Below are positions 1 through 64,000 of a stretch of 64,000 nt of DNA, piece after piece (the stretch's first letter is position 1; every line of letters starts with the position of its first letter). Both the position numbers and the translations under genes were made by a program. The notes below the pieces were generated by a model. That model did no database searches. It had not been told where the DNA came from and worked only from the letters and a program-made list of their open reading frames with translations. This DNA comes from Fimbriiglobus ruber (GTDB lineage Bacteria > Planctomycetota > Planctomycetia > Gemmatales > Gemmataceae). The stretch spans positions 481,460 to 545,459 of the forward strand of contig NZ_NIDE01000020.1 in NCBI RefSeq assembly GCF_002197845.1, in the 5' to 3' direction.

Positions 1-1
1 C

Positions 2-619
2 GTGGTGCGGGCGACGGTCACGGAATGTTGCAAACTCGGGATCGATCAACTGACCCTCTACTGCTTCAGCGCCGAAAACTGGAAGCGACCCAAGGCCGAG
101 GTCGACTTCCTCATGTCGCTTTTAAAGCAGTACCTCCTCGACGAACGTGACCTCATCCGCGACGAGAACATCCGCTTCACCGTGATCGGCCGCCGCGACG
201 GCATTCCGGACGACGTACTCGCCGAGATGGACCACAACATCTCGGCCAGTGCGGGCAACACGGGGCTGACGCTCTGCCTGGCGATCAATTACGGCGGCCG
301 AACGGAGATCGTCGACGCGGTGCGGAAACTGGCCGAGGAGGTTCGCCGCGGCGAACTCGACCCGAGCCAGATCGATGAGGATCACATCAGCGGCGCGCTG
401 TACACCGCCGGCATGCGCGACCCGGACTTGCTCATCCGCACCGCGGGCGAGATGCGGGTGAGCAATTACCTGCTCTGGCAAATTTCGTATGCGGAATTGT
501 GGGTCACGCCCAAGTGCTGGCCCGACTTCGACGTTTCCGTATTCCGCGCCGCGCTGAGTGATTTCGCCGGGCGGAACCGGCGGTTCGGCGGGCTGGCGAA
601 CGTGCAAGGGGCCGTGTAA
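2..619 (+). CDS. uppS: Isoprenyl transferase (undecaprenyl diphosphate synthase), 5' end cut off
   Basis: This cis-prenyltransferase condenses isopentenyl diphosphate onto farnesyl diphosphate to give the C55 lipid carrier for peptidoglycan and LPS synthesis. The visible 205 residues contain YCFSAENWKRP and AINYGGRTEI. Near the C-terminus come RDPDLLIRTAGEMRVSNYLL and WQISYAELW, the family's substrate-binding signature. The usual length is about 240-260 residues. The N-terminal catalytic DGNGRWA region is absent because the gene starts beyond the left edge, so the first in-frame GTG is not the real start. cdsA follows after 29 bp on the same strand, the common uppS-cdsA envelope-lipid arrangement. 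Confidence 0.93.
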   Translation: MVRATVTECCKLGIDQLTLYCFSAENWKRPKAEVDFLMSLLKQYLLDERDLIRDENIRFTVIGRRDGIPDDVLAEMDHNISASAGNTGLTLCLAINYGGRTEIVDAVRKLAEEVRRGELDPSQIDEDHISGALYTAGMRDPDLLIRTAGEMRVSNYLLWQISYAELWVTPKCWPDFDVSVFRAALSDFAGRNRRFGGLANVQGAV

Positions 620-648
620 TGCCTTTACCCTTCCGAGGCATTTAACCC

Positions 649-1503
649 GTGCTCCGCCACCGCCTCGTCGCTGGTTCCTTGCTTGCCGCCGGGATTGGTG
701 CCGTCCTCGTCGCCGACGCTTCCTTCGCACCTTATTACCCAGTACTTCTGGCGTGTGCCCTGATCGCCGGGCTCCTCGCCACGCGCGAACTCGTCGCGTT
801 ACTACCCAAGGCGACACGGCCGCGTCTCGATGTTTGCTTAATCGGCGTGCTGGCCGTACTCGTGAGCAACTGGTCGCACGTCGCGTTCGATCTGCTCGGG
901 ATGCCCACGCAATTTGGACCGAGAGCCTGGGAGCCCGTCGTCTATGCTTACGCGGCCACGGTTCTGGTCGCGTTCCTGGTCGAGATGGCCACGTTCCGCG
1001 AACCGGGCGGCTGTGTCGGTCGTGTTGCGAACACGGCTCTAACGGTCGCGTACCTGGGGTTGTTACCCAGCTTCTTCGTCAAGCTTCGCTGGCTCCCGGA
1101 ATGGTCCGGCCTGGCGCTGACCCTCACGGTGTTCGTGCCGAAGTGCGGTGACATCGGAGCCTATTTCACTGGCCGAATGATCGGCAAACACCCGTTTTCG
1201 CCGCTCCTGAGCCCCAAGAAGACCTGGGAAGGATTCGCGGGCGGGATGCTTACTGCGGTCGCTACGGCCGTCGGGCTGTCGTTCGCGGGGTCCGTTTTTC
1301 GCTACGGTATCCCCGAAGCCGTCGGGTTCGGGTTGGCGGTCGGGCTGGCGGGAATTTACGGCGACCTCGCGGAATCGCTCGTGAAACGCGACTGTGGCGC
1401 CAAAGATGCGGCGCGGAGCATTCCGGGATTCGGCGGATTGTTGGACGTACTCGATTCCGTTCTCTTCGCCGGACCGGTAGCGTACTGGTGGTTGAGTCGA
1501 TGA
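649..1503 (+). CDS. cdsA: Phosphatidate cytidylyltransferase (CDP-diglyceride synthase)
   Basis: This integral membrane enzyme makes CDP-diacylglycerol from phosphatidic acid and CTP. The 284-residue protein is hydrophobic throughout. It carries LSPKKTWEGFAGG and, near the C-terminus, SLVKRDCGAKDAARSIPGFG followed by GLLDVLDS, the CDP-alcohol cytidylyltransferase signature. It ends in a hydrophobic segment. The GTG start has CGAGG upstream. Length is normal for the family (about 270-300). It lies directly downstream of uppS, so both lipid-precursor genes are probably cotranscribed. Confidence 0.93.
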   Translation: MLRHRLVAGSLLAAGIGAVLVADASFAPYYPVLLACALIAGLLATRELVALLPKATRPRLDVCLIGVLAVLVSNWSHVAFDLLGMPTQFGPRAWEPVVYAYAATVLVAFLVEMATFREPGGCVGRVANTALTVAYLGLLPSFFVKLRWLPEWSGLALTLTVFVPKCGDIGAYFTGRMIGKHPFSPLLSPKKTWEGFAGGMLTAVATAVGLSFAGSVFRYGIPEAVGFGLAVGLAGIYGDLAESLVKRDCGAKDAARSIPGFGGLLDVLDSVLFAGPVAYWWLSR

Positions 1504-1626
1504 CCGCGCTCCGCGGGTTTGTCGGGGTCGAACGAGAAAAATCGGCCCGACGCGAGAACCCGGTGGGGCAAGCGCTGTCCTTATCCCCATATACCCGCAG
1601 CCGAGCGGTGTCCTTTTTGGTGAGCC

Positions 1627-2607
1627 ATGCCTGAAACCCCGACCGTAACCCGCACTCTCACCCTCGACAGCCGGGAGGAGGCCGTCATCCTCTTCGGCCC
1701 GCGGGACCAGTTCCTGCGGACCGTGCGGGACTCGCTCGGGGTCCGCGTCGTGGCCCGCGGCGACACTCTGCAAGTCGACGGGACAGACGAAACGGTCGCG
1801 CAGGCCGAACGTGTGTTTCAACAACTCCGCACGGTCCTCCGCAAGAGCGGAAAGTTGACCACCGAGGACGTCCGATCCGTTCTCGAAGTGGTCCGCGGCG
1901 GCGACGTCCGGGGCGGACCGACGAGCATGGCCGTCGCGGACGGCGGCAAGTACATGCGGCCGCGGACGGACGGGCAGGGGCGGTACGTCCAGGCTCTCAA
2001 GTCGCACGACTTGTGCATTTGCGTCGGACCGGCCGGGACGGGGAAAACGTATCTTGCGGTCGGGTGGGCCGTGTCGCTGCTGCGGAGCGGACAGGTCAAG
2101 AAGATCGTCCTCGTCCGTCCGGCGGTCGAGGCCGGCGAGCGCCTCGGGTTCCTCCCCGGCGACCTGATCGCCAAGATCAACCCGTACCTCCGCCCGCTGT
2201 TCGACGCGCTGAACGACATCATGGAGCCGGAAACGGTCCGCCGGTACATGGAAAGCGACATCATCGAGATCCTGCCGCTGGCCTACATGCGCGGGCGGAC
2301 GCTGAACGCCGCGTGCATCATTCTGGACGAGGGCCAGAACGCGACGGCCGCCCAGATGAAGATGTTCCTCACCCGGATGGGCCACGGGTCGAAGATCGTC
2401 GTGACCGGCGACATGACGCAGGTCGACCTGCCGCGCACGATTCGCAGCGGCCTGGCCGACGCCGTCCAACGACTCAAAAACATCGAAGGCATCTCCGTCA
2501 TCTACCTCGACGATGCGGACATCGTGCGGAACCCGCTCGTGCAGAAGATCGTGGCCGCCTACGACGACGACGGCGACCGCCGGGCGCGGAAGCCGATCGG
2601 AGGATAA
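1627..2607 (+). CDS. phoH: PhoH-family P-loop ATPase
   Basis: This is a cytoplasmic PhoH/YbeZ-like NTPase; the family is linked to RNA metabolism and ribosome-related functions. The N-terminal ~110 residues look like a KH-type RNA-binding region. The ATPase core has Walker A GPAGTGKTYLAVG near residue 136 and Walker B CIILDEGQNA. It also has VRPAVEAGERLGFLPGD and the sensor-like VTGDMTQVDLP. The full length of 326 residues matches the family. The start is an ATG. A palindromic repeat follows immediately downstream and may end transcription. Confidence 0.92.
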   Translation: MPETPTVTRTLTLDSREEAVILFGPRDQFLRTVRDSLGVRVVARGDTLQVDGTDETVAQAERVFQQLRTVLRKSGKLTTEDVRSVLEVVRGGDVRGGPTSMAVADGGKYMRPRTDGQGRYVQALKSHDLCICVGPAGTGKTYLAVGWAVSLLRSGQVKKIVLVRPAVEAGERLGFLPGDLIAKINPYLRPLFDALNDIMEPETVRRYMESDIIEILPLAYMRGRTLNAACIILDEGQNATAAQMKMFLTRMGHGSKIVVTGDMTQVDLPRTIRSGLADAVQRLKNIEGISVIYLDDADIVRNPLVQKIVAAYDDDGDRRARKPIGG

Positions 2608-2617
2608 GAGTTTATTA

Positions 2618-2719
2618 GCCGCAGATATACGCGGATGAACACGGATCAGATAAGAGATCAAAGCAATCTGATTTGCTTGTCTCTTTTCTGATCCGCGTTC
2701 ACCTGCGTACATCTGCGGC
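2618..2719. repeat. Imperfect palindromic element (family A)
   Basis: The left arm at 2618-2657 and the right arm at 2680-2719 pair as roughly 40-bp inverted repeats with a few mismatches. The arms begin and end with GCCGCAGAT/ATCTGCGGC and contain ACGGATCAGA / TCTGATCCG. The same sequence type, with perfect arms, occurs at 28688-28804, so this is a dispersed family. It lies just after the phoH stop codon and would form a long hairpin in RNA. Confidence 0.85.
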
Positions 2720-2809
2720 GAAATTCTCTTCCTGTTGCGGACCCGCCGGGCGCGTGTAAGATTTACACTTCTCGTTCTCACGTCCGGCGCCCCAGCTGGA
2801 AGCCGACCG

Positions 2810-4132
2810 ATGTCACAAACCGCCCAGGACGGGCCGAACGCCGGGCTCTTCGATACCGAGACGTTCGCCGGGTTCGGGGCGAGCCGCTTTCGGCCGACGG
2901 GGGAAATCCCGACCGGCCGTCTCGTCCGCGCGAAAAGCCAGGCCAAGCTGAAGCACGGCGTCCGCACCCACGCGCCGCGACTGCCGGGCGTTTACTCGAT
3001 GCTCGACGCCAAGGGCCGCGTGATTTACGTCGGGAAAGCCAAAAACCTCCGCGCCCGTTTGCTGAGCTACTTCCGCACAAAGAGCCGCGACCCGAAAGCG
3101 GGCAAGATTCTCGGCAACACCCGCGTCCTCGTCTGGGAGCAGACGGCCGACGAGTTTTCTGCCTTGCTGCGGGAACTCGAACTGATCCGTCGGTTCCGCC
3201 CGCGGTTCAACGTGATCGGGCAACCCGGCCAACGGCGGTACGTCTACTTCTGCCTCGGTCGGCAACCCGCACCTTACGCCTACATCACCCCCTCGCCGAC
3301 CGGCAAGGAAATTGCCTGCTACGGCCCGCTCAAGGGCCGCGCGTATCTGGAAGACGCGGTCCGCCGCGTAAACGACTGGTTCAAGCTGCGCGACTGCCCC
3401 GCGACGGTCGCGATGGTCTTTGCCGACCAGCCCGAGTTATTCCCGGCCGAACGCGCACCGAAGTGCCTGCGATTCGAGATCGCGACGTGCGCGGGGCCGT
3501 GTGCGGGGCTTTGCGGGCGGCGCGAGTACGCCGCGGGCGTCCGCGCGGCCAAGGCGTTCCTCGACGGCCGCGACCGCACCGTTTTAAAAGAACTGAAGCG
3601 GCGGATGACGGCCGCGGCCGCCGATCTGCAATACGAGCGTGCGACTACTCTCCGCGACCGCCTGCAGTCCCTCACCCGCCTCGACGACCGTCTCACGTTC
3701 CTGCGAACCGCCCGGACCGGCGGTTCGTTCGTCTACCCGCTCATCGGTCCGGACGGCACGACGGTGTGGTACCTCATCCACCACGGCGAGGTTAGTGGCG
3801 CCCTCCGAGAGCCGCGGGACGCGACCGAGCATTTAGCGGCGCGGACCATGATGGATAAAGTTTTTTCCCAGCCGCCCCCCGGGGAAGGCATCACGGACCG
3901 GACGGTGGATAGTGTGTTGCTCGTGTTCGCCTGGTTCCGGAAGTACGCCGATGAGAAAGCCCGGCTGATGACCAAAGACGTGGCGTTGGCACTCTGTCCG
4001 ACGAACGAAGCGATAGAGACAACCGGTTCCAGGAAGTCGTCGTCGGGAGGGCGTCTTGGGGCTCTGCCCCAAACCCCGCCGGAGGGGTCGAACCCCTCCG
4101 GACCTCCCTTTTGCTCCCGACCCGTGGAATGA
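2810..4132 (+). CDS. UvrC-like GIY-YIG nuclease, short form, repeat-derived C-terminus
   Basis: The protein matches the N-terminal half of excinuclease subunit UvrC. A GIY-YIG domain starts near residue 60 (GVYSMLD ... VIYVGKAKNLRARLLSYF). A Cys-rich segment (TCAGPCAGLCGRREY) and a UVR-type helical pair follow. The C-terminal RNase H-like nuclease and HhH domains of real UvrC (about 600 residues) are missing. The final ~25 residues are encoded inside the composite repeat at 4054-4400, so the native C-terminus has probably been replaced. I chose the ATG at 2810, with GGAAG upstream, over a TTG 75 bp earlier. A role in incision 3' of DNA damage is only inferred. Confidence 0.8.
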   Translation: MSQTAQDGPNAGLFDTETFAGFGASRFRPTGEIPTGRLVRAKSQAKLKHGVRTHAPRLPGVYSMLDAKGRVIYVGKAKNLRARLLSYFRTKSRDPKAGKILGNTRVLVWEQTADEFSALLRELELIRRFRPRFNVIGQPGQRRYVYFCLGRQPAPYAYITPSPTGKEIACYGPLKGRAYLEDAVRRVNDWFKLRDCPATVAMVFADQPELFPAERAPKCLRFEIATCAGPCAGLCGRREYAAGVRAAKAFLDGRDRTVLKELKRRMTAAAADLQYERATTLRDRLQSLTRLDDRLTFLRTARTGGSFVYPLIGPDGTTVWYLIHHGEVSGALREPRDATEHLAARTMMDKVFSQPPPGEGITDRTVDSVLLVFAWFRKYADEKARLMTKDVALALCPTNEAIETTGSRKSSSGGRLGALPQTPPEGSNPSGPPFCSRPVE

Positions 4133-4400
4133 TCCCAAAGCGGATCATTCCACGGGTCGCTCGCGGTGGCACAGGTTGATTTCGGCTGGAAGGCATCGGT
4201 TATACACTCGGTTCCAGATACTGACAGTTAGCGGGATTCGTCGAGACGACCAACCCGTCTCTTCCTGCCTGGACAACAAACGATTCCCGCGAGCGGTCAG
4301 TGGGTCGATCCGCTTTGGGATCGACCCACTGACCGGGAGCAGATGGGGAGGTCCGGAGGGGTTCAACCCCTCCGGCGGGGTTTGGGGCAGAGCCCCAAGA
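4054..4400. repeat. Composite MITE-like element with 55-bp terminal inverted repeats (family B)
   Basis: Positions 4054-4108 and 4346-4400 are inverted repeats of 55 bp with one mismatch. They begin TCTTGGGGCTCTGCCCC and contain GGAGGGG...CCCCTCC. Each arm is followed inward by its own hairpin: 4119-4135 with 4142-4158, and 4295-4311 with 4318-4334. The centres of the two hairpins are reverse complements of each other. The core of about 136 bp has no gene. The whole looks like a non-autonomous mobile element. It overlaps the 3' end of the UvrC-like gene. Confidence 0.8.
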
Positions 4401-4529
4401 CTTCACCCCATAAAAATCCCCCAGGTGACCAGGTGACCAAGCACTGGTTCGGTCCTTGCCTCCGCCCCGGCACCTGTTACGATGCCGCGTGACGGTCTAC
4501 CCTTTCCCAACTCCGCGAGATGAAATCCG

Positions 4530-5438
4530 ATGCGCTTCCGCTACACTCCCAGCTTCCTTTGCCTGATCGCGCTGGTCGCGTGTCCCCGCGCGGTCGCGGA
4601 CGAACCGGCGATCACCCACTCCTTCCTCGCCACCGGCGGTCAGACCTATATCCACAATGGCGACGGCACGACCTCCTGGACCTATCCGCATAGCACGCGC
4701 GATGGCTGGGTACTTCCGAATGGTAACGTCCTGCTCGCGCTCTCCAAGAGCCAGAAGTATCCGGGCGGGGCCGCCGTGGAGGTGACCAAGGACGGCAAGA
4801 TCGTGTTCGAATTCAAGGGCACGCAGTCCGAGGTTAACACTGTCCAGGCTGTCGACGGGGACAAGATCCTGCTCACCGAGGCCGGCCTCAAGCCTCGGCT
4901 GTTGGAAGTCAACCGCAAGGGCGAAATCGTGGTCGACGTGCCGCTAACCGCACAGACCAAGGACCAGCACCTGCAGACGCGCATGGCCCGCAAGCTGGCC
5001 AACGGCAATTACCTCGTCCCTCAACTGCTCGACCGGGTGGTTCGCGAGTACACGCCCGCCGGCAAGATCGTGTGGGAGGCCAAGACGCCGCACATGCCGT
5101 TCACCGCGATCCGGCTCGAAAACGGCAACACGCTGATCGGTTGCACCTGGGGTAACTTCGTCATCGAAGTCGACAAGGACGGCAAAACCGTCTGGCAGGT
5201 GACGAACGACGACCTGCCTGGCAAGCCGATTAACGACGCCTGCGGCGTCCAACGACTACCCAACGGAAACACCGTCATCACCAGCCAGCACGCTGGCGGG
5301 AACGACGTGAAACTGACCGAAGTGACCCGGGACAAGAAGATCGTCTGGACCTACCGCGATCCCAAGACACCTAGCATTCACCACTTCCAAATTCTGGACA
5401 CGAACGGGAAAGCCCTGGAAGGGCCGCCGTTGAAGTAA
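4530..5438 (+). CDS. Secreted PQQ-like beta-propeller protein
   Basis: The 302-residue protein begins with a Sec signal peptide (CLIALVACPRAVADEP) and is probably exported to the periplasm or surface. It is made of repeated blades with the pattern LPNGN / ANGNYL / ENGNTLIG / LPNGNTVIT. Each is followed by a turn and a D/KDGKIVW-type strand, typical of PQQ-like or arylsulfotransferase-like propellers. No catalytic residues are recognisable and the ligand is unknown. The ATG start is chosen because it gives the intact signal peptide. It lies alone between two palindromic elements. Confidence 0.75.
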   Translation: MRFRYTPSFLCLIALVACPRAVADEPAITHSFLATGGQTYIHNGDGTTSWTYPHSTRDGWVLPNGNVLLALSKSQKYPGGAAVEVTKDGKIVFEFKGTQSEVNTVQAVDGDKILLTEAGLKPRLLEVNRKGEIVVDVPLTAQTKDQHLQTRMARKLANGNYLVPQLLDRVVREYTPAGKIVWEAKTPHMPFTAIRLENGNTLIGCTWGNFVIEVDKDGKTVWQVTNDDLPGKPINDACGVQRLPNGNTVITSQHAGGNDVKLTEVTRDKKIVWTYRDPKTPSIHHFQILDTNGKALEGPPLK

Positions 5439-5469
5439 CTGGTTGACGCGCGTCAAGTCTGGGGGTTGA

Positions 5470-5622
5470 GGTCGACCCGGGGTAGGCCCAGGGCTTACGA
5501 CCTGGGCTATTTTCTACCGCCCTTTCGAGGCTCGAATACATTTGCCAGCGACTGGTTTTAAACCCCAACGGGGTGACAGTGAATAGCCCAGGTCGTAAGC
5601 CCTGGGCCACCCCGGGTCGACC
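5470..5622. repeat. Palindromic element (family C)
   Basis: Arms at 5470-5510 and 5583-5622 are inverted repeats of about 40 bp that differ by a one-base indel. They contain GGTCGACCCGGGGT and GGCCCAGGGCTTACGACC. The internal 72 bp include TTTTAAACCCCAACGGGGTG. The element sits between the convergent 3' ends of the propeller gene and the RND adaptor gene, where it could also act as a two-way terminator. Confidence 0.85.
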
Positions 5623-5640
5623 TTCCACCCCATGCCCGTG

Positions 5641-6942
5641 TCACTTCGACGACGCCGACACGGCTTCCACGACGGTGCCGTCCGGGATGTCGTCGCCCGG
5701 ACGAATGACGAGCGTTTCTCCGCCAACCAGGCCGTTCACCACTTCGACCATCGTCCCGAAGTCCCGCCCGACCTGAACGGCTTTGTAATGAACCACCCCT
5801 TGTGGGTCAACGATGGCGACCTTATTCCCTTCGGATCGCGTCGTGACCGCCGCACCGGGTACGCGAACGATGTGGGCCGGTGCATCCAACTGAAATCGCA
5901 CCTGAAGGAACATACCCGGCAAGAGCGACCGGTCCGCGTTCGGCACGGTGACCTCGACTCGTAACGTGCGCGTCAGGGGATCGAGGGCGTTCGTCGTCCG
6001 GGTCACGGTGCCGGGGAATTCTCGCCCCGGTGCCTCGCGGCGGAAAACCGGTGCGTTTTGACCGGCCCGGACGGAGGTGGCATACGTCTGGGGGACGTCC
6101 GCGAACACCCGGAGCGTGGTCATCTGTGCCAGGTGGAAGAGTTCACGCGCGTTCGAGTTGTCGGCCACGATCAGGGCGCCCGGGTCGTAGTTCCGGACAG
6201 TGATGACACCGGCGAACGGAGCCGTCACTTTCTGGAATTGTTGGAGGTCTTCCAGCCGCTTGACGTTCGCTTCGCTCGCGTGGATGGTCGCCTCGGCCAC
6301 CTCGATACTCGCGGCGGCGACTTTCTGTGCGCCGTCCGACGCATCGAATTCCTGCTGGGACACGGCGGCCTTCCCGTTCAGCAACTTGATGCGGTCGAGG
6401 TTGAGCCGGGCTAGGTATTCGCTGGCCTTGTTGCGAACGAGTGTGGCCCGCGATTCGGCCAGTGTCGCCCGCGCCTGGAGCAACTGAGCGTCGACTTCCG
6501 GGGTCTCGACCTCGGCCAGCAGTTGCCCTTCTTTCACGATATCGCCGATGTCGACCAGCCATCGCTTCAGATAGCCGCTCGTCCGGGCGTACACAGCCGT
6601 CTCGAACAGCGGGACGGCCGATCCCGGGAGGACTTGTTCAATATGAGCCGGCGCCGGTTCGGCCCGCGCGGTGAGGACTTTGGGGCGGTCCGAGCGGGCG
6701 GCCGTCGCCGCTTCGGTCCGGTCAACCTGCTGGCGGCTACGTGCGCGGAAGCCGACCGCGCCGAGGCCCGCGAACACGGCCAGCGCGAGCCCCACGAGGA
6801 CGAAAATCCGTAGCCACGAAGCCTGCCGCGGCGGAGCGTCTGATCCGCCGTGGCCGTGGTGCTGCTCATTCCCTACCGGCGCGGCGTGCTCCCCGGCGGG
6901 CGATTTTCGGTCCGTCTCGTCCGCGAAAGCGGCCTGGCTCAT
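5641..6942 (-). CDS. RND efflux periplasmic adaptor (membrane fusion protein)
   Basis: This 433-residue HlyD/AcrA-type adaptor links an inner-membrane RND pump to an outer-membrane channel. A cytoplasmic tail with HHGHGG precedes one transmembrane helix near residues 42-64. A biotinyl-lipoyl half-motif follows (SGYLKRWLVDIGDIVKEGQL), then an alpha-helical hairpin rich in Ala/Glu, the second lipoyl half (VTAPFAGVITVRNYDPGALI), and beta-barrel and membrane-proximal parts. Its start overlaps the stop of the permease gene by 4 bp (ATGA), so it is translationally coupled as the second gene of the operon. No outer-membrane channel gene is adjacent. Confidence 0.9.
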   Translation of the reverse strand: MSQAAFADETDRKSPAGEHAAPVGNEQHHGHGGSDAPPRQASWLRIFVLVGLALAVFAGLGAVGFRARSRQQVDRTEAATAARSDRPKVLTARAEPAPAHIEQVLPGSAVPLFETAVYARTSGYLKRWLVDIGDIVKEGQLLAEVETPEVDAQLLQARATLAESRATLVRNKASEYLARLNLDRIKLLNGKAAVSQQEFDASDGAQKVAAASIEVAEATIHASEANVKRLEDLQQFQKVTAPFAGVITVRNYDPGALIVADNSNARELFHLAQMTTLRVFADVPQTYATSVRAGQNAPVFRREAPGREFPGTVTRTTNALDPLTRTLRVEVTVPNADRSLLPGMFLQVRFQLDAPAHIVRVPGAAVTTRSEGNKVAIVDPQGVVHYKAVQVGRDFGTMVEVVNGLVGGETLVIRPGDDIPDGTVVEAVSASSK

Positions 6943-9900
6943 GACGTTTTCCCTCGGGCGGGTTGAGTCTCGTCGTCTTCGGGCTCCGCGGCGGGGGGAG
7001 TGCGGCGGAGCAGACTGTACATGACCGGTACGAAAAACAGCGTGTAAACCGTCGCCACCAGGAGCCCGCCGATCACGGCCCGCCCGAGCGGGGCGTTCTG
7101 CTCGCCCCCGTCCCCGAGGCCGAACGACATCGGCAACATGCCCGCGACCATCGCCAGGGCCGTCATCACGACCGGCCGCAGGCGGGTCGCCCCGGCGTCC
7201 ATGGCCGCTTCGAGCGCGTTGCGCCCATCGGCCCGCCGGTCGTTCGCGAACGTGACCATCAGGATGCTGTTGGCCGTCGCCACCCCGACCGTCATGATCC
7301 CGCCCATCAGGGCCGGGACGCTGACCGTCGTCCCCGTGCCGAACAGCGCCCAGAGGATACCGGCGGCCGCCCCGGGGAGGGCCGTCAGGATGATGAACGG
7401 GTCGATCCAGGACTGGAAGTTGACGACCACCAGGAGGTACACAAGCAGCACGGCGAACACGAGACCGCCGGCGAGCCCGACGAACGATTCCTCCATGCTC
7501 TCGATCTGCCCGCGGATGGCCATCGTGCTGCCCTTGGGTAACGTCGCCCGGGCCTCGTCGACGACCTTACGAATGTCTACGGCGGCCCCGCCCAGGTCGC
7601 GGTCTTGGACGGTGGCACAGACTTCGTAAACGGTTTGCACGTTGTAGTGGCTAATGAGCCCCGGGGACTCGGACCGGCGGGAGGTCGCCAGGTTCGACAG
7701 GAGCTGGGGCGTACCGGTCCCGTTGGCCGTCACCGGGGTACTCAGCAGCGCGTCCACCGTATCAATGCGGAACTGCGGCGTCTGGACGGCGACCCGGTAG
7801 TTCACGCCGTTCTTCGGGTTCACCCAGAAGTTCGGCGTCCCCTGGAAGGACGAACTGAGTGAGATCAACAGCGACCGGGCGGCGTCCTGTTGGGTCACAT
7901 TCAACTCGGACGCCATTACCCGGTCGACGTCGATGCGCAGTTCCGGGGCGTCGGGAATTTGCCGCAACCGAACGTCCACGACCCCCGGGATCTTGGCGAT
8001 TTGCCCCCGGAGAACCTTGGCCACAGCCAGGTTCTCCTCCCGCCGGACCCCGACCACCTGGATGTTGATCGGAGCCGACTTGCCGAACGTGAGAACCTGA
8101 CCGGTGATGTCGGCCGGGAGGAAGTCGAACGTGCTATCCGGGAACCGTTTGGGAAGTTCCTGCCGGAGCCGGCGGATGTGCTCGGCCGTCGGCTGGTGGT
8201 CGGGCTTGAGCGCGACGAGGATTTCGCCATCGTAAACACTGATCAGTTCGTTGCTGATGTACGACGTGTTCGTATAGAACGGCGAATACCCCATGTTGTC
8301 CAGAATCGTGTCCAACTCCCCAGGGGGGATTTCGGACCGGATCACGTCTTCCACCCGGCCGAAAATGCGTTCCGTCTCCTCGATCCGGGTGCCGACCGGC
8401 GCGCGGACGTGTAAGCGGATCTGGCCGGCATCCACTGTTGGGAAGAAGTCGCGCCCGATCAGTAGCGTCAGGCCGAGCGACCCAATGGCGAAGGCCAGCA
8501 TCCCCACGATGGTCACGAAGCGGTTGGCGAGCGCCCGGGCGAGGAGCCCGCGGTAGGCCTGACGGAACGCCTCGAACCCCCGCTCGAAGAGGGCGTGAAA
8601 TCGACCAAAGATACCGGTCGGCTGGTCGTGGTGGCCGGACTGGTATTGCTCGGCTTCCTTCTTCAGAAGGAACAACACCATCGTCGGGACCAGCGTCCGC
8701 GAAAGGAAGTAGCTCGCCAGCATGGCGAAGATGACGGCCTTGGCCATCGGCACGAACAAGTACGCGGCCGGGCCGGTCAGGAACACGACGGGGACGAACA
8801 CGATGCAAATCGCGAGGGTCGACACGAGCGCCGGAACCGCGATCTGTTGGGCTCCGTCGAGGATCGCCCGGCGGATCGGCTTCTTCATCGCCATGTTCCG
8901 GTGGACGTTCTCGATCTCGACCGTCGCGTCGTCCACCAGGATGCCGACCGCCAGGGCCAACCCGCCGAGAGTCATCACGTTCAGCGTTTCACCGAACGCC
9001 CAGAGGGCCAGGATCGAACACATCACCGACAGCGGGATGGACGTGATGACGACCAGCGTCGACCGCCAGGAGCCGAGGAAGACGAGGATCAGGAACGCGG
9101 TCAGGCCGGCCGCGATCGCCCCTTCTTTCAAAACCCCTTCAACGGCCTCGCGGACGAACACCGACTGGTCGAACAAGACTTCCAGTTTGAGTTCGGGCGG
9201 CATCTGGGCCTGAATGCCCGGGAGGGCCGCCCGGACGCGCTCGACCACGTCCAGCGTGGACGCCCCCTCGCTCTTGAGGATGGGCAGTAGCACCGCCCGT
9301 TTGCCGTCCCGGCGGACCACGTTCGTCTGGACGGCGTACCCGTCCCGCACCTGGGCCACGTCCCGCAGGTAGACGGGCACGCCGTTCACCGACTTGACGG
9401 GGATCTGGTTGAAGGCTTCCACCACCTCCGGGCTACTGTTCACCTTGACGTTGAAGTCGATATCCCCAATCTTCGCCGTCCCGGCCGGGAGGATCAGGTT
9501 CTGGGCGTTGACCGCGTTGCTGATGTCGCCCGCGGACAAGCCTCGGGCGAAGAGTTGGTCGGGGTCGATGTCGATCATCACCTGCCGCGGTTTACCGCCG
9601 TAAGGCTGGGGCACCCGGGCTCCCTGAACGGTCCCGAGCCGTTGGATGATGAAGTTGGCCGTGTAGTCGTACAGTTCGGCCTCGGTCAACGTGTCGCTCG
9701 ATACCGCGATCTGGGCGACCGGGACACTGGTCGCGCTGTACCGGACGATGTACGGCGGGGTGGTCCCCGTGGGCATGCTGTTCAGCACGGTCTGACAGGT
9801 CGCCGTCACCTGGGCGACGGCCGCCTCGACCTTGGCGTTCGGCTGAAAATAGATGCGGATGACCCCGGTCCCGGTGTACGCCTGGCTCTCGATGTGTTCG

Positions 9901-10133
9901 ATGTCGTTGACCGACGCCGTGAGTACCCGCTCGGTGACGAGCAACAACCGCTTCTCCACGTCATCGGCGGGCATGCCCGCGTAGAGGTACACAACCGAGA
10001 CGACCGGGATGTCAATGTTCGGGAAGTTATCGACGGGCATCCGCCGGATGGCCACCAATCCGACCGCGAGGATGAGTACAGCCATGACCACGAACGTGTA
10101 CGTCCGGCGGAGTGCGAGCTGGACGATCCACAT
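6939..10133 (-). CDS. RND efflux permease, HAE1/AcrB type
   Basis: This 1064-residue proton-driven exporter has the duplicated RND architecture: an N-terminal helix, a large periplasmic loop, a six-helix bundle, a second loop and a second bundle. Transmembrane helix 4 carries GILVDDATVEIENVHRNM, with the paired aspartates of the proton relay. FPNIDIPVVSV and GRDFFPTVDAGQ are further family blocks. The ATG start has GGAGG upstream. It is the first gene of a two-gene operon with the adaptor and is divergent from a GntR regulator. Its substrate cannot be read from the sequence. Confidence 0.93.
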   Translation of the reverse strand: MWIVQLALRRTYTFVVMAVLILAVGLVAIRRMPVDNFPNIDIPVVSVVYLYAGMPADDVEKRLLLVTERVLTASVNDIEHIESQAYTGTGVIRIYFQPNAKVEAAVAQVTATCQTVLNSMPTGTTPPYIVRYSATSVPVAQIAVSSDTLTEAELYDYTANFIIQRLGTVQGARVPQPYGGKPRQVMIDIDPDQLFARGLSAGDISNAVNAQNLILPAGTAKIGDIDFNVKVNSSPEVVEAFNQIPVKSVNGVPVYLRDVAQVRDGYAVQTNVVRRDGKRAVLLPILKSEGASTLDVVERVRAALPGIQAQMPPELKLEVLFDQSVFVREAVEGVLKEGAIAAGLTAFLILVFLGSWRSTLVVITSIPLSVMCSILALWAFGETLNVMTLGGLALAVGILVDDATVEIENVHRNMAMKKPIRRAILDGAQQIAVPALVSTLAICIVFVPVVFLTGPAAYLFVPMAKAVIFAMLASYFLSRTLVPTMVLFLLKKEAEQYQSGHHDQPTGIFGRFHALFERGFEAFRQAYRGLLARALANRFVTIVGMLAFAIGSLGLTLLIGRDFFPTVDAGQIRLHVRAPVGTRIEETERIFGRVEDVIRSEIPPGELDTILDNMGYSPFYTNTSYISNELISVYDGEILVALKPDHQPTAEHIRRLRQELPKRFPDSTFDFLPADITGQVLTFGKSAPINIQVVGVRREENLAVAKVLRGQIAKIPGVVDVRLRQIPDAPELRIDVDRVMASELNVTQQDAARSLLISLSSSFQGTPNFWVNPKNGVNYRVAVQTPQFRIDTVDALLSTPVTANGTGTPQLLSNLATSRRSESPGLISHYNVQTVYEVCATVQDRDLGGAAVDIRKVVDEARATLPKGSTMAIRGQIESMEESFVGLAGGLVFAVLLVYLLVVVNFQSWIDPFIILTALPGAAAGILWALFGTGTTVSVPALMGGIMTVGVATANSILMVTFANDRRADGRNALEAAMDAGATRLRPVVMTALAMVAGMLPMSFGLGDGGEQNAPLGRAVIGGLLVATVYTLFFVPVMYSLLRRTPPAAEPEDDETQPARGKTS

Positions 10134-10232
10134 GGTCCTTGATCCTCCCGACGGTTCCGCAGCCGGTCAACGGCCCGGCTCAAATGTGAGTGTTAGGAGA
10201 TACCCCAACGACGGCGATTCATTAACACGAAG

Positions 10233-10249
10233 TTATCGATTATCGATAA
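10233..10249. promoter_or_regulatory. 17-bp palindrome, candidate GntR operator
   Basis: TTATCGATTATCGATAA is a perfect palindrome around its central base. It lies in the 191-bp intergenic region between the divergent RND permease and the GntR/FCD regulator, 76 bp before the regulator start. Size and symmetry suit a dimeric FCD-type repressor. Control of both genes is an inference from position. Confidence 0.5.
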
Positions 10250-10324
10250 TTTTGTCCGCGGGGTCTGGTGTGACGACCGATCGTCGTAAATAATTTCAGG
10301 GGACCAACTCTCCGGGGTCTTCAG

Positions 10325-10966
10325 ATGTCCGTGCACAAAGACAGTGTTCGCGATCAGGTCCGCCGCACGCTCACCGAGCGCATTCTGTCCGGCGTCTACC
10401 GCCCCGGAGACCGTCTGGTCGAATTGCAGATTGCACGCGAACTCGGTACCAGTCAGGGATCAATCCGAGAAGCCCTGCGAGAATTGGAGGCGTCGCGGGT
10501 CGTAGAAACGGAGCCACACCGGGGTACTCGCGTCAGGGTCGTGAGTCCAAGAGAGATGCGGGAAGCCTATTTGGTTCGCGGCGTACTCGAACAAACCGCG
10601 GCGGCGACTGCGGCCCCCGTCTTTCGCGGTAATAAGGGCGAACTCAGGGAGGCTTGTGAGGCGATCGTCGGGGCGGCCGAGGCCGGAGATCTCGCGGGCC
10701 AAGCGGCAAAAAACACTGCATTTCACAGGCTAATCGTGGAAGCTTCCGGTAACGGGGTGTTGCTCCGACTGTGGGACTCGTTGGCGTTCGAGACCAGGAC
10801 GCGGGTGAGGATGAATCGACCCGGTGCAGATCTCGTCAGGGACGCCCAGACGCACCGGCCGATCGTGGACGCTTTCGAAAAAGGCGACGGTAAGACGGCC
10901 GGCAAACTCCTCCGCGAACATGCCGAATCGTTCGCCCCGTCCGAGGACGAAGCGGGTGCGGGCTGA
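10325..10966 (+). CDS. GntR-family transcriptional regulator (FCD subfamily)
   Basis: The 213-residue DNA-binding protein has an N-terminal winged helix. LTERILSGVYRPGDRLVE and IARELGTSQGSIREALRELE are the GntR HTH signature. The C-terminal FCD helical domain keeps candidate metal/ligand histidines in NTAFHRLIVEAS, THRPIVDAFE and REHAESF. FCD members usually sense organic acids or sugar acids. It is divergent from the RND efflux operon with a palindrome between them, so it may repress the pump and itself; this is unproven. The ATG follows an AG-poor leader without a strong Shine-Dalgarno. Confidence 0.9.
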   Translation: MSVHKDSVRDQVRRTLTERILSGVYRPGDRLVELQIARELGTSQGSIREALRELEASRVVETEPHRGTRVRVVSPREMREAYLVRGVLEQTAAATAAPVFRGNKGELREACEAIVGAAEAGDLAGQAAKNTAFHRLIVEASGNGVLLRLWDSLAFETRTRVRMNRPGADLVRDAQTHRPIVDAFEKGDGKTAGKLLREHAESFAPSEDEAGAG

Positions 10967-11080
10967 TGTCGGGCGTTGGAAGGATGCCGACCTGACGGCA
11001 GAATGCCGAGATGCCGGCAGTTTTTTCGGCACTTGGCGCGTTCTGCTTGTGTCACTGAAGATGGGCAGAAGGTTCGGGCA

Positions 11081-11133
11081 GGTGTCCCCGGGCTCCCGTC
11101 CGGGTCTACGCCCGGGCGGGAGCCCGGGGACAC
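11081..11133. repeat. Short palindrome, core of family D
   Basis: GGTGTCCCCGGGCTCCCG begins a 25-bp arm (11081-11105) that pairs with 11109-11133 across a short loop. The same arm sequence forms the outer part of the larger palindrome at 56915-57077. The rest of the 10967-11262 interval has no gene that I can support. Confidence 0.8.
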
Positions 11134-11197
11134 CGGGGGCTGGTTTCCTGCCTGTCACGATTGGGCTTACACCCAGCGCCCAACACGCGGCCTAACG

Positions 11198-11239
11198 AAA
11201 CGCGGCCGCCGTCGGGCGTTCCCGACGGCGGCCGCGTTT
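11198..11239 (-). terminator. Strong hairpin downstream of pyrG
   Basis: Perfect 19-bp arms (11198-11216 and 11221-11239) enclose a 4-nt loop and lie 24 bp beyond the pyrG stop. On the minus strand the stem is followed by TTTCGTTAGG, a weak T-tract, so factor-independent termination is plausible. Confidence 0.65.
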
Positions 11240-11262
11240 TCAGGACTCCGTTCGCGTCTGTC

Positions 11263-12909
11263 TTAACCGGCCACGACCGTCTGTCGCGCTCGCGCTTCTT
11301 CTTTTCGGGCCAGCCGGTGTTCGAGCGCCGCACCGATGAAGTCGCGGAAGAGCGGGTGGGATTGTGTGGGCTTCGACTTGAACTCGGGGTGGCTCTGGAC
11401 GGCCACGAACCACGGGTGGTTCGGCAACTCGATGACTTCGACCAATGATCCGTCCGGGCTGGTCCCCGAGATCAGCAGGCCGGCCGCTTCGAGCCGCTCG
11501 CGGTAGTCGTTATTCACCTCGTACCGGTGCCGGTGCCGTTCGGAAATCAGAGTGGATCGGAAGGCGGCGTGGGCCCGGCAGCCCGGCGTCAGTTTGCAGT
11601 CGTAAGCCCCGAGCCGCATCGTACCGCCGATCTGGGTGATCTTCCGTTGGGCGTCCAGCAGGCAGACGACCGGGTCAGGGGTTTCCTTGTTGAACTCGGT
11701 CGAGTTCGCGTCCGCCAGGCCGAGGACGTTGCGGGCGAACTCGATCGTCGCGCACTGGAGGCCGAGGCAGATGCCGAAGAAGGGGATGTTGTTCTCGCGG
11801 GCGAACTTGATCGCCTCGATCTTCCCCGGCGTGCCCCGTTTGTCGAACCCGCCGGGGACGAGAATCCCGTCGACGTTGCTCAGGAGTTTCGCCGCGCCTT
11901 CCTGCTCGACCTTCTCGGCCTCAAACCGCGCGACCTTGATCTTGGCGTGGTGCGCGATGCCGGCGTGATCGAGTGCCTCGTAAACGGACTTGTACGCGTC
12001 GCGGTGCCGGACGTACTTGCCGACGAAGGCGATCGTCACCTCGTTGGTGGGCGTCCGCATGCGCTCCAGCATCAATTCCCAATCGGCGATTTCGAGTGGC
12101 CGCGCAGTCAGGTTCAGTTTTTCGATGATCAGCTCGTCCATCTTTTTGTGGACGAAGCTGAGCGGGACTTCGTAAATGCTGAATTCCTTGTCTTTCTCCT
12201 CGAAAACCGCCCGCCGCTCGACGTTGCACATGAGGGCGATCTTGTCGCACTCGTCCTTGGGGATGTCCTTCTCGGTCCGGCAGATCAGAATGTCCGGCTG
12301 AATCCCGATCGCCCGCAGTTCGCGGACGCTGTGTTGCGTCGGCTTGGTCTTCAACTCGCCTGCTGCCTTCAGATAGGGAACCAGCGTCAGGTGGATGAAC
12401 TGGCAGTTCGCCTTGCCCACGTCGAGCGCGAACTGGCGGATGGCCTCGAAATACGGCATCGCCTCGATGTCGCCGACGGTCCCGCCGATCTCGGTGATGA
12501 CCACGTCCACGTCCGGCGTGACCAGCTTGCGGATGCACGACTTGATCTCGTCCGTCACGTGCGGGATCACCTGGACGGTCTTCCCGCGGTAGTCGCCATT
12601 GCGTTCTTTGTTGATGATCGAGAGGTAGATCTTGCCGGTCGTGTAGTTGCAGTCGCGGTCGAGGTGGGCGTTGGTGAACCGCTCATAGTGGCCGAGGTCG
12701 AGGTCGGTTTCGGCCCCGTCGTCGAGGACGTACACTTCGCCGTGCTGGTACGGGCTCATGGTCCCGGGGTCGACGTTGATGTACGGGTCGAACTTCTGCA
12801 TCCGGACTTTGAGCCCGCGCCTTTCCAGTAGCATACCGATCGACGCCGAGGTGAGCCCCTTTCCGAGGGAACTGACCACGCCGCCGGTCACGAAAATATG
12901 CTTCGCCAT
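11263..12909 (-). CDS. pyrG: CTP synthase
   Basis: The enzyme aminates UTP to CTP using glutamine and ATP in the cytoplasm. The N-terminal synthetase domain starts [20 protein letters not shown] and has the metal/UTP region [20 protein letters not shown]. The C-terminal class I glutaminase has the nucleophile in [11 protein letters not shown] and the partner HPEFKSKP. The length of 548 residues is typical. I start at the ATG of MAKHIF; the open frame extends 77 codons further upstream but carries no homology. kdsB lies 190 bp upstream on the same strand. Its product consumes CTP, and this pairing is known in other Gram-negatives such as chlamydiae. Confidence 0.96.
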
Positions 12910-13099
12910 ATTGCGGGAACCTTGCCAGCGGGGGGGGAGTAGTTTCGACCGGGGTGTGCGGGGCGGACGGTCGCGGTGCCCCTCCCTCACTATATCGGAA
13001 TCGTGCCGGGCGACCAACGAAACGGCCGGATCGGTCGCCGAGCGTTCGGTAACCGCGGACGGGTTGTGACAACGGGGTGTCACTCGCTTGCGGCATAGT

Positions 13100-13858
13100 T
13101 CAAGCCGCGCGGCCCACAATCCCGCGGACGCCGTCGACAAATGCGTCGTAGTCGGCCGGCGTGTCGACCCCGTGGTGGGCGTGCGGGACGACGCCGACGC
13201 GGATCACACCGCCCATCCCGAGTACGCGCAGCTGCTCCAGTTTCTCCGTTCGCTCCAGCGGGTGGGGTGGGGTGGTCGCGAGGCGGAGCAGCGTATCCCG
13301 CCGGTAGGCGTAGACGCCGAGGTGGAGCAAGAACTGTGGCGGGTCGGCCGCGAAATCGGGGGCGCCGTCGCGGACCATCGGGATCGGCGACCGGCTGAAG
13401 TACAGCGCGCGGCCGGCGTCGTCGCAGACGACTTTCACGCAGTTCGGGCTGAGATAAATCGCGCGGTCGCGGATAGGGGTGGCGAGTGTGGCGACGTCCG
13501 CCTTCGGGTCGTCCTTCAAAAGGTCGGCCAACTGGTCGAGGGCCGCGGGCTCGAACTGCGGTTCGTCGCCCTGCAGGTTGACGATGGCGTCCGCGTCGAG
13601 CCCGGCCGCCACCTCAGCGATCCGGTCGGTGCCGGACTGGTGGTCCTTCCGGGTCATGACGGCGGTGCCGCCGAAACTCTCGACCGCGGACAGGATACGC
13701 GTGTCGTCCGTGGCGACGATCACCTGAGACGCGGCCTTCGCGCGGCACGCGAGTTCGTAAACGTGCTGAATCAGGTATTTACCCGTGGACCGCAGCAGCG
13801 GCTTACCGGGTAGGCGAGTCGACCCGTACCGGGCCGGGATGACGATGGCAGTTTTCAC
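13100..13858 (-). CDS. kdsB: 3-deoxy-manno-octulosonate cytidylyltransferase (CMP-Kdo synthetase)
   Basis: It activates Kdo with CTP for LPS inner-core synthesis. The 252-residue protein opens with [16 protein letters not shown], the nucleotide-binding signature. It contains [22 protein letters not shown] and [11 protein letters not shown], all typical of KdsB. The GTG at 13858 is chosen because a GGAGG lies 9-10 nt upstream and the homology begins there; the in-frame extension upstream is unlike the family. It sits in a minus-strand run HTH-kdsB-pyrG and implies that the organism makes a Kdo-containing outer membrane. Confidence 0.95.
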
Positions 13859-13971
13859 GCGGCGACCTCCGTGCCGTGCGGGAACAGTGAACCACAACCG
13901 TCATTTAACGCCTTGTCCAAGGACGCGACAAGCAGAGCCCCCGCTCAACACCGAGTCGGTATTCGGTCCCG

Positions 13972-14346
13972 TCATGCGTCGGTTGAGGTCAGGCCCGTAA
14001 ACGAGTGGATTCGGGACCGCAGTTTTCGGTGCGCGGTCGTTCGGCCTTGTGATAAAAGAAGGGCGTCGCGGAAGCTGAGGCCCGGGTCGGGAAACGGTAG
14101 CTTGGTGAGGGCGTCGTCGAGCGCGCCGACCAGTTGATAGGAATCGCCGTTCGACAGGATTTCGACCCCCAACGATCGCAGAAGTTCCAGGTCGCGGTAG
14201 AAGCCGCGGAGGTCGACCTTCAACCGTTTAAGAAGCGTCTGGCGGGTTCGCGATGAATCCGCGATCAGGGACAACAATCGGTACAAGCGGACCCCGCGCT
14301 GGGGAGTGACGGCCGTACTCGTTTCTTGCTGTCTCGATTTCCCCAT
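13972..14346 (-). CDS. Small winged-helix protein (DeoR/YafY-type N-terminal HTH)
   Basis: This 124-residue protein has a helix-turn-helix near residues 20-63. RLYRLLSLIADSSRTRQTLL is followed by LKVDLRGFYRDLELLRSLGV, which resembles the N-terminal HTH of WYL/YafY-type regulators. The C-terminal part has LSFRDALLLSQGRTTAHRKL but is too short for a full WYL ligand-binding domain. It is probably a DNA-binding regulator; its targets are unknown. It lies upstream of kdsB on the same strand. The ATG has GAGG upstream. Confidence 0.65.
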   Translation of the reverse strand: MGKSRQQETSTAVTPQRGVRLYRLLSLIADSSRTRQTLLKRLKVDLRGFYRDLELLRSLGVEILSNGDSYQLVGALDDALTKLPFPDPGLSFRDALLLSQGRTTAHRKLRSRIHSFTGLTSTDA

Positions 14347-14526
14347 TTTGCCTCGTGCCGTAGGGGCGGGATGCCGGCTGGGCCGTGGATTGCGTCCGTA
14401 CAGTGATTCGACTCGTTCGAAACCGGCTCGTGACCTGGACTGCCACCGTCCTGATAGCCGTGCGGGTCACAGCTGGGCTAGATCGTAGACAGCCTGTGGC
14501 TCGAAATCAAGTTACAAACGCGCACG

Positions 14527-14562
14527 AAAAAACCCGCCCCGAGCTATTTTGCCCGGGGCGGG
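14527..14562 (-). terminator. Rho-independent terminator of the sigma-factor gene
   Basis: On the minus strand a 9-bp GC-rich stem (14554-14562 with 14533-14541) is followed directly by TTTTTT. It lies 22 bp after the sigma-factor stop codon. Classic intrinsic terminator layout. Confidence 0.85.
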
Positions 14563-14584
14563 CCGTCGTTGTTGCCGATGAGTG

Positions 14585-15391
14585 TCAACTCGAAGAGTGA
14601 ACGGTCAAGGCCTGGCGGAGTTTGTCGAGTGCCGTCGCCTGAACCTGGCGGACCCGTTCCTTGGAGAGCCCGAGTTCCTTGCCGACCTTTTCGAGGGTCT
14701 GGTTGTTCGACTCGTCTCCCAGGCAGAACCGGCGGGAGATGATGGATTTCTCGCGGTCGGAGAGCAGGGGGTGGTCGTCGCGCAGGAATTCTTCGATGCG
14801 AACCTGCCCGGTCGTACTCGGGACCGCGACGAACTTCATCCGCGGCTCGCCGTCGGGCAGGGCTTCGAGCGGCATCGACCGCGCGAGCCAGTCCGTCGAG
14901 AGCCGGTGCGACATGCGGGCCAGGGCGCGGACCAGGCAGGTGTACGCATACGTACTGAACCGAATTCCGAGCCACGGGTTGTACGCGGCGACCGCCTGAA
15001 TCAGAACGATATGGCAGTCCCCGATCATGTCGTCCGCGCGGTTTGAAACGGCCATGCGGCGGCGGACCGCGCGGTAAATCAGCTTGCGGTTGCCCAAAAC
15101 GATCTGGTCGCGGAGCCGGAAATAGGTCTGTTGCCACCGCGCCCGCTCGCCCGGCGTCTTGGCCGCGTGTAGCCGGTGGGCGGCGTAGTGCATCCGCCGC
15201 GCGTGGTCGCGGGTCACGTCGTCCGGCATGTGTTTGTCGCCGAAATCGACGGGGTGATCTAGGAGTTCCGAGGGCTCGAACGTCTTGCGTGCGGTTTTGG
15301 CGTCGAAAGACGGGTGAATGACGTAACTCGGTAGTAGGGCGGTCCGGGGCGCACGCCGCGTAACCACTTCGGGTTCAGTCGTGGTGTTCAT
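14585..15391 (-). CDS. RNA polymerase sigma factor, sigma-70 family
   Basis: The 268-residue protein has sigma region 2 (AVAAYNPWLGIRFSTYAYTC, core binding and -10 recognition) and region 4. Region 4 has LSDREKSIISRRFCLGD and LGLSKERVRQVQATALDKLR, a helix-turn-helix for the -35 element. The long N-terminal ~100 residues have no clear region 1.1. It looks like a group 3-type alternative factor rather than the housekeeping sigma. I chose the ATG at 15391, seven codons inside the longest frame, because GGGGA precedes it. A good terminator follows. Confidence 0.88.
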   Translation of the reverse strand: MNTTTEPEVVTRRAPRTALLPSYVIHPSFDAKTARKTFEPSELLDHPVDFGDKHMPDDVTRDHARRMHYAAHRLHAAKTPGERARWQQTYFRLRDQIVLGNRKLIYRAVRRRMAVSNRADDMIGDCHIVLIQAVAAYNPWLGIRFSTYAYTCLVRALARMSHRLSTDWLARSMPLEALPDGEPRMKFVAVPSTTGQVRIEEFLRDDHPLLSDREKSIISRRFCLGDESNNQTLEKVGKELGLSKERVRQVQATALDKLRQALTVHSSS

Positions 15392-16257
15392 ATATTGTCC
15401 CCGATGCTCCACCGATAGCGAGGGATTTGACTTGCAGAGATACCGGACTATCCAAGACCTTTTTCACGAAACTTCCCGTTTGCCCCCAATTCCTTATCTC
15501 ATTGCCTCGCGGCACCAACGACTTACGATCTCGTTTCAGTAGGTGGACTGTATCGACACCCGTTGAAGGTTGAAAGTTAAAAGTGACTGATCTCAAACTC
15601 TGATCAATCAATTCATTTTCGGGCTACGCAGAATGCCAATGGAAAACATTTCGTTCCTACGAGATTAAATCCGCTGCACTGGCCGCCCATCATCTTGAGC
15701 GTGTTGAGAGCAAATTTTGGACCCAATCGCTAGTGCCAGAGGGCGATCGACCCGGAATATCGCCGCGGGCCGGTGTGTTCGGCGGCCGTCGCGCCTTGTC
15801 GGCGGCGTATGGACAGGGCTTTTCCCGCGGTCATGCGAACCGGACGACCGTAACGCCCCGAGAACGCGGGCAGCACCACCTGGAATGACATTCGGCTCCT
15901 CACATCAGACCCCGGTCGGTACAGCGGACACTGATCGGCTTCAGGAAGAGAAACGGGGCTGCACGCCATCCCATTACGGCCGCGCGGGTCGCGGACGATG
16001 CCTTCCCGAGTTCGTCGTCGTACCCGTTGCCGAATCGCGAGCCGGTCGGTTTCCCCATCTCGACTGCCCTTATCACTGCGCAAAGTTGCGCAAAATGAGA
16101 ACTCGGGCAATTCACTTGCGAAGTGGGTTGCGCCCGAGTAGAAGCCTGCCCGCACTCTCAGGGGGGACTCATCGATTTCAAGCGCAAGGCACCAGTGGGC
16201 CGAGTGTCCTTTTCTCGAAGGGATTCGGGCACCGGTCTGTCAGGGAGGATCAACGCC
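15392..16257. other. Gene-poor interval, lower GC in its first half
   Basis: This 866-bp stretch separates the divergent sigma-factor and BBP7 genes. The part from about 15400 to 15720 is visibly AT-richer than the surroundings. The plus-strand open frames here lack a ribosome site, family motifs or normal composition. A near-direct repeat TGCGCAAAGTTGCGCAAAA occurs around 16078-16096. It probably holds the two promoters; I cannot place them. Confidence 0.5.
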
Positions 16258-17712
16258 ATGCGATACGGGGTTCCGATCGCGGTTATGTGCCTGATCGTAG
16301 GCGGTCGTGCGTGGGCTCAGGAAGTCGTCCCGCTCCCGCCGCCCGACCCGTCGATGTCGGCGCCCGGACCGGGTATGCCCGGAGGGGGCTTACTTCCCCC
16401 GGTTGCGCCGTCCACGCAATCCTCCCCAAACCCCGGGTCCGCGCCGGGTCCGTTTAACGGCGATCCGTTATTTGGCGGCCCACCTCCCGGTGGGTACGGC
16501 GGCCCACCTCCCGGCCCCTACGGCGGTCCGCCGCCCGGCGGGTATGGCGGTCCGCCACCCGGCCCTTACGGCCCGTACGGGCCGCCCCCCCCGGGCCCGT
16601 ATGGCGCGCCACCGTATGGATACCGGCGACCTCGGATCTTGACCGGCGACCCGGCCGGCGATCCGAACATGTGGTTTACCGCCGAGGCCATGATCTGGTG
16701 GTCGAAGGGGCAGCCGTTGTCGGTGCCCGTGGTGACCACCGGGCCGGCGTCCCAGGGGGCGAACGCCGGGGCGATCGGGGCGCCGGGAACGGTGTCACTG
16801 AACCAACCACTCAATTACGGGGCGTCGGGCGGCTTCCGCGCCGCCCTGGGCGGCTGGTTCAACCCCTCGCACACCATCGGGTTCGAAATGGACCTGTTTA
16901 CCCTGGGCCAACAGACGGCCGGGTTCGGGGTCAACGACCGGTCGGGGAGCGGTAACACGGTCATTAACGAACCTGTCGTCGGGGCACCGTTCGTCACTCA
17001 GGTCAGCGCACCGGGCGTCGAAACCGGCGGCGTCCTCATTAATAGCACCAGCGATTTGTGGGGCGCGGACATCAACGGCCTGTTTAACCTGTACCGCAAC
17101 GACGGCTGGACCGTGAATCTGGTCGGCGGCTTCCGCTACCTGCAACTGGACGAAACGGTCGACATCGTCGCCAACTCCTCCCTGTTCACCAACACGAACT
17201 ACACGGACAACATGGGGAACACGCTCGTCAATGCCCCGCCGGGGTCTGGCGTGACGATCGTCGACCACTTCGCGACCCGCAACCAGTTCTACGGCGGGCA
17301 GGCCGGAGTGAAGTTTCAGTACCTCGTGAACCGGCTGTCGATCTCGGGCACGACCACCCTGGCCATCGGGGCCACGCACGAGTCCGTCAATGTCAACGGG
17401 TTTACGAACGTCAATCCCATCAACGGCCCGCCAGTCGGGCTATCGGGCGGCAATTACGCGACCCTTCAGAACGGCACTTACTCGACGAGTAAGTTCGCGT
17501 TCGCCCCGGGGTTCCAGTTCAACCTCGGGTATCAGTTTACGCCGTTCGTCCGCGGCACGGTCGGGTACAACTTCCTGTACATCAGCAGTGTGGTCCGGCC
17601 CGGCAGCCAGATCGACAACACCTACGACGGTGTAGTCCACCCGCTCGTCCCCATGACCACGAGTTCGTTCTGGTCGCAGGGGATCAACCTGGGCGTGCAG
17701 ATGAGTTTCTGA
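16258..17712 (+). CDS. BBP7-family outer-membrane beta-barrel protein
   Basis: The 484-residue protein has a signal peptide (AVMCLIVGGRAWAQE). A Pro/Gly-rich linker near residues 75-120 has repeats of the form GGPPPGGY/GGPPPGPY. A C-terminal beta-barrel domain starts at MWFTAEAMIWWSKG, as in planctomycete BBP7 (DUF1551) porin-like proteins. The barrel part has many short amphipathic strands and ends in GINLGVQMSF with a terminal Phe, typical of outer-membrane insertion. The start is the ATG preceded by GGAGG; an in-frame upstream ATG lacks a signal peptide. A Gly/Tyr-rich TIGR03000 protein follows 203 bp downstream. Confidence 0.85.
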   Translation: MRYGVPIAVMCLIVGGRAWAQEVVPLPPPDPSMSAPGPGMPGGGLLPPVAPSTQSSPNPGSAPGPFNGDPLFGGPPPGGYGGPPPGPYGGPPPGGYGGPPPGPYGPYGPPPPGPYGAPPYGYRRPRILTGDPAGDPNMWFTAEAMIWWSKGQPLSVPVVTTGPASQGANAGAIGAPGTVSLNQPLNYGASGGFRAALGGWFNPSHTIGFEMDLFTLGQQTAGFGVNDRSGSGNTVINEPVVGAPFVTQVSAPGVETGGVLINSTSDLWGADINGLFNLYRNDGWTVNLVGGFRYLQLDETVDIVANSSLFTNTNYTDNMGNTLVNAPPGSGVTIVDHFATRNQFYGGQAGVKFQYLVNRLSISGTTTLAIGATHESVNVNGFTNVNPINGPPVGLSGGNYATLQNGTYSTSKFAFAPGFQFNLGYQFTPFVRGTVGYNFLYISSVVRPGSQIDNTYDGVVHPLVPMTTSSFWSQGINLGVQMSF

Positions 17713-17915
17713 CGAAAACCGGCCGGGTTCGTGAGAACCATACTGAGTTAGGTGGTTTTCGTCGTGCCGGCCGCCACGCCGGACGAAAAAAGATGTGGGA
17801 CAGTCGCGGGCACCTCGACTGTCCTATCGGGGGGAGATGTCGCTCGACCGCTGCTTACGGGGCATAACCCGTCCCGGCGTCCGGCGGCGGTCCAGGCTGC
17901 AAGGGAGATCTCTCT

Positions 17916-19001
17916 ATGAACCTTCGATCTCGGGCATTTCGGTCGCTCCCGCCCCTGGTCATGAGCGCTGTTGTAATCGTTAACGGGTCGCCCGTCCTCG
18001 CGGCCGGCGGCCACGGCGGCGGGGCGGGCCACGTCGGGGCGGTTCACGGCGGCTATTACGGCGGGTACGGCCCGGGTTTCCACGGCGGTTACTACGGTGG
18101 GTACGGTGGGTACTACCGCGGCGGCTACGGCTACGGCTACCCGTACTACGGGTTCGGTCTGGGGCTGGGCCTCGGTTACGGCTACGGCTACGGTATGGGT
18201 TACGGAGCTATGGGTTACGGGTACGGCGGGTACGGGTACGGGTACGGCGGGTATGGGGGATACGGGTTCCCGTACTACAACTACGGCACCTACAACTCTC
18301 CTCCCGGCGGTAACCCCTCCTACGCGGCCGCGAGTTTTTACCCCCCTCAGGGCGGTCCCGGTCCAGTCCCGCCGCAGGGCGGACCGCAGGCCCCGCCGCC
18401 GTCGAACATGGCCATGTCGACCTTGACGGGAGCGCCGCCCACGCCGCTTTACAAACCGTCGGATACCGATGTGACGCTCGTCGTGCGGACGCCGGCCGAC
18501 GCGGTCGTGTGGATCAACGGCGCCAGAACGACCCAGACCGGCCCGAAGCGCGAGTTCGTCTCGACCGGTCCGGCGCCGGGGCGGTCCTACACGTTCGCCG
18601 TCCGCGCTCAGTGGACGGGGGCGGACGGCAAGCGGGTGGACCTTTTAGGCCACGTCCCGATTCAAGCCGGTGAGAAACGGTTGGTGGATTTCACGACGTA
18701 TCCGCAAGGGAAAAATGAGACCGCGCCGGCCCCCACACCGGTACCTTCCGAGCCAAGACTGTTGCCCACACCGAATCCGACCCCGCCGGCACAAATACCC
18801 CCGTCCGTCTCGCTGAATGCCCCGCTCGTTCCGCCGGCGCCAGTCGCGCCGGCCCCGACCGTATTCCCCGCGACACCCGCCCCACCGGCGGTCACCCTGC
18901 CTTCGATGCCATCCACCCCACCCAGTCCGACGCCCGTGCCCCAGCACCGGTCGCGCCGGCCCCGATCGTATTCCCCGCGACACCCGCCCCGCCGACTGTG
19001 A
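17916..19001 (+). CDS. TIGR03000-domain protein, Gly/Tyr-rich, frameshifted near its C-terminus
   Basis: The signal peptide (VMSAVVIVNGSPVLAA) is followed by a Gly/Tyr repeat region near residues 30-130 (GGYYGGYG, YGYGGYGGYG). A TIGR03000 domain spans about residues 182-258 (TDVTLVVRTPADAVVWING ... VDLLGHVPIQAGEKRLVDF). A Pro/Ala-rich tail ends the protein. The family is largely planctomycete and its function is unknown; a surface role fits. The reading frame ends at 19001 after an Arg-rich stretch unlike the tail. One extra C in the CCCC run at 18939-18942 would restore a frame to 19237 (440 residues) that repeats APVAPAP.VFPATPAPP. The start has GGGAG upstream. Confidence 0.8.
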   Translation: MNLRSRAFRSLPPLVMSAVVIVNGSPVLAAGGHGGGAGHVGAVHGGYYGGYGPGFHGGYYGGYGGYYRGGYGYGYPYYGFGLGLGLGYGYGYGMGYGAMGYGYGGYGYGYGGYGGYGFPYYNYGTYNSPPGGNPSYAAASFYPPQGGPGPVPPQGGPQAPPPSNMAMSTLTGAPPTPLYKPSDTDVTLVVRTPADAVVWINGARTTQTGPKREFVSTGPAPGRSYTFAVRAQWTGADGKRVDLLGHVPIQAGEKRLVDFTTYPQGKNETAPAPTPVPSEPRLLPTPNPTPPAQIPPSVSLNAPLVPPAPVAPAPTVFPATPAPPAVTLPSMPSTPPSPTPVPQHRSRRPRSYSPRHPPRRL

Positions 19002-19237
19002 CGCTGCCCTCGGTTGCACCGCCGGCCGCCCCCGCACCGATCGTGGTCCCAGCCCCGATCTCGCCGGTGCCCGTGCCCGAGTCGTCGGCACCCGCGAACC
19101 CGACGCCGATCGTGATCCCGTCGCCGAATACCCCAACTTCCGCGCCCGAAACTGCACCGGAATTACCTCCGGCGGGCACGCCGATCCCGGTTGTGCCCGT
19201 TCAGGAGGGGACTTCGGGCGAACGTGCGCCGTTCTAA
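18941..19237 (+). pseudogene. Out-of-frame C-terminal continuation of the TIGR03000 gene
   Basis: In the frame one base off from the upstream gene, the codons read Pro/Ala/Val-rich sequence (APVAPAPIVFPATPAPP, then IVVPAPISPVPVPESSAP) and stop at 19237. It repeats a segment encoded just before in the other frame. It is best read as the lost tail of the same protein, separated by a one-base deletion in a C-run or by a consensus error. Confidence 0.7.
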
Positions 19238-19257
19238 ACGATCGTGTTTGACGAGGG

Positions 19258-19385
19258 CGCCCGTTCCAAAACCGGGGTTTCAGCGCAATAAATGCAAAAA
19301 ATGCTCGACGGCTCAAGGGTCGTTGGGACGCGCCCGTTCCAAAACCGGGGTTTCAGCGCAATAAATGCAAGAAATGCTCGACGGC
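19258..19385. repeat. Two-copy direct repeat, 55 bp with 73-bp period
   Basis: Positions 19258-19312 and 19331-19385 are identical except for one base. Each copy begins CGCCCGTTCCAAAACCGGGG and ends ATGCTCGACGGC. The rest of the 19238-19668 interval contains a small inverted repeat around 19391-19415 and no gene that I can support. Confidence 0.85.
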
Positions 19386-19668
19386 CTCGTGGCACGACCT
19401 TCCAGGCCGTGCCACGGGAGTTCCACAGATTGGTATTGGTTGGGGTGGGTCAGTTATACTTCCCACGGCCAGGAGTGAGGTCTTTCGCCGTCCGGCTTTC
19501 GCAGGCACGGCAGGCGTCCGTTGGCCAGAAACAAGCCTCATTCCCGACCGCGCGAGTATATCTACCGCCGAACGCGTTAAAATAATGGCAGCCCAAGATG
19601 GGGACTTCCGCATTGGGCGGCGGGACACCCTCAAATGCGGATAGAACCGCCAGAAACGCGATCACGTA

Positions 19669-20697
19669 TCAGGCAACCGGCGTCTTCCGCTCGTCTTTGC
19701 TCTGAAGTAAAAGCCTCAGATAGCTCCACGGACCGTACCCGCGGCGGAAAAACTCGTCGGCCAGAACGCCAGACAGCAATGTGAGGCCGATGACCGACGG
19801 GACGATGGCGTCGCGGATGCCGAGGAACAACACGAGGTTTCTGAGGAGGGGCAGGACCGCCGCCCCGAGCAAGATGCCAATCGCCGTCCCTTCGCCGCCG
19901 CGCAAGCTACAGCCACCAAGCACCGCCCCGGTGATAGCGTATAGTTCGAGCGATTCGCCCGCGCTCTCCGGGGCCGCGGTGCCGTAGTCCAGCAACAGCA
20001 ATACGCCGCCGAACGCGGCGAGCGTGGAGCAGAGGATGTAGACGATCAACCGCTGGCCGTTGACGTTGATCCCGGCGAACTTCGCGGCACTCTCGTTGTA
20101 GCCGATCGCGTACCAGTATCGGCCGTACACGCTTTTGTGCAGGAAGAGGCCGATAACCGCCGCCAGGACGACCGCCACCACCACGAGCAAAGGGAACGAA
20201 AGAGCGCCGTCCGCGTCTTTGCCGACGAACACGTTCCGCAAAGTTCCAATCGGGCCGACGAAATCCGGGTGCTGGTTGATGACCTTTTGGAGCCCGACCG
20301 GACTGCTCGTGAGTTGCCGGGCCACGCCGCGGTAGACGAACAGGCCGCAGAGGGTTACGAGGAACGGCTGGAGACGGAGCGTGGTGACCAGGAGCCCGTT
20401 GATGAGGCCGATCGCGACGCCGCTTCCGAGGGCCAGTGCGGTCGCGAGGTACGGGTGGTTGCCCCGCTGCATGAGGACGCCGAACAACACGGCCGTGAGC
20501 CCGACGACCGACCCGAGCGACAGGTCGATGCCGCCGGTGACGATGAGCAGGCCGACCCCGAACGTCAGCACGGCGTAGAAGCCCTGGCGGTTCGCCACGT
20601 CGATCAGGTTCCCGGTGCTGCTCGCGTTCGGGTCGGACGCGAACAGGGCTGCGTACAACACCACGAGCAGGATGACGACCCCGACGATCCGGTTCAT
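19669..20697 (-). CDS. Ribose-type sugar ABC transporter permease
   Basis: The 342-residue RbsC-like inner-membrane permease has about 8-10 hydrophobic segments. It has the family blocks GGIDLSLGSVVGLTAVLFG, NGLLVTTLRLQPFLVTL and AITGAVLGGCSLRGGEGT. The start is the ATG overlapping the ATPase stop by 4 bp (ATGA); the longer in-frame extension upstream is an Arg-rich shadow of the ATPase gene. It is the last gene of the binding protein-ATPase-permease operon and forms the membrane channel. The substrate is probably a pentose or other sugar by family. Confidence 0.9.
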   Translation of the reverse strand: MNRIVGVVILLVVLYAALFASDPNASSTGNLIDVANRQGFYAVLTFGVGLLIVTGGIDLSLGSVVGLTAVLFGVLMQRGNHPYLATALALGSGVAIGLINGLLVTTLRLQPFLVTLCGLFVYRGVARQLTSSPVGLQKVINQHPDFVGPIGTLRNVFVGKDADGALSFPLLVVVAVVLAAVIGLFLHKSVYGRYWYAIGYNESAAKFAGINVNGQRLIVYILCSTLAAFGGVLLLLDYGTAAPESAGESLELYAITGAVLGGCSLRGGEGTAIGILLGAAVLPLLRNLVLFLGIRDAIVPSVIGLTLLSGVLADEFFRRGYGPWSYLRLLLQSKDERKTPVA

Positions 20698-22202
20698 GCC
20701 GTGCCTCCGCCGGTTGCCAACTTCATCACCGCTTCCTCCGTCAGGGCCGCCCGCGAGAGTTCGCCCGCGAGTTGCCCTTCGTGCATCACGATCACCCGGT
20801 CCGACATCCCGATCAACTCTTCCATGTCGCTGGTAATCATCCAGACGGCCACGCCGTTGCCGGCGAGTTCGTCGATCAGGCCGTAAATCTCGGCCTTCGC
20901 GCCGACGTCCACCCCGCGGGTCGGCTCGTCCAGGATCAGCACCCGGGGGCTGTTCGCCAGCCACTTCCCGTACACGACTTTTTGTTGGTTGCCGCCCGAG
21001 AGGAGGCCGACCGGCTGCTTCGCGGACGGCGTCTTAATTCGCAACTTGCGAATCATCTCCGTATGCAGGGCCGTTTCCTGGCGGCGGGAGACGAGACCAA
21101 ACTGAGATAACTTGCCGAGGTTCGGCAGACTCAAGTTGAAGCCGACGCCGCCCTCCAGGACCAGGCCGTTCACCCGGCGGTCTTCGGGGACGAGTAGGAC
21201 GCCGGCGGCGATCGCGTCGGCCGGCCGGCGGACCGGGAGCGGGCGGCCGTCGCACTCGATCGACCCAGATGTGATCCTGCGGATGCCGAATACGGCCTCG
21301 GACAGCTCGGTTCGCCCGGCGCCGACGAGCCCGGCCATGCCGAGGACTTCGCCGGCCCGGACCTCGAAGCTGACCGGGTGCGGCGGCCCTTTCGCGAACC
21401 GGAGGTCGCGGACCGAGAGGACCGGCCGACCGGCCCCTTTGCGGTGGTCCCGCGGGTAATACTGCGTGAGTTCGCGGCCGATCATCAGGCGCACGAGGTT
21501 GTCGTGCGTGATGTCGGCCCGCCCGAGTTGCCCGGCGTTCCGGCCGTCGCGGAGCACGGTCACGCGGTCCGCGCACCGCTTGACCTCGGCGAGTCGGTGG
21601 GAGATGTACAACACGGACACGCCGGCCGCCCGCAAGGCGTCAATCACTTCATAAAGGCGGTCCGTCTCCCGTTGGGTCAGGCTGGACGTCGGCTCATCCA
21701 TGATCAGGATCTTGGCGTCCAGCCCCAGCGCCCGCGCGATCTCGACGAGTTGCTTTTGTCCCGGAGCGAGCGTGCCGACTTGCGAAAAGAGATAGCTTTC
21801 CGGCAGCCCGACGCGGCCCAACAGGTCTTTGGCCAAAGCGACCGAAGCCGACCGGTCGATCAGTCGTAGCGGACCGCCGTACGTCCGCTCGCGGCCGAGG
21901 AAGAGGTTGTCGAAGACCGACAGATTCTCGGCGAGGTTCAGTTCCTGGTGAATCAGGCTGACGCCCGCGCGGATGGCGGCCGCGGCGTCCGAGAAGCGCA
22001 CCGGCGTGCCGTCGAGTCGTACCTCGCCCGCGTCCGGCTGGTAAACGCCGGCTACGACCTTCATTAAGGTTGATTTGCCGGCTCCGTTCTCGCCGACGAC
22101 GGCGACGACTTCCCCCCGGTCGAGGGTCAGCGACACCCCGTCCAGCGCGAGGACGCCGGGGAACTGTTTGCGGATGTTGACGGCTTCGAGCAGAGGGGGC
22201 AT
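20694..22202 (-). CDS. Ribose-type sugar ABC transporter ATPase with two nucleotide-binding domains
   Basis: This 502-residue RbsA/XylG-like protein has an N-terminal domain with Walker A GENGAGKSTL, a signature region LAPGQKQLVEIARAL and Walker B ILIMDEPTSSL. The C-terminal half has a degenerate Walker A (GMAGLVGAGRTEL), LLSGGNQQKVVYGKWL and VLILDEPTRGVDVG. This asymmetry is normal in the family. I start at the ATG at 22202 because the upstream candidate at 22238 lies inside a GC-rich hairpin. It couples to the permease by an ATGA overlap. Confidence 0.92.
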   Translation of the reverse strand: MPPLLEAVNIRKQFPGVLALDGVSLTLDRGEVVAVVGENGAGKSTLMKVVAGVYQPDAGEVRLDGTPVRFSDAAAAIRAGVSLIHQELNLAENLSVFDNLFLGRERTYGGPLRLIDRSASVALAKDLLGRVGLPESYLFSQVGTLAPGQKQLVEIARALGLDAKILIMDEPTSSLTQRETDRLYEVIDALRAAGVSVLYISHRLAEVKRCADRVTVLRDGRNAGQLGRADITHDNLVRLMIGRELTQYYPRDHRKGAGRPVLSVRDLRFAKGPPHPVSFEVRAGEVLGMAGLVGAGRTELSEAVFGIRRITSGSIECDGRPLPVRRPADAIAAGVLLVPEDRRVNGLVLEGGVGFNLSLPNLGKLSQFGLVSRRQETALHTEMIRKLRIKTPSAKQPVGLLSGGNQQKVVYGKWLANSPRVLILDEPTRGVDVGAKAEIYGLIDELAGNGVAVWMITSDMEELIGMSDRVIVMHEGQLAGELSRAALTEEAVMKLATGGGTA

Positions 22203-22222
22203 GGGCAACAGGGTCAGTAAAA

Positions 22223-22249
22223 CGGGCCCGGATTTCAAACCCGGGCCCG
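22223..22249 (-). promoter_or_regulatory. Intercistronic hairpin between binding-protein and ATPase genes
   Basis: CGGGCCCGG...CCGGGCCCG forms a 13-bp near-perfect stem with one mismatch, 12 bp after the binding-protein stop and 21 bp before the ATPase start. Such hairpins often stabilise or attenuate mRNA so that the binding protein is made in excess; here that is an inference. Confidence 0.5.
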
Positions 22250-22260
22250 CGGAAGAGGGG

Positions 22261-23322
22261 TTACTTGCCCGCCGACGCGACCTGGTCTTTCAGGATCTGG
22301 GCGAAGTCGGCGGCTTTCAGGTTGAGAACTTTGATTCCGTCGACCGTTTCCTCGGGGCCGCCGTCCTTGGTGATGACGCGGTAAGGCGTCGGCTTGGCTT
22401 TCTCGGGGGCGGACTTGTCACCGCGGGCGACGGCCGCGAGAACCTTCACCGCCTGGTAGCCGTAGTCGAACGGGTCTTGAACGACGGTGCCGACGATATC
22501 GCCCTTGGAGATCGCGTCTAGCGTGACCGCGTCCTCGTCGAAGCCCACGAGTTTGAGGTTGGCGAACTGCTTGTCCTTCATCGCCCGCACCGCCAGGATG
22601 TTAGCCTTCGGGTTGTAGGCGTAGAGGCCGACCAGGGCGACGCTCTTGTTCTTGCCGTTCAGCTTGTTGAGAACGTCCTTCGCGTTGTCCTGGGCGGTTT
22701 CTTCCTTGCCCTTGTCCGTCTTGGGTTCGTTGTCGAGCAATTCGTACTTGCCGTACTGCGGTCCCTTGGCGTCCTTTTGGCCAGCGAGTTCGTCGAGGAC
22801 GCCGCCGATCCGGGCCTTGGCGTTCGCCGAGTCGGTCCCGCCGATGAACATGGCGACCGTTCCGCCTTCGGGCATCGCCTTCTTGACCAACCGGCCGACG
22901 GCTTTCCCGGCCTCGTAGTTGTCGATGCCGATGTAGCAGAGGCGGCCGGATTCCGGCGCGTCGTTGTCCATCGCGAGGAAGCTGGTCTGCTTCGAGATGC
23001 GGCGGAGGTCGGGGGTTTGCTCGGACGGGTTGATGACGCTGACGGCGATCCCGGAAATGCCCTGCTTGAGGACCGCCTCGACGATCTCCATTTGCGATGA
23101 AACTTCCATCTTGTCCGGCTGGCGGAAGATCACGTCCACGTCGAAGTCTTTGCCCGCCTTGGTCGCCCCGGCCTCGCAGATCGACCAGAACTCGGCCGTG
23201 CAGTTCGTGACGACCGCCACCTTCGGGCGGCCGCCGGTGGTCTTGGACCCGCTACACGCGGGAATCGCCGCGACCCCGATCGCGACGGCAACGACCCCCA
23301 ACGCCCGGACGTGTGCCCACAT
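22261..23322 (-). CDS. Sugar ABC transporter substrate-binding lipoprotein (RbsB type)
   Basis: The 353-residue protein has a lipoprotein signal ending in AIPAC. A periplasmic-binding fold of the LacI/ribose class follows: KVAVVTNCTAEFWSICEAGA, GISGIAVSVINPSEQTPDLR, DNDAPESGRLCYIGIDNYEA, and LVGFDEDAVTLDAISKGDI with VQDPFDYG near the end. It captures the sugar and delivers it to the permease encoded downstream. It is the first gene of the operon, so the promoter should lie within about 100 bp upstream of 23322. Confidence 0.92.
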   Translation of the reverse strand: MWAHVRALGVVAVAIGVAAIPACSGSKTTGGRPKVAVVTNCTAEFWSICEAGATKAGKDFDVDVIFRQPDKMEVSSQMEIVEAVLKQGISGIAVSVINPSEQTPDLRRISKQTSFLAMDNDAPESGRLCYIGIDNYEAGKAVGRLVKKAMPEGGTVAMFIGGTDSANAKARIGGVLDELAGQKDAKGPQYGKYELLDNEPKTDKGKEETAQDNAKDVLNKLNGKNKSVALVGLYAYNPKANILAVRAMKDKQFANLKLVGFDEDAVTLDAISKGDIVGTVVQDPFDYGYQAVKVLAAVARGDKSAPEKAKPTPYRVITKDGGPEETVDGIKVLNLKAADFAQILKDQVASAGK

Positions 23323-23422
23323 GACGGAACCCGCTTCGGAAAAGGAGAGTGGATTTCCTAAAGGTTCCTTACAAGATATTCGCTTCCTTCACTGGGGCAA
23401 GCACATCGGCCAACGGTTCGCA

Positions 23423-24103
23423 TCAATTCGACCACCGCGGCTTGGCCCCGCGGCCGCCGAACTGGTCGGCGACGCCGTGATTCTTTGCGGCCTCTTGCAG
23501 TAGTGGGGCGACGGCGTCGAGGGCTTTGGCGTCGAACCCGGCGCTCTTCATCAATTCCAGGGCGATCTCGCGGACGTCTTCGGCCGGGACCGGGCGGTTG
23601 ATCCGTCCGGTGGGTTTGAGTGGGCGGTCGAACACGGCCTGGACGCCGAGTTGCGTTTGATCGGAGGAGATGCCGCCGGGGCTGATGTTACCGGAGCCCT
23701 GGACTGTGTTCAACGGGTCGGGGATCTTCATCCGGTCGGCGATCCGCCGTTCGGCGGCCATTTTGCCCAGTTCGGTGGCGAGAACGGCGGCAACTTCCGC
23801 GTCCGATTTACACCGCGAAATCAGCCCCTCGGACACGAACACGCCGTTCGCGTCCGGGTGGAAGATCTCCGGTTCGGGCTTCCCGAACGCATGGAACGTC
23901 GGTTCGATGCCGACGAACGGCGTTTGCAGGAGGAGTTGGCGGCCGATCTGATCGACCCGGGCCGAGACGGCGACCGCCGCGTCCGTGATTTGGGGGACTT
24001 CGACCGGTTTGTTTTTGAGGGCGGTCCGATCGGAATTCCAGTCTAGACACCCGGCGGTCGCGGCCGCGACCGCCGCCACGCCGATCCAAGCGAGCCGAGC
24101 CAT
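23423..24103 (-). CDS. Lipoprotein resembling an inactive M48 peptidase
   Basis: The 226-residue protein has a signal peptide with lipobox TAGC. Residues ~85-120 (GVFVSEGLISRCKSDAEVAA, then VLATELGKMAAERR) follow the pattern of M48 metallopeptidases, where HExxH sits in VLAHELGH. Here both zinc-binding histidines are replaced (T and K), so proteolysis is unlikely. The C-terminal ~60 residues end in GADQ-like loops (VADQFGGRG). Function is unknown; it may be a structural or binding derivative of the family. It stands upstream of the sugar ABC operon on the same strand, 100 bp away. Confidence 0.55.
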   Translation of the reverse strand: MARLAWIGVAAVAAATAGCLDWNSDRTALKNKPVEVPQITDAAVAVSARVDQIGRQLLLQTPFVGIEPTFHAFGKPEPEIFHPDANGVFVSEGLISRCKSDAEVAAVLATELGKMAAERRIADRMKIPDPLNTVQGSGNISPGGISSDQTQLGVQAVFDRPLKPTGRINRPVPAEDVREIALELMKSAGFDAKALDAVAPLLQEAAKNHGVADQFGGRGAKPRWSN

Positions 24104-24457
24104 TGTTCACCCTCCTCGCGCCCATATGGGGACACAAGCCGGGTGAGATACCCACGCTGCGTAGCCCTGTCCAGCCGAGAATCGAGGTGGGAAAGGCTAC
24201 CGAAGGCTACCGATTCGAGCGTTCTGGTACACAGGCTTTCGGTCCGTTGACACTGCTGACCCCGGCGCCGGTTGGCCTCGGACCTTGTGCGGAGGGGGTA
24301 ATTCGCGCATCAAGGTGAGTCGTTCTTGACGACACATAATCGCCTTGTAGCCTAAATCTTGTTCCACTTCGTGGTGACGACGCCCTTCTGACGACGGATA
24401 AACTCGCGAATCCGGTTCGTCGTGAAATGTTCGACCATACTCTGACACTGGTGAGCA
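24104..24457. other. Intergenic region with no gene recognised
   Basis: These 354 bp separate two divergent lipoprotein genes. Open frames here are shadows or lack ribosome sites. It must hold both promoters, but I see no clear -35/-10 pair, repeat or hairpin. Confidence 0.5.
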
Positions 24458-24898
24458 ATGCGACAGTACCTCTCTTTGGCCGTCGGACTCGTTCTTCTCG
24501 CAGGGTGCGCTTCGGGTAAAAAGACCGCCGGCGTGGTGTCCGGAAAGATCACCTACAAGGGTCAGGCGGTCAACGGCGGCACCCTCATGATGGTCAACAC
24601 GGGCGACAAGGGAGAGAGTACGAACGTCCCACTCACCCAAGAAGGCACCTACCGCGCCGCGGACCTGCCCGAGGGCGAATACAAGGTTGTCATTCAACCC
24701 GCGTCCGGCACAGCCGGGGTGCCCTCCACGAAAGGGATGGACCCCGCGAAGGCCGCCGAGATAAAATCCAAGATCGACGCGATGAAAACAGCCGCGACGA
24801 TTACCATCCCGGACAAGTACAAAAAAGTCGCCACGACCGACCTGAAACTGACCGTGGGTAAAACCGACCAGACGTTCGACTTCGAGTTAAAAGATTAG
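24458..24898 (+). CDS. Small lipoprotein with carboxypeptidase-regulatory-like fold
   Basis: The 146-residue protein has lipobox LLAGCASG, then VSGKITYKGQAVNGGTLMMV, LPEGEYKVVIQPASG and a late strand LKLTVGKTDQTFDFEL. This pattern is common in planctomycete lipoproteins with a transthyretin-like/CarboxypepD-regulatory domain; a second member lies at 61966-62406. Function is unknown; the proteins are often encoded beside DUF1559 pseudopilin-like genes. The ATG follows directly on a GAGCA leader. Confidence 0.7.
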   Translation: MRQYLSLAVGLVLLAGCASGKKTAGVVSGKITYKGQAVNGGTLMMVNTGDKGESTNVPLTQEGTYRAADLPEGEYKVVIQPASGTAGVPSTKGMDPAKAAEIKSKIDAMKTAATITIPDKYKKVATTDLKLTVGKTDQTFDFELKD

Positions 24899-25175
24899 TG
24901 GTTGACCAATTCGGCTTTGTCCGGTGAGACCGCCGTTCCAGACGGCGCGAGCCGGCACGTCGGTCTGGCGCCGCAAGTCCACCGGCAAATCCCCGCTGAA
25001 ATTGGGCCGGGGAAGTGGATGGATTGCGGGCTACCGCATTCGACTTGTTGAGCGAGCCGTAGTGGGAAGTCATGTCTGTCGCTGCCGCATTTCGCGGGCT
25101 TTCTTCGACCGCCGATTCGGTTACACTGTCTCACACCTGCCACGTGTCCTTTCCCGCCTTCGGAGTCTCCCCGCC

Positions 25176-28100
25176 ATGTCGCGATGGCTATTCGCGCTGA
25201 CCCTCGCCGCCGCCCTTGCCGCGCCGGCGATCGCCCAGGTCGCGCCCGATAAGGTGCTGGCCACCATGAAGGCCGGCGACGGTCTCCAGGTCGAGCTGTT
25301 TGCCCACGAGCCGATGCTCATCAACCCCACGTCGATCGACGTGGACCACCTCGGCCGCGTCTGGGTCGCGGAGGCGGTGAACTACCGCCGCAAGAACTTC
25401 GGCCGGCCGATCCTTCGGCCCGAGGGCGACCGGATCGTGATCCTCACCGACAAGGACGGCGACGGCAAGGCGGACGAGTCGACCGTCTTTTACCAGGGGC
25501 CGGAACTCTACGGCCCGCTTGGTGTGTGCGTGGCGAAGGACGCGGTCGGACCGGGGTACAAGGTGTTCGTCTGCCAGTCGCCGGACATCCTCGTGTTCGA
25601 GGACAAGGACGGCGACGGCAAAGCGGACGGCCCGCCGAAGAAGTTCCTCACCGGGTTCGGCGGATACGATCACGACCACGGCGTCCACGGCATCAGCATC
25701 GGGCCGGACGGCAAGTTTTACTTCACCGTGGGCGACGGGGGCGTGACTGCCCTCCAGAGCAGCGACGGCAAGGGCCGCGTCTGGAAATCGAACCAGACGG
25801 ACTGCCGGGCCGGTACAGTCTGGCGGTGCGACACCGACGGCAAGAACCTCGAACTGATCGCCCACAACTTCCGGAACAACTACGAAGCCTGCGTCAACTC
25901 GTTCGGCGAAGTCTGGCTGTCCGACAACGACGACGACGGGAACCAACAAACACGGATCTGCTTCGTGATGCCCGGCGGCGACTACGGCTACAACCCCCGC
26001 GGCCCCGGCGAATCGCACTGGCACGAGGAAAAGCCGGGGATCGTCCACAAGACCCTGCGAACGGGTTTCGGCAGCCCGACCGGTATCTGCTTTTACGAAG
26101 GCAACCTGCTCGCGGAGAAGTTCCGCGGCAACCTCCTCCACTGTGACGCCGGCCCGCGTGAGGTCCGCTGCTTCCACATCAAACCGAAGGGTGCCGGATA
26201 CGAACTCGACAAGACCCTGATGCTCACCAGCACCGACACGTGGTTCCGCCCGAGCGCGGTCCGCGTCGGCCCGGACGGCAGTGTGTTCGTCGCCGACTGG
26301 TACGACCCGGGCGTCGGCGGCCACGGCATGGGCGACTGGACCCGCGGCCGCATCTACCGGCTGACACCGGCCGGGCACAAGGGATACAAGGTGTCGGAAG
26401 TGAAGTTGGACACGAAAGAAGGCATACTAGCGGCGCTCGGTTCTCCGTGTCTGGCAACACGGGCGTCTGCCATTGCTCGCATCTGGTCGATGCCCTTTAA
26501 GGAAGCACAAAAGCTAACGGCGGAGGGGATCGACTCGAAGGACACGGCTTTTGGTGCCAGGTGCTTCACTCAACATCAGAAGTTGTTTTGGGCTGCTCCG
26601 GACGGTGAAAAACTCGTACACGCTGCGAGCACCTTCTACATAACTGAGCCGAAACAAACGTCGCAACAGAACCAGTTGACCATGCGCGCCATGCGCGAGC
26701 CAATATTGTTCGTGATGGACCCGGGAACCCTTCGCGAGTACGCCTTGGCGAGTCGTAAAGCCGATCCGGAAGTATTTACCAAGAAGTTTTACACTCTGGC
26801 CAAACACTATGACGGCCAGGACATCTTCTACCGTGCCGCGCTCAACATCGCCTGCGGCACCGATCCGGCCCGACGGGACGCGATCCTCGCCGACTTCGAC
26901 AAGCACTTTCCCGAGTGGAACGATAAGGTCGCTGATCTTGTGTGGGAACTGCGGCCCAAGAGCGTGCTGCCCCGGCTCGTCAAACTGATGGGCGACGAGA
27001 AGATCACGGCCGCCCAGAAGGGCCGGATCGTGGATATTCTTGCTTCCAGCGATGACACGGCTGCCGGGGTGACCATGCTGAGCCTGCTCAAAGGCGACGC
27101 GCCGGCCGAGGTGAAAGCTCGGGCGCTGGACAACCTGAAGCTGTTCTTGCCGACCAAGTGGAAAGCCATTGGTCAGTTGCCCGAACTCAAAAGCGCGATC
27201 GACGGGCTACTGGCGGATGCCAAGACGAAGGTTACTGGCTTGCAACTGGTAGCGGCGGCTCACTTCACGCCCGCGGTCGAAGCTGTTGAGAAGGTCGCGA
27301 ACGACGACAAGCAACCGGTCGAGGTACGGGTCGAGGCCGTCCATACTCTCGCCCAGCTACCGACTCTGGACGCGGTGGCTGCCCTCATCAACCTGGGTCA
27401 ACCGCAGAACCCGCTGACGTTCGAGTGCATCAAGGCGATCGGCAACCACCTCCCGACCGGCAGCAAGGCGACCGACGCGGGCAAACGAGCTCTGGAAGCG
27501 CTGCAGATGGGTATCACGCTGGAGGGGGCGAGTCGGGAAGTGAAAGCGGCTTCACTGGCGGCTCTCGTCGGCAGCCGGGCCGGGACGGACTGGCTGCTCT
27601 TGCTCAAGGAAAAGAACCAGATGCCGGCCGAGATCGTAGCCGACGCCGGCCGGTTGCTCCGCAACAGCCCGTTCCAGGCTCAACGGAGCAAGGCGATGCT
27701 CCTCTTCCCAGCACCGGGCAAGCTCGATCCGAAGAAACTACCGTCAATCGCCGTGCTGGCCAAGCGGGCCGGGAGCGCCGAGAACGGTCAACGGCTCCTC
27801 GCCGCGAGTGTGGGCAACGAGGTGCAATGCCTCAAGTGCCACATGGTCCGCGGGCAGGGCGGCCAGATTGGGCCGGACCTGTCGATGATCGGCAAGAAGG
27901 GCAGCCGCGAGAACATCATCGAATCGATCCTCCAGCCGAGCAAGGCCATCGCCGACCAGTACGTGAGTTGGAAGATCGACACCGTGGACGGCCAGAGCAT
28001 CGTCGGCTTGCTTGTTCAGGAGACCGAGAACTCGCTTACCCTCCGGGACGCCAACGGCAAGGATTACGTCATCCCGGTCAAGGACGTTGACAAGCGGAGC

Positions 28101-28685
28101 AAAAGTCTCGTGTCGCTGATGCCCGACAACCTCGTGTCGGCACTGACCGAGGACGAACTCATCGACGTGGTCGAGTACCTCACCAAACTCCAGACCGCGT
28201 CGCTCACGCCCGAATCGTGGCAAATCGCCGGCCCGTTCGACAGCCCCGGTGGCAACGACGGCCTGGACATCGCCCACGGCCCGGAAAAGGGCGCGTTCGA
28301 TGTGGCGGCGAAGTTCAAGGGCAAGCTTGCGGACGTGACCTGGAAGCAGGTTCGCACGACCGCCGCGAACTACCTCGACCTGGCGGCCCTTCACGGCAAC
28401 GCGGGGGTGAACTCTCTGACTTACGCCTACAAGGAAATCGAATCCCCGGTTGACCAGGACGCGACCGTACTACTCGGCACCGACGACGGTGGGAAGATGT
28501 ACGTGAACGGCACAGAGGTGTTCACGTCGCGCGAGACCCGTGCCGCGGCACCGGCCCAGAATCAGATTCCCGTGAAGCTCAAGAAAGGCAAGAACACGAT
28601 CCTGCTCAAGATCGCCAACGGGAACAACCCGCACGGGTTCTATTTCACGATCCTGTCCGGGCAGGAGTTGAAGACAGTGAAGTAA
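25176..28685 (+). CDS. PVC-type haem-binding CxxCH protein (propeller, HEAT-like region, cytochrome c)
   Basis: The 1169-residue secreted protein has signal peptide ALTLAAALAAPAIAQ. An N-terminal beta-propeller of the membrane-bound dehydrogenase type (TIGR02604) spans residues ~25-430, with repeated DKDGDGKAD calcium-like loops. A helical HEAT-like region covers ~430-860. A TIGR02603 cytochrome c domain has haem motif CLKCH at Cys885 and GQGGQIGPDLSMIGKKG. A C-terminal beta domain follows (LLGTDDGGKMYVNGTEVF). It is probably periplasmic oxidative or electron-transfer machinery of the kind expanded in planctomycetes. The ATG at 25176 gives the signal peptide; the frame is open 84 codons further upstream. 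Codons for residues ~410-540 are less GC-rich. Confidence 0.88.
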   Translation: MSRWLFALTLAAALAAPAIAQVAPDKVLATMKAGDGLQVELFAHEPMLINPTSIDVDHLGRVWVAEAVNYRRKNFGRPILRPEGDRIVILTDKDGDGKADESTVFYQGPELYGPLGVCVAKDAVGPGYKVFVCQSPDILVFEDKDGDGKADGPPKKFLTGFGGYDHDHGVHGISIGPDGKFYFTVGDGGVTALQSSDGKGRVWKSNQTDCRAGTVWRCDTDGKNLELIAHNFRNNYEACVNSFGEVWLSDNDDDGNQQTRICFVMPGGDYGYNPRGPGESHWHEEKPGIVHKTLRTGFGSPTGICFYEGNLLAEKFRGNLLHCDAGPREVRCFHIKPKGAGYELDKTLMLTSTDTWFRPSAVRVGPDGSVFVADWYDPGVGGHGMGDWTRGRIYRLTPAGHKGYKVSEVKLDTKEGILAALGSPCLATRASAIARIWSMPFKEAQKLTAEGIDSKDTAFGARCFTQHQKLFWAAPDGEKLVHAASTFYITEPKQTSQQNQLTMRAMREPILFVMDPGTLREYALASRKADPEVFTKKFYTLAKHYDGQDIFYRAALNIACGTDPARRDAILADFDKHFPEWNDKVADLVWELRPKSVLPRLVKLMGDEKITAAQKGRIVDILASSDDTAAGVTMLSLLKGDAPAEVKARALDNLKLFLPTKWKAIGQLPELKSAIDGLLADAKTKVTGLQLVAAAHFTPAVEAVEKVANDDKQPVEVRVEAVHTLAQLPTLDAVAALINLGQPQNPLTFECIKAIGNHLPTGSKATDAGKRALEALQMGITLEGASREVKAASLAALVGSRAGTDWLLLLKEKNQMPAEIVADAGRLLRNSPFQAQRSKAMLLFPAPGKLDPKKLPSIAVLAKRAGSAENGQRLLAASVGNEVQCLKCHMVRGQGGQIGPDLSMIGKKGSRENIIESILQPSKAIADQYVSWKIDTVDGQSIVGLLVQETENSLTLRDANGKDYVIPVKDVDKRSKSLVSLMPDNLVSALTEDELIDVVEYLTKLQTASLTPESWQIAGPFDSPGGNDGLDIAHGPEKGAFDVAAKFKGKLADVTWKQVRTTAANYLDLAALHGNAGVNSLTYAYKEIESPVDQDATVLLGTDDGGKMYVNGTEVFTSRETRAAAPAQNQIPVKLKKGKNTILLKIANGNNPHGFYFTILSGQELKTVK

Positions 28686-28687
28686 GA

Positions 28688-28804
28688 TTTTTCGCCGCAG
28701 ATTTACGCAGATCAACGCGGATCAGAACAGAGATAAGAGAAAGACTTCTCTATTCTTATCTCTGTTCTGATCCGCGTTGATCTGCGTAAATCTGCGGCGA
28801 AAAA
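28688..28804. repeat. Perfect 50-bp-arm palindrome (family A)
   Basis: Arms at 28688-28737 and 28755-28804 are perfect inverted repeats of 50 bp around a 17-bp loop. They start TTTTTCGCCGCAGATTTACG. It is the same family as 2618-2719. It starts 2 bp after the stop of the PVC-type gene. Before the IS inserted, it also lay next to the M24 peptidase stop, so it may work as a two-way terminator. Confidence 0.9.
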
Positions 28805-28825
28805 TGCTTTATTTCAGCGAAATCG

Positions 28826-30528
28826 TAGGCTGATCGGAAGTCAGGCTGGCCGTGGTTTCGGGTTCATCCCGGATCTGGTACGGTTTTTCCCGGGGCCGAG
28901 TCGGTCCCGAGGAACTTCCGCCGTAGCCACTGGACCGTCGACCCGAACATCTGTTTCGCCCACGTCTGAACGACCTTCTCGGGAACCCGCTCGAGGTCGC
29001 CCTGGATCTGCTCCGGGTAGTCGTCCCGATCATGGCCCCCAACCCCACGCTCAACCCCGTCAACCCACTGGCCGATTGGTCCCCGGACAAGCGCTTGAGA
29101 ACCCCGAACGCGGATTCCACGATCTCCGTACTCCCGACCAGCCGTTCGCCCGGGTGGGCCGCCCGGGTCTCCCGACCGACGTACGCCCGCAACCGGTTCC
29201 GCAAGCGTTCCGTGGTCGGATGGTCGCGGGTCGCCAACGGTTCCCACGCCTCGGCGACCAGGGCCGGGGTCCGGGCGCCGAACCCCTCGACCCGGACCAC
29301 CCGGACGGTCGCCTGGGCCAGCGCGTGTTGGTCGGCCCAGACCGGCAGCGCCGCCGCGTACCCGGCCACCCACCCGTAGTGCGCCACCACGTCCGCATCC
29401 GGTTCCGCGGCCTGCAACTTCCGCAGAACGAACGGGCCGAACCGGACGAACGCGGCCACACTCAGGTACCGTCCCCGAGCCCGCAACGTTGGGGCCATCA
29501 GGTGCGCCGACCGGGTCTGGCGAATCGCCGCCGCGGTGGCCGCCATCTGGCGGGTGAACGCCGCCCACTGGGGATCGCCCTCCCAGTAGTGCTTGAGCAG
29601 GTTAGCCGCGACGTGGGTCACGTCCGCCACCCCGACGGTGTCCGGATACCGGACCCGGAAGTCCTGAATGCCGGCCCGCCATTCGGTCGCCCCGTCGGAC
29701 ACGATCTGCCGCGGCGGCCCGGTCCGGGCGACCGCGTCGGCCAGCGCGGTGGCGACCTGCGCGCGGTTCGTGGTGGCCATCGGAACCAGGGCCAGGAGAT
29801 GCACATCAGCCAACGGGAGGGGGCGGACCCCGAACGGCACCTGATCGAGTGGGATGCCAAAGATGGCGAACAATTTCTGGTGACCGATCTGGAGGGTGTG
29901 GTCGATCAGCCACGCCCACGAGTGGTCGTGGGCCAGGGGGCGCGTGAGGTGGGCGTACCCGAGTCGGACGACCCACGACCGGACGGTGGTCGGGCACGGC
30001 GTCCGGTCGGTGTCCAGGGCGGTCGGCCCGGCGGCGGCCACGACGGCCAGCGCGGCGGCCGTTCCGCGGAACGACAACCCGGCCTGCCGGACGAGGGCGA
30101 CGGCGAGACCGATGACGGCGACGGGGTATTGGCCGCCGCGGGGGGACAAATCTTTTTGGGGGGCGCGACATCGCCCGCGTCGGCCCCATCCGGGCGATAC
30201 CGGGCGACTTCCTGTTCGAGGTGGTCGACCCGTTGTTGCAGGTGGTCGACCCGCTGTTGCAGGTCCTCGGCCCGCTGACGATGACGTTGGCGGGACGCGA
30301 CGAGATCCCGGACGCGGATGGTCAAGGCTTTCTGTTCGGCTTTGCGGGCGGCCGCTTTCGCTTTCCAGGCGTCCCGCGAGCGGACCAGTTTGGGGATCAG
30401 AATCCGGGGCGGGGTGTGGAATGCCGTTGCGGTTGCCATGCGAGCCTCGTGCCCGACAAGCGGGAAACAGTTCCCGGAAGTAGAATCGCGCGAATAATCC
30501 GCGACAAGCCCAACTTCCGATCAGCCTA
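28826..30528 (-). mobile_element. Insertion sequence, 1703 bp, 16-bp perfect TIRs, 9-bp target duplication
   Basis: The ends 28826-28841 (TAGGCTGATCGGAAGT) and 30513-30528 are perfect inverted repeats, with weaker matching for about 15 bp further in. GCGAAATCG occurs directly outside both ends (28817-28825 and 30529-30537), a 9-bp target-site duplication. The element contains one transposase gene on the minus strand, broken by two one-base deletions. I cannot assign it to a named IS family. It sits at the extreme 3' end of the M24 peptidase gene. Confidence 0.9.
28864..30439 (-). pseudogene. Transposase with N-terminal coiled coil and DDE-like core, two frameshifts
   Basis: The reconstructed protein starts at 30439 (MATATAFHTPPRILIPKLVR) with a heptad-rich coiled coil (RAEDLQQRVDHLQQRVDHLE). 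A core has candidate acidic residues in WAWLIDHTLQIG, QIVSDGATEW and STEIVESAFGVLKRL. A Lys/Trp-rich end follows (VVQTWAKQMFG, QWLRRKF). The frame changes at the six-G run 30140-30145, where one extra base joins DVAPPKKICPP to RGGQYPVAVIG. It changes again at 29025-29027, where one extra base joins GLGAMIG to DDYPEQIQGD. As written it cannot make a full protein. The C-termini of the separate frames are artefacts. Confidence 0.75.
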
Positions 30529-31606
30529 GCGAAATCGTGTGGTGGCTCAGTTTCTCGAATCCGGTGCCGGTGATCAGGTAGTTGTTCTCGATGCGGACGC
30601 CGCCGACGTTGTCCACGTAGAGACCGGGTTCGAGCGTCACCACATCCCCAGCGACCAGCGTTTCCGTGGCTTTTTCCACGAAGAACGGTGCTTCGGGGTG
30701 GGAGAGGCCGATGCCGTGGCCGGCGTGGTGGGGGAAGTTGTCGGCTACGCCGGCCGCTTCAAATACGCCGCGGACCGCGCGGTACACGTCCAGGCAGGCA
30801 GCGCCGGCTTTCAGCTTCTGTTCGCCCGCGGCCATCGCGGCCACGGAGAGGTCGAAGAGACGCCGCTGGCCGTTGGTAGGCTCGGCACCGACGACCAGTG
30901 TGTTCGTGAAGTCGCTCCGGTAGCCCTGGATCACGACCGAGTAGTCGAGAATCAGCGTCTCGCCCGCGGCGATGACGTGGCTGGTCGGGGCTCCGCCGCG
31001 CTTCTTGGAACCGGGCGAGACCGCGAAGTCGCCGTAGACGATGTTGGCTTGCCCGGCCGCCAGCGTGCAGGCCTGGAACATGCCGGTGTAGACTTCCAGT
31101 TCCGTCATGCCGGGGCGGACGTTCGCCCGAGCCCAGGCGTGGCCGGCTTCGGTCGCCCGCATGCTCGCGTTCAGGACCGAGAGTTCGTCCGCGGCTTTGA
31201 CCCGCCGCATCTCGGTGACGGCTTCCCAAAGCGCCGGGGCGAGCGGGTCGGTGACCTGATCATGGACGCGGCCGCCGGTGGCGGCGCGGTCGATCGCTTC
31301 GCGAAGGATCAGTCGGCGGGGACCGCGGCCGGGGGACTTGCCGTCGTACCACATCAGCGGAATCCGCTCGTCGACGAGCGAGAACTCGACCGACTTTGGA
31401 GCCCGGTGGTCGTGGAACAGCGTTGTTCGCCCGTCTGGGGCGATGAGCAGCAACCCGCCATAGTCCGCACCGAGGCTGAACGGGTCGGCGTAGAAGTTGG
31501 CGAAATACCGGAGGTTCAGCGGGTCGCCCAGGAGAAGGGGGCCGCCGTGTTGGAGGCGGGCGAGGAGTGCCTGTCGCCGTCCTTTGCATCCGTCCGCGGT
31601 CAGCAC
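30521..31606 (-). CDS. M24-family metallopeptidase (Xaa-Pro peptidase-like)
   Basis: The 361-residue cytoplasmic enzyme has a creatinase-type N-terminal domain and a pita-bread M24 domain. All five metal ligands are visible: Asp in LILDYS, Asp in YRSDFTNT, His in GHGIGLSHPE, Glu in VTLEPGLY and Glu in VRIENNYL. It probably removes residues before proline from peptides. The GTG start at 31606 has GGGAGG six bases upstream and follows the stop of the LURP-one gene by 2 bp, so the two are coupled. The 3' end is cut by an insertion sequence that changes the last codon: ...TISLG-stop now, ...TISLK-stop when the flanks are joined. Confidence 0.88.
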   Translation of the reverse strand: MLTADGCKGRRQALLARLQHGGPLLLGDPLNLRYFANFYADPFSLGADYGGLLLIAPDGRTTLFHDHRAPKSVEFSLVDERIPLMWYDGKSPGRGPRRLILREAIDRAATGGRVHDQVTDPLAPALWEAVTEMRRVKAADELSVLNASMRATEAGHAWARANVRPGMTELEVYTGMFQACTLAAGQANIVYGDFAVSPGSKKRGGAPTSHVIAAGETLILDYSVVIQGYRSDFTNTLVVGAEPTNGQRRLFDLSVAAMAAGEQKLKAGAACLDVYRAVRGVFEAAGVADNFPHHAGHGIGLSHPEAPFFVEKATETLVAGDVVTLEPGLYVDNVGGVRIENNYLITGTGFEKLSHHTISLG

Positions 31607-31608
31607 GG

Positions 31609-32235
31609 TCAGCCTCCCAGGTCGAGCAGGTCGTTCCCGGCCGTCCGGGACTCGGATTTGAAAATCATGTCGGTCGCGAGGGCGGCGGCCAGGACGAGCG
31701 TTTTGGCGACGGTTTGGTCCCGGAGATCCTCGGCCACCTCGACCATGTACGTGTCGGCCGAGGTGAAGAGTTCCTTGACCACCCCGCCCCACTTCTTCGA
31801 CACGACGCCGAGTTCGACCGCGTGGTCGGGCGTGAGGACGCGGTACGTAAAGCCGATGAAGTTGCCCCGGACTTCGGCGAACTGCTTGTCGTTCTTATCG
31901 TAGACGTAGAAGCCGCCGCTCCAGGAGAGGATTTTGCTTTTGAAATACCCGATCATCTCACCCTGGTTGTCGTGAACTTCGACCCGGGACTGGAAGAGGT
32001 ACCAACCGCGGCGGATGGTGAAGATCAACTCGTTCCCCGGTAGCCCGCGCACCTCGACCGCCGTCGGCATCAGCTGCTTGCTGACGAACCAGCGGAGTAC
32101 CTGGGTCAACACCCCGATCTTTTCCTCGGCGATGCCGATCTCTTCTGACGTGTCGCCGTCGAAGATGTTGTAGGTGTTGTGCGAGGCCAGGAACTTGACC
32201 TTTTCCTTGACCATGAACCGGCGGGCGTCGAACAC
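31609..32235 (-). CDS. LURP-one-related protein, copy 1
   Basis: The 208-residue protein has the LURP-one/Tubby-C/scramblase-like pattern. It begins FDARRFMVKEKVKFLASHNT, continues with YNIFDGDTSEEIG and repeated strands (FTIRRGWYLFQSRVEVHDNQ, YVYDKNDKQFAEVRG), and ends with a hydrophobic helix (LVLAAALATDMIF). That C-terminal helix matches the buried or membrane-interacting helix known in this fold. It starts with GTG. It is a paralogue of the gene at 32325-32948 and is coupled to the M24 peptidase downstream. Its role is unknown; membrane or lipid association is inferred from the fold. Confidence 0.72.
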   Translation of the reverse strand: MFDARRFMVKEKVKFLASHNTYNIFDGDTSEEIGIAEEKIGVLTQVLRWFVSKQLMPTAVEVRGLPGNELIFTIRRGWYLFQSRVEVHDNQGEMIGYFKSKILSWSGGFYVYDKNDKQFAEVRGNFIGFTYRVLTPDHAVELGVVSKKWGGVVKELFTSADTYMVEVAEDLRDQTVAKTLVLAAALATDMIFKSESRTAGNDLLDLGG

Positions 32236-32258
32236 GATGAACCCCGGGCGAAAGAAGG

Positions 32259-32283
32259 AACCCGCGGAGCGAGCCGCGGGATA
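32259..32283 (-). terminator. Hairpin with pyrimidine tail after LURP-one copy 2
   Basis: On the minus strand CCCGCGGCTCGCTCCGCGGG forms a short stem followed by TTCCTTCTTT. It lies between the two LURP-one genes, about 40 bp after the stop of copy 2. It may reduce read-through between them. Confidence 0.45.
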
Positions 32284-32324
32284 AAGTCAGAACGGCGGGA
32301 GAGGTTCAAGATCAATTGCTCGGG

Positions 32325-32948
32325 TCAATCGTCGTCCCCGCCGCCGCCGCCGCCACTCGCCTTGCCGGCCTTGACGAAGAGCGTGTCGATCGCGATCGCG
32401 GCCCCGAGGACGAGCATTTTGATGACGGGTTGCTCGGCGAAATCCGGGTTCACCTGCACGACGTAAGTGTCCGCGCTGGTGAACAATGCTTTCGCCAGGC
32501 CGTCCCACTTCTTGGACACCTTGCCCATCTCGGCTTTGCCGTCCGGCGTCCAGAAGGTGTAGTCGGCCTTGAAGAGCTTGCCTTTGATTTCGCAGAACGG
32601 CTTACCGTCCTTGTCGGAGACGTTGAACCCGCCCTTGATGCTGAACAATTTCGCCTTATACGACCCGATGACTTGCCCGTGGGCGTCGAGGGCCTCGATC
32701 TTCTTAAACAGGAACCCACGGCGGCGGACCGAGAAGACGAGCGAGTCGTCCTGCTTTTCCCGGACCTCGACCGTCATGGGGGCTTTATCTTTCCCCAGTA
32801 CCAGCCCGAGCACCGCCCACAACCCGCTCACCTTTGAGGCGGCCTTGCCGAGTGGCTGGCCGCTCTCCGCGTCGAGGATGTCGTACTCTTTCTTGGACGA
32901 CAAGAGTTTGACCTGTTCCTTCACTACGAACGTGTTTTTTTCTAACAC
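32325..32948 (-). CDS. LURP-one-related protein, copy 2
   Basis: The 207-residue paralogue of the neighbouring gene begins VLEKNTFVVKEQVKLLSS with YDILDAESGQPLG. It has FSVRRRGFLFKKIEALDAHG, VSDKDGKPFCEIKGK and a C-terminal helix (IKMLVLGAAIAIDTLF). It ends in a Gly/Asp tail (GGGGGGDDD). I start at the GTG at 32948, which has GAGG upstream and makes the two copies collinear from residue 1; the frame is open 29 codons further upstream. The promoter is likely shared or back-to-back with ubiE, 119 bp away. Confidence 0.72.
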   Translation of the reverse strand: MLEKNTFVVKEQVKLLSSKKEYDILDAESGQPLGKAASKVSGLWAVLGLVLGKDKAPMTVEVREKQDDSLVFSVRRRGFLFKKIEALDAHGQVIGSYKAKLFSIKGGFNVSDKDGKPFCEIKGKLFKADYTFWTPDGKAEMGKVSKKWDGLAKALFTSADTYVVQVNPDFAEQPVIKMLVLGAAIAIDTLFVKAGKASGGGGGGDDD

Positions 32949-33067
32949 CAGGAACCTCGTTCGATCAGGAAAAGGGCTGGTTAAGGTGCGGGCCACACGA
33001 CGGTTTAGATAATAGACCGAGGTGATCCCGTCCACCCGCCCCGCCCATTCCGTCCCCGGGACGTGCC

Positions 33068-33808
33068 GTGACCCCGACCCTACTCGACAAGCGCGAGGAC
33101 CGCATCCGCCGGATGTTCGCCCAGATCGCGCCGTGGTACGACTTCCTGAACCACCTCCTCAGCCTCAACATCGATAAGGTCTGGCGGCGGTGGACCGTCG
33201 CCCTCGTTCCGCCCCGCCCCGCGACCGAAGGACCGATCCTCGACCTTTGTACCGGCACCGGCGACCTCGCGCTCGGGTACGATCGCGCGACCGGTGGCAG
33301 TGTCCCCGTCGTCGGCGCCGACTTTTGCCACGAAATGCTCGTCCGCGCCGCGAAGAAGGCGGCGAAACGCGGTGCCGGGGATCGGATCACGTTTATCGGG
33401 GCGGACGCCCAGGCGCTGCCGTTCGCGACGGACTCCTTCCAGTTGGTCACCGTCGCGTTCGGGCTGCGGAACGTGACGGATACGGACCTCGGCCTGGCCG
33501 AGATGGTTCGCGTCGTCCGGCCGGGCGGCCGGGTCGCGGTGTTGGAATTCTCCCGACCGCGTGGCCGGGTTTTCGGCCCGTTGTACCGGTGGTATTTTCG
33601 GGCCGTGCTGCCGCGGGTCGGGCAGGTTCTCTCGCGGAGCCCCGAGAGTGCGTACCGGTATTTGCCGGCCAGCGTGATGTCGTTCCCGGACGGCGACGAA
33701 CTCGCGGACAAGATGCGGGCGCACGGGTTGGCCGACGTGCGCTACTACCCGTTCACCTTCGGAATCGCCACCTTATATGTTGGAGTGAAGCCGCCGGCCG
33801 CTCCGTGA
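33068..33808 (+). CDS. ubiE: Demethylmenaquinone/ubiquinone methyltransferase
   Basis: This SAM-dependent C-methyltransferase of quinone synthesis (UbiE/MenG) has 246 residues. The SAM-binding loop is ILDLCTGTGDLALG. The UbiE signatures GLRNVTDTDLGLAEMVRVV and PGGRVAVLEFSRP are present, followed by RVFGPLYRWYF and YRYLPASVMSFPDGDEL, all typical. In planctomycetes the product is most likely menaquinone. It starts with GTG. hemE follows 38 bp downstream on the same strand, so respiratory quinone and haem synthesis are probably coexpressed. Confidence 0.92.
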   Translation: MTPTLLDKREDRIRRMFAQIAPWYDFLNHLLSLNIDKVWRRWTVALVPPRPATEGPILDLCTGTGDLALGYDRATGGSVPVVGADFCHEMLVRAAKKAAKRGAGDRITFIGADAQALPFATDSFQLVTVAFGLRNVTDTDLGLAEMVRVVRPGGRVAVLEFSRPRGRVFGPLYRWYFRAVLPRVGQVLSRSPESAYRYLPASVMSFPDGDELADKMRAHGLADVRYYPFTFGIATLYVGVKPPAAP

Positions 33809-33846
33809 CCCGCGCCGGCCCCCGCCGACTTTTGCCCCCGGTTCCC

Positions 33847-34869
33847 ATGCTCGACCCCGCGGCCCCGTCCCGTCACTTACTCGTCCGCGCGGCCCGGGGC
33901 GAGGCCGTCGAGCGCCCGCCGGTATGGGCCATGCGGCAGGCCGGGCGGTGGGATCCGGAATTCAACAAGGTCCGCGCGGGCCTCTCCTTTTACGAGTTCT
34001 CAGAAGACGTCGACAAGTCCGCCCGGGCCTCGTTGTGCCCGAAGCGGTTTGGCGTTGACGCGATCATCCTCTTCTACGACATCACCACGCTTCCCCTGGC
34101 GATGGGCCTGCCGTTCGAGTTGAAGAAGGACGTCGGCCCGACGCCGGACCGCGCGATCCGGACCACGGCCGACCTCGCCCGCCTCAACCCCGATCCCGCG
34201 CCCGAAAGCTACGGTCATATCCGCGCGCTGCTCAAGCGTGTGAAGGACGAGTTACGCGGGGAATTGCCGGTCATCGTCTTCGCGGGGGCGCCGTTCACCG
34301 TTGCCACGTATTGCATCGGCACCGGCAAGGACATGGCTTCCACTAGGCGGTTCGCGGCCGAGCAGCCTGCTGTTTGGGCAGGATTGCTGGACATCCTGAC
34401 CCACGCCACCAGCGGCTTCCTCAACACCCTGATCGCGGACGGCGCGGACGTTTATCAACTCTTCGACTCGTGGGCCGGCATGTTGACCGACGACGAATAC
34501 GACACCTGGGCTCAACCGCAGCACACCGCCATCCTTCGTGCCGCGCCGGACGTGCCCCGCATCTTGTTCGTGAAAGAGTGCCCGTACCTCGACCGCATGG
34601 CGACGACCGGGGCCGAAGTCGTGAGCCTGGGCACCTGCCACGACCTGGCCACGGCACGAGCCAAGTATCCCCACCTCGTCTTTCAGGGCAACGTCAGCGA
34701 AGACGTCATGCGGAAGGGAACGCCCGAGCAGGTAACGGCGGCCGTCCGCGCGTGCCTGAAGGCGGGTGGCGGGCGAAATCACATTGTCAATTTGAATCAC
34801 GGCGTCGGGAAAGAGACGCCGGTCGCGAACTTCGAGGCTTACGTCCGCGCGGTCAAGGAAGGCGCGTAA
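33847..34869 (+). CDS. hemE: Uroporphyrinogen decarboxylase
   Basis: It decarboxylates uroporphyrinogen III to coproporphyrinogen III in haem synthesis. The 340 residues include PPVWAMRQAGRWDPEFNKVR. The family norm is RQAGRYLPEYR, so Tyr-Leu is replaced by Trp-Asp. The substrate Asp region FGVDAIILFYDITTLPLAMG, YQLFDSWAGML and the late VNLNHGVGKETP are conserved. I use the ATG at 33847; a GTG at 33805 overlapping the ubiE stop is an alternative. Its 3' end is 9 bp from the convergent bioDA gene. Confidence 0.93.
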   Translation: MLDPAAPSRHLLVRAARGEAVERPPVWAMRQAGRWDPEFNKVRAGLSFYEFSEDVDKSARASLCPKRFGVDAIILFYDITTLPLAMGLPFELKKDVGPTPDRAIRTTADLARLNPDPAPESYGHIRALLKRVKDELRGELPVIVFAGAPFTVATYCIGTGKDMASTRRFAAEQPAVWAGLLDILTHATSGFLNTLIADGADVYQLFDSWAGMLTDDEYDTWAQPQHTAILRAAPDVPRILFVKECPYLDRMATTGAEVVSLGTCHDLATARAKYPHLVFQGNVSEDVMRKGTPEQVTAAVRACLKAGGGRNHIVNLNHGVGKETPVANFEAYVRAVKEGA

Positions 34870-34878
34870 CCGGATTCG

Positions 34879-36789
34879 TCATTGCGCGGTCGCACCGATA
34901 GCAGACGCGATCGTGTTCGCGATTCGCGTGAGCGAGTCGTCGGACGTACAGAGCGGCGGCATCGCGTAGACCACGTTCCCCAGCGGCCGCAGGAGTACGC
35001 CGCGGCCGATCGCGTGCTTTTTGATCGCATCGCCGGTGCTGGCTAAGTAACCGCCGGCCGCGTCCAGTTCGACGGCTACGATACTGCCCTGTACGCGAAT
35101 ATTGACCACCCCGAATCGTTTTTTGAGCAGCGCCAGGCGGTCGACCAGGAAGCGGCCGATGGCCGTCGCCCGGTCGTGGACGGTTTGATCGGATACCAGT
35201 TTCTCATTGACTGCGGCCACGGCACAGGCGATCGGGTGGGCGGTAAACGAGTGGCCATGAAAGAGGGTTTTGGTGCGGTCGTCCGTGTCGAACGCGGCGA
35301 CCACGCCCGGACCGGCGATCGTCGCCGCGAGGGGCAGCACGCCGCCGGTCAACGTCTTCCCGGCGCAAATCAGGTCCGGGGCGATCCCGGCGTGTTGGTA
35401 CGCCCAGCGGCGGCCCGTCCGGTTGCCCGTCATCACCTCGTCGGCGATGAACAGGACACCCCGCCGCTTCGCAACTTCGTAAATCGCCCGGAGGGTGTCT
35501 GGGGAGTGCATTAGCATCCCACCGGCTCCCTGGACGAGGGGTTCGAGGATCACGGCCGCAACCTCGGACCCGCGGCGTTCGAGGAAGTCGTCGAGTTGGT
35601 TCGGGTCAAGTGGGACGCGGGCGGCCTCGAACAGCAGCGGCTCGAACGTGCCGGTAAACAGGCGGTCGCGGCCGACGGCCATCGCGCCAAAGGTGTCGCC
35701 GTGGTACGCGCCGTCGAAGCCGACGAACAGTTTGCGATGTGGCGCGTGGGCATGGCACCAGAACTGGTATGCCATCTTCAGTGCGACTTCGACAGCGGTA
35801 CTGCCATTGTCCGAGAAGAACACCCGTCCGCCTTCCCAGGGGGCGGTTCGCAACAGTCGGCGGGCCAGTTTCACCGCTTCAACGTGCGTCACGTCCGCGA
35901 AGAGGACGTGGTCGATCCGGCTGGCCGCCTCGCGGAGGGCAGCCATCAGCGGCGGGTGCCGGTGGCCGTGCAGCGTCGTCCACCACGACGAGACGGCGTC
36001 AATGACCCGGCGGCCGTCCGCGAGGTGAATAAACTCGCCGGAGGCCCCGACGACGGGCAGCGGGTCAATGGCCGGGCGGAGTGAACCGTAGGGGTGCCAC
36101 ACGACTTGCCGGTCTTCGGCGACCAACTCCGCGACCAGTTTGCCGAGCCGGCTTTCGATCGCGGTCAGTGTCTCGCGTTGGTCGGCAGCCGAGTCCCGGA
36201 CGGCCTCTTCGGACCAACTCGCGGGCGGAACGAGTGAGAAGACTTCGACATCGTCTCGATGTTTCTTGATCTCGGTCGCGGCGTAGATGTCGCTCTTGCC
36301 GACGAGAACCACGGCCACCGGTAAGACGGCGTGCTTGCCCAGCGATTCCAAGGCCTGCAGTGCCCGCCCCACCGCTCCGACGGTGGATGACACGACGAGT
36401 ACCGTTGGGAGTCGGAGTTTGCGGACCAGTTCGATTTGCAGTTCTTTATCGTTGAGCGGCGAGAAGGGGCTGCCGAATGTCTCGATCAGGAGTCGGCGGC
36501 CGTCGTGAATCGGGCTGGGCTTGGCCGCCATGACTTCGGCCACGGTCGGGCACCGGCGGCCCTCGCGGGCGGCCGCGAGCGGCGGTGAGACGGGGTCGGT
36601 GAATCGTGCCAGCGGCGGCAGCACTTCGGCCGCGGGCACCATCCGGCTGATCGTCTCGGTGTCGGACTGTCCTGTTTCGACCGGCTTCCAGTATTCGTAC
36701 CGATCGAGAAACGCGGCCAGCCACAGCAGGGAGAACGTGGTCTTCCCGGCGTCCGTGTCGGTCGCGATGACTACGAAATCGGTCGTCAC
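34879..36789 (-). CDS. bioDA: Bifunctional dethiobiotin synthetase / DAPA aminotransferase (BioD-BioA fusion)
   Basis: This is one 636-residue polypeptide. Residues ~1-220 are BioD-like: P-loop ATDTDAGKT, where the usual first Gly is Ala, and YWKPVETGQ with the substrate Lys. The usual EGAGG loop appears as ETFGSPFSPL. Residues ~225-636 are a class III aminotransferase of the BioA type: WHPYGS, VSSWWTTLHGHRHPP, YHGDTFGAMAVG, FIADEVMTGNRTG and PLP lysine in CAGKTLTGGVLPLA. The fusion joins consecutive steps KAPA to DAPA to dethiobiotin, an arrangement also known as BIO3-BIO1 in plants. It overlaps bioF by 4 bp (ATGA) and ends the bioBF-DA operon. Confidence 0.92.
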   Translation of the reverse strand: MTTDFVVIATDTDAGKTTFSLLWLAAFLDRYEYWKPVETGQSDTETISRMVPAAEVLPPLARFTDPVSPPLAAAREGRRCPTVAEVMAAKPSPIHDGRRLLIETFGSPFSPLNDKELQIELVRKLRLPTVLVVSSTVGAVGRALQALESLGKHAVLPVAVVLVGKSDIYAATEIKKHRDDVEVFSLVPPASWSEEAVRDSAADQRETLTAIESRLGKLVAELVAEDRQVVWHPYGSLRPAIDPLPVVGASGEFIHLADGRRVIDAVSSWWTTLHGHRHPPLMAALREAASRIDHVLFADVTHVEAVKLARRLLRTAPWEGGRVFFSDNGSTAVEVALKMAYQFWCHAHAPHRKLFVGFDGAYHGDTFGAMAVGRDRLFTGTFEPLLFEAARVPLDPNQLDDFLERRGSEVAAVILEPLVQGAGGMLMHSPDTLRAIYEVAKRRGVLFIADEVMTGNRTGRRWAYQHAGIAPDLICAGKTLTGGVLPLAATIAGPGVVAAFDTDDRTKTLFHGHSFTAHPIACAVAAVNEKLVSDQTVHDRATAIGRFLVDRLALLKKRFGVVNIRVQGSIVAVELDAAGGYLASTGDAIKKHAIGRGVLLRPLGNVVYAMPPLCTSDDSLTRIANTIASAIGATAQ

Positions 36790-37958
36790 GGGGGTGCCCC
36801 TACTTCGCTCTGGGCGGATCGGACGGCGGCAGCCAACGCTTCCGCGAGTTGGTCCAGAATAGCACTGTTGTGGTCGGCGTGGATCGAAACACGAACCCGC
36901 GCCGTACCGACCGGCACGCTCGGCGGGCGGATCGCCCGGACGTCGAACCCGAGTGCCTGAACCTGCCGCGCCGCCCGGACCGCCCGGCCGTTGTCACCTA
37001 GCACGACCGGGATGACGTATTCCGTCCCGCCGGGCGTTATTCCGTGATTAACTAATGCTTTGCGGAAGTGGGCACTATTGGCGTGGAGTGCGGCGCGGCC
37101 CGTTTCGTCCGCTCGGACGACGGGCATCATGTCCAGCCACCACTGCCCGCACGCGGCTGGCAGCGCGGTGGTGAAGATCAGATGCCGGCACTTATTAATC
37201 AGGTAGTCCTTGAGCAGCCGCGAGCAGGCGATGTAGGCCCCGGGCACCCCGAGCGCCTTCCCGCCCGTGTGAACGGATGCCAGCACTTTGCCGCGGACAC
37301 CGGCCGCGTCGATCAATCCGGCGCCGGTCGCCCCGAAACAGCCGGTCGCGTGGGCCTCGTCGACGATGACCTGGGCGCCGTACCGTTCGGCAAGCGCGAC
37401 GATTTCCGCGAGCGGCGCGCGGTCGCCGTCCATGCTGAAGAGCGATTCGGTGATGACGAACCGTTCGCGGCCCGGTTCCGCTTTCGCGGCTTCGGACTTG
37501 AGGCCGTCTTCCAGGTGGTTCAGGTCGTTGTGCCGGAACGAGTGTCGCCGACAGCGGGCCAGTCGGAGGCCGTCGACGATGCAGGCGTGGTTCAGCTCGT
37601 CCGTCGCCACCCAGTCGCCGGGTTCGAGGATGGTCGAGAGTAAGCCCTCGTTGGCGGCGTATCCGCTCGTCATCATCAGGACGGCTTCGGCCCCGTGCCA
37701 CGCAGCCAGTTCCGCCTCGACCCGCTCCCAAACCTCGTGGTGCCCGCGCAGGAGCCGGGACGCCATGCCGGACCGCGACAGCCCTTCCGCGAACGGGGAA
37801 GGGGCCGCCGTGCCGGGCGGCGCGGGCTGGCGGCCCGCGCCGTAACCGAGGTAATCGTTCGACGTGAAATCGAGACCTTGGGGCCGGTTGAACGACCGAA
37901 ACCGATCTTGTTTACGAAGATCGGCCAGCGCGGTATTCCAGCGATCGAACAGGTTCAT
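36786..37958 (-). CDS. bioF: 8-amino-7-oxononanoate synthase
   Basis: This PLP-dependent alpha-oxoamine synthase condenses pimeloyl-ACP/CoA with alanine in biotin synthesis. The 390 residues include DFTSNDYLGYG, TSGYAANEGLLSTI, ESLFSMDGDRAPL, VDEAHATGCFGATGAG and HTGGKALGVPGAYIACS with the PLP lysine. The start is the ATG that overlaps the bioB stop (ATGA) and opens MNLFDRWN. The gene also overlaps bioDA by ATGA. Complete co-translation of the operon is likely. Confidence 0.95.
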   Translation of the reverse strand: MNLFDRWNTALADLRKQDRFRSFNRPQGLDFTSNDYLGYGAGRQPAPPGTAAPSPFAEGLSRSGMASRLLRGHHEVWERVEAELAAWHGAEAVLMMTSGYAANEGLLSTILEPGDWVATDELNHACIVDGLRLARCRRHSFRHNDLNHLEDGLKSEAAKAEPGRERFVITESLFSMDGDRAPLAEIVALAERYGAQVIVDEAHATGCFGATGAGLIDAAGVRGKVLASVHTGGKALGVPGAYIACSRLLKDYLINKCRHLIFTTALPAACGQWWLDMMPVVRADETGRAALHANSAHFRKALVNHGITPGGTEYVIPVVLGDNGRAVRAARQVQALGFDVRAIRPPSVPVGTARVRVSIHADHNSAILDQLAEALAAAVRSAQSEVGAPP

Positions 37959-38953
37959 GAGCAGGGCGAGCAAGAGGAAACGGTCACGGGAAGGGCGGTG
38001 CGGCAACTGCCCGTTGAAACGGCCGCCGGTACGTCGAAGCCCATCGCGCGGAACAGGTCGGCGTCCGCGTCGTGGGTCGGATTCGGGGCGGTCAGGAGCT
38101 TTTCACCGAAGAAGATCGAGTCCGCGCCGGCGAGGAAGCAGAGGATCTGCAGCTCACGGCTCATGCGGTCGCGGCCCGCGCTGAGGCGGACGCGGGCCTT
38201 GGGGAATGCGATCCGTGCGGTCGCGATCAGGCGCACCAGTTCGATCGAATCGACCGGCTTCGCGCCTTCCATCGGCGTTCCCGTGCCGGGCATCAGGCAG
38301 TTGACCGGCACGCTCTCGGGCGGCGGGTCGAGTTGGGCCAGTTCGGCCAGCATCAGGAGCCGGTCGTTCTCTGTCTCACCCATTCCGAGGATGCCGCCGG
38401 AGCAGACCTGAATGCCGGCTTTGGAGACGTGCTTGAGCGTGTCGAGGCGGTCGTCGTAGGTCCGGGTGGTGATGACCTGGGAGTAGTATTCGCGGGACGT
38501 ATCGAGGTTGTGGTTGTACGCGGTCAGTCCGGCCTCCGCGAGCCGCTCGGCCTGGCTCGCGCTCAGCATCCCGAGCGTCACGCAGGCTTCCATGTCCAAG
38601 TCGCGAACTACGCGGACCATGTCGAGTACGCGGTCGAATTCCGGCCCGTCCTTCGGGCTCCGCCAGGCCGCGCCCATACAGAAGCGGGTCGCGCCGCGGG
38701 CTTTGGCCTCCTCGGCCCGCTGCCGAACTTCGCCCACGCTCATCAGCGGCTCGCGGGCGACCGGCGTTTCGTAGTGCGCGCTCTGGCTGCAATACCCGCA
38801 GTCCTCGGGGCACCCGCCGGTCTTGATGCTGAGCAGCGCGCACCGCTGAATGTCCCGGTAATCCCGGTACTGGCGGTGGACCTCCGCGGCCCGGAACATC
38901 AGATCCGGGAGCGGCAGGTGGTAAACGGCCTGGAATTCGTCGAGTGTCTTCAT
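37955..38953 (-). CDS. bioB: Biotin synthase
   Basis: This radical-SAM enzyme inserts sulfur into dethiobiotin. The 332 residues include KTGGCPEDCGYCSQSAHY (the CxxxCxxC cluster motif), RFCMGAAWRSPKD, NHNLDTSREYYSQVITTRTY and CSGGILGMGE. SAGRDRMSRELQ and GADSIFFGEKLLTAPNP complete the second cluster pocket with the conserved Arg. It is the first gene of bioB-bioF-bioDA. bioC/bioH functions for pimelate synthesis are not in the window. I see no BirA-type operator upstream. Confidence 0.96.
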   Translation of the reverse strand: MKTLDEFQAVYHLPLPDLMFRAAEVHRQYRDYRDIQRCALLSIKTGGCPEDCGYCSQSAHYETPVAREPLMSVGEVRQRAEEAKARGATRFCMGAAWRSPKDGPEFDRVLDMVRVVRDLDMEACVTLGMLSASQAERLAEAGLTAYNHNLDTSREYYSQVITTRTYDDRLDTLKHVSKAGIQVCSGGILGMGETENDRLLMLAELAQLDPPPESVPVNCLMPGTGTPMEGAKPVDSIELVRLIATARIAFPKARVRLSAGRDRMSRELQILCFLAGADSIFFGEKLLTAPNPTHDADADLFRAMGFDVPAAVSTGSCRTALPVTVSSCSPCS

Positions 38954-39092
38954 GCCCCAAGTTTATGCCCGGACCCGCGCGACCGGCTACCTCAAAGGGA
39001 TTCTCAAGGCGATCGTCTCGGCGACCGGGAAGGGGACGTGTCCTCATCGCCAGACCCGACCGAACCCAGCACCACGTTACGAGGTGGATTTC

Positions 39093-39243
39093 ATTTGGAG
39101 TGCGGCGCTTTACCGCCGCTTTTGTTTCTCGCATCAGAAGCGTAGCCGGGTTGTGTGCAGACCCCGGATATCTGGTACGGGACTCGACCTTGGTCGGCGC
39201 TAAATTCCGAACAAAAGCGGCGGTAAAGCGCCGCACTCCAAAT
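39093..39243. repeat. Palindromic element (family E), 34-bp perfect arms
   Basis: Positions 39093-39126 (starts ATTTGGAGTGCGGCGCTTTA) and 39210-39243 are perfect inverted repeats around 83 bp of non-coding sequence. It lies in the 680-bp gap between bioB and the sarcosine oxidase-like gene. A second, tandem repeat follows at 39422. Confidence 0.88.
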
Positions 39244-39421
39244 GGCGATCTTGTCGTGTGGCGTCTCGCTGTCCGCGCGGCTGACTCTGCGGAACGGGTG
39301 CCACGCCGATGTCTGGATGGTGCGCCCTTCTGACCAAAGAATAATCCCGGTGCGACTGGGAACCGCACACGACCGGGCTGCACGCTCCAGGGGAGGGTTT
39401 ATGCGCTTTTCGCACTTTTTA

Positions 39422-39610
39422 TCGTGTTTTGTGGGAGAGCATGGATCAAGACAGACGTGCAGGAAGGGATACCTCTCCCGGTGCCCGTGTTTCGTGGGCG
39501 AGTATGGATCAGGATACACGTGCAGGAGCAAGGTTTTTTGGGGTTTCTGCGCCTCGTTCCCAGGATTCCAGATCAAGCATGAACCAGGACACGAGTGCGG
39601 GCGAGAGGTC
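39422..39610. repeat. Three degenerate tandem copies of a ~45-bp unit
   Basis: Copies centre on ATGGATCAAGACAGACGTGC (39441), ATGGATCAGGATACACGTGC (39504) and ATGAACCAGGACACGAGTGC (39579). The spacings are 63 and 75 bp, both multiples of three, and one plus-strand frame stays open (SMDQDRRAG, SMDQDTRAG, SMNQDTSAG). I do not see a convincing start or ribosome site, so I call it a repeat rather than a gene. Confidence 0.7.
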
Positions 39611-39633
39611 CGGTCGCCTCTTTCCATGGCGCG

Positions 39634-40773
39634 TTAAGGATGGCAAGCAAACCGTCCTGCCCGGAACATCTCGATCGGCAGCGCCGTCCGGCCTGCGTCG
39701 GCCAGGTCCGCGAGGACTTCGCCGACCGCGGAAGCGAACTTGAAGCCGTGCCCCGAGAATCCGGCCGCCACCGCTACTTGCCGGTGGTGCGGGTGGAGGT
39801 CGATGACGAAATGCCGGTCGGGCGTGAGCGTGTACATGCAGACTTCGGTGTGCGTCCGCGGGCCGTCGGCGGCGGGAAGATACTCGCGGAAGAACGCACG
39901 GACCGCCGTGTCGTCGTCCGACCGCGGCGACCATTCGATTTCATCGGGGTCGCGGAGTTCGGGAGCTGCGTAGTGCTGTGCGGCTTTGTGCCCGCGGGAG
40001 TCGATGGCGGGGAGGCCGTAGAACGCGCCGGTCGGGGTTTCTGCCAGGTAGACGGGGAACACATCGCGACGGAACAGGGTGGCGTCGGTCGGTGCGAACC
40101 AGAGCAGTACCTGTCGCATCACGGAGAGCGGCACGCCGATATCAGCGAGAAGTTGCGTTGCCCACGCCCCGGCAGTGACCACCAACCGGGCGGCGTGGTA
40201 GGTCGTGCGTGCCGTCCGCACTTCGACTGTGTCACCAACTACTTTCCATCCGACGACAGGTTCTTCGGCGTGGACCGTCGCACCCAACGCAAGTGCGGCG
40301 TCGATATGGGCGCGAACGCAATCTTCGACGTAAAGGAATCCGGCTCCCGATTCCAAAATGCCCACGTTCCCGTCCGGGATGCGAAACGCCGGGTAGGTGT
40401 GGTTGATTTCCGCGGCCGTCAGCTCGGCTACACTCAACCCGTGTTCGCGGGCCGACGCGCGGACGCCTTGGACGAGTCCCCCATCCGGCGGGCCGATGTT
40501 GAGGCACCCGCATTCCGTCAGCAGGTGCCGCCCCGTCGTTTGCTCCAGGTCGTACCACCGCTGGTATGCCCGGCGCACGAGGGGCACGTAACTCGGGTGT
40601 TCGTAGTAAGCCTGCCGGATCACGCGGGTGTGGCCGTGGGAGCTGCCGCGCGAGTGGACGAGGGGGTATTGCTCCAGACCGAGTACCCGACGCCCGCGCC
40701 GCGCGAGTTCGTACAAGGCCGCGGAACCCATCCCGCCGACTCCGAGTACGATCGCGTCATAAGTGGCGGTCAT
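39634..40773 (-). CDS. Monomeric sarcosine oxidase / N-methyltryptophan oxidase-like flavoenzyme
   Basis: This 379-residue FAD amine oxidase of the DAO/MSOX family has the dinucleotide-binding motif IVLGVGGMGSAALYELARRG. It has the flavin-contact SSHGHTRVIRQAYYEHPSYV, a C-terminal FAD loop AAGFSGHGFKFASAVG and TEVCMYTLTPD. The Cys in the last motif corresponds to the covalent flavin attachment site of monomeric sarcosine oxidase. It likely oxidises an N-methyl amino acid, releasing formaldehyde and hydrogen peroxide; the exact substrate is uncertain. It is a single gene, without partner genes for one-carbon handling nearby. Confidence 0.88.
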   Translation of the reverse strand: MTATYDAIVLGVGGMGSAALYELARRGRRVLGLEQYPLVHSRGSSHGHTRVIRQAYYEHPSYVPLVRRAYQRWYDLEQTTGRHLLTECGCLNIGPPDGGLVQGVRASAREHGLSVAELTAAEINHTYPAFRIPDGNVGILESGAGFLYVEDCVRAHIDAALALGATVHAEEPVVGWKVVGDTVEVRTARTTYHAARLVVTAGAWATQLLADIGVPLSVMRQVLLWFAPTDATLFRRDVFPVYLAETPTGAFYGLPAIDSRGHKAAQHYAAPELRDPDEIEWSPRSDDDTAVRAFFREYLPAADGPRTHTEVCMYTLTPDRHFVIDLHPHHRQVAVAAGFSGHGFKFASAVGEVLADLADAGRTALPIEMFRAGRFACHP

Positions 40774-40852
40774 GGTGTTGGTCGCTGAGTGGCGTGATTT
40801 CTGAATGAAATTTTTGCGTTTTTCGCGGGCGATGCAAGCGCGGCAAACGAAA

Positions 40853-40891
40853 ACACCCGCGGGCGGCGCTCGAAGCGCCGCCCGCGGGTGT
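40853..40891 (-). terminator. Terminator hairpin of the PEP-CTERM gene
   Basis: Perfect 18-bp arms (40853-40870 and 40874-40891) enclose a 3-nt loop, 20 bp after the stop of the minus-strand gene. On that strand the stem is followed by TTTCGTTTGCC. This is a good intrinsic terminator candidate. Confidence 0.75.
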
Positions 40892-40911
40892 GGAAACTGG
40901 TCGGCGAACGG

Positions 40912-41685
40912 TCACGCCGACCGAATCACGCGCACCCGGGCGGCCAGGGTGCAGACTCCGAGCAGACCGAGAATCAGACCGGCCGGAGCCGGAACGCCCG
41001 GAATGTCGCGGATGGTGATCTGCTCCTGATACCCGGCCGACGCCAGTCCCACGAGTTCTTGGCCCGCGTACAGCGGGTTGTTCGTGAACTGGGTCGTGTC
41101 GCCGGTCAACGTACTCAACCACTGGGTCGCCAGAGCCACGGCGGGGTCGGTCAACGAAGCCCCGAACACGTTGAGGTTCCCCGTCGTCAGGTCGGTGCTA
41201 CCGACCGGATCGTAGAGGATCTTCCACACGTCGAGTTGGAACGCCGCGGCCCCGACGGCTGTGTTCGTGAACTGGTCGTACCGGCCCCAAAGTTCGGTCA
41301 GGTAATTCGCGATCGCGGTTTGCTGGGCCGGAGTGTTGACACCGTTGCCACGGGGTTGTTGCTGCACGTCCGCGAGACCCGTCAGCGGGACCACGTTGTA
41401 CGGCACCGAGACGGTCGGGTCGGGGTAGACGTTCGTGAAGATCTGCGTGCAGAACGACGTCAACGTCGAGCCGAAGCCCGTGGCGGTTCCGCCCGTGACG
41501 TTGAACTGCATTGCCCCGGTCGGCATCGTGGCAAACGTGCCGGAATACGCGTGGATGTACAAGTCCTCGCGCGGGGTCGTATCCTGAAACGCCAACAAAA
41601 CGGTGTCAGCCCGGGCTGAGCCGGCCGTGCCGACAACGAACGCGGTTATCGCAGCGACGACCCATCGGAGCGTGGTCGCGGTCAT
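40912..41685 (-). CDS. Secreted PEP-CTERM-like protein of unknown function
   Basis: The 257-residue protein has an N-terminal signal peptide (WVVAAITAFVVGTAGSARAD). The Thr/Gly/Asn-rich body has LTSFCTQIFTNVYPDP and TAVGAAAFQLDVWKILYDP. The tail VPAPAGLILGLLGVCTLAAR plus basic residues is a tripartite PEP-CTERM-type sorting signal in which the motif reads PAP. Such proteins are thought to be cleaved by an exosortase and anchored or exported to the surface. The start is fixed by a perfect AAGGAGG seven bases before the ATG; the open frame upstream is not coding-like. Confidence 0.75.
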   Translation of the reverse strand: MTATTLRWVVAAITAFVVGTAGSARADTVLLAFQDTTPREDLYIHAYSGTFATMPTGAMQFNVTGGTATGFGSTLTSFCTQIFTNVYPDPTVSVPYNVVPLTGLADVQQQPRGNGVNTPAQQTAIANYLTELWGRYDQFTNTAVGAAAFQLDVWKILYDPVGSTDLTTGNLNVFGASLTDPAVALATQWLSTLTGDTTQFTNNPLYAGQELVGLASAGYQEQITIRDIPGVPAPAGLILGLLGVCTLAARVRVIRSA

Positions 41686-42108
41686 GAAGACCTCCTTGGT
41701 CAAAACGTTGGCAGGTCGGGTGTGGGCCGTTCGGTTCGCACCGATTGAGGCAATCAGCACCGGCTGTGCCACCATCCATTTCCGCCTATTGTAAAGATTA
41801 CCCGAACCCGTGTCATGGCCAACTGATTCGAATGGGAGATGTGAACACGATCTCCATAGAATTTTCAAGTTCAGAATTGGCAATACCTTCGGGCGTATCC
41901 AAAAATTATCGAAAAACGACGCGAGTTGATCAAAATGGAGAAGATACGCTAACGAATCGCAACACGTTCTCCGTTGTCTGGCCTGAAATTTCCCCTTCCT
42001 TGAAACCAATCCTCTCATCCGGCTTTAAGCCTTGTGCCCGCGGGGCAAGCCCATTTCCCCTTCCTACAATAGCACCCGCCGCCAATCTCCATCCGCGAGG
42101 GTCAGAAC
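41686..42108. other. Intergenic, AT-richer, no gene recognised
   Basis: These 423 bp between the divergent PEP-CTERM and fumC genes are clearly lower in GC than their neighbours. They include runs such as AGAATTTTCAAGTTCAG. I see no supported frame, repeat or RNA. They should contain both promoters. Confidence 0.5.
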
Positions 42109-43668
42109 GTGACCGCTTTTCGCTTCGAATCCGACAGCATGGGCAAAATCCGGGTACCCGCTGACCGGTACTACGGCGCACAGACCGCGCGATCTCTGGT
42201 CCACTTCGCCATCGGCACGGACATCATGCCCCGCTCGGTCATTCGGGCGTTCGGCATTCTCAAGAAAGCGGCTGCGGTCGCCAACCGCGATCTCGGGCTG
42301 TTCAAGGACAAGCCCGGAGTCCAAATTCCGGCGGCCCAGAAGGTCGAGTTGATTCTCATGGCGGCGGACGAAGTCATCGCTGGCGGCCTCGACGACCATT
42401 TCCCGCTCCGCGTGTGGCAGACCGGGAGCGGGACGCAGACGAACATGAACGCCAACGAGGTCATCGCGAACCGCGCGATCGCCCTCGCGGGTGGCGAACT
42501 CGGGAACAAGGACGTCGTCCACCCGAACGACGACGTAAACATGTCCCAGTCGTCGAACGACACGTTCCCCACGGCGATGCACATCGCCGCGGCCGAGGAA
42601 CTCGTTCACAAACTGGTCCCCAGCGTGACCGCTCTTCGCGACGTGTTAGCCAAGAAAGCCGAGGCATTCAAGGCGATCGTCAAGATCGGCCGCACCCACT
42701 TGATGGACGCGGTTCCGCTCACGCTGGGTCAGGAGTTCGGCGGGTACGTCGCCCAGCTCGACTACGGCCTCGCCGCGGTCGCCCATTCACTGCCGGCGGT
42801 GTACGAACTGGCTCTCGGCGGCACCGCCGTGGGGACCGGGCTGAACGCCCACCCCGAGTTCGCCGTCCGGTCGGCCGCGGCGATCGCCCAGATCACCGGG
42901 CTCCCGTTCGTCACCGCCCCGAACAAGTTCGCCGCCCTCGGCGGGCACGAGCCGTTGGTCGCCGCCGCCGGCGCGTTGAAAGTGCTGGCCACGGCCCTCA
43001 TGAAGATCGCGAACGACGTGCGGTGGCTCGCGTCCGGCCCCCGGTGCGGGCTGGGCGAACTCACGCTCCCCGAGAACGAGCCGGGGTCGTCGATCATGCC
43101 CGGCAAGGTCAACCCGACCCAGTCCGAGGCGATGACGATGGTTTGCGTGCAGGTCATGGGCAACGACGCGGCCATCGGGTTCGCGGCGTCGCAGGGCAAC
43201 TTCGAGCTGAACGTCTTCAAGCCCGTCATTATTCACAACTTCCTGCACAGCGTCCGACTGCTGACGGACGCGTGCCGCAGTTTCCGCGAACACTGTGCGG
43301 CGGACATGCCCGAGACCGATTACCAGGCGCTCGAATACGCGGTCAACCCGGACACCGGCCTCGTCGAGGTCGATCACGACAAGTTGAAGCCGAAGGCGGG
43401 CGGGACCGTCCGCGACGGCATCAAGGCGAACGACAAGCAGATCGCGGCGTTCTTGAACAACTCGCTCATGCTCGTCACAGCCCTGAACCGGTACATCGGG
43501 TACGACGCGGCGGCGAAAATCGCTAAGACCGCCCACCACAACGGAACCACGCTCCGCGAAGAGGCGGTCAAACTCGCACCCCCTTTGAACGGCGGCGGGC
43601 AACTGACCGGGGAGAAGTTCGACGAGATCGTCCGGCCCGAGAAGATGACCGGACCCGGGGCGGGCTGA
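42109..43668 (+). CDS. fumC: Class II fumarate hydratase with an internal insertion
   Basis: It interconverts fumarate and malate in the TCA cycle. The 519 residues carry [58 protein letters not shown] and the catalytic-loop signature [16 protein letters not shown]. Class II fumarases are usually ~460 residues. The extra length comes mostly from ~45 residues between SFREHC and [19 protein letters not shown] ([20 protein letters not shown] ... [10 protein letters not shown]), just before the C-terminal helices. It starts with GTG. Reading is continuous, so the insertion is real in the sequence. Confidence 0.93.
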
Positions 43669-43679
43669 AAACAAAAAAA

Positions 43680-43710
43680 CCGTCCGAGGAGCGGGGAACT
43701 CTTCGGACGG
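43680..43710. terminator. Hairpin downstream of fumC
   Basis: A 12-bp stem with one wobble pair (43680-43691 and 43699-43710) begins 12 bp after the fumC stop. It is preceded on the plus strand by an A-rich run, which gives a T-run on the other strand. It may stop transcription in both directions, although the T-tract faces the minus strand. Confidence 0.55.
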
Positions 43711-43969
43711 TTCGGAGATCGCACCATGCACGTGTGCGATCAGATGAGTTTACTCTAACGAGCACTTTTAGCAACGGGGTGCGGCAATCACATTTTTCTG
43801 TCCCCGGAAGTTTATCTGAGCGGTACGTCCCTCGCGCCCGGATTAACAGGTACAATTTGCGTAGCCCGCATAGCCTTCGTTCCGAGTATAAATGCCGCAT
43901 TCCGCCTGCATTTCCTTGGATAGACCCGCACGAAGTCTATCGGGGTAACGGCAGTCTACGGGAGAGATT

Positions 43970-45448
43970 GTGAACCGCCGCATCTGGATTCCGTTCGCGC
44001 TCTTTTCGCTCGCCGTATCTCCTCTCTCCGCCGCCGAGCCCGAGCCCGCCTTCCGCGTTACCTTCGACGAGAGTGCCCTCGCCACGCCATTCACCGGGCG
44101 AGTTCACGTCGTTCTCTGGCGGTCCGAGCCCAAGCCGATCGGTCGGAGCTTGAACTGGTTCGACCCAGAGCCGGCGTTCGCGGTGGACATCAAGGAATGG
44201 GCTCCCGGCGCGCCGCTGACGGTCGGGCCGAAAGCTTTGTCCCACCCGACCGCCCTTGGTTCGGTCAAACCGGGCAAGTATTACGTGCAGGCGATTCTCG
44301 ACCGCGACCTCGGCGGGATCAGCTTCGCGGCGAGCCCCGGGAACGGTTATTCCAAACCGCTGGCCCTGGATTTTGACCCGAAAACGACGGGCACGGTCGC
44401 GCTGAAAATCGATCAGGTGTACGCAGAGCCACCACTCAAAGACACGGATTCGGTCAAGTTTGTCGACATCGAAAGCCCGTTGCTGACGAAATTCCACGGC
44501 CGCCCCGTCCGCCTCCGCGCGGGCGTCATTCTGCCGCCGTCGTTCGCCAAGTCGCCCGGGAAGAAATACCCCGTCGTCTACGAGATTACCGGGTTCGGCG
44601 GCAGCCACCTCTCCGCGCAGCCGATTTCGGCTCGCAAGCCGTGGGACGTGGCGGGCGTCGAAGTCGTTTGGGTCGTCCTCGACGGCAACTGCCGACTCGG
44701 CCACCACGTCTTCGCGGACTCCGCGAACAACGGCCCGCGCGGGCAGTCGCTCGTCGAAGAACTGATCCCCCACGTCGAGAAAACGTTCCGCGGCGTCGGT
44801 ACGCCCACAGCCCGACTCGTCACCGGGCACTCGTCAGGCGGGTGGTCGAGCCTGTGGCTCCAGGTCGCCTACCCGGACGTGTTCGGCGGGTGTTGGTCCA
44901 CGTCGCCGGACCCGGTCGACTTCCGCGACTTCCAGCGCGTCAACATTTACGCGCCCGGCGAGAACCTGTTCACCGACCGCGACGACCGCCGCCGGCCGCT
45001 GTCCCGGGCCGTGGGCGGCAAAACACTCGACTTCAAGCGGTTCTCGGACATGGAAGTGGTCATGGGCCGCGGCGGGCAGCTCGCTTCGTTCGAGGCCGTG
45101 TTTAGCCCGAGAGGGGCGGACGGGAAGCCGCTCCCGCTCTGGGACAGAACGACCGGCGACATCGACCCGAAGGTGGCGAAGACGTGGGAGAAGTACGACA
45201 TCCGCCTCAAGCTCGAACGCGAATGGAAAACGCTCGGCCCGAAACTGGCCGGCAAGGTTCACGTCTACATGGGCGATCTCGACACGTTTTACCTGGACGG
45301 GGCGGCCCGGCTGTTACAGCAGTCGTTTGAAAGGCTATCGGGCGACGCGGTCGTCGAAATGTTTCCGAACAAGACGCACAGCCTCGTCGACGCGAAACTC
45401 CGCGAGCGGATCAGCCGCGAAATGGCCGAAACGCTGCGGCGGGAATAA
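43970..45448 (+). CDS. Secreted alpha/beta-hydrolase esterase
   Basis: The 492-residue protein has a signal peptide (FALFSLAVSPLSAAEP). An N-terminal beta domain of ~170 residues precedes an esterase-D-like hydrolase fold: KYPVVYEITGFGGSHLSA, VVWVVLDGNCRLGHHVFADS and the nucleophile elbow TGHSSGGWSSL. An Asp in YMGDLDTFYLDG and a His in NKTHSLVDAK are candidates for the rest of the triad. It is probably periplasmic or secreted; the ester substrate is unknown. The start is GTG. pstS starts 135 bp downstream but probably has its own promoter. Confidence 0.78.
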   Translation: MNRRIWIPFALFSLAVSPLSAAEPEPAFRVTFDESALATPFTGRVHVVLWRSEPKPIGRSLNWFDPEPAFAVDIKEWAPGAPLTVGPKALSHPTALGSVKPGKYYVQAILDRDLGGISFAASPGNGYSKPLALDFDPKTTGTVALKIDQVYAEPPLKDTDSVKFVDIESPLLTKFHGRPVRLRAGVILPPSFAKSPGKKYPVVYEITGFGGSHLSAQPISARKPWDVAGVEVVWVVLDGNCRLGHHVFADSANNGPRGQSLVEELIPHVEKTFRGVGTPTARLVTGHSSGGWSSLWLQVAYPDVFGGCWSTSPDPVDFRDFQRVNIYAPGENLFTDRDDRRRPLSRAVGGKTLDFKRFSDMEVVMGRGGQLASFEAVFSPRGADGKPLPLWDRTTGDIDPKVAKTWEKYDIRLKLEREWKTLGPKLAGKVHVYMGDLDTFYLDGAARLLQQSFERLSGDAVVEMFPNKTHSLVDAKLRERISREMAETLRRE

Positions 45449-45465
45449 CCCCGCCGCCCGCACGG

Positions 45466-45483
45466 GTTTCACCAAACCTTCAC
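45466..45483 (+). promoter_or_regulatory. Possible Pho box upstream of pstS
   Basis: GTTTCAC and CCTTCAC are two 7-bp near-direct repeats separated by 4 bp, giving the 11-bp period of PhoB-type sites. They lie 101 bp before the pstS start, a suitable distance. The match is by spacing and partial sequence only. Confidence 0.35.
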
Positions 45484-45583
45484 GCGCGGCCGCGTTGTCC
45501 GCACACTCGCGCTTCCTAGGATGGCTGAAGTTTAAACGGACCTCTTCCCCGTTGGACCGGCCGACCCCCGGAGCATACCGCAC

Positions 45584-46720
45584 GTGACACGTACCCTCCG
45601 AGCCCTGATCGCGACGACTTGCTCGCTCGTACCGGCCCTCCTCGCGGTCGGGTGTAGCGGCAAGACACCCCCCACGGCCGCGACCACGCCGGGCGGTCCC
45701 GCGACGACGATCCAAACCGATTCGGCCGAACTGAGCGGCCGCGGCTCGACGTTCATCCAACCGATCATGAAATTCTGGACGGAAGAATTTCACCTGCGCA
45801 CCGATAACAAAGTGAAGATCGACTATCAGGGCACCGGGTCCGGGGACGGCGTAAAAGGGGTCACCGATAAACTCTGCGATTTCGGTTGTTCGGACTTCCC
45901 CCTGAACGAAGAGCAGATCAAGCAGGCCGACGCCAAGGGCGGCCCCACCGTCCACATCCCGCTGGTGATCGGGGCCGTCGTTCCCATGTACCGGCTCGAC
46001 GGCGTTGACAAGACGCTCGTCTTTAGTGGGCCGGTACTGGCCGACATTTTCAGCGGCAAAATCACCAAATGGAACGACGCGAAACTGAAAGACCTCAACC
46101 CCGGCGCCAACCTGCCCGACGTTTCCATCAGTCCGGTCTGCCGGGCGGACAAGAGCGGGACCTCATTCATCTTCACCGACTACCTCTCGAAGGTCAGCCC
46201 GGAGTTCAAGAAGACGGTCGGGGTCAGCAGCGAACCGAAGTGGCCGGAAAACGTCGGGACCAAGCAGCAGAAAACGGACGGGGTGGCCGGGCACATTACC
46301 AAAAACAACGGTGCGATCGGGTACGTCGAACTGACATACGCGCTCGACACCAAGGCCGGGTACGGGGCGGTCGTGAACAAGGCGGGGAAGACGGTCCGGG
46401 CCGACCTCGACAGCATCACCGCGGCCGCGGCCGCGACGCTCGGGCACACACAAACCGAGAAGCCGTACTCCCTCCACGACCTGACCTACAACCTGACCGA
46501 CGCGGCCGGCGACGCATCGTACCCGATCGCCGCTCTGAGCTTCGCGATCATTTATCAGAAGCAATCCGGTCCGAAGGGCAAAGCGGTGGTCGAGTTCCTG
46601 AAGTGGGCTTCGTCGCCGGCCGCCCAGGAACTGGCCAAGAAACGGAACTTCGCCCCGCTCCCGGTCAAGCTGCAGAAGCAGATTCACGAAAAACTAGGAA
46701 AGGTCGATCTCGTTCCCTAA
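45584..46720 (+). CDS. pstS: Phosphate ABC transporter substrate-binding lipoprotein
   Basis: The 378-residue protein has lipobox LLAVGCSG and the PstS fold: LSGRGSTFIQPIMKFWTEEF, IDYQGTGSGDGVKGVTD and KLCDFGCSDFPLNEEQI. IPLVIGAVVPMYRLDG, GKITKWNDAKLKDLNPGANL and the phosphate-binding VCRADKSGTSFIFTDYLSK follow. It binds phosphate in the periplasm for the permease encoded next. GTG start. A short stem-loop (46742-46748 with 46758-46764) lies between this gene and pstCA, a common way to keep the binding protein in excess. pstB and phoU are not in the window. Confidence 0.94.
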   Translation: MTRTLRALIATTCSLVPALLAVGCSGKTPPTAATTPGGPATTIQTDSAELSGRGSTFIQPIMKFWTEEFHLRTDNKVKIDYQGTGSGDGVKGVTDKLCDFGCSDFPLNEEQIKQADAKGGPTVHIPLVIGAVVPMYRLDGVDKTLVFSGPVLADIFSGKITKWNDAKLKDLNPGANLPDVSISPVCRADKSGTSFIFTDYLSKVSPEFKKTVGVSSEPKWPENVGTKQQKTDGVAGHITKNNGAIGYVELTYALDTKAGYGAVVNKAGKTVRADLDSITAAAAATLGHTQTEKPYSLHDLTYNLTDAAGDASYPIAALSFAIIYQKQSGPKGKAVVEFLKWASSPAAQELAKKRNFAPLPVKLQKQIHEKLGKVDLVP

Positions 46721-46886
46721 GTCGATCGACCGAGTCCGCATCCCTCTTACCGGCAGGAAGAGGGGCCGAACGGAGCCCGGTGGCTAAACTGTCCTTCGCA
46801 GGATTCCGCCCGCCAGGACGGAATTCCGGCGAACGGATCGCTTCCCCCCCCCGTTCGTTTGCCCGAGCCGACCGCCACAGGGGCTT

Positions 46887-48878
46887 ATGTCAACCGCCGT
46901 TTCGCCCGCACCCCCGCAGTCGCCTGCGCCGAAGGGCTTGCCCGATATCCTGTTCGCGGCCGTGACGCAGGCGTCCGGGCTCGCCATCTTGACTCTCGTC
47001 GCCAGTCTCGTCGGCGTTCTCGTGTGGCAGGCGTGGCCCGTCCTCGAGAGTGCCCGCACGTACCAACTCTGGTCGGCGGAATGGGTTCCCACCCCGCCGG
47101 ACGGGGCGAGTACGCCGGTGTTCGGGGCGCGGGCGTTCGTGTACGGGACGGTCGTCACGGCCGCGATCGCGATGCTGATCGCGGTCCCCCTCGGCATCGC
47201 GACGGCCGCCTACCTCTCCGAGATCGCGCCCGGGTGGGTAAAGAAAGTCGGCGCGTTCCTCGTCGAACTCCTCGCGGCAATCCCGAGTGTCGTGTACGGG
47301 TTCTGGGGGTTGTTCTTCCTCGCCCCCGTCATTCAGAAGTGTTTCAATTTGCTCGGCGGTCCGAACACCGGGGGGAACGGCCTTCTCGCGGCCGGCATCA
47401 TTCTGGCCATCATGGTCCTCCCGTACATCACCGCGATCAGTTACGACGTCTGCCGCTCGGTCCCGCGGTCCCTGCGGGAGGGGGCCTTGGCCCTCGGCGC
47501 GACGCGGTGGCAGACGATCTGGTCCGTCGTCCTCCCGGTCGCCCGCCCGGGGATCACCGCGGCGGCATTTCTGGCACTGGGGCGCGCGCTCGGCGAGACG
47601 ATGGCGGTCACGATGCTGATCGGCAACAAGACGCTCATCTCGTTCTCGGTGTTCGCCACCGGCGACACGATCGCGAGCAAGATTTCTAACTCCTTGAACG
47701 AGGCGGACGACCCGGCCGGGCGGGCGGCCCTGATCGCGCTGGCCCTGATTCTGCTCGTGACGACCGCGGCGTTCAACATCGCCGCCCGGCTCATCCTGAG
47801 CCGGTTCGACGGGTTCCGGGTGACGAAGTCAAAGCCGGCGGCGGCCGACGACCAACCCGACACGGCCGGGCGGCGGGCCGAACTCCCGGAACCGCCGCCC
47901 CCTGGGCCGCCGGTCCGGTCCGCCGCGGCGACGTGGAATGCCGTCATGACCTGCGTCTTGGCCGGGTGCTTCGTCCTGACCATCGTGCCCCTGTTCCTCA
48001 TCCTCGGCCTGATCACTTATCGCGGCGTCGCGGCCATCCAACCGCACCTGTTTACCGAAAACGCGTTCCGGAACCTGACCAACGACCAATACCGCCAGCT
48101 TGTCGCCTGGCAAAAGGACGAGGCCGGGGCCGAGTACCCGATGGACGAACTCGGCCGCCCGGTCCGCCGCGGTGGGCTGGGACACGCGATGCTCGGAACG
48201 GTGATGATGACCGGGGTGGCGACGCTGCTGGCCGTCCCCCTGGGACTGGCCGCCGCGGTGTATCTCGCGGAGGCGAGGCGGTCCCACCTGGCGACCTCCG
48301 TCCGGTTCGTGACCGAACTACTCGGCGGCGTCCCGTCGATCGTGATCGGGATTTTCGTTTACGCGATCCTGGTCGGTCCGACGTATTCATTCATCCGCGG
48401 CCCGGACGCCCGCCCCCTCGGGTTCTCGGGATGGGCCGGGGCCGTCGCGCTCGCGATCATGATGGTCCCGATCATCGTGCGGTCCGCCGAGGAGTCGATG
48501 AAGTTGGTGCCGGACGCGCTGCGGCACGCGAGCTACGCGCTCGGTGCGAACCGCATGCAGACGATCCTCCAGGTCATTCTGCCGGCCGCACTCCCGGCCA
48601 TCGTGACCGGGATCTTCCTGGCCGTCGGGCGGATCGCCGGCGAAACCGCCCCGCTCCTGTTTACCGCGGGGCAGTACGACGACTGGCCCAAGTCCCCGGC
48701 CCACTCGACCCCGTTCCTGACCGGGTACATCTACAACTACTCCCGCAGCCCCTACCTCGATTTTCAGGACCAGGCTTGGGGCGCGACGGTGGTCTTGCTC
48801 GCGGTGGTAATGGTACTCAACGTCGGCATCCGGCTCGTCGCCGGGAAGCGGGTCGTGTCCGCGTCGCAGGCGGGCTAA
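46887..48878 (+). CDS. pstCA: Fused phosphate ABC transporter permease PstC-PstA
   Basis: The single 663-residue protein contains both membrane subunits of the phosphate importer. Residues ~15-310 are PstC-like, with the EAA-type loop REGALALGATRWQTIWSVVL and LGETMAVTMLIGN. A Pro-rich linker (~318-345, ELPEPPPPGPPVRS) joins it to a PstA-like half with VTELLGGVPSIVIGIFVYAI, HASYALGANRMQTILQVILP and AGETAPLLFT. The two halves normally come from separate genes and form a heterodimer, so here the stoichiometry is fixed. About 12 transmembrane segments. The next gene, glpK, is convergent, so pstB must be elsewhere. Confidence 0.92.
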   Translation: MSTAVSPAPPQSPAPKGLPDILFAAVTQASGLAILTLVASLVGVLVWQAWPVLESARTYQLWSAEWVPTPPDGASTPVFGARAFVYGTVVTAAIAMLIAVPLGIATAAYLSEIAPGWVKKVGAFLVELLAAIPSVVYGFWGLFFLAPVIQKCFNLLGGPNTGGNGLLAAGIILAIMVLPYITAISYDVCRSVPRSLREGALALGATRWQTIWSVVLPVARPGITAAAFLALGRALGETMAVTMLIGNKTLISFSVFATGDTIASKISNSLNEADDPAGRAALIALALILLVTTAAFNIAARLILSRFDGFRVTKSKPAAADDQPDTAGRRAELPEPPPPGPPVRSAAATWNAVMTCVLAGCFVLTIVPLFLILGLITYRGVAAIQPHLFTENAFRNLTNDQYRQLVAWQKDEAGAEYPMDELGRPVRRGGLGHAMLGTVMMTGVATLLAVPLGLAAAVYLAEARRSHLATSVRFVTELLGGVPSIVIGIFVYAILVGPTYSFIRGPDARPLGFSGWAGAVALAIMMVPIIVRSAEESMKLVPDALRHASYALGANRMQTILQVILPAALPAIVTGIFLAVGRIAGETAPLLFTAGQYDDWPKSPAHSTPFLTGYIYNYSRSPYLDFQDQAWGATVVLLAVVMVLNVGIRLVAGKRVVSASQAG

Positions 48879-49016
48879 ACCCCGAGATCGCAATCTGGAC
48901 CCGATCCGATCGCTGGAAAGGGGTGGGACCGCGACCTCACCTTCTCGCCCAACGCCTTCACCCGAAGGCCGCGGTTAGTGCCCGCGAAATCCGCAGGAAT
49001 ACCGGGCGGACCTTGT

Positions 49017-50535
<1,519 letters not shown>

Positions 50536-50545
50536 TCGGGGATAA

Positions 50546-50677
50546 GGCGAGCGGGGGACGTCAGTCCCCTGATTCTGGGAAGCTGTTCCCGGTTCGGGTA
50601 GACGGACTCGGAAGAGGGATCGATTTCAGACAATGAACAGTCTCCCAGAATCAGGGGACTGACGTCCCCCGCTCGCC
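50546..50677. repeat. Palindromic element (family F), 35-bp perfect arms
   Basis: Positions 50546-50580 (starts GGCGAGCGGGGGACGTCAGT) and 50643-50677 are perfect inverted repeats around a 62-bp core. It lies immediately upstream of glpK, in its likely promoter or leader region. The remainder of the 50536-50849 gap shows no supported gene. Confidence 0.88.
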
Positions 50678-50849
50678 GGAATACCATTTGCGAGTCCATG
50701 CGGTTCGATAGGGGAGTTGAGCGACGAAATACTCGCGACAGAACCATGCCGACGCAACCAATTGATCCACCGACGGAAACCTGGGATGGATTTGTGCCTT
50801 GCGATTGCGCTTCGGACCGCGTCTTTCTCTACATAACGGAACACTTTTC

Positions 50850-51437
50850 CTACCCCGGCTCCCACGGCGCCTGCGTGGAAGTTCCGGGGGTCTCTAGCGG
50901 CGCTTCCGGCCGATCCATCCCGATCATCCTTGCGGCTTTCTCGAAACAGAAACGATTTCCCGTGCAAGCTGGCTTCTTCAGCACAGCTACCCAAGCATCA
51001 AAGTGAGTGAAGAGGTCTTGTACCACCTTGCCAGGGTTAATCCGTATCTCCCCGCCCTCGACATCGAAGCCGACCGGATAGTTTCTACTTAAAGGAGAAA
51101 ACCCCGCAGTTAGGCTCGTGTGGTACATACCGCAGCGCACCCATGAGTAGATTGTATTAATCTGCTCATCAGTCAAACTAGTAGAAGAATAGACTTTACG
51201 GAATCCGCACCTGAAAAATTCCCTACTCTGGCCGTGACTCGACTGGCCACGATCGAATTGCTCAAACATCTCGAAGTATGCCATTACCACTGACAGAATA
51301 GCATATCCCGATTCCTTGAACGGGTTGGTGCTGGCCTCGTTTCGAAACTCTTTTACCATCACCTCGGCAATTCCCAGTTGGCGAAATCGGACGTAGAACT
51401 CAAGACGTCTGATCATTCTATCGATATCGATCGCCAT
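50850..51437 (-). CDS. Hypothetical protein, AT-rich orphan, possible HEPN-like
   Basis: The 195-residue mainly helical protein (RRLEFYVRFRQLGIAEVMVK, ILSVVMAYFEMFEQFDRGQS) has no signal peptide. Around residue 100 it has YSWVRCGMYHTSLT, which fits the R-x4-H pattern of HEPN-type RNases and related helical proteins; this is only a short-motif resemblance. The base composition is clearly lower in GC than the neighbours and AT-biased codons are common, suggesting recent transfer. There is no good Shine-Dalgarno before the ATG. No partner antitoxin gene is visible. Function unknown. Confidence 0.55.
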   Translation of the reverse strand: MAIDIDRMIRRLEFYVRFRQLGIAEVMVKEFRNEASTNPFKESGYAILSVVMAYFEMFEQFDRGQSSHGQSREFFRCGFRKVYSSTSLTDEQINTIYSWVRCGMYHTSLTAGFSPLSRNYPVGFDVEGGEIRINPGKVVQDLFTHFDAWVAVLKKPACTGNRFCFEKAARMIGMDRPEAPLETPGTSTQAPWEPG

Positions 51438-51641
51438 TGCACATAACAGTGTTATAAAATGCCTTGTATTAAAGTCGAATTAAATTTTGACAGCATACTC
51501 TTTGTATTCTGGTCGACGATTCTGCCTACTCCCTGTCATCTCAGGCTGAATGACGACGCGGCTTCGTACTACAAACCAAGTTTGGGCGGTCGGTGTGCGG
51601 GTGTCAACCGGATTGGAAAACGATTCACGCGTCCGCGCGCA

Positions 51642-51682
51642 ACGCGAGCCGGCTTGCCTCCCAGGGACAAGCCGGCTCGCGT
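51642..51682 (-). terminator. Hairpin downstream of the glycosyltransferase gene
   Basis: Perfect 15-bp arms (51642-51656 and 51668-51682; ACGCGAGCCGGCTTG) surround an 11-nt loop, 36 bp after the stop at 51718. No T-tract follows on the minus strand, so it may stabilise the 3' end rather than terminate. Confidence 0.5.
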
Positions 51683-51717
51683 GATGGCTGCTTTTCCGCT
51701 CTACTCACCACCGCGTG

Positions 51718-52605
51718 TTAATGCTTCCCCGCGGCCATAACACCCGCCCCAACCTTAGCCAGCCCCGCGTTCACTTCCTTGACGTACCGCTTGCCGGACG
51801 GCAGCCACGGCTTGATCAGGTTGTAGTACCCGATGTACCACAGGGCCGCCACGCCGTCCATCGTGCTGATGTGCTTGCCTTCCTCGTACGACCGGCCGTA
51901 GTACGAGATCGGCACTTCGTAGGTCCGAGCGTGGGTCTTGCAGATCAGCGCCGAGATCTCGACCTCCATGCCGAAGCCCTTGCTCGTCAGGATCATCGGC
52001 TTGATCACTTCGGCCCGGAACGCCTTGTAACAGGTCTCGATGTCCGTCATGTTCCGGTTCGTCAGCAAGTTGCACAGGAACGTCAGGAAGACGTTCGCGA
52101 TGTAGTGCCGGAAGTACAACACCCGTGCGGCCTTGCGGACCAGGAACCGGCTGCCGAACACCACGTCCGCCACGCCGCTCAGGATCGGCCCGATCACGTC
52201 CGGGATCTCGGCCGGGTCGTATTCCAGGTCGGCGTCCTGAATGATGATGATCTCGCCGGTCGCCATTTCGAGCGCTTGCTTGATCGCGGCCGTCTTGCCC
52301 TGATTCTTCGGGGCCTGATAGAAGCGGATCTTCGGCTCGCCCTCGGCCCGGGCGCGGACGATGTTCGCCGTGCCGTCCTTCGAGCCGTCGTCCACGACGA
52401 CGATCTCCTTGACGACCGGGCCGAGCGCGAGAACGCGGGTCAGGATCTCGCTGACCGTCTTCTCCTCGTTGTAGACCGGGATCAGCACGGACAGCTTGCC
52501 CGTCGGGTCGGTCATCGCGGGAGGTTCCTTATCCTGGTTAATGACTTGAACACCCAGTCCCGACCGACTCACGCGGACGGACGCCGCAAACGTTGTCGAA
52601 CTCAT
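51718..52605 (-). CDS. Family 2 glycosyltransferase (DPM1/polyprenyl-phosphate type)
   Basis: The 295-residue GT-A enzyme has LSVLIPVYNEEKTVSEIL, IVVVDDGSKDGTANI, IIIQDADLEYDPAEIPDV (the metal-binding DxD region) and YKAFRAEVIK. It probably transfers a sugar to a polyprenyl phosphate or builds a surface glycan. The start at 52605 is chosen because AAGGAG precedes it and it overlaps the upstream acyltransferase stop (ATGA). A later Met 30 codons in begins the conserved domain. The two genes form a small operon for envelope glycan modification (inference). Confidence 0.85.
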   Translation of the reverse strand: MSSTTFAASVRVSRSGLGVQVINQDKEPPAMTDPTGKLSVLIPVYNEEKTVSEILTRVLALGPVVKEIVVVDDGSKDGTANIVRARAEGEPKIRFYQAPKNQGKTAAIKQALEMATGEIIIIQDADLEYDPAEIPDVIGPILSGVADVVFGSRFLVRKAARVLYFRHYIANVFLTFLCNLLTNRNMTDIETCYKAFRAEVIKPMILTSKGFGMEVEISALICKTHARTYEVPISYYGRSYEEGKHISTMDGVAALWYIGYYNLIKPWLPSGKRYVKEVNAGLAKVGAGVMAAGKH

Positions 52606-53285
52606 GACGCTCCTTCGTCTTGCGTACCCGAATCCAGGGCGAATCGCGGGCGAATCACCCGGGCCGGCACCCCGGCCGCGATCACGTTGGCGGGCAGCGG
52701 CTTCGTCACCACCGACCCGGCCCCGACGATCGTTCCTGCCCCCACGTCCGCCAACACGACGGCCGCGCTGCCGATCCAGGCCCCGGCCCCGATCGTCACC
52801 GCCCGCCGCTCCCCGCCCTGCTCGCGAATCGGCCGGGTCGGGTCGTCGGAATAGTGGGTCTGCCCACCGCTCGGGATGTGAACCCCGGCCGCGACGAGCA
52901 CGTCTTTCTGCAAATAAACTAGTCCTAAATGGCACCGCGGGCCAACGTAGACGTTCTCCTCGATCACCGCTCCTACCTGCGAAAACAACGTCCCGAACCC
53001 GACTTCGGCCGACCGATCGCAGCGGGCCAACACCCGCGCCAGGAACGCTCGCCGCAAGTAAATCCCCGTGATGCCCGGCAGTAGGGCGAGAGCCTGCGAA
53101 GCCCCCTCCAGCGCCCGGTTCTTCCCAATCACCAGCGCCCCGACCCAGTACGACACCAGCCACGGCGCGACGGCGATGGTCGCCACCGCGTGAACCATCG
53201 CCTTGATCGCGTTCTTCGCGGGCGAGGGTCGGTGGGGCGGGACAACGACCGCGGGCGGGGCGGTACTCGGCTGCGGGTCGGCCAT
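52602..53285 (-). CDS. Left-handed beta-helix acyltransferase family protein
   Basis: In this 227-residue protein a Pro-rich start is followed by a hydrophobic segment (VATIAVAPWLVSYWVGALVI). Hexapeptide-repeat turns follow: VGFGTLFSQVGAVIEENVYV, GAGAWIGSAAVVLADVGAG and TIVGAGSVVTKPLPANVIAA. The last part, with AGVPARVIRPR, is typical of the CysE/LacA/NodL-type acetyltransferase fold. It likely adds an acetyl group to a glycan intermediate at the membrane. It is coupled to the GT2 gene by a 4-bp overlap. Confidence 0.82.
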   Translation of the reverse strand: MADPQPSTAPPAVVVPPHRPSPAKNAIKAMVHAVATIAVAPWLVSYWVGALVIGKNRALEGASQALALLPGITGIYLRRAFLARVLARCDRSAEVGFGTLFSQVGAVIEENVYVGPRCHLGLVYLQKDVLVAAGVHIPSGGQTHYSDDPTRPIREQGGERRAVTIGAGAWIGSAAVVLADVGAGTIVGAGSVVTKPLPANVIAAGVPARVIRPRFALDSGTQDEGAS

Positions 53286-53607
53286 ACTGTCCAGTCGTCC
53301 TCAAAGGCCGCGGATAACGGCCGGGCGAGATCATAACAAAACGACACGGGCAACTGTCAAACCCGATTTGTGAAAGCGACCCAATCCGGCACTCACGCAG
53401 CCAGCCAACAACCCGGCTCACAAAAGCCGCCGAACCTTCGGCAGGTGCCGAACGGCCGGCGGATTCCCTTCGGCACCCAGCCCGCCTTTGAGCTGATCTT
53501 ACGACTTATCCCACTGATCGACATGCAGTTGTGGCCGACGAATTTTCCGGGCACGGCGTTCGCTTTACTCATGCGGCATTCACACACTTGCTCTTTCGGG
53601 AGCCGAC
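53286..53607. other. Divergent intergenic region
   Basis: These 322 bp lie between the acyltransferase/GT2 pair and the second RND operon. Short imperfect repeats of CCTTCGGCA-type sequence occur near 53434-53476. I see no supported gene, and the promoters cannot be placed confidently. Confidence 0.45.
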
Positions 53608-56600
53608 ATGAACTCTTCGCTCAACCCGATCGTTTTCGCCCTGCGCCACCCGGTCACGGTGATGGCCGCGGTCGCCGCACTGGCAGTCACGAGCGCGCTC
53701 GCGACCCGCCGGATGCCGGTGGACGTCTTTCCGAAGCTCGAACTGCCGATAGTGTACATCGCGCAACCCTACGGCGGGATGGATCCGGCCCAAATGGAAA
53801 GCCAGCTCACGAGCTACTACGAAGGGCACTCGCTGTACATCGCCGGGATTCACCACGTCGAAAGCAAGACGATCCAGGGCATGGCGATCATTAAACTGTT
53901 CTTCCACCCCGGCACGGACATGGGCCAGGCGATGGCCGAGACGGTCGGGTACGTGAACCGGGCGCGGGCGTTCATGCCGCCGGGGACCGTGCCGCCGTTC
54001 ATCGTCCGACTCGACGGCGGCAGCGCCCCGGTCGGGTATCTGGTGCTGGAAAGCGACACCGAGCGGTCGCCCGGCGAGTTGCAGGATCTCGCGATCCTCC
54101 GCGTCCGGCCGATCTTCGGTAGTCTCCGCGGCGTGTCCAGCCCGCCCCCGGTCGGCGGGAACCTCCGCACCATCAACGTGAACGTCGACCCCGACCGGCT
54201 GAAGGCCTACAAGCTCACGCTCGACGACCTGACCTCGGCCGTGGCGGCCGGAAACACCATCATCCCGTCTGGTAACGTCCGGATCGGCGACCAGGCTCCG
54301 ATGGTCCCGCTCGACGGGACTGTGGCCAAGTGGCAAGAAGTCGGCGACATCCCACTGAAGCCGGGCGGGAGCATCTACGTTCGGGACGTGGCCCAGGTCG
54401 AGGACGGGTCCGACATTGCCACCGGGTACGCGGTGGTGAACGGTAAGCGGACGGTTTACCTCACCGTAACCAAGCGGGCGGACGCCAGCACGCTGGACGT
54501 GGTGAATCTGCTCAAGGCCAACCTCCCGCGGATGCAGGAAGCCCTGCCCGAGGGCGTGAAACTGCGGTTCGAGTTCGACCAGTCGCCTTACGTAACCAAC
54601 GCCATGTTCGGCGTGGCCTCCGAAGGCGCGCTCGGGGCCATCTTCACCGGGCTGATGGTGCTGATCTTCCTCCGCGACTGGCGGAGCGTGATTGTCGTCG
54701 TATTGAACATCCCGCTCGCGCTGATGGGGGCCTTGATCGCCCTCGCCGCCACCGGCCAGACGGTCAACCTGATGACCCTCGGCGGGCTGGCCCTCTCGGT
54801 CGGCGTGCTGGTCGACGAGGCGACGGTCGAGGTTGAGAACATCCACACGCAGATGGAGCGGACCGATTCGGTCGCGGTCGCGGTGCGACGCGGGAACAGC
54901 GAGACGGCCGTGCCGCGGCTGTTGGCGATGCTCTGCATCCTGGCTGTGTTCGTGCCGGTCTTCTTCATGCAGGGCTCGGCCCGGAACTTGTTCGCCCCAC
55001 TCGCGCTGGCCGTCAGCTTCGCGATGATTACGAGCTACGTCCTGTCCAGCACGTTCGTCCCCGTGGTCTCGGTCTGGCTGCTGCGGAAGGCGCACGTCGG
55101 TGGGGGCGACGGGCACGGGCACCACGGTGGCTTCTTCGACCAGATCACGGCCGTGTACGGGCGGCTCGTGGGCTTCACGGTCCGCAATCGGCTGGCTGTG
55201 ATCGTCGCCTACATCGCCGCCACGGGCACGATCCTGGCCGTTGGAGCGCCCCAGGTCGGTCGGGAGATTTTCCCGATCGTCGACTCCGGACAGTTCCAGC
55301 TCCGCATCAAAGCCCCGACGGGAACACGTATCGAGCGGACTGACGAACTCGCCCGCGAGGCGATCCGGCGGATCGAGGAGGCGGTCGGGCCGGGGAACCT
55401 GGAGACCTCCGTTGGATACGTCGGGGTCGCCCCGTCGAGCTACCCGATCAACGCCGTCTACCTATGGACCGGCGGGCCGGAGGAAGCCGTCCTCCGGGTG
55501 GCGCTCAAGAAGGATAGCGGCGTCCGGATCGAAGACCTCAAGTCACAGCTCCGGCGAGACCTGCCGGGGCAACTCAAGGAGTGGCTGGCGGCCAAGACGA
55601 CGGCCGACGGCACCCCGGCGGACGAAAGCGCCCGACGGGTTGAGAACTTGCGGCTGTCGTTCGAGCCGGCCGACATCGTGAACGAGGTGATGAGCTTCGG
55701 CTCGCCGACGCCGGTCGAGGTCGCCGTGTACGGCCCGAACATCGCGGACAACAAGGCGCACGCGGCCAAGGTCCGTGCGGAACTGGAAAAGATCACCGCC
55801 ATCCGCGACCTGCAATACGGCCAGGCTCAGGACTATCCGACGATCGCGGTCAAGCTCGACCGCGCCAAGGTCGGCCAGAGTGGGGTCACCGTCGCGGACG
55901 TGGGCAAGTCGTTCGTCGAGGCGACATCGTCCAGCCGGTTCGTGGTTCCGATGTACTGGACCGAAACGGCCACCGGCTTCGGCTATTTGGTCCAGGTCCA
56001 GGTTCCGCCCCGGCGGATGGACTCCGCCCGAGAAGTGGGGCTCATCGCCGTCAGGCCGGCCGAGAAGGGCCAACTTCTCCTTCAGGACGTGGCCGCGTTG
56101 ATCAAGGAGGAGACCACCCCGGCCCAATACGACCGGCTGAACCTTCGCCGCATGATTAGCCTGACGGGGAACGTCGAAGGGAGCGATCTCGGCCGCGTGG
56201 CGAGCGCCATCGACGAGGCCGTGAAGCGGGCCGGGACGCCGCCGCGCGGGGTCCGGGTGGACGTTCGCGGGCAGGTCGAACCGATGCGGGAAATCTTCTC
56301 CGGGCTGGCTTTCGGGCTGGTGTTCTCGGTGGTCTCGATCCTGATCCTCCTGACGGCGTACTTCCAGTCGCCGAAGCTGGCGGGCGTGGCCGTGGCCGCG
56401 GTGCCGGCGGTGCTGTCTGGCGTCGTCCTCGCGCTGCTCGCGACGGGCACGACCCTGAACATTCAATCGTTCATGGGCGCGGTGATGGCGGTCGGGGTGG
56501 CGGTCGCGAACGCGATTTTGCTTGTGACGTTCGCCGAAAGTCAGCGAAAAGGGCTGCCGGAAGGCCCGAATCGGGCGGCCGACGCGGCGACGGACGGTGG

Positions 56601-56883
56601 GGTCCGCCGGTTGCGGCCGATCCTGATGACCTCCCTGGCGATGCTCGCCGGGATGATCCCAATGGCCCTGGGCCTGGGCGAAGGTGGCGACCAGACGGCC
56701 CCCCTCGGTCGGGCGGTCATCGGCGGGGTGTTGGCATCCACGCTGGCCACCCTGCTGATCCTCCCCGCGGTGTTTACCATGGCCCGGAGTCGGGACGGCG
56801 TCGCGTCCGCTTCTCTCGATCCGGAAGACCCGGACAGCAGCCACTACCGACCTGACGAAATGGCCGCCCAGGCGGGTCACTAA
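53608..56883 (+). CDS. RND efflux permease, second system
   Basis: This 1091-residue RND pump subunit has N-terminal RMPVDVFPKLELPIVYIAQP, and ALSVGVLVDEATVEVENIHT in helix 4. The family usually has Asp-Asp at this place; here the second acid is Glu (LVDEAT), while the first RND permease in the window keeps Asp-Asp. A second bundle follows (GVAVANAILLVTFAESQRKG and MLAGMIPMALGLGEGGDQTA). It ends with an acidic tail after ILPAVFTM. The ATG follows a CGGGAG site. The adaptor gene lies downstream, separated by a palindromic element. Substrate unknown. Confidence 0.92.
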   Translation: MNSSLNPIVFALRHPVTVMAAVAALAVTSALATRRMPVDVFPKLELPIVYIAQPYGGMDPAQMESQLTSYYEGHSLYIAGIHHVESKTIQGMAIIKLFFHPGTDMGQAMAETVGYVNRARAFMPPGTVPPFIVRLDGGSAPVGYLVLESDTERSPGELQDLAILRVRPIFGSLRGVSSPPPVGGNLRTINVNVDPDRLKAYKLTLDDLTSAVAAGNTIIPSGNVRIGDQAPMVPLDGTVAKWQEVGDIPLKPGGSIYVRDVAQVEDGSDIATGYAVVNGKRTVYLTVTKRADASTLDVVNLLKANLPRMQEALPEGVKLRFEFDQSPYVTNAMFGVASEGALGAIFTGLMVLIFLRDWRSVIVVVLNIPLALMGALIALAATGQTVNLMTLGGLALSVGVLVDEATVEVENIHTQMERTDSVAVAVRRGNSETAVPRLLAMLCILAVFVPVFFMQGSARNLFAPLALAVSFAMITSYVLSSTFVPVVSVWLLRKAHVGGGDGHGHHGGFFDQITAVYGRLVGFTVRNRLAVIVAYIAATGTILAVGAPQVGREIFPIVDSGQFQLRIKAPTGTRIERTDELAREAIRRIEEAVGPGNLETSVGYVGVAPSSYPINAVYLWTGGPEEAVLRVALKKDSGVRIEDLKSQLRRDLPGQLKEWLAAKTTADGTPADESARRVENLRLSFEPADIVNEVMSFGSPTPVEVAVYGPNIADNKAHAAKVRAELEKITAIRDLQYGQAQDYPTIAVKLDRAKVGQSGVTVADVGKSFVEATSSSRFVVPMYWTETATGFGYLVQVQVPPRRMDSAREVGLIAVRPAEKGQLLLQDVAALIKEETTPAQYDRLNLRRMISLTGNVEGSDLGRVASAIDEAVKRAGTPPRGVRVDVRGQVEPMREIFSGLAFGLVFSVVSILILLTAYFQSPKLAGVAVAAVPAVLSGVVLALLATGTTLNIQSFMGAVMAVGVAVANAILLVTFAESQRKGLPEGPNRAADAATDGGVRRLRPILMTSLAMLAGMIPMALGLGEGGDQTAPLGRAVIGGVLASTLATLLILPAVFTMARSRDGVASASLDPEDPDSSHYRPDEMAAQAGH

Positions 56884-56914
56884 TACGTGCTCCTGGGATT
56901 GGGCCAAAGTCACC

Positions 56915-57077
56915 TGCCCGGTGTCCCCGGGCTCCCGCCCGGGTCTACGTTAGGCCGCCCCGGAGGGGCGGAAGACGGTGTCTTGTTTGCGACGAGAATC
57001 ACCAAGAAATGAAGGTTTTTCCGCCCCTCCGGGGCGACCTAACGTAGACCCGGGCGGGAGCCCGGGGACACCGGGCA
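56915..57077. repeat. Palindromic element (family D), 57-bp arms
   Basis: Arms at 56915-56971 and 57021-57077 contain GGTGTCCCCGGGCTCCCG, GGTCTACGTTAGG and CGCCCCGGAGGGGCGG. They pair over nearly their whole length around a 49-bp core. The outer part equals the short palindrome at 11081-11133. The element sits inside the RND operon, between permease and adaptor, so it may affect their relative expression. Confidence 0.88.
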
Positions 57078-57167
57078 GACGACTCCACAACTACCAGACA
57101 TGTTGGCTGCAAGACACGGTATCCGAAAGGGTAATCCAGACATACCGCCCACGTTTAGGAATATGCC

Positions 57168-58646
57168 ATGATGAAGTTCAACGAACCGGGCTCGCACATG
57201 GAGCCGACGCCCACCCTGACGGCCGCGCCGCCCGCGCCCCCCAGCCCGGTCCATTCGCCCCGGCGGCGGTGGCCGTGGGTCGCGGCCGCGGGGGCGGTGG
57301 TAGTCGCGGCCGGCGGTTTCGGCCAGGCCCACCTCCGGGATTCCGCTTCGGCGACTACCCCGCTGTCCGCGGCCGCCGCGACGACCCCGGCACCGGAAGT
57401 CTCGACCGTCCGGCCGGTCCGCAAGACGATTCGCAAGGTGATCGAACAGCCGGGCCGCGTCGAGGGGTACGAGCAGACGCCGATCTTCGTCAAGATTCCC
57501 GGCTTCGTCCAGGAATGGAAGGTGGACATTGGCCACCGGGTGACGGCCGGCCAGGTGTTGGCCGAGTTGTCCGTCCCGGAAGAACGGGAAGAACTCAAGC
57601 GGCGGGAGGCCAACGCAGACCTGGCCCGTGCGGAAATCACCGCGGCCGAGAGGTCGCTCGACGCCGCCCGGGCGGACGTCGCCAAGGCGGAGGCGGTCGT
57701 CCGTCAGGCCAACGCGACCCAGGCCCGAACCGACGCGGCCCTGACGCGGTGGAAGGCCGAGTTCACCCGAACCGAACGTCTCCGCGTCTCGGGAGCCTCC
57801 AGCCAGCAAGAGTTCGACGCGGCGCAAGACTCCTACCGATCGGCCGAGGCGGCCTGGCGGGAGGCGGAGGCCGGGATCGAGTCCGCGGTGGCGGCCCGGC
57901 AGTCGGCCGAGGCCAACCGGGTGCGGGCGGAGGCCAACGTCACCGTCTCACGGGCCAAGCTCGCGGTCGCCGAAGCGGACGCCCGCCGGCAGGCCGAGTG
58001 GCTGAAGTACGCGACCGTGACGGCCCCGTTCACCGGCGTCGTCGCCCAGCGGAACGTCGACCGCGGGCAGTACGTCATGCCGCCCGCGTCCGGCGTCAAC
58101 CAGGCGCCGTTGTTCGTCGTCGTCCGCACCGATCCCGTCCGCGTGTTCGTGGACGTGCCGGAAACCGAGGCCTCGCTCGTGGCGGACGGGATGCCGGTGA
58201 CGATCCGCATCCAGGCGAAGGAAGATATGGAAATCCCCGGCACCGTCACCCGGTCGAGCTGGGCGCTCGACCTGAGTACGCGGACGCTCCGCGTGCAGAT
58301 CGACCTGCCCAACCTGACCGGTCACCTGCGGCCGGGAATGTTCGCGGCTGCCAAGTTCGTGCTGGAGCGGCCGGGGGCGTGGGTCGTTCCGACTGGTGCG
58401 GTCGTCACCACCGACGAGCAACCTTACGCCGTCCGGGTGGAGAACGGGAAGACGATCAAGACCGCGGTCAAGCTCGGTGCCCGCCAGGCCGGAATGGTCG
58501 AGCTACTGCAAAAGCAGACTCGTCCGGCTCTGCGGGGGGAAAGCACCCCGTGGGAATCGGTGACCGGCACCGAAGACTTCTTGACGGCCCGGCCGGCGGG
58601 ATGGTCGGACGGGATGGCGGTCGCGACGACCGCAGCCGCCAAATAA
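57168..58646 (+). CDS. RND efflux periplasmic adaptor, second system
   Basis: The 492-residue membrane fusion protein has a cytoplasmic Pro-rich start and one transmembrane segment (WVAAAGAVVVAAGGF). It has lipoyl half 1 (KIPGFVQEWKVDIGHRVTAG), a long Ala/Glu-rich coiled hairpin, and lipoyl half 2 (VTAPFTGVVAQRNVDRGQYV). The beta-barrel (TRTLRVQIDLPNLTGHLRPG) and membrane-proximal part follow. The hairpin is about 60 residues longer than in the first adaptor of this window. It partners the permease upstream. A strong hairpin follows the stop. Confidence 0.9.
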   Translation: MMKFNEPGSHMEPTPTLTAAPPAPPSPVHSPRRRWPWVAAAGAVVVAAGGFGQAHLRDSASATTPLSAAAATTPAPEVSTVRPVRKTIRKVIEQPGRVEGYEQTPIFVKIPGFVQEWKVDIGHRVTAGQVLAELSVPEEREELKRREANADLARAEITAAERSLDAARADVAKAEAVVRQANATQARTDAALTRWKAEFTRTERLRVSGASSQQEFDAAQDSYRSAEAAWREAEAGIESAVAARQSAEANRVRAEANVTVSRAKLAVAEADARRQAEWLKYATVTAPFTGVVAQRNVDRGQYVMPPASGVNQAPLFVVVRTDPVRVFVDVPETEASLVADGMPVTIRIQAKEDMEIPGTVTRSSWALDLSTRTLRVQIDLPNLTGHLRPGMFAAAKFVLERPGAWVVPTGAVVTTDEQPYAVRVENGKTIKTAVKLGARQAGMVELLQKQTRPALRGESTPWESVTGTEDFLTARPAGWSDGMAVATTAAAK

Positions 58647-58671
58647 TGCCGGATACGTTGGTGCTTCCCGA

Positions 58672-58714
58672 ACGCGAGCGGGGCGGGGCGATGTTCGCCC
58701 CGCCCCGCTCGCGT
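58672..58714 (+). terminator. Terminator-like hairpin of the second RND operon
   Basis: Perfect 19-bp arms (58672-58690 and 58696-58714) around ATGTT begin 25 bp after the adaptor stop. They are followed by TTCCACCCTTGCC, so the T-tract is short. Confidence 0.65.
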
Positions 58715-58792
58715 TTCCACCCTTGCCCTGAATCAGTCGCGCTCCGAAAACGAAGAGGGCACCCCTTACCCTCTTCCCTTCCGGACTCTGTC

Positions 58793-59473
58793 ATGACACG
58801 GTTCTTGCTCGCGTTGTTCGGTCTCGCACTCGCAATCATCCCGTCAGTTGCCGCGGACCCGCCGCGCGTCTCCCGCGAAAACATCGAGTGGTTGGATGTC
58901 TGGGTGCCGGGCAACGCCGTCACTGACAAGCCGCGGGTGCTGCTGATCGGCGACTCGATCACGCGCAGCTACTACGGCGCCGTCGAAGAACGGCTGAAGG
59001 GCAAAGCCGTGGTCGCCCGGCTCACGACGAGCAAGAGCGTCGGTGACCCGGGCCTGTTGGCCGAGGTGGCGCTGGTGCTTTCGCAAACGTCGTTTGACGT
59101 CGTTCACTTCAACAACGGGTTGCACGGCTGGGGGTACACGGAAGATGAGTATGCCAAGGCGTTCCCCGACTTCGTGGCGGCGATCCGCCACGGGGCTCCG
59201 AAGGCGAAGCTGATCTGGGCGACCACCACGCCCGTCAGGGTCGCGGACAAGATCGACCAGATCGAGTCGCGGACCGAGAGCGTCAAGGTGCGGAACAAGA
59301 TCGCGGCCGCGGTGGTAGAGAAGGACGGTATCCCGACGGACGACCTGTTCACTCTCGTGGTCGACAAGCCCGATTGGTACTCCCGCGACGGCGTTCACCT
59401 CAATGCGAAAGGCACAACGGCCCTGGGCGAGCAGGTGACGGGGCAGGTGTTGAAGGTGCTGGCCGACAAGTAA
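58793..59473 (+). CDS. Secreted SGNH/GDSL-type hydrolase
   Basis: The 226-residue protein has a signal peptide (LLALFGLALAIIPSVAAD). Block I with the catalytic Ser is RVLLIGDSITRSYYG. A conserved Asn lies in VVHFNNGLHGWGY, and the C-terminal Asp/His pair is in SRDGVHLNAKGTTALG. It probably removes acyl or acetyl groups from a carbohydrate or lipid. The ATG at 58793 is chosen because it opens a proper signal peptide; the frame is open far upstream in the antisense-like shadow of the adaptor gene. It stands alone, facing the WD40 gene. Confidence 0.85.
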   Translation: MTRFLLALFGLALAIIPSVAADPPRVSRENIEWLDVWVPGNAVTDKPRVLLIGDSITRSYYGAVEERLKGKAVVARLTTSKSVGDPGLLAEVALVLSQTSFDVVHFNNGLHGWGYTEDEYAKAFPDFVAAIRHGAPKAKLIWATTTPVRVADKIDQIESRTESVKVRNKIAAAVVEKDGIPTDDLFTLVVDKPDWYSRDGVHLNAKGTTALGEQVTGQVLKVLADK

Positions 59474-59497
59474 TTGCGTGCCCGACACAGCGGCGAG

Positions 59498-61942
59498 TCA
59501 TTTCGATTTGGCCGCTGGAACCGGTACGGGGCGCGACTCCAGACGTTTGAGCGACTCGCCGGCTTCCGTGGTGAGCCGTATTCCCGGATCGCCGCGACCG
59601 AGCCGTCCGAGTTCGGCCCGGGCTTCCGGTGTGTCGACGGCTTCCAGAAGTTCCACCACACGCAATTGCCGTTTGAGTTTTGATCCGACCGTCTCTCGGC
59701 GCAAACTATCGCGGGCCCTCTCGCCGCGGGCAATCGATTCGGGAGACAGGTTGGGCTTCCGTAAGAACTCCTCAATTACGGGAAGTGTGTCCCGGTCGAA
59801 TTTCGTCAACTCTCGCTGGGCCGTTTCCCGCACGGGAAAGCTGACGTCGTCCAAGTCGGCCAACAACCTCAGTACCCTGTCCGTGTTTTCGCGCTTCGAC
59901 GGTACGATCGCACGGGCCATTGACAGAACCAGTTCCGGTTTCTGCCTCAACCGGCAGATCGCGTCGTGGGCTTCCTGACCAGTACCATTTTCCAGAACCG
60001 ACGAGAGCTTTTCGAGCGATGATGCGTTGTGACCACTAGCCGGGGCGAATACGTCCCAGACAAGACCGGCGCAGCCAGCCCCCGTCGAGACGAGCCGACT
60101 GCCGTCCGGAGAGAAGGCAAGCGACGAGAGTGTTTCGCCCGGTTGAAAAACCCGGCGGACCTCGCCGGTAGCGATCTCAACGAGTTGGATGCCGTGGTCT
60201 CGCCCGGCGGCCAGTAGACGGCCGTCTGGCGAGACGGCGATAGCCTTAAGCGGCCGGTCGAGGCTCAGTCGGTCGCGCGGGCAAACGAGCCGGACGATCT
60301 CCCCGGTGTCCGCGCGGATCAGGGTGATTCCCGCTGGCGATTCCGCCAGGACATACTCTCCGTTCGGTAGGAAGAATCGCGGCGCGAGGGGTATGGTTGA
60401 GGGCTGAGAGCGAATCACTTTCCCCGTCACCGCGTCCCACCAGACCACGGGAGAATCTTTACGGGCAAGCGTATAGATGATCTGTTTGCCGTCGGGCGAT
60501 GTGGCGAAACGGACGTCTTCCGGCCGGGACGTTTCGAGCCGGAAGTGTCGTCCCGTGACACACGGCTTCAATTCCGACGCGTGGCCGTCCCAACGGAAGT
60601 ATTCGAGTTGATAGAGTTCGTCGTAGAGCCAGCCGTCTCGACCCGCGGGCGCGATGGCCCCCGGCCCCATGAACACGGCGCCCTTCTTGAAGGATGTCCA
60701 TTCGTCCGAATGGACGTTCAGTATGCCGATGTTGCCGTCTTTGTCTAAGGTGGCAATCCGCTCGCCTCCCGGTGACGCAATCAAGGAAATGACCGTGCGT
60801 TTAATCGCTCGGTCGAATTTGCCGGTGCGGGCATCCCAACGTCGGATGGGCTCCTCTTCGCAAGCCGTATAAACGACTGGCCCGCCGTCCGCGAAGACCG
60901 CGGCCGCCGGGGGCCGCCGGTGACCCGGAACGACATTCCGTTGCTTACCCGAGGCGATGTCGACGAGACGAGCTTCGTGGTCTGAAAACACCGGCGCATA
61001 AAGCGTCCGGTCACCCGATACACCGGCGATATGGTGCGAGGGCAGATCGTCCAGTCGCCGTTTGATGGCACCGGTGTTCGCGTCAAAAACGCCGCCACCT
61101 CGACGTAGTCCGAGGAGTTCTTGGCCATCGGTACTGAAAACGAGCGGCCCGCCGACCCCGTCGGGGTCCGGGTTCATAGACCAGAGCAGTTTTTTGGTGG
61201 TTAAATCCCAAACGGTGTAGTCGTTGTTGAAGCCGGCAGCGGCCAACCGTCTCCCGTCCGGGGAGAACGCGAGACCGAGCGCGTATTTTTCCTTGACGAG
61301 GAACCGGTGTGTTTGCACGCCCGATGTCAAATCCCAGACGAATACGAAGCCGCTATCGGCCGCCGCCGCGAGGCGGTCGCCTTTGTCAGTCGCCGCGATC
61401 GCGTGAATTCGTCTTTCGGGGCTGCGAAGGGTTTGGGTGATCGTGCCATCCATGATCTTCACAAGTACCACGGACGTGCCTCGTTGCATCGCGACCGATT
61501 GACCGTCGGGCAAGATCAAGACGCAGTCCGAATTGACATCCTTGAGGCGCCACACTTCTTGGCCCGTCGTCAGATCGTGCAGCGAAACAGATCCGTCCCC
61601 GTGGGCGGCCGCAAGAGAGCGATTGTCCGGAGAAAAAGAGAGGCCGCGGACGACGTGGCCGTAGCCGTTGAACCGGTGTCGGGTCGCGCCGGTTTTAGCA
61701 TCGAATACGACGATAGCGATGTCTTGAGAAGGAAACTGCCCGCTCGCGCTGGTCGTTCCGGCGGCCAGAAGCGTCCCGTCCCGGGAGATCGCCGTGCTGT
61801 AAATTGGCCCCGGAGTGCGAAAGAGGCTCGTCCCGAGCCGCGCGACAGCGAACTCCGGCAACGGCGGCTCGCTATCGGCGGCCAGTGATGAGTCCGCCCG
61901 TGCGAGCACGCACAGGCTCACGGCGATTGCGATCGGGCGCAT
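59498..61942 (-). CDS. Secreted WD40-repeat protein with C-terminal helical region
   Basis: The 814-residue protein has a signal peptide (AVSLCVLARADSSLAAD). About 14 WD40-type blades follow across residues ~45-650 (YSTAISRDGTLLAAG, RGLSFSPDNRSLAAAHGDGS, GLAFSPDGRRLAAAGFNNDY, SSLAFSPDGSRLVSTGAGCA), probably forming two propellers. A helical tail of ~150 residues ends it (DDVSFPVRETAQRELTKFDR). This layout is common in planctomycetes, where such proteins are thought to be scaffolds; no enzyme motif is visible. Confidence 0.85.
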   Translation of the reverse strand: MRPIAIAVSLCVLARADSSLAADSEPPLPEFAVARLGTSLFRTPGPIYSTAISRDGTLLAAGTTSASGQFPSQDIAIVVFDAKTGATRHRFNGYGHVVRGLSFSPDNRSLAAAHGDGSVSLHDLTTGQEVWRLKDVNSDCVLILPDGQSVAMQRGTSVVLVKIMDGTITQTLRSPERRIHAIAATDKGDRLAAAADSGFVFVWDLTSGVQTHRFLVKEKYALGLAFSPDGRRLAAAGFNNDYTVWDLTTKKLLWSMNPDPDGVGGPLVFSTDGQELLGLRRGGGVFDANTGAIKRRLDDLPSHHIAGVSGDRTLYAPVFSDHEARLVDIASGKQRNVVPGHRRPPAAAVFADGGPVVYTACEEEPIRRWDARTGKFDRAIKRTVISLIASPGGERIATLDKDGNIGILNVHSDEWTSFKKGAVFMGPGAIAPAGRDGWLYDELYQLEYFRWDGHASELKPCVTGRHFRLETSRPEDVRFATSPDGKQIIYTLARKDSPVVWWDAVTGKVIRSQPSTIPLAPRFFLPNGEYVLAESPAGITLIRADTGEIVRLVCPRDRLSLDRPLKAIAVSPDGRLLAAGRDHGIQLVEIATGEVRRVFQPGETLSSLAFSPDGSRLVSTGAGCAGLVWDVFAPASGHNASSLEKLSSVLENGTGQEAHDAICRLRQKPELVLSMARAIVPSKRENTDRVLRLLADLDDVSFPVRETAQRELTKFDRDTLPVIEEFLRKPNLSPESIARGERARDSLRRETVGSKLKRQLRVVELLEAVDTPEARAELGRLGRGDPGIRLTTEAGESLKRLESRPVPVPAAKSK

Positions 61943-61965
61943 GGCAATGGCCTCACTTCACATGG

Positions 61966-62406
61966 TCAGTCGATCGCCCAGCTAAATTCGTTCGGCCCCG
62001 ACGCGGTGACATCGACCGTGACCTTGCTCTCGGTGTTGTAACTCGGTGGAATCCGCTCCTTCGCCGGGGCCGACGCGCCGGCCGCGATCTGCTCCGGCGT
62101 CCGCTGGCCTACCCCTTTCGGGGAACTGATCTGCACCCGGTACTTGCCCGGCTCCAGGCCGGCCGGCGACGCGATCTTGAACTTGCCGTTGGTGATCACG
62201 GCCCCGCCCGCCGGGCCGGGCTGGTCGGTGTACAGGAACGTCACCGAGCCGGTATCCAACGGCTCGCCCTTGTACGTCACCGTGCCGGACACCGGCTTGA
62301 GCTTGCCTCCCGAATCGCAGCCCGCCACGGAAATAACGACCACGGCCAGTACGACGAGTCGAAGCGGGCGCCGGGCGCCCGCCGTCGAACGGTGGAACAG
62401 AGCCAC
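61966..62406 (-). CDS. Lipoprotein with carboxypeptidase-regulatory-like fold
   Basis: This 146-residue protein has lipobox ISVAGCDSG, VSGTVTYKGEPLDTGSVTFL, VITNGKFKIASPAGLEPGKY and VQISSPKGVG. It is the same domain type as the protein at 24458-24898. It starts 1 bp after the stop of the DUF1559 gene, the usual pairing in this lineage, which suggests that both belong to one envelope or fibre system. Function unknown. Confidence 0.78.
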   Translation of the reverse strand: MALFHRSTAGARRPLRLVVLAVVVISVAGCDSGGKLKPVSGTVTYKGEPLDTGSVTFLYTDQPGPAGGAVITNGKFKIASPAGLEPGKYRVQISSPKGVGQRTPEQIAAGASAPAKERIPPSYNTESKVTVDVTASGPNEFSWAID

Positions 62407-62407
62407 G

Positions 62408-63340
62408 TTAGTAGTCCCCCACCGTCTCGCCGCCCTGACTCGTGCTGAGTGCCTGCCAGGTGGCGGTTTGAATGCTGTTGGAAATGAAACGAATGCTGCC
62501 GTCGCACAGGGCGACGTTCACGCCGCCCGTGTGCCGGCTGCGGGCACCGAAGACGTACACGGCACTGCGAAACGCGCACGGCGGGTTCGGGGCGTTCGTG
62601 TCACACCACGAACTGTCTGTCCACGAGAGGTCGGGCGACGTGTCGTTGGGCCGGAGCGAGGTCTCGAACCCCGACCCGGTGCCCCACCACGTGCAGCCGC
62701 GCAGGTCGTGCCGCTGACCCTGGATCACCTCGGAAACCATGAGCGTCATGCTCGTACCGTCCGTGATCAGGTTGAGTGCCTTCGGTCGGCCGCGGGTGAA
62801 CGGTGCGCCCATGAAGGTGAGGCCGTTGAATGTTGCTACCTGCCAGTTGGCGGACTCGTCGATGCCCGTGTTCCCGAAGTTCACCACGTAGTTGTGGTAG
62901 GTCGCGCTCTGGCCGTTCGCCGGGTAGCCGCCGGTGTTCGGGGTGTCGCTGGGGCAAAGGAGCGTGCTGACCTGCTTGCCCGTCGTGCCGCTCAGGTTCG
63001 CGGGGTCGGCATACGTGCGGCCGTTCGAAATGCCGTAATCGAGGTACATGTTGCGGAGCGCGACCTGCTCGATGAACGGAAGGATGGAGACCTGCCAGTT
63101 GCCCATGCCCCAGTAGGGTGTGGCGTCCGCGACGCCCGGGGGTAGTGTCCCGTTAACGTCGTGATAATTGTGCATACTCAGGGCGATCTGTTTGAGATTG
63201 TTGCTGCACTTGGCCCGGCTGGCGGCCTCGCGGACTTTCTGGACGGCGGGCAGCAGCAGCCCGATGAGGATCGCGATAATCGCGATGACGACCAACAACT
63301 CGATCAGCGTAAAACCTCGGCGGCGAATCGAATGAAACAT
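62408..63340 (-). CDS. DUF1559 pseudopilin-like protein
   Basis: This 310-residue protein has a type IV prepilin-like N-terminus ([20 protein letters not shown]), with cleavage expected after Gly of RRG and the conserved Glu at +5. The DUF1559 body has [20 protein letters not shown] and a C-terminal H-x9-DG signature ([19 protein letters not shown]). These proteins are strongly expanded in planctomycetes and are thought to form surface structures or act with a type II-like system. I start at the ATG giving the prepilin leader, with GGGAG upstream, and ignore 42 upstream in-frame codons. Confidence 0.88.
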
Positions 63341-63631
63341 CGGCGAACTCCCGGAGAATGGATGTCGCGCGAATTCACCCGGCCACGACCAATGACTTTC
63401 CGGTAGCGTGAGCGGGGGGCTCGGAAGACGCGAGGACGCGAATTCCTGTTCAGGACAGTACCCCATCGTACAGGCAAACGCAAGAAGATATTAAACAACA
63501 CTCTGTATCGCGAGTGCAGCAAGAACTGGTAATGCTTTAATTAATCATAACGGCCTGCGATTCTGCTTGTTTTTCGGTCCGGTTATCCGTGTTATATCGG
63601 TCGCTACGCCGCCGTTTGCGTGGCAAAAACC

Positions 63632-64000
63632 TCACTCGGCTGGCGTCTCGCCTCCACCCAGCAGGTCCGTCATCCGGGCGTCGACCCGGCGGGGCCGAAG
63701 GGTGGTCGCGTCGAGCAGCACCCAGACCGTCCGGCACTTCACCAAAAGCTGACCGTCGGCCGGGCGGCTGATCTCGGTAAACCGCTCCCAAGTGGCAGCC
63801 GACGGCTCCCCGACCCACGTCCGCGCTTCCAACTCGTCGCCCGGCAGACCGGGCCGCAGGTAGTCGATCTCGTGCCGGCGGACGACCCAGGTGAACGCCG
63901 CCTGCATGTCGGCTGGCGCGATTGCCCGCCAGTGAGCGACAGCCGTGTCCTGGACGTATCGGACGAAGGCCACGTTGTTGACGTGCTGCTGGCGGTCGAT
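63632..64000 (-). CDS. Hot-dog fold acyl-CoA thioesterase, 5' end cut off
   Basis: The frame runs off the right edge of the window. The visible part begins IDRQQHVNNVAFVRYVQDTA, the catalytic-region pattern of the 4-hydroxybenzoyl-CoA thioesterase/YbgC family. It continues RHEIDYLRPGLPGDELEART and ISRPADGQLLVKCRTVWVLL. It probably hydrolyses an acyl-CoA. The missing part is likely short (~10-20 residues). Between this gene and DUF1559 (63341-63631) there is an AT-rich stretch with no gene. Confidence 0.82.
   Translation of the reverse strand: MDRQQHVNNVAFVRYVQDTAVAHWRAIAPADMQAAFTWVVRRHEIDYLRPGLPGDELEARTWVGEPSAATWERFTEISRPADGQLLVKCRTVWVLLDATTLRPRRVDARMTDLLGGGETPAE

What the first reader, a model, noticed from the sequence alone, without database searches (positions are those of the whole stretch)
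4020..4402. Composite inverted-repeat element supplies the C-terminus of a UvrC-like protein
The 55-bp terminal repeats and two internal hairpins form a 347-bp element whose left arm overlaps the last ~25 codons of the gene. The coding frame passes through the arm and stops inside it, so insertion probably replaced the native C-terminus.
Basis: partly seen in the sequence, partly recalled or inferred. Interest (0 to 1): 0.5.

Follow-up and report, generated by a model that had tools for sequence, protein, structure and literature searches.

The report
Mobile nested palindrome extending a repair-like protein
A planctomycete-like genome carries about three dozen copies of a mobile DNA piece made almost entirely of nested palindromes, and one copy landed at the end of a UvrC-like gene so that the protein now runs on into the mobile DNA.

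Summary
The inverted-repeat element is real: 56-nt arms at 4053-4108 and 4346-4401 (98% complementary) plus two 18-bp hairpins, folding into a four-way junction (z about -22). It belongs to a mobile family: 38 matching regions fetched from the held genome, 34 with both arms; none found in 94 other genomes of the family. Conserved ends ("Y" and "X") lie outside the arms, so the window copy spans about 3982-4448. Of 11 copies with a recognisable Y terminus, 7 show 8-12-bp target duplications starting there (6 of 340 mismatched controls). Stems covary with almost no wobble pairs, and the inner part is inverted relative to the ends in 7 of 25 classifiable copies. This points to DNA-level palindrome correction (template switching or inverted-repeat recombination) rather than RNA selection. 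The UvrC-like protein has 66 residues from a conserved tryptophan to its end, against 18-51 (median 29) in 21 orthologues, none with the element. The tail is an extension past a variable terminus, not loss of a conserved one, and the stop lies in the first hairpin, not in the arm. No transposase sharing the ends was found. The kind is known (MITE/REP/RPE-like); anatomy and gene-facing polarity (22 of 23 scored) are unusual.

The parts
2735..4132 (+). UvrC-like gene (GIY-YIG + UVR motif, 465 aa by the longest ORF), reading into the element
3982..4052 (.). Y end of the element (old, diverged): 24 of 31 bases ungapped match to the Y consensus over 3982-4012, at the expected distance from the arm (71 vs 70 nt)
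   Evidence: 0 of 5000 shuffles and 1 of 1309 other window stretches reach the score; outer limit uncertain by about 10 bp because orthologues also have a similar ALxxC peptide here
4053..4108 (.). left arm, itself two hairpins (TTGGGGC-TCT-GCCCCAA and CCGGAGGGG-..-CCCCTCCGG)
4118..4159 (.). first internal hairpin (18-bp stem, CAAAGC loop); holds the stop codon of the extended protein
4130..4132 (+). TGA stop codon of the extended UvrC-like protein
4160..4293 (.). central region, variable in length and sequence among copies; its edges (GCTCGCGG / CCGCGAGC) close the third branch of the junction
4294..4335 (.). second internal hairpin (18-bp stem, GCTTTG loop)
4346..4401 (.). right arm
4402..4448 (.). 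X end of the element, facing the start of the next gene (ORF 4530-5438 +)

Best explanation
A non-autonomous, MITE-like transposable element that has so far been found only in this genome. Its body is a hierarchy of palindromes (56-bp arms that pair with each other, a short GCTCCC/GGGAGC stem, then a junction with two 18-bp hairpins and a central branch) between two different outer ends, X and Y. It was inserted by a transposase acting in trans, with duplication of about 8-12 bp of target (shown for the better-preserved copies; the enzyme is inferred and not identified). Inside the genome the palindromes are kept perfect and the inner part is flipped by replication template switching or recombination between inverted repeats (inferred from covariation without wobble intermediates and from inversions). 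The window copy went in at the 3' end of a UvrC-like gene, Y end first; the native stop was lost and the frame now runs through the Y end and the arm to a stop in the first hairpin, adding a tail that is probably neutral (inferred).
For: Family: 119 BLAST pieces in the own genome; 38 regions fetched, 34 with both arms; arm pattern 69 times in this genome, 0 in 94 other family genomes including 2 of the same genus. Transposition: at the Y terminus a repeat of score >=8 is found in 7 of 11 copies against 6 of 340 mismatched pairings; >=10 in 5 of 11 against 0 of 340. Structure: 97.6% of 3303 cells paired, 36 pairs with changes on both sides against 20.7 in shuffles, 228 double-changed cells against 60.9. 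No wobble: in the two hairpins 1007 of 1017 cells are Watson-Crick, 1 G-T, 4 A-C, 5 other; in the outer arms G-T 17 against A-C 15, i.e. symmetric between strands. Inversion: 18 copies one way, 7 the other, 6 unclassifiable, of 31. Orthologues: W-to-end 18-51, median 29, n=21, against 66.
Against: No empty site could be compared: the nearest genomes are about 60% identical in protein. 4 of 11 copies with a recognisable Y terminus show no convincing duplication (L046, L048, L056, L066; scores 6, 6, 6, 4) and 20 of 31 copies have no recognisable Y terminus. The X terminus is not sharply defined; the stretch between duplication and X core varies in length, unlike a classical transposon end. No autonomous partner with the Y end was found. 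The window copy itself has no recognisable target duplication.
Confidence: 0.72

Rival explanations
1. REP/BIME-type repeats mobilised by a Y1 (RAYT/TIRYT) transposase: each arm is a pair of REP hairpins and the element a head-to-head dimer.
For: Genome has 3 Y1_Tnp genes; arms are palindromic; the tetramer before TTGGGGC is CGTC in 28 of 62 arms, like the CGTC-REP tag of PMC3733652 (abstract, passages and section 15 read).
Against: None of the three Y1 genes is flanked by the element; only chance-level matches in BLAST of four copies. The tag is not CGTC in 34 of 62 arms. Target duplications are not expected of Y1 transposition (recalled). Unit length, unlike X/Y ends and the four-way junction do not fit a 20-40-bp REP.
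Confidence: 0.12
2. A structured regulatory RNA (attenuator or 5'-leader element) kept by selection and spread as such.
For: Very strong fold, covariation, X end facing a gene start in 22 of 23 scored sides.
Against: G-U pairs practically absent in the hairpins and no strand asymmetry; inner part occurs in both orientations, which would put the reverse complement in the transcript; no Rfam match above gathering score (6 weak hits, all below).
Confidence: 0.08
3. The tail similarity at 3982-4012 is chance: the insertion lies further right, only the arm and what follows is element-derived, and residues up to about 439 are native.
For: Orthologues have an A-L-x-x-C like peptide at this place; 1 of 1309 other window stretches scores as high.
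Against: Match is at the expected spacing from the arm; W-to-arm distance (40 residues) exceeds the W-to-end length of 20 of 21 orthologues.
Confidence: 0.25

Closest known systems
Bacterial MITEs (NEMIS/Correia, ERIC, RUP; review PMC2229807, abstract and part 1 of the motifs section read)
   Same: short, non-autonomous, terminal inverted repeats, tens of copies, mostly intergenic, occasional in-frame fusion to ORFs
   Different: 350-bp unit of nested palindromes with a four-way junction; two unlike outer ends outside the inverted repeat; no known partner transposase; target duplication about 8-12 bp rather than TA (RUP, ERIC)
Rickettsia palindromic elements (RPE)
   Same: palindromic element read in frame as part of a protein
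   Different: RPE sit inside many ORFs; here only 1 of 31 analysed copies has a coding frame running into the arm, and it forms a C-terminus
REP / REP dimers, GTAG and CGTC families (PMC3733652)
   Same: intergenic palindromes, dimers, some insertions in uvr and other repair genes, CGTC before part of the arms
   Different: much larger unit, target duplications, placed at co-directional and divergent sites and never convergent (21, 7, 0; 3 of 31 unclassified), whereas REPs prefer 3' and convergent sites
Template-switch homogenised inverted repeats (PMC8604942, PMC8794818; outlines with abstracts read)
   Same: arm homogenisation and spacer inversion, multibase compensatory change
   Different: those are single loci or RNA genes; here it acts at three nested levels over a mobile family (inference)

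Membership tests
MITE (non-autonomous DNA transposon) | multiple dispersed copies with terminal inverted repeats | tested here: met
   34 of 38 regions with both arms
MITE (non-autonomous DNA transposon) | target-site duplication | tested here: met
   7 of 11 copies with a recognisable Y terminus, against 6 of 340 controls; not testable in the other 20 of 31
MITE (non-autonomous DNA transposon) | ends shared with an autonomous element carrying a transposase | tested here: not met
   22 places match the Y end in the own genome, 20 in known copies of the family and 2 weak short ones; genome 97% complete. So it is called MITE-like, not a MITE of a named IS family
REP/RAYT system | Y1 transposase gene flanked by the repeat | tested here: not met
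   3 Y1_Tnp genes, none flanked by the element
CGTC-REP | CGTC tag, 8-9-bp stem, 4-5-nt loop | tested here: not met
   CGTC in 28 of 62 arms; stem 7 bp with 3-nt loop by reading
Known RNA family (Rfam) | match above gathering score | tested here: not met
   6 weak matches, none reaches its gathering score
RPE-like protein-coding palindromes | recurrent in-frame insertion in ORFs | tested here: not met
   1 of 31 copies
UvrC-like (GIY-YIG) protein | GIY-YIG domain and UVR motif | tested here: met
   a second, separate UvrC-like gene lies at C7:363238

The most novel reading that the evidence does not exclude
A mobile element whose recognised form is the extruded four-way junction itself: because structure rather than sequence is the substrate, stems may change freely as long as both strands change together, the inner parts can flip, and genes can ride inside (two copies have about 0.9 kb between the arms, with 152- and 162-aa ORFs). 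It lands with fixed polarity, X end towards a gene start.
Probability: 0.2. Interest if true: 0.65.

Novelty: new variant of a known kind. Interest (0 to 1): 0.4.

Why it matters
It gives a clean natural data set (31 aligned copies in one genome) in which structure-preserving double changes can be separated from RNA selection by the lack of wobble pairs, so it bears on how perfect palindromes are kept in bacteria. It also shows how a mobile element can add a tail to a repair-type protein in one step. As a protein innovation on its own the finding is modest: one case, a variable terminus, no sign of function.

Tried and rejected
A pattern scan of genome contigs gave nothing, but records near the own genome may be left out there. 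DNA search of 95 family genomes found the element only in the own genome; only up to 7 candidates per genome were scored, so the exact arm pattern was run as a second test (same answer). A first target-duplication search without anchoring was inconclusive (31 copies plus the duplicate L067: scores barely above shuffled pairings), and the anchored test replaced it; the anchoring motif was chosen after seeing the flanks. First C-terminus comparison had minus-strand loci in the wrong orientation and was discarded. Pfam gave nothing for the two cargo ORFs; family-wide searches found a relative of one at 71% identity and three weaker ones and none of the other. Rows dropped before counts: L067 (1692 of 1693 positions identical to L066), L069 and L074 (long cargo), L071, L073, L075, L076 (one arm each), leaving 31 of 38; 6 of 31 without X/Y assignment; L023 (gene cut at contig end) from the orthologue counts. 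The X-side count (22 of 23) leaves out 2 weak sides (L057, L062) and those 6 copies, and the score threshold of about 28 was set after seeing the list. The convergent-site count is weak: baseline in the window 21 co-directional, 5 divergent, 4 convergent gaps.

Full report
What is there. The window lies in a 12.36-Mb genome (G000:C20:481460-545459). At 4053-4108 and 4346-4401 are two 56-nt arms, 98% complementary, with hairpins at 4118-4159 and 4294-4335. As RNA or DNA the stretch folds into one long stem that opens to a four-way junction: first hairpin, central branch, second hairpin.

A family. The own genome holds many copies (119 BLAST pieces). I fetched 38 regions; 34 have both arms, of which two have about 0.9 kb between the arms. 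After leaving out one duplicate (L067), those two long ones and four one-armed regions, 31 copies were aligned. The exact arm pattern occurs 69 times in this genome (34 forward, 35 reverse) and not once in the 94 other family genomes searched, two of them of the same genus; a DNA search agreed.

True limits. Sequence outside the arms is conserved too: an X end (..CCGGTGCCTGGTCATGTGGACGGTTTTTGTGGGGTGAC) and a Y end (GAGGGGCTTGCCCTCTGTCCAGCGATCGAAG..GGGAGGGC). In the window copy X is on the right, about 4402-4448, and Y on the left. The Y match at 3982-4012 has 24 of 31 identical bases at the expected distance from the arm; 0 of 5000 shuffles and 1 of 1309 other window stretches score as high.

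Transposition. In copies with a recognisable Y terminus the next bases recur upstream of the X end: score 8 or more in 7 of 11, against 6 of 340 mismatched pairings; 10 or more in 5 of 11 against 0 of 340. Lengths are 8-12 bp. Four of the 11 (L046, L048, L056, L066) show nothing convincing by this score. An earlier unanchored search did not separate well from its control. The X side of the duplication is not at a constant distance from the X core, which I cannot explain.

How the palindromes are kept. Across 31 copies 97.6% of 3303 cells pair; 36 of 107 pairs have two-sided changes (20.7 in shuffles), and slid versions pair in 34-55% of cells. Copies are related, so these counts are not independent events. 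In the two hairpins 1007 of 1017 cells are Watson-Crick, 1 is G-T, 4 are A-C and 5 others; in the outer arms 17 are G-T and 15 A-C. RNA selection should leave G-U pairs on one strand; symmetric and rare mismatches suggest repair of one DNA arm from the other. The inner part lies in one orientation relative to X/Y in 18 copies and in the other in 7 (6 unclassifiable); in L066 the loop of one hairpin is reversed. Arm homogenisation with spacer inversion is what template switching does (PMC8604942, abstract), and template switching can make and maintain hairpins (PMC8794818, abstract). That it acts here is inference.

Where copies sit. By codon usage, the X end faces the start of a gene in 22 of 23 scored sides (two weak sides and six unclassified copies left out). 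Pfam supports the called frame in 7 of 10 X-side fragments tested. Counting by hand, sites are 21 co-directional, 7 divergent and 0 convergent, 3 of 31 unclassified; gaps in the window are 21, 5 and 4. Only the window copy of 31 has its coding frame running into the arm.

The protein. The gene encodes a GIY-YIG plus UVR-motif protein; matches to it were found in 39 of 41 genomes searched, the weaker ones being the separate UvrC. In 21 complete orthologues the distance from the conserved W to the end is 18-51 residues (median 29); here it is 66, and no orthologue has the arm-encoded peptide. The element thus extended a variable tail. The stop TGA 4130-4132 is in the first hairpin. Between 26 codons (from the arm) and about 50 codons (from 3982) are element-derived; the lower number is certain.

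Enzyme. Searching the Y end in the own genome gives 22 places: 20 in known copies, 2 weak. Three Y1 transposase genes exist, none flanked by the element. The transposase is unknown.

Literature. Searches for MITEs with planctomycetes, palindromic elements with C-terminal extension, quasipalindromes and Fimbriiglobus listed no description of this element; only the open-access library was searched. In-frame fusions of MITEs and REPs, also in uvr genes, are known (PMC2229807, PMC3733652; sections read).

Noticed in passing
L074:709-1634 and L069:714-1636: Copies with about 0.9 kb between the arms and cargo: a 162-aa ORF (71% identical relative in G012) and, in AT-richer DNA, a 152-aa ORF with no relative in the family genomes.
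   Followed up: partly
L050:657-846: Three extra tandem units of about 45 bp, each the first arm hairpin joined to the X end, in front of a complete element.
   Followed up: no
L064:705-1154: The centre of this copy holds a further, unrelated palindrome (GGGGGCACGTTTCCAACGTGCCC).
   Followed up: no
L090 and L091: Two of the three Y1 transposase genes of the genome are surrounded by other families of palindromic repeats (e.g. ACCGGTGGTGTCGCTGCGCTCAACCACCGG).
   Followed up: no
L066 and L067: A 1.69-kb stretch with the element is present twice (1692 of 1693 identical) on contigs C17 and C3; real duplication or assembly overlap.
   Followed up: partly
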